NCBI GenBank assembly: GCA_016932575.1
Contig: JAFGCO010000032.1
Location: forward strand, 1-15,765
Length of the DNA stretch: 15,765 bases
Direction: 5' to 3'
Source: a bacterium
GTDB taxonomy: Bacteria; Zhuqueibacterota; QNDG01; JAFGCO01
Shown here: positions 1 to 15,765 of the stretch, in pieces
Numbering within the stretch: position 1 is the first letter of the stretch
Layout: the number at the start of each line of letters is the position of its first letter
Position numbers and translations under genes: made by a program
The notes under the pieces: generated by a model
The model's input: the letters and a program-made list of their open reading frames with translations, nothing else
Told to the model about the DNA's origin: nothing
Databases searched by the model: none

Positions 1-2583
1 CATGCGGTTGTAAGCCTGTTCTATTTCATCTTTTCTTTTGACAACTTCTTCCGTACGGGCAGCAACCTCGGCTTCAAGCTGCTCGTTGCGTTTTTTAATA
101 CTCCGGGTTCGAATTTTATATGTCGCAATACCTGCACTGATGACCGAGATGAGAAGTAAGAAACGAAACCACAGGGTCTGCCAGAAAGGCGGGGATATGG
201 TGATTTTTATCGAAGCGCCTTCATTGTTCCAGATCCCGTCAGGATTGGCGGCTTTTACCCGGAACACGTATTGTCCCGGATCCAGACTTGTAAAGTTGAC
301 TGAACGTTGCGGGCCGATATGGTTCCACTTATCTTCCAATCCTTCCATTTGATAGGCATACTGATTTTTTGAGGGATTCGCATAATGAAACGCGGCAAAT
401 TCCAGGGAAAATGATTTGGCTTTATAAGACAAATGAATGGCATCGGTCAGAAAAACGGATTTTTCTAGAATGACGCGGTTGTCAAATTTTTGCCCAATCG
501 AGATGGTTTCATTAAACAGTTTAAATTTGGTAATTGTCACCAGGGGAATAAACGGATTTTCTTTGATTTCCTGCGGAAGGAAAGCGTTAAATCCATTGAT
601 ACCGCCGAAGAACATCTCTCCGGATTCACTCAGTAAATAGGCGTTGTAATTAAACTGCCTGCTTTGCAGACCATCGTCAATATCATAAGACCGGGAAATG
701 TGATTTTGCGGCTGAGCCACAGCAGCCACCAGCTGGATTATGCCCGAGGAAGAAGTGCTAATCCACAGGTTGCCTTTCTGATCTTCAAGGATCCCATGAA
801 TGGTTGTTAATAAGTTCCTGTGTTCTCCGGTGATCAGAACCGGTTTGTCTGAATTTTTTGCACAATAATGCAGTCCGTTTTCTCCGCCAAACCAAAAATT
901 TCCTCTGGAATCCTCATGAATCGCGTTTACGGCTTTTGTCAGGAATTCGGGATAAATGCGGGTTAATATCAGAGAGGATTTATTCAGAGCAAAAAGGCCA
1001 TTGGTAAACGTTCCAATCCATAATTGATTTTGACTGTCTTCAAAGAGCAGACGGACATCCCGGATAAGATTCCATGGATCCGTTCCCGATATGTTCATAT
1101 GCCTGAAACAACGGGTTGGTATGTCATATAAATCCAATCCTTCCTGCGCTGCAATCCATAATTTTTGATTGTCATCCAGGTGCAAATCATAGATGTTGTC
1201 ACTGACAATGCTTGCAGGATTTTTCGGATCGTGTCTGTGATGTGTGAAACGCCCCGTTCTTATCGAATATTGATTCAGGCCTCCCTGGTATGTGCCAATC
1301 CACAGGTTGCCCTGATTGTCTTTCACGATTGATTTTACATTATTGCTGCTTATCGAGTTTTGATCAGGATGATGGTTAAAATAGGTGAAACGCCCGGTAT
1401 TCCGGTTCAGATAATTCAAACCACCATTTTCCGTTCCGACCCACAGATTGCCTGAATCATCCTCGCAAAATGAAAATATGATATTGTTATTCAGAAAATA
1501 TGCATTCTTTCTCCCGGCTGAATAGTGAACAAATTCTTTTTGGTTCAGGTCCGCATAATTGGCGCCGCCAGCGTAAGTTCCCACCCAAATCACTTCGCTG
1601 GCATCGATATACAAATCATATATTGAGTTGTCTTCCAACCTGGAAAAGTCATGTTCCGAATACGCATATCGGTGAAATGTGAATGACTCAGGATCTTTCC
1701 GATATAAACCGCTTCGTGTTCCCACCCAGAGTATGCCCCGGCTGTCCTCAGTCAATCCTCTGACGCGGTCGCTCCTCGGATTGTCCTGATCGATAGTGAA
1801 TCGGGTAAAAGTGAGTTTGTGACGATTTAAAAGGCTCAGACCGTGGTTGTTTGTTCCGATCCATAGATTTTGGTGCCGATCTTCGTAAATGGTATTGATT
1901 GAATTGCCGCTTATGGATTTCGGATCGGAGAATTTGTGCCGAAAAGCAGTAAAGGTATCCGTATTCCGATCAAGAAGGTAAAGTCCGTCGTTCAGTGTCC
2001 CAATCCAGAGATTCGCTTGGGAATCTTCGTAAATGCAGTGAATTCGGTTGTTGGAGGGGCTCTCTTCGAATTTCCAGGTTCCCAAAATCCGGTGTGTTTT
2101 CGAGTTCAGACAGAACAGGGTATCTGATGAAGCCGTCCAGATGTTGCCCTGTCTGTCCATGCAAAGTGCGATGGTATATTGAAAAGATTTTTTTCCATGA
2201 TCATATTTTAATTCCACAAAATGATTCCTGTCGCGATTATAGACGATCAGCCCTTTCCCGTCTATACCGACCCAGAGATCCCCATCATTATCCACAATCA
2301 GGTCCTTTATCAGGTTATCCGTCAGACTGTTTGTGTCGCCAGGATCGTGCTTGAAGTTGATTACGGAATATCCGTCAAACTTGCTGAGCCCTTCATTCGT
2401 GCCAAACCACATGAAGCCTTCCTGATCCTGACAGATACAATTGACCTTGTTGTGCGCAAGCCCTTCGTTGATTGTCAGGCTTTTAAAACGCAGCTGAGCC
2501 TGAATATTCGACCGATGAGGCGCTGAGTGTAAATTGAATGCAGCAATAAAAGATATAAATATTATAGTTAAATCAGGTTTCAT
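1..2583 (-). CDS. Two-component-regulator propeller sensor, 3' partial (output domain off the left edge)
   Basis: This is an uninterrupted frame of 861 codons from the ATG at 2583-2581 to the window edge, so the gene is cut by the window and not broken. Residues 1-21 look like a signal peptide (hydrophobic stretch IIFISFIAAF). Residues 30-670 hold 14 propeller motifs of the W-x-G-T-x-x-G-L type (for example FMWFGTNEGL near 57, NLWVGTENGG near 379, NLWIGTYQGG near 427), which suggests two seven-bladed propellers. A Y_Y_Y-type domain follows at about 715-798 (NQYAYQMEGL, PGQYVFRVKA), then a membrane helix at about 803-823 and the start of a coiled coil (EEVVKRKDEIEQAY) that runs off the edge. 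The layout and sequence parallel the upstream neighbour (2608-6084), so the hidden output may also be chemoreceptor-like; a histidine kinase is equally possible. The gene starts 24 bp after its neighbour's stop, suggesting one transcript. No clear Shine-Dalgarno is visible, which may mean translational coupling. Confidence 0.9.
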   Translation of the reverse strand, partial: MKPDLTIIFISFIAAFNLHSAPHRSNIQAQLRFKSLTINEGLAHNKVNCICQDQEGFMWFGTNEGLSKFDGYSVINFKHDPGDTNSLTDNLIKDLIVDNDGDLWVGIDGKGLIVYNRDRNHFVELKYDHGKKSFQYTIALCMDRQGNIWTASSDTLFCLNSKTHRILGTWKFEESPSNNRIHCIYEDSQANLWIGTLNDGLYLLDRNTDTFTAFRHKFSDPKSISGNSINTIYEDRHQNLWIGTNNHGLSLLNRHKLTFTRFTIDQDNPRSDRVRGLTEDSRGILWVGTRSGLYRKDPESFTFHRYAYSEHDFSRLEDNSIYDLYIDASEVIWVGTYAGGANYADLNQKEFVHYSAGRKNAYFLNNNIIFSFCEDDSGNLWVGTENGGLNYLNRNTGRFTYFNHHPDQNSISSNNVKSIVKDNQGNLWIGTYQGGLNQYSIRTGRFTHHRHDPKNPASIVSDNIYDLHLDDNQKLWIAAQEGLDLYDIPTRCFRHMNISGTDPWNLIRDVRLLFEDSQNQLWIGTFTNGLFALNKSSLILTRIYPEFLTKAVNAIHEDSRGNFWFGGENGLHYCAKNSDKPVLITGEHRNLLTTIHGILEDQKGNLWISTSSSGIIQLVAAVAQPQNHISRSYDIDDGLQSRQFNYNAYLLSESGEMFFGGINGFNAFLPQEIKENPFIPLVTITKFKLFNETISIGQKFDNRVILEKSVFLTDAIHLSYKAKSFSLEFAAFHYANPSKNQYAYQMEGLEDKWNHIGPQRSVNFTSLDPGQYVFRVKAANPDGIWNNEGASIKITISPPFWQTLWFRFLLLISVISAGIATYKIRTRSIKKRNEQLEAEVAARTEEVVKRKDEIEQAYNRM

Positions 2584-2607
2584 GTATGGTTTTTCATATT
2601 ATATTTT

Positions 2608-5600
2608 TCAATTGACGTGAAGCATCACATCATTGTCATTTTTCTTGCGGTGCACCTCAAGCGACTGAGCCAGGGCAGAGAGTTCTTCAATTCTTGTTCC
2701 GACTTCTGATGTGCTGGCATTCACTTGCTCCACTGTTTCTTTGTTTTTCTCACTCACTTCGGCCACACTGTCAATCGCACTGCGCACTTTTTTGGATAGC
2801 TGCTGCATCTCATTGACTTTGGATACGATTGACAGTAACCTTTCTTTCTCAGCTTCGACAGATTTACATATTTTATCCAGAATGGCGCGTCCCTCATGTG
2901 TGATCTGGGATGATTGTTTGACATTGTTCAGACCCTTGCGGGTGATTTTTTCAATATGAGACACATCTCCCTGTATCTGGGCAATGGTGTCTGCGATTTC
3001 ATAAGTAGATTCTGTTGCCCTTTTGGCAAGATCCCGAATTTCATTTGCCACCACTTTAAATCCCCGACCGGTTTCTCCGGCTTTCACGGCTTCTATCTGT
3101 GCATTCAGCGCCAATACATTGACCCGGGATGCAACATCTTCAATAAATCGAATCACTTCGTCGATTTTGGCGGAATGCTTCATCAGATTTTTCATCACAT
3201 TCCAGATTTCATCAACATTTGCTTCGATTTCCTGCATGCTGTCCAATGTTGATTGCATAGATGCGGTACCGGTCTCGACAGCATTGACCGTGTTTTCTGC
3301 AGCTTTGCTGCTGTGCTTGGTTTGATAAACCACTTTTTGAATGGTATTTAGCAGATTATCAATGATTTCCCGCGTTTGCATCACAAAATCGTTTTGAGAA
3401 ATGGCACCTTCTTTCACTTCTTTCATAGCAGTGTTGATCTGGGCCGTCGCTATATTGACCATTTTTGAATTGGAAGCCAGATGCCGGCCGGTTTCGGACA
3501 GCTTTTGATATGAATCCTCAATTTCGTTTTTCTTTTGCACCAATTCGGCTGTGCGTTCTTCCACCTGCAGTTGAAGCAATTTCTGTTGCTCGGCCAGGCT
3601 GCGCACACGGATTCGATAGATCATACCAATCACAAAGGCTATTAGGCCGAATGCTACAATTCGAAACCACCAGGTGGCCCAGAATGGGGGAGAAATTGAA
3701 ATTCGAACTGAAGCGCCTTCTTCATTCCAGATTCCGTCATTGTTCGAAGCCTTTACCCGAAATGTGTAGTTACCCGGATTCATATTGGTATAGATGGCTC
3801 TTCTCTGCGTTCCGACATAGTGCCAGGCATTTTCATCATCATATCCTTCAAGGATATAGGCATACTGGTTCTTTTCAGGCGCAGTGAAGTCTAATGACAC
3901 AAATTCAAATGAAAATTCATTCTGCTTATAAGTCAGTTCAATGGCTTCAGAAATGCTGATATGTTTTTTGATCGGGGATCCCTTTTTACCGATGGCTACA
4001 GGCCTGTTGAAAAGTTGAAAATCCGTGATCACAACCGGGGGCGGATTCTCATTCAGCTTCAAACTGTCCGGATGGAACACGCTGAAGCCCTTGATCCCGC
4101 CAAAATAGAGATGACCTGAATTTGATTTTATACCGCTTCGCCGGTTGAAATCATTACTCTGTAATCCATCCGACTGAAAATAGTTTTTAAATTCATCTGT
4201 TTCCGGATTAAAATGAGACAGCCCCCGTTTCGTGCTGATCCACAAATCATGATGATCGTCTTCCACAACTTGCATCACACTCTCATTGGCCAGGCCATCA
4301 AATTCATCATAGGTTTTAAATGTCCCCTTTTCTTTATCAAATCGGTTCAGACCCAGCTGGGTACCCGTCCAGACAGTCCCATCACTGGCCTCGAAAATTG
4401 AAGTCACCACATTGCTGCTGATACTTGTGCTGTCATTCTCATCGTGACGGTATGTGGCAAACCGGCGTGTCTCGATATTAAAAATACAAAGTCCGTTATA
4501 ACCGCCTATATATATATCACCGTCATGAGAAACCTCGATATCTGTGAGAGACATATCATGGAGATCACTGTTGTCGGTTGTATAATGGATCACGGAGTAT
4601 GTTTTCGGATTGAATTCAACGAGGCCTGTTCTGTTGGTGGCAATCCACAGATTGCCCTGATGATCTTCTTCCAAATTCATGATATCATTGCTGATTAGGC
4701 CTGCGTTTTCTTTTGTAAAGGTTTTCACCTGCCCGTTTCGGGGATTGAAGCGATTAACGCCTCCTCCCCAGGTACAAAGCCAGAGATACCCCTCTTTGCT
4801 TTGGGTGATATCCAGTATGGCGTTTCGATTCAGTCCCGAGTTTTTTGTATTGAAGTGGCGGTAATTACCGGTCTCAGGGTCGTACAAATCCAGTCCGCCG
4901 CCGTCGGTTCCGATCCAGATTTTTCCACCATTTCCTTCGATAAATGAAGTGACTGAATTGTGACTCAGACTGTTTGGATCGCCTTCCATCATCCAGTAGC
5001 TGTGAATGGCCTGTTTGTATTTTTTAATCACACTCAGGCCGGCATTATAGGTTCCGACCCATACATTGCCTCCCTTGTCCGCACAAATTGAGTGAATCGA
5101 GTTGCTTGACAGACTGAACGGATTGCTTTTGACATTTTGAATGTTTTTATATGTTTTGCTTGGAATATCAAAAATGTTTAAACCACCATTGGATGAGCCG
5201 AGCCAGAGTTTTTCGCCACTGCTTTCGATAAGTGCATATACATTGTTGTTGGAGGGATTGGTTCCATTCTGAGATAAATCGTGATGAATGAATCGATAAC
5301 GGCCATTCCTGTCTTTTTCACAGTGACTCAAACCTTCATACCGATACCCAATCCATAGGGTGCCCTGATAATCCACAATGAGTTTGTTCACGTCATTCGA
5401 TTTCAGACTGTATGAATTTTTGGGATCATGCTGGTACTGACTGAATTTCATGGTGTTCAAATCAAGGCAGGTAAGTCCGTTGGATGTTGCCATCCATAAT
5501 TGATGGTCGTCATCCTCTGCTATATTAATGACACTATTTTCTGTCAGACTGTTGGGATTGCCTGGTTCCGCCAAAAAATATTTAAAACGATTATTTTCCC

Positions 5601-6084
5601 GGTCATACAGATCCAGACTTTCTATAGTTGCTATCCAGAAATTGTGTTGACTGTCCTCAAAAATACAATTCACAGAATTGTTGCTGATCCCGGATCCGTC
5701 TGGCTTGGTCTGATATCTGATAAAATTATCCTGTTCACGATTGTAGAGGTTCAATCCCTGATCGGTTCCAACCCACAACTGACCGGACCGGTCCAGGTAG
5801 AGTGTTGAAATCCGATTGCTGGTCAGGCTGGTCGAATCGGTTCGATTGTATTTGTATATCTTGAAATTGTATCCATTATACCGGTTTAAACCGTAATCGG
5901 TCCCGATCCACAAAAATCCCATATGATCCTGAATTACCGCATTTACCATGGATTCTGACAATCCGTGATCCACGGTGATATGTTCAAATCGGTAACTGCT
6001 GTTGGCAGTGATTTTTATTGAGCCAGAGATAATGAAAAGTGTAATAAATACAGCAAGCCATTCTTTCAACGGATATCTGAACAT
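2608..6084 (-). CDS. Propeller sensor fused to a methyl-accepting chemotaxis signalling domain
   Basis: The protein has 1158 residues, begins at the ATG at 6084-6082 with an AAGG 7 bases upstream, and ends in TGA. A hydrophobic segment at 8-26 is a signal peptide or anchor. Residues 33-672 carry 14 Reg_prop-type blade motifs (FLWIGTDYGL near 58, LWVGTDQGL near 103, IWIGTDGGGL near 389, LWISTKRGL near 614), fitting two seven-bladed propellers as in Bacteroidetes hybrid two-component sensors. A Y_Y_Y domain covers about 715-798 (YAYILEGYDD, PGNYTFRVKA), followed by one membrane helix at about 804-826. The cytoplasmic part (827-1158) is a long coiled coil containing the conserved chemoreceptor tip (VNVLALNAQIEAVKAGETGR and GFKVVANEIRDLA, about 988-1020). 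I infer a periplasmic sensor that talks to CheA/CheW-type partners, none of which lies in the window. No histidine-kinase motifs, receiver domain or AraC helix-turn-helix are present. The 24-bp gap to the next paralogue suggests an operon. Confidence 0.95.
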   Translation of the reverse strand: MFRYPLKEWLAVFITLFIISGSIKITANSSYRFEHITVDHGLSESMVNAVIQDHMGFLWIGTDYGLNRYNGYNFKIYKYNRTDSTSLTSNRISTLYLDRSGQLWVGTDQGLNLYNREQDNFIRYQTKPDGSGISNNSVNCIFEDSQHNFWIATIESLDLYDRENNRFKYFLAEPGNPNSLTENSVINIAEDDDHQLWMATSNGLTCLDLNTMKFSQYQHDPKNSYSLKSNDVNKLIVDYQGTLWIGYRYEGLSHCEKDRNGRYRFIHHDLSQNGTNPSNNNVYALIESSGEKLWLGSSNGGLNIFDIPSKTYKNIQNVKSNPFSLSSNSIHSICADKGGNVWVGTYNAGLSVIKKYKQAIHSYWMMEGDPNSLSHNSVTSFIEGNGGKIWIGTDGGGLDLYDPETGNYRHFNTKNSGLNRNAILDITQSKEGYLWLCTWGGGVNRFNPRNGQVKTFTKENAGLISNDIMNLEEDHQGNLWIATNRTGLVEFNPKTYSVIHYTTDNSDLHDMSLTDIEVSHDGDIYIGGYNGLCIFNIETRRFATYRHDENDSTSISSNVVTSIFEASDGTVWTGTQLGLNRFDKEKGTFKTYDEFDGLANESVMQVVEDDHHDLWISTKRGLSHFNPETDEFKNYFQSDGLQSNDFNRRSGIKSNSGHLYFGGIKGFSVFHPDSLKLNENPPPVVITDFQLFNRPVAIGKKGSPIKKHISISEAIELTYKQNEFSFEFVSLDFTAPEKNQYAYILEGYDDENAWHYVGTQRRAIYTNMNPGNYTFRVKASNNDGIWNEEGASVRISISPPFWATWWFRIVAFGLIAFVIGMIYRIRVRSLAEQQKLLQLQVEERTAELVQKKNEIEDSYQKLSETGRHLASNSKMVNIATAQINTAMKEVKEGAISQNDFVMQTREIIDNLLNTIQKVVYQTKHSSKAAENTVNAVETGTASMQSTLDSMQEIEANVDEIWNVMKNLMKHSAKIDEVIRFIEDVASRVNVLALNAQIEAVKAGETGRGFKVVANEIRDLAKRATESTYEIADTIAQIQGDVSHIEKITRKGLNNVKQSSQITHEGRAILDKICKSVEAEKERLLSIVSKVNEMQQLSKKVRSAIDSVAEVSEKNKETVEQVNASTSEVGTRIEELSALAQSLEVHRKKNDNDVMLHVN

Positions 6085-6162
6085 GGGCTGCCTTCATCTT
6101 TCTCTATTTGTTAGATTCGTTGCTGTTTTGATTGTATCTTATTTGATTTGTGATATTTTTTA

Positions 6163-6191
6163 AAGATAGTGAATCCAGATCAGGAAAACAA
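6163..6191 (-). promoter_or_regulatory. Weak sigma-70-like promoter candidate for the sensor operon
   Basis: Read on the minus strand, TTGTTT (6191-6186) and TATCTT (6168-6163) are separated by 17 bp and lie about 80 bp upstream of the propeller-MCP start. They match the sigma-70 consensus at 3 of 6 and 4 of 6 positions. Such a match is common by chance in AT-rich DNA, and the organism's promoter consensus is unknown. Confidence 0.2.
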
Positions 6192-6331
6192 TTGAACTTA
6201 TGCTGCAACATGGTAAAACTTCCCTATCATACGTGTAAATAATTGATCAATCCGTTCCAAAATGTGATAATAATATTTCTGTCTAAATCTGAAAAAGTGT
6301 ATATAAGATCAAGTAAAACAGTAAATAAGAT

Positions 6332-6360
6332 CAGGCTGTTTATATCAACAGTCAGCCCTG
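6332..6360 (-). terminator. Possible weak terminator after the winged-helix regulator
   Basis: On the minus strand, CAGG pairs with CCTG and CTGTT pairs with AACAG, with a five-base bulge on one side. A T-rich stretch (ATCTTATTT) follows. It lies 190-220 bp past the regulator's stop codon. The stem is imperfect and short, so this is only a candidate. Confidence 0.2.
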
Positions 6361-6549
6361 TTTTAAACTGCTATTAGAGATATGCAAAAAGCGTTCCCTG
6401 ATCAGTTTTTTTGTTATAAAAGTTTGAAAGTCGGGGAGTTAGAAGCGTGTTCTCACAAATATATTAATACCCGGGAATGAGACTTTCTCATCAATCAATT
6501 CAAAATGATCAAGCGGGTGTAAATAATGAGTCAAGCGTTCGGACTAAAG

Positions 6550-7764
6550 TCAATCGGGAATGATTTCATTGTAGATCAGAATTTCTGTATTGTAGGCTGT
6601 TTTATCGATGCCTGTAACACGGAATAAAATCTCAAAATACGGAGGCACTTTACCGAATTTTTCACGAAATTTTTGTTCAAGCGCCAATCGTGTGGAGGGC
6701 AGTGTCAGATAATAGGCAATTTCCGGGGCGCCAAGAGAGTGATATGAGGCAATAATAAAAATCGAGTTGTTGTCCGGTCCGGGCAGTTTCAGGGCCAGTA
6801 TCAGATCTTCATTCGGTCCGGAAGAATGCAGCGAGGTTTGGTATATTTTCGTTTTTCCAGTGTCTGAGGGTGTGTAGAATATTCGATGCGGAGCCACTTC
6901 AAAATCAAAGTGCGATTTCAATAATGTATGCCTTAAATTATAAAGTGTTTTAATGCTCCCCAGAAAAATGATATTGTATTCATCCAGCATTTGCGGACTG
7001 ATATCGGATGATTTACGAAGTATAGGTTTTTCATTAACAGAATATAAAATGGAAAGAATGGGGGGCAGACTCCAGATGCTGTGATAAGGGAAATAGGGTT
7101 CCTCAGCCGGGATTCCCTGATAATTTGGATAGGCTTCCTGAAGTTCTTCCAGTGAATTGATGCCCGGATGGCGCATGCTAAGGCTCTGATGATATTTTTC
7201 AATATAATCTTCAAAGAAAAAATGATCTCCCACGACAATAAGAATCGGCAAATCTGATTGTAAATAATTCTGCCAAATCGGATCGTTTTTTTGTATACAT
7301 TGATAGGGTTTCAGCCTTTTATCGAGTTGAATGTTCTGAATAACCAGGTAAGTCACGCAAATGAATAACAGTGCAATAATCGGGATATAAAGTTTTTTCC
7401 TGAGAAAAAGCAATATATTTTTCGGATGGTAAATGTTCTCCGAGACAGGGACAAATTTTGTTGTGTAATGTCCCTTCGGGATTCTTAAACGAAACTTGTC
7501 ATCTTTTCCTTCATGAAAATAGTAGCTTTCAAGTTTTTTTCTTAATGTATAGGTATGAGACCGGACAATCGTATCTTCGGCAGGATTGAAACTGGCGTCT
7601 TTGCCGAAGATGTCCATGGCTATAACGGTTTCTTTCAGGTTTTTTCCCTGTTTGCTGGATTCAACCAGATAGGCCAGATAGGTTTTATAGAGTTCTGAAT
7701 GCGAGAACTCTTTGCTGTCGAGTATTTTTTCAAGCAGTTTTTTATGGGTTGCTTCAAGTGTCAT
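6550..7764 (-). CDS. Membrane-anchored winged-helix-like transcriptional regulator with unknown periplasmic domain
   Basis: The protein has 404 residues. Residues 7-104 match the N-terminal DNA-binding region common in acidobacterial regulators and related to the CadC/OmpR-type winged helix. The recognisable elements are KILDSKEFSHSELYKTYLAYL, then LKETVIAMDIFGKDASFNP, then DTIVRSHTYTLRKKLESYY, and the closing RLRIPKGHY. One membrane helix lies at about 125-145 (IPIIALLFICVTYLVI), which puts the DNA-binding part in the cytoplasm and residues 150-404 in the periplasm. I do not recognise the periplasmic domain; it includes LPILIVVGDHFFFEDY, IIFLGSIKTLYNLRH and IFIIASYHSLGAPEIAYYL. The plan resembles CadC/ToxR one-component regulators, in which sensing and DNA binding share one chain. 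The gene is divergent from the TonB-dependent receptor operon, so that operon is its natural candidate target. The start has no obvious Shine-Dalgarno, but the domain begins right after it. Confidence 0.88.
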   Translation of the reverse strand: MTLEATHKKLLEKILDSKEFSHSELYKTYLAYLVESSKQGKNLKETVIAMDIFGKDASFNPAEDTIVRSHTYTLRKKLESYYFHEGKDDKFRLRIPKGHYTTKFVPVSENIYHPKNILLFLRKKLYIPIIALLFICVTYLVIQNIQLDKRLKPYQCIQKNDPIWQNYLQSDLPILIVVGDHFFFEDYIEKYHQSLSMRHPGINSLEELQEAYPNYQGIPAEEPYFPYHSIWSLPPILSILYSVNEKPILRKSSDISPQMLDEYNIIFLGSIKTLYNLRHTLLKSHFDFEVAPHRIFYTPSDTGKTKIYQTSLHSSGPNEDLILALKLPGPDNNSIFIIASYHSLGAPEIAYYLTLPSTRLALEQKFREKFGKVPPYFEILFRVTGIDKTAYNTEILIYNEIIPD

Positions 7765-7950
7765 ATCGAATATGCTTTACATCTTTTTTTTTCGGGGCGT
7801 GCCGTGTATTTTTTTTATGTTTTCAAAATATGGTTTTTTAAATCAAATATGACATCCACGATTTTCGGCTGGCCTGATATTGAAGGCGTGTATTATCTCA
7901 TTCGTTGGAAATGTAATAACTATAATTTTTAAATGCAAGCACGATGTTGC

Positions 7951-7968
7951 ATTCCACGTATTTGGAAT
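7951..7968. repeat. 18-bp dyad ATTCCA-N6-TGGAAT
   Basis: Two perfect 6-bp arms flank a 6-bp spacer, the geometry of a site for a dimeric regulator. It lies about 190 bp upstream of the winged-helix regulator's start and 40 bp before the larger repeat cluster. A 6-bp dyad can occur by chance. Confidence 0.35.
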
Positions 7969-8009
7969 ATTTTTGGATTAAGCAGAAAAACAGGGGCAGT
8001 TTCACTCAA

Positions 8010-8047
8010 ATTCGACATTTTTTAACGGATGTTAAAAAATGTCGAAT
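8010..8047. repeat. Perfect 17-bp inverted repeat with 4-bp loop
   Basis: The left arm ATTCGACATTTTTTAAC (8010-8026) is exactly complementary to the right arm GTTAAAAAATGTCGAAT (8031-8047), with GGAT between. It is in noncoding DNA between divergent promoters, not just after a gene, so an operator or a leader-RNA hairpin fits better than a terminator. Confidence 0.85.
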
Positions 8048-8050
8048 CAT

Positions 8051-8080
8051 GTTTTTCACAGTTTTTCACAGTTTTTCACT
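8051..8080 (+). repeat. Three tandem 10-bp repeats GTTTTTCACA
   Basis: Three copies of GTTTTTCAC followed by A, A and T lie head to tail, immediately right of the perfect inverted repeat. Ten-bp periodicity puts the copies on one face of the helix, as expected of regulator sites; replication slippage could also produce such an array. Confidence 0.7.
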
Positions 8081-8293
8081 TAAACTTTGAGTAAAATTAT
8101 GTTTTATTATTCAGGATTCTATAGGGCACACTATTCAAAACCTATCAGCAGCAAGCGGATAATTTGATATTTAACGTTATATGATCCAGTTTTATGTATT
8201 TATTTTATTATCTTCAAACCGATGTTTCGAAAGCCAAATGATTTATTCATGTCCAATTAACTACTGTATACTTTATTTTAAGGAGGAAGAGAA

Positions 8294-11200
8294 ATGAGGA
8301 AATCTTTGTCAACCGTCATTCATAGCCTGATTTTGATTCTTATAATAGGGTTATGCGTGTCAGGAACCGCTTTTTCACAAACCACAGGAAAGATCGTCGG
8401 AACTGTGGTTGATGTGAATACCGGTGATCCTCTGCCCGGAGCGAATGTGCTTGTCGCGGGCACCAATTTTGGGGCCGCGGCAGGGGTGGATGGCTATTAC
8501 ACCATCATCAATGTCCCTGCCGGCATTCATGATGTGCAGGTTTCTGTTATTGGGTATAAAAAAGTAATCCAAAAGGATGTGCTGGTTTCTGTTGATCAGA
8601 TTGCCCGAGTGGATTTTGATCTGGAAATGGAAGTGGTACCAGGAGAAGAAGTGGTGGTTTATGCGGATCGGGACATTCTGCATAAAGAGGTTTCCAACAG
8701 CCAGCTGGTTGTCACCGCAACAGAAATGACCGAGTCTGCGGGTATCCGTACCATCAACCATTATCTTGAAAAGCAGCCCGGTATCACCGGTGAGAATCAT
8801 CTGGAGATCCGGGGTGGCTCTGCCGATCAAACCGGAACCATTGTGAATGGATTGACTTTTGTGAATCCCCGAATCGGAACGGCCTCGGCCAGTATTCCTA
8901 TCAGCTCGGTGGAGCAGGTGAGCCTGGTGACAGGCGGTTACAGTGCCGAATACGGCAATTTCCGGTCGGGCCTGATCAATATTGTGACAAAATCGGGAGA
9001 CACCGACCGCTACTCGGGTTCATTGAGCTATTCGCGCAATATCCCGGGGATGAAACGGTTCGGAAAATCACTTTACAATCCGGACAATGTTCTTTTACGG
9101 CCGCTCTTTGATCCGGAGCCAGCTTTTAAGGGCACGGCAGCCGTTTGGCCGCAGGATCAATATCCCATGGAGTATGAAACATACCCCCTGTTCCGGGGAT
9201 GGAACCGGTTGGCAGAGGCCTATAACCGGGGTCTTCCGGAGGAGGATCAGGTATCCCCTGTCGACCTGTATCTCTGGTCTGCCTGGATGTATCAGGTTAA
9301 GCCGGATTTTGACGCCTTGAAGTATTACGCGGATACATCAGGTATGGCTTATACGGTGACCGACGCCCAGATTCAGGCAATTATCGATCATGCCCATGAG
9401 TCGGAAGGCAGTCATGCCGATTACAATCTGGATTTCGGTGTCGGCGGTCCGCTGCCGGTGATCAATGAATTGCTGGGGGGTGCGACCTTTTATCTCTCTC
9501 ATCAGACCCTCAACACCAACTATATCCAGCCGGTAACCCGGAACGCCGAGAATACATCGACGACCATGCTCACCATGAAATACAATATTGGCAAGAGCCT
9601 GACTGTGAAGATTAACAACCTTTACCGGAAGATCAAAGGCATTGCGCCGGTCATGCCGACTTCAGGGGCCGTGCCGAGTCTGGGCGATCCGGATGATGCC
9701 GATTCCGGCGGCGGCGGTATGATGGAAGAAAACAATCTTGCCAAATTATTTGATCAGGGGGACGTTTACTACTGGCACCCGACATTCTGGCATCCCAAGG
9801 ACCAGACACTGTATATGACAGGGACCAGCCTGAATTATGTCGTTAATCCCAAAACATTTATAGACCTGACCCTTTCCTATGCCTGGCAGAAAGATTTTTC
9901 AGAGCCTAAGTTCACCCGTGACCGTACCGGGATTATCAATTTCGGACCTGTCTGGGTGAATGAAATGCCCTATGGACGGACATTTTCAGCGGATACGGTT
10001 TATAATCCCCAGGATCCCACTGATTTTTATGTGCACAGTATTTTTGAAGATGTGGGGGGTGAAATCGTCAGTGCGACCGGCCGCCGGTTTTCCGGAAAGA
10101 CCGGGATGTACAATGAAAATTCTGTCACACAGATGTTCCGTGTGAAAGGCGATTTGAGCAGCCAGATGACCCGGCACCATTTTCTCAAAGGCGGATTTGA
10201 TTTAAATTACTATGATCTGGACAATGATCTGTGGGTATACTGGACCGGTTATGACACCGATTATGATCTGCGTTTTCATGTGAAGCCCTGGCAGCTGGGC
10301 GGCTATATTCAGGACCAGATTACCTATGAAGGTATTGTGGCCCGGCTGGGTCTGCGCATCGATTATTATAATTCGGGCGGTGCGATGTGGCCCACGGGAG
10401 ACCGGTTTAATGCAGAAGCCTTTGTGGAAGGCGAGGAAGGCGCCCATCCGGCCATGGACAATTACCGATATGAATTTTTAAGCCAGGGAATAAATGTGGC
10501 ATGGGATCGGTTTAATCGGATTGACGAGGAATATCGAGAGATTATTAAGAACAATCCGGATACAACCCTCGTACCGTTTATGCAAAAAACCAAGAATCAT
10601 CTGGCCATCAGTCCCCGCATCGGAATTTCTTTTCCGGTGACCGAGCGGTCCAAGTTCTATTTTAATTACGGCCATTTCCGGTCCGCCGTTCCCTATTCTG
10701 AAATGTATATGTACAATTACCGGTACAGCAAGGGCCAGGGGCTGAACACCATCGGCAATCCCAACCTGGCGCCCCCGCGCACCATTTCATACGAGTTAGG
10801 CGGATCTTACAATCTCGCGGATCAGTACCTGATTACGCTCAGCGGTTTTTATAAAGATGTGACCGGACAACACACGAATCTCAATGTGGACGGGCAATCC
10901 ATTGCCGACGGGTATACGACACGCACGAACAATGAATACGAAGACATTCAGGGTCTGGAATTGGACGTGCGGAAGTCTGTGGGCAAATATCTCACCGGCT
11001 GGATCAATTTCCGCTATCTTTTGGAGAAAGACGGCAAGGTCGGCCGGGAGTACCTGTATGAAGATCCGGAACGCAATGAAGATGCGGAGCAGATTTATTT
11101 TGAGGCCGAAGAGGACCGGCCGGCTCCCCGGCCCGCTGCGGCAGCCAATCTGACATTTCATGTGCCCTATGATCTGAAAATGGGGGGAATTGGCAACAGC

Positions 11201-11896
11201 CTTCTGGGCGGCTGGCTGATCAGCGGTATCTTTGAGTGGGAAATGGGTGAAGCCTATACACACAACCCGGAAGATATCAGAAACGTCAGCAACAACATCC
11301 GCTGGCCGGATTACTATATGGTCGACATGAAAATTTCCAAGGGTTTCGAGATCATGAAAGGCATCCGTGCCAGCTTCTATGTGGATATTCAGAACCTGCT
11401 GAATCTGAAAGTGAACTGGATGAATAAAGAATGGTGCTTCCGAAGCGCCATTGACCGGGACGCTTACCTGAATTCTTTGCGGCTGCCCATGTATGATGAT
11501 CCTGAATATAAGGACAAAATCAAAATCAGTGAAGAGGGAGTGACACCCGAGGAATATGTATATCAGGGCAAAATCAGTCCGTCGGGCAACCCGTATTTTG
11601 CCGGAGACGATCGTCCCGGTGATTTAAGACCGGATGATGTGCCTTATCAGGCATTTCAGGAAGTTGTTGATTTTTCGGATGAAACAGCGAGTCAAAGGAA
11701 TGCGATCTATTATGAAATCAAAACAGGAGACTATTACGAATACGCTGAAGATTCCGAAATGTGGGTGAAGGCTGACAAGAAAAAAATAAAGAAAATAATC
11801 AACGATAAAGCCTATATCAACAATCCAAACAATAAGGATTTGTGGCTCTATGGATATCCGAGAGAGATCTGGGTCGGTGTGAATATCAGTTTTTAA
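8294..11896 (+). CDS. TonB-dependent outer-membrane receptor with carboxypeptidase-regulatory-like N-terminus
   Basis: The protein has 1200 residues, preceded by AAGGAGG (8280-8286) 7 bases before the ATG. A signal peptide ends near residue 29 (CVSGTAFSQ). Residues 32-112 are a carboxypeptidase-regulatory-like fold (GKIVGTVVD, DPLPGANVLV, VDGYYTIINVPAG). A TonB-box-like EEVVVYA lies at 118-124, followed by the plug at about 133-236 (LEIRGGSADQTGTIVNGL, GGYSAEYGNFRSGLINIVTK). The rest is a large beta-barrel ending in the aromatic residue of WVGVNISF. The role is energised import of a bound ligand across the outer membrane. The plug resembles receptors of Calditrichota/KSB1-type genomes more than classic SusC, and no SusD partner follows. 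The long stretch before the last strand (about 1030-1190) includes an acidic, glycine-containing GDDRPGDLRPDDV, which I recall as recurrent in this receptor group. The ligand cannot be told from sequence. Confidence 0.95.
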   Translation: MRKSLSTVIHSLILILIIGLCVSGTAFSQTTGKIVGTVVDVNTGDPLPGANVLVAGTNFGAAAGVDGYYTIINVPAGIHDVQVSVIGYKKVIQKDVLVSVDQIARVDFDLEMEVVPGEEVVVYADRDILHKEVSNSQLVVTATEMTESAGIRTINHYLEKQPGITGENHLEIRGGSADQTGTIVNGLTFVNPRIGTASASIPISSVEQVSLVTGGYSAEYGNFRSGLINIVTKSGDTDRYSGSLSYSRNIPGMKRFGKSLYNPDNVLLRPLFDPEPAFKGTAAVWPQDQYPMEYETYPLFRGWNRLAEAYNRGLPEEDQVSPVDLYLWSAWMYQVKPDFDALKYYADTSGMAYTVTDAQIQAIIDHAHESEGSHADYNLDFGVGGPLPVINELLGGATFYLSHQTLNTNYIQPVTRNAENTSTTMLTMKYNIGKSLTVKINNLYRKIKGIAPVMPTSGAVPSLGDPDDADSGGGGMMEENNLAKLFDQGDVYYWHPTFWHPKDQTLYMTGTSLNYVVNPKTFIDLTLSYAWQKDFSEPKFTRDRTGIINFGPVWVNEMPYGRTFSADTVYNPQDPTDFYVHSIFEDVGGEIVSATGRRFSGKTGMYNENSVTQMFRVKGDLSSQMTRHHFLKGGFDLNYYDLDNDLWVYWTGYDTDYDLRFHVKPWQLGGYIQDQITYEGIVARLGLRIDYYNSGGAMWPTGDRFNAEAFVEGEEGAHPAMDNYRYEFLSQGINVAWDRFNRIDEEYREIIKNNPDTTLVPFMQKTKNHLAISPRIGISFPVTERSKFYFNYGHFRSAVPYSEMYMYNYRYSKGQGLNTIGNPNLAPPRTISYELGGSYNLADQYLITLSGFYKDVTGQHTNLNVDGQSIADGYTTRTNNEYEDIQGLELDVRKSVGKYLTGWINFRYLLEKDGKVGREYLYEDPERNEDAEQIYFEAEEDRPAPRPAAAANLTFHVPYDLKMGGIGNSLLGGWLISGIFEWEMGEAYTHNPEDIRNVSNNIRWPDYYMVDMKISKGFEIMKGIRASFYVDIQNLLNLKVNWMNKEWCFRSAIDRDAYLNSLRLPMYDDPEYKDKIKISEEGVTPEEYVYQGKISPSGNPYFAGDDRPGDLRPDDVPYQAFQEVVDFSDETASQRNAIYYEIKTGDYYEYAEDSEMWVKADKKKIKKIINDKAYINNPNNKDLWLYGYPREIWVGVNISF

Positions 11897-11935
11897 GTCC
11901 GTGATTCAGAACTGAAAACAAGGAGAACAATTGAA

Positions 11936-14194
11936 ATGAAAATGTTTTATAAACAGATGCTCCGACAGACGTTTCCGGCACTGCTGCTTCTTGCTGTGGT
12001 GCTGATGAGCGTTATGTCTGCCGAAATGCTTTACGCAGACGGTGAAAAAACCGTCATCCGGATGGGGAAATTCTGGTGCGGTGTGGTGGATGACGGCGGC
12101 ACGGCCACGTTTGAATACGGGAATTTCAGCTGGTTTCCCAATGATTACAACTGCCAGGGGCCCTCGCTGCAGGACGGTTCCGGTCAGACCGGTTCCGGTT
12201 TTATCATGGCCGCGACCAATTGGGAAGATCCACTGGGAAATGTCATTCCCAAAGCGGCGATCCTCTGGTCGCCGGATTCTGATTATGAGTGGAGCCAGCC
12301 CATGGTCACCGTACCGATGACCAATTATGTGCGCTGGGAAATGCCCCTGAATTATACCATTCAGTCGACCGACACACAGGCCGAAAACAAGCAGGTCGAA
12401 CCCTGGGGCGAGGCGGATGCCTCGAAAATGATCGGTACCTGTGATCAGGTGGTCGAAGTGACCACTCAGAATCCCATGGGGGTTGAAGTTCACCGGAAGA
12501 TTTTTGCCTGGAGCCAGCAGTATCATGACGATTATATGGTTTGTGATGTTACCCTCACCAATAACAGCGGTAAAACGCTGACCGGTTTTTATCTGAATAT
12601 ACGCGAGAATGATATGTACATTCGAAAGGCTGCCGGCAGTGAACCCTCGGTGAGTGATATTGCCAACGATTCAAGACGCTATACCTGGCAGCATTATTAT
12701 GGGGCTCGTGAAGGAGACAGCCTTCGCGTATTCTATATGTATCATGGGGACAATCCCGACCTGGCGGGCGATCAAATGGGAATGCCGATTCATAATCAGG
12801 ATGGCCGGCTGTACCAGCATGAGATGCACTTTTATGCCATTTTGCATGCATCCAAGGCGCCTTATACAAATGAGGCAGAAGACGAAGATGACTGGCTGCA
12901 GCCCACAGTCACGGATGTCTATTCACGGCCCTTGGTCGGCCTGACTGAAGTGTATGCAAAAACCAATGCGGACCGTCCAAAACTCTATGATTTTATTGCC
13001 GGTTATCAAGCCACGCTCAATCCGATGGAAGGCGCGTTCGAAGGCACCTTTCATCAAAAGCCAAATGATGAATTCGGGTCGCCGGACTGGTCCTCAGAAT
13101 TGTCCGGTCTTGGTTCTGCATCCACATTTCACGGCCGGTTCTGTTCTTTCGGCCCTTACGCCGAGTTCAAGGACGGAGAAAAACTGCATTTTGTATATGT
13201 GAGCGGTTTTGCCGGTTTAAGTATTGAAAAAGCCAAAGAGATCGGCGAAAAGTGGCTGGCGGGCACACTCGAGGAACCGCCCAATCTGCCGAATGAAAGG
13301 ACCGGATATCTGCCGGAGAATTTTGCGTTTCCGACCGATGATGAAAACAACAACCGGAAAAACCGGTGGTTAAGCACGGGCGTTGATTCGGTGATGGCCA
13401 GTGTTTCCCGGGCCAAATGGAACTACGAGCATGACTGGCAGGTGCCCATGGCCCCGGAGCCGCCGCATATGCTCATTTTCGGCACAGGAGAGGGCGTTGA
13501 AATACACTGGGCGGCCCCTGAAGCCGAAGACATGTTGAATTTCTGGGGATATCGCATCATGCGCCGCGTCGGGTATCAGGATACGGTTTTTTATGAAGAG
13601 GTGGATCGCTTTGATATGAATGCCCTGGATGATCTGGCGGATACTGTGAGGATCGGCTCCATGATCTATGACGGCTATAAGTTTCTGGATGACAGTGTGC
13701 TGGCAGGCGCTTCTTATTATTATTATGTACAGTCCGGCATTGAAGTGGATGAAGATGATTTCGATGCCTACCCCACAACGCGCGGTAAAATTCTGTGGAG
13801 CGGCCGGGTATGGAGCACCTCCCGGCTGGATGTGAATCCGAAGCGGCCCATCGGCAGCACGCTGAGCGATATTCGTATTGTGCCGAATCCCTACTATATC
13901 TCGAATTCCTATTTGTCCAGTGATTACGGTATCAACCCCGATGATCCCCGTTTAATTATGTTTTTTAATCTGCCAAAGACGTGCAAGATAAAAATATTTA
14001 CAGAAAGCGGCGATTTGATCAAGACCATCAAACACACCTATACGGAAATTTCCAGCCTGGAAGTCTCTTCAGGCTGGGAAGAATGGAACATGGTTACGGA
14101 CAATCAACAGGCCATTTCAAGCGGGATTTACATTGCCGTGTTTGAGACACCTGCAAAAGAAGTGGCTTATCAGAAATTCATTGTTGTTCGATAG
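11936..14194 (+). CDS. Large secreted protein with Fn3-like and T9SS-like C-terminal domains
   Basis: The protein has 752 residues; AAGGAG (11920-11925) lies 10 bases before the ATG. Residues 12-34 form a signal peptide (FPALLLLAVVLMSVMSAEM). Residues 35-500 are an aromatic-rich region I do not recognise. About 505-605 look like a fibronectin-III-type fold (VEIHWAAPEAEDML, WGYRIMRRV, SYYYYVQSGI). Residues 647-752 resemble a type IX secretion or FlgD-like C-terminal domain: IVPNPYYIS, NLPKTCKIKIFTESGDLIKT, SSGIYIAVFE and the terminal QKFIVVR. I infer a protein carried through the outer membrane and kept at the surface or released. It starts 39 bp after the receptor and ends 24 bp before the PorV-like gene, so it is probably co-transcribed with both and may act with the receptor. 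No catalytic motif was seen. Confidence 0.9.
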   Translation: MKMFYKQMLRQTFPALLLLAVVLMSVMSAEMLYADGEKTVIRMGKFWCGVVDDGGTATFEYGNFSWFPNDYNCQGPSLQDGSGQTGSGFIMAATNWEDPLGNVIPKAAILWSPDSDYEWSQPMVTVPMTNYVRWEMPLNYTIQSTDTQAENKQVEPWGEADASKMIGTCDQVVEVTTQNPMGVEVHRKIFAWSQQYHDDYMVCDVTLTNNSGKTLTGFYLNIRENDMYIRKAAGSEPSVSDIANDSRRYTWQHYYGAREGDSLRVFYMYHGDNPDLAGDQMGMPIHNQDGRLYQHEMHFYAILHASKAPYTNEAEDEDDWLQPTVTDVYSRPLVGLTEVYAKTNADRPKLYDFIAGYQATLNPMEGAFEGTFHQKPNDEFGSPDWSSELSGLGSASTFHGRFCSFGPYAEFKDGEKLHFVYVSGFAGLSIEKAKEIGEKWLAGTLEEPPNLPNERTGYLPENFAFPTDDENNNRKNRWLSTGVDSVMASVSRAKWNYEHDWQVPMAPEPPHMLIFGTGEGVEIHWAAPEAEDMLNFWGYRIMRRVGYQDTVFYEEVDRFDMNALDDLADTVRIGSMIYDGYKFLDDSVLAGASYYYYVQSGIEVDEDDFDAYPTTRGKILWSGRVWSTSRLDVNPKRPIGSTLSDIRIVPNPYYISNSYLSSDYGINPDDPRLIMFFNLPKTCKIKIFTESGDLIKTIKHTYTEISSLEVSSGWEEWNMVTDNQQAISSGIYIAVFETPAKEVAYQKFIVVR

Positions 14195-14218
14195 TAAAAT
14201 ATAAGGAGAATAATCGCT

Positions 14219-15256
14219 ATGAAGCGTATAATACCCTTTTTTATCATTGCGTTGCTACTCGGCTCGATGATGCCGGTATTGGGCCAGCAGTATAACGGGG
14301 TGGGGGTCGGTCTGAAAAAACTGGGCCAGTCCACCATGAATTTTCTGCAGGTAGGTGTGATTCCCCGTGCTTCCGGATTGGGAGATGCCTATTCCGCAGT
14401 GGGAACCGGCTCGCACAGTATTTTTTACAATCCGGCCGCATTGCCTGAAATTGATGGGACCGCCGAGGCTTTTGTCTCGACCACACAATGGATTGCGGAC
14501 ATCAATTATATGGCGGGTGCCGCTGCCCTCAACCTGAAAAGCTATGGCGCCATTGGCATTCACTTTATTTTTGTGGATTATGGCGATATCATCGGTACAA
14601 GACTGCTTCCCTATGATCAGTATTCCGTCGATTCAAAAGGCTATGAGGAAACAGGGATGGTGGATAATGTCGGTGCCTATTCCGTGGGTTTATCCTATGC
14701 CCGGCGGATCAGTCAGAAATTTTTGATGGGCGGAACCATGAAGTATGTGGGGCAGGGATTGGGCAGGGTGGTGACGCCTGATTCCTCAAAAGAAGATTTT
14801 GGCGAGAACAAACTGGCATTCGACATGGGTGTGAAATATTATACAGGATTGAAGGGGTTTCGATTCGGCATGTCGATACGTAATTTTGCCACACATGTGA
14901 AATATGAAGAAATTACCACGCAGCTCCCGTTGACCTTTGCGGTCGGTGCCGCCATTGACGTCATGGAGTTTTTCAGGTCAGATGAATCTGAAGGAGATGA
15001 CCTGTTGCTAACAGCCGAATTTATTCATCCCAATAATTACACGGAACGGGTGCTTGTCGGTCTTGAATATTCGATTATGAACATGCTGGCGATCCGGGGC
15101 GGTTATATCAGCAATCATGATGTGCTTGGATTCAACGCAGGAATCGGACTGACTCCGGAAATATCCGGCAAAAAGATTGTGGTTGATTATTCGTACTCAT
15201 CCAGCATCAGTTATTTCGATGACATCAGCCGTTTTTCAATCGGATTTGTTTTTTAA
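14219..15256 (+). CDS. PorV/PorQ-family outer-membrane beta-barrel protein
   Basis: The protein has 345 residues; AAGGAG (14203-14208) lies 10 bases before the ATG. The signal peptide ends near residue 22 (MMPVLGQQ). The N-terminal signature of PorV/PorQ (UPF0164-like) proteins is clear: FLQVGVIPRASGLGDAYSAV (42-61) and then HSIFYNPAALPEIDG (66-80). Alternating hydrophobic strands follow to the C-terminal FSIGFVF with its aromatic end, as expected of a FadL-like barrel. In type IX secretion, PorV escorts cargo at the outer membrane to the sortase; relatives are abundant in FCB genomes and many have no assigned job. Linkage to a gene with a T9SS-like C-terminal domain supports a transport or display role for that partner. 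I give no gene symbol because PorV and its paralogues cannot be separated from this sequence alone. Confidence 0.9.
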   Translation: MKRIIPFFIIALLLGSMMPVLGQQYNGVGVGLKKLGQSTMNFLQVGVIPRASGLGDAYSAVGTGSHSIFYNPAALPEIDGTAEAFVSTTQWIADINYMAGAAALNLKSYGAIGIHFIFVDYGDIIGTRLLPYDQYSVDSKGYEETGMVDNVGAYSVGLSYARRISQKFLMGGTMKYVGQGLGRVVTPDSSKEDFGENKLAFDMGVKYYTGLKGFRFGMSIRNFATHVKYEEITTQLPLTFAVGAAIDVMEFFRSDESEGDDLLLTAEFIHPNNYTERVLVGLEYSIMNMLAIRGGYISNHDVLGFNAGIGLTPEISGKKIVVDYSYSSSISYFDDISRFSIGFVF

Positions 15257-15292
15257 ATCATAGAATGGCTTAAAAATGAATCGAAAGAAAAC

Positions 15293-15350
15293 AAAGGAGG
15301 TGAGGCAGACCCGAAAAAATCAATAATAAAGAGAAGAGAAAGGAGGTGAT
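15293..15350 (+). promoter_or_regulatory. Two extended Shine-Dalgarno-like sequences in a gene-free leader
   Basis: AAAGGAGGTGA (15293-15303) and AGAAAGGAGGTGAT (15337-15350) are complementary over 11 and 14 bases to the usual 3' tail of bacterial 16S rRNA, far longer than the AAGGAG used by neighbouring genes. Neither precedes a convincing ORF: the first can only serve a handful of codons, and the second is 23 bases from the nearest ATG (15374). Possible roles are leader-peptide translation or ribosome capture upstream of the gene at 15470. Confidence 0.45.
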
Positions 15351-15469
15351 TCCGGGGGATCTTGTTTTTACTTATGCATGAGGAAAATGACCTGTCAATG
15401 ATTTTTAATAAACGCGGGACAGAACTCATGACATTCAAACTCGGTCAAACCAACTCTAAGGAGGAGGAG

Positions 15470-15765
15470 ATGATGAAGAAGTCTTTTCTTGTAGCAGCAG
15501 TAGTATGTGTGTTTTTATTGTTGTTCGGGCAGGCTTTCGCCCAGGGAAATATTATCTTTATTTCCCGTCCGGACAAGCTGGATACGGCCACGGGTGAGAA
15601 TCCGGACAAACCGTTTATTGATGATCTGGTGGCTGCCGGATATACGGTGGATACCATGAATTCCAATGCGCTGGAAGCGGCTCCCCAGTCTAAAATTGAT
15701 TCACTGAACAATGCCGATCTGGTCATTATCGGCCGTTCTACGGGCAGTGGTGATTTTGGCGGAAC
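15470..15765 (+). CDS. Exported protein of unknown function, 3' partial
   Basis: The first 98 codons are present and the gene runs off the right edge. AAGGAGGAGG (15459-15468) sits directly before two in-frame ATGs (15470, 15473); with the Shine-Dalgarno so close, the second may be the one used. A signal peptide covers about residues 1-25 (FLVAAVVCVFLLLFGQAFAQ). The mature start has NIIFISRPDKLD, then FIDDLVAAGYTVDTMNS, then IDSLNNADLVIIGRSTGSGD. This alternating pattern suggests a Rossmann-like or glutamine-amidotransferase-like fold, as in many multi-domain secreted proteins of FCB bacteria, but no active-site residue can be judged from this piece. A 213-bp gap separates it from the PorV-like gene, so it may have its own promoter. 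Confidence 0.85.
   Translation, partial: MMKKSFLVAAVVCVFLLLFGQAFAQGNIIFISRPDKLDTATGENPDKPFIDDLVAAGYTVDTMNSNALEAAPQSKIDSLNNADLVIIGRSTGSGDFGG

Follow-up and report, generated by a model that had tools for sequence, protein, structure and literature searches.

The gene at positions 2608..6084 on the (-) strand encodes a chemoreceptor of 1158 aa whose outer part is a Reg_prop/Y_Y_Y propeller sensor and whose output is an MCPsignal hairpin. The window, i.e. the whole stretch of DNA that was analysed, is the entire contig C49 (15.8 kb) of a KSB1-related MAG (4.41 Mb in 72 contigs, 94.5% complete), from an uncultured phylum. The protein is a real, recurrent domain combination and a novel pairing of known modules, and trees of its two halves indicate that propeller sensors have been fused to chemoreceptor outputs at least twice. 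We consider it probable that this HAMP-less chemoreceptor feeds the single CheA array of its host and thereby controls type IV pili.

All the parts listed in the preliminary description (14 propeller motifs, a Y_Y_Y domain, one membrane helix and a chemotaxis signalling domain) were found by Pfam, regular-expression and hydropathy searches, and Pfam places the expected Reg_prop, Y_Y_Y and MCPsignal matches in one chain. The open reading frame has exactly the bounds given above and begins with ATG; all of the following features lie on the (-) strand. An N-terminal hydrophobic stretch, a signal peptide or anchor (residues 1–28, 6001..6084; hydropathy window starts 8–10), is followed by 14 propeller-blade repeats (residues about 31–671, 4072..5994). 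The repeats are identified by Pfam (Reg_prop, E 6.9e-55), by structure and sequence matches, and by 14 LWIGT-type blade motifs that run from residue 58 to 659 at a spacing of about 45–50 residues. Next come the Y_Y_Y domain (residues 732–797, 3694..3891; E 3.3e-17), the sequence PPFWATWWFR, and a single transmembrane helix (residues about 801–828, 3601..3684), which is the one strong internal membrane segment by hydropathy (window starts 801–810). Many chemoreceptors, though not all, have a HAMP domain linking the membrane helix to the hairpin; Pfam finds no HAMP match here. Instead, the AlphaFold helix and the alignments indicate a helical coiled-coil linker (residues about 829–955, 3220..3600). 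The MCPsignal domain (residues 956–1110, 2755..3219) scores 101.5 bits (cut-off 34.6; E 6.2e-29) and includes the hairpin tip ASRVNVLALNAQIEAVKAGETGRGF (residues 985–1009, 3058..3132). No HisKA/HATPase, receiver, or AraC-type DNA-binding domains were found in the chain by Pfam. An AlphaFold model of modest confidence (pLDDT 62, from an alignment of 4 sequences) has four-stranded blades, the Y_Y_Y domain, a helix at residues 805–825, and then a long helical hairpin.

The outer half of the protein resembles solved propeller sensors of Bacteroides. In a sequence search against solved structures it matches BT4663 (4a2l) with an E of 1.8e-116, and the match to BT3049 (3v9f) spans residues 31–804. 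Foldseek likewise ranks BT4663 first for the model (E 1.3e-59). According to its PDB title and to PMC9067506, BT4663 senses heparin/heparan sulfate in B. thetaiotaomicron. Gut bacteria normally employ such propeller sensors to turn on genes for sugar degradation. Homology to this protein, at about 30% identity, is the one indication that the ligand of the window sensor may be a glycan. No SusD or glycoside hydrolase adjoining the receptor gene in the window was recognised by Pfam. Upstream of the receptor lies a gene for a 404-aa protein (6550–7764 (-)) that sits in a low-GC stretch and has no Pfam or PADLOC match; its sequence suggests a winged-helix-type N-terminal region followed by one membrane helix, which makes it a candidate membrane-bound regulator. 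A 17-bp hairpin followed by T-rich DNA (8010–8047) separates this gene from a row on the (+) strand (8294–15256) that encodes a TonB-dependent-receptor-like protein (CarboxypepD_reg and Plug), a 752-aa protein without a family match, and a PorV/PorQ-family protein. PADLOC matches to ZorA and DruC were disregarded as weak coiled-coil matches.

The inner half matches solved chemoreceptors (e.g., 6s18 and 2ch7). Its tip had been described as near-invariant, and a conserved tip is indeed present; several positions differ, however. The pattern N..LALNA.IEA..AGE.G.GF is retained with RV-for-QT and VK-for-AR substitutions (QTN is RVN, and EAARAG is EAVKAG), so that the window tip is related to the textbook tip and not identical to it. 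Profile searches recovered eight MCPs in the host genome, including the window protein. A second Reg_prop/Y_Y_Y/MCP gene on contig C45 is 45% identical to it, and the others comprise four Peripla_BP_4-MCPs, one dCache-HAMP-MCP, and one HAMP-MCP inside the che cluster. The Peripla_BP_4-MCPs (L033:3317-5689 and 5686-8097, L034:2028-4508, and L035:3468-5942) share their output family with the window receptor, and their Peripla_BP_4 repeats come after two predicted membrane helices and are apparently cytoplasmic. The window hairpin aligns nearly without gaps to Peripla_BP_4-MCPs over about 280–290 residues, at 38–44% identity for the copies in its own genome.

The preliminary description had proposed a sensor wired to a chemoreceptor output and had advised a search for CheA and CheW elsewhere in the genome. 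These are encoded in the host's single che cluster, on contig C62, which comprises CheY, CheW, CheR, CheW, MCP, Hpt, CheA with a receiver, and CheB; a large hybrid kinase and a response regulator come after the che genes. The tip lysine of the window protein (EA-x-K-AG) recurs in the che-cluster MCP, as well as in four of the six other MCPs of the genome. Moreover, the window hairpin is in register with that of the che-cluster MCP, with small compensating gaps only, and both receptors could therefore share one array. The shared lysine and the common register fit one array with a single CheA but are no proof of it.

The same architecture is found in five of 82 genomes of the phylum, in a search with a Y_Y_Y-membrane-MCP query that was matched end to end and in which Pfam confirmed the architecture. 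These are the host (two genes), three genomes of the same taxonomic order (G011, G013, and G014), and the more distant G066, which has two such receptors, the second on its contig C31. Between genomes, the output halves share 42–57% identity. The combination, called the most unusual architecture in the window by the preliminary description, is not unique: it is found repeatedly within the phylum and arose at least twice. In the open-licence literature searched, we found no account of Reg_prop or Y_Y_Y joined with a chemoreceptor. A large chemoreceptor catalogue contains many unassigned sensor types (PMC8547431), and so the combination may exist in databases uncommented. Wider searches added no further cases. 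Among 84,980 species genomes searched with lineage-A tip patterns (see below), to which lineage-B tips are invisible, propellers occurred only in the three known full-length relatives among the 80 loci listed. In 394 Bacteroidota genomes no fusion was seen at E 1e-58 with the best four candidates per genome scored, which is weak evidence of absence, and plasmid searches gave no fusion among the best matches listed.

We propose the following mechanism. Two seven-bladed propellers and the Y_Y_Y domain would form a BT4663-type sensor in the periplasm and recognise a ligand that is probably an oligosaccharide or a comparable degradation product. Ligand binding would alter the spacing of the two C-termini of the receptor dimer, and this change would pass through one membrane helix and the coiled coil to the chemoreceptor hairpin. 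Lowe et al. reportedly described a scissor-type closing of BT4663 in 2012, and it is by analogy with this motion that we infer the transmembrane step. The hairpin would join the host's only CheA/CheW array and modulate CheA, and the response regulators of the array would probably act on type IV pili, in twitching or attachment.

The pilus output is suggested by the position of the che genes next to pilus genes and by the failure to find a flagellar switch protein. FliM was not found in the host genome (94.5% complete), in which positive controls were detected, and a flagellar output in the host was rejected on this ground. The host encodes PilB, PilC, PilM, PilQ, pilin-like genes, and three PilT-family ATPases. 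The PilQ–PilT genes precede the che genes by about 3.5 kb, with a thioredoxin-reductase/ArsR/thioredoxin block in between; because of this intervening block, the link between pilus and che genes may be positional only. PilQ–PilT are likewise found upstream of che genes in G011 and G012. In G013 and G014 the che genes share a contig with the thioredoxin-reductase/ArsR portion of this block, and the stretches read there showed no PilT. FliM was not found in any of the three same-order genomes with the fusion (G011, G013, and G014). It is present in the more distant G066, and since this second fusion lineage sits in a FliM-bearing genome, the pilus link is not general. A survey of KSB1 reported flagella and chemotaxis in clades II and IV (PMC9012183). 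The earlier idea of a Che-like pathway for motility or attachment thus gains support from the sole che cluster adjoining pilQ/pilT and from the absence of FliM, with the output itself a prediction.

A less likely reading keeps the CheA array and assigns it another output, i.e., type IX secretion or gliding, exopolysaccharide, c-di-GMP, or gene expression. The host has a SprA-like protein (L186, G000:C6:98862-100118, in a 2056-aa frame), so that the presence of a type IX secretion system is likely, and this system or gliding could be the alternative effector. The receiver on CheA, the large hybrid kinase and response regulator that follow the che genes, and the missing flagellar switch protein are also compatible with such an output. 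Against it, PilQ–PilT adjoin the che genes in three genomes (the host, here G000, and G011 and G012), and we favour pili as the target.

Several propeller-chemoreceptor genes have propeller neighbours. The window receptor gene is followed, 24 bp downstream on the same strand, by another Reg_prop/Y_Y_Y gene (1..2583 (-), identified by its reading frame, Pfam, and hydropathy), which is cut off at the contig edge after its membrane helix. The C45 receptor is followed by Reg_prop kinases, and both G066 receptors adjoin Reg_prop hybrid kinases. These tandem arrangements, together with the divergent tip, are what could be expected if the MCP half were uncoupled from CheA and had a structural or adaptor role, for instance in a pairing with tandem propeller-type kinases. 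We regard this as improbable. The tip residues N, LA.NA, IEA, AG, and GF are kept in all five lineage-A receptors, the lysine variant is that of the che-cluster MCP, and no propeller neighbour was seen beside the G011, G013, and G014 receptors in the stretches read. An assembly error that merged two unrelated genes, one for a propeller protein and one for a chemoreceptor, might be suspected from the short window contig and the many contigs of the MAG; it is refuted by the full C45 paralogue on another contig and by full-length relatives in four independently assembled genomes, and the window fusion is neither a frame nor an assembly artefact.

Most other propeller proteins of the host have the outputs expected of this family. 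Thirteen Y_Y_Y proteins score above the cut-off; besides the two receptors and the neighbour truncated by the contig edge, most of them signal through a kinase, in two cases as hybrids that include AraC-type domains, in keeping with the statement that a kinase is the normal output behind such a sensor. One Reg_prop/Y_Y_Y protein on contig C18 (L164:1792-4704 (-)) ends about 118 residues past its membrane start with no kinase domain and has a Cys-containing tail (ICASCKRIRD...HGLCPEC).

Phylogenetic analysis separates the receptors into two lineages by output domain. All five lineage-A output domains fall in a single clade (100/99) nested within the Peripla_BP_4-MCPs, and the two G066 output domains form a separate MCP clade, lineage B. 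A single ancient fusion for all was rejected in a test that joined both output groups (AU p = 0.00024). In the sensor tree, the two G066 receptor sensors have different sisters, each of which is a histidine-kinase sensor from G066 itself (100/100 and 100/97), and placing the two G066 receptor sensors in one group was rejected (p = 1.4e-6). The lineage-A sensors are not grouped in the best tree, and a single origin is compatible with the data (p = 0.09). The groups tested were set by output domain, independently of the sensor tree, and the tests were chosen after the trees had been seen. The separate output lineages and the different kinase sisters of the G066 sensors argue that propeller and chemoreceptor were joined more than once, and the same trees indicate that sensor and output have been re-paired within the G066 lineage. 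One of the kinase sisters is the adjacent gene: L158:416-4069 and L159:694-5259 encode propeller sensors that are 67% identical, one on an MCP output and the other on a hybrid kinase. Such sensor pairs, with a kinase output on one copy and a chemoreceptor on its sister, therefore exist.

We conjecture, tentatively, that in KSB1-type bacteria the giant two-propeller sensor acts as a movable cassette whose wiring has changed several times between a kinase and a chemoreceptor output. A single ligand could in that case govern gene expression and also movement or attachment driven by pilus or flagellum, with a scissor-type motion working a HAMP-less array. As related bacteria made the fusion more than once, movement or attachment is probably under the guidance of the sensor as well, most likely via pili in a host without a detectable flagellar switch protein. 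Chemoreceptors mostly sense small molecules via small Cache, four-helix, or PAS-type domains; a glycan-sensor-type domain of roughly 770 residues on a chemoreceptor would extend taxis detection to polymer breakdown products. It also suggests a route by which bacteria without a flagellum could steer pili or attachment towards polysaccharide. The sister sensors with kinase outputs pose a direct question: can the same ligand motion drive two output machines, and is HAMP needed for it?

Each half of the window receptor has known counterparts. The hairpin belongs to the same family as those of Thermotoga (2ch7) and E. coli (1qu7), with a conserved tip and a nearly gapless alignment around it, but the window receptor differs in its lack of HAMP, its giant periplasmic sensor, and the tip changes QT to RV and AAR to AVK. 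Closer to hand, the Peripla_BP_4-MCPs of the phylum share the same MCP output family and are the nearest relatives of the lineage-A output, whereas their topology, read from the sequence, has two membrane helices with Peripla_BP_4 repeats and no propellers. The host che cluster resembles Pil-Chp type systems in its linkage to type IV pilus genes and the lack of a flagellar switch, a likeness of function that is inferred from position and not from family assignment of Pil-Chp members. BT4663 and BT3049 (PDB 4a2l, 4a2m, and 3v9f) have, like the window receptor, two propellers and a Y_Y_Y domain, at about 27–30% identity; they are sensor histidine kinases/response regulators, whereas the output of the window receptor is a chemoreceptor hairpin. 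Reg_prop repeats and Y_Y_Y likewise make up the periplasmic sensor of Bacteroides-type HTCS. By its domain content, the window receptor would be classed as a chemoreceptor without HAMP and not as an HTCS, although its sensor may work as HTCS sensors do. The nearest departure from kinase output published in the open-licence literature searched is that of the Xanthomonas c-di-GMP proteins GdpX2 and GdpX3, in which the Reg_prop/Y_Y_Y sensor is likewise carried on a non-kinase output, in their case GGDEF and not a chemoreceptor (PMC6637768).
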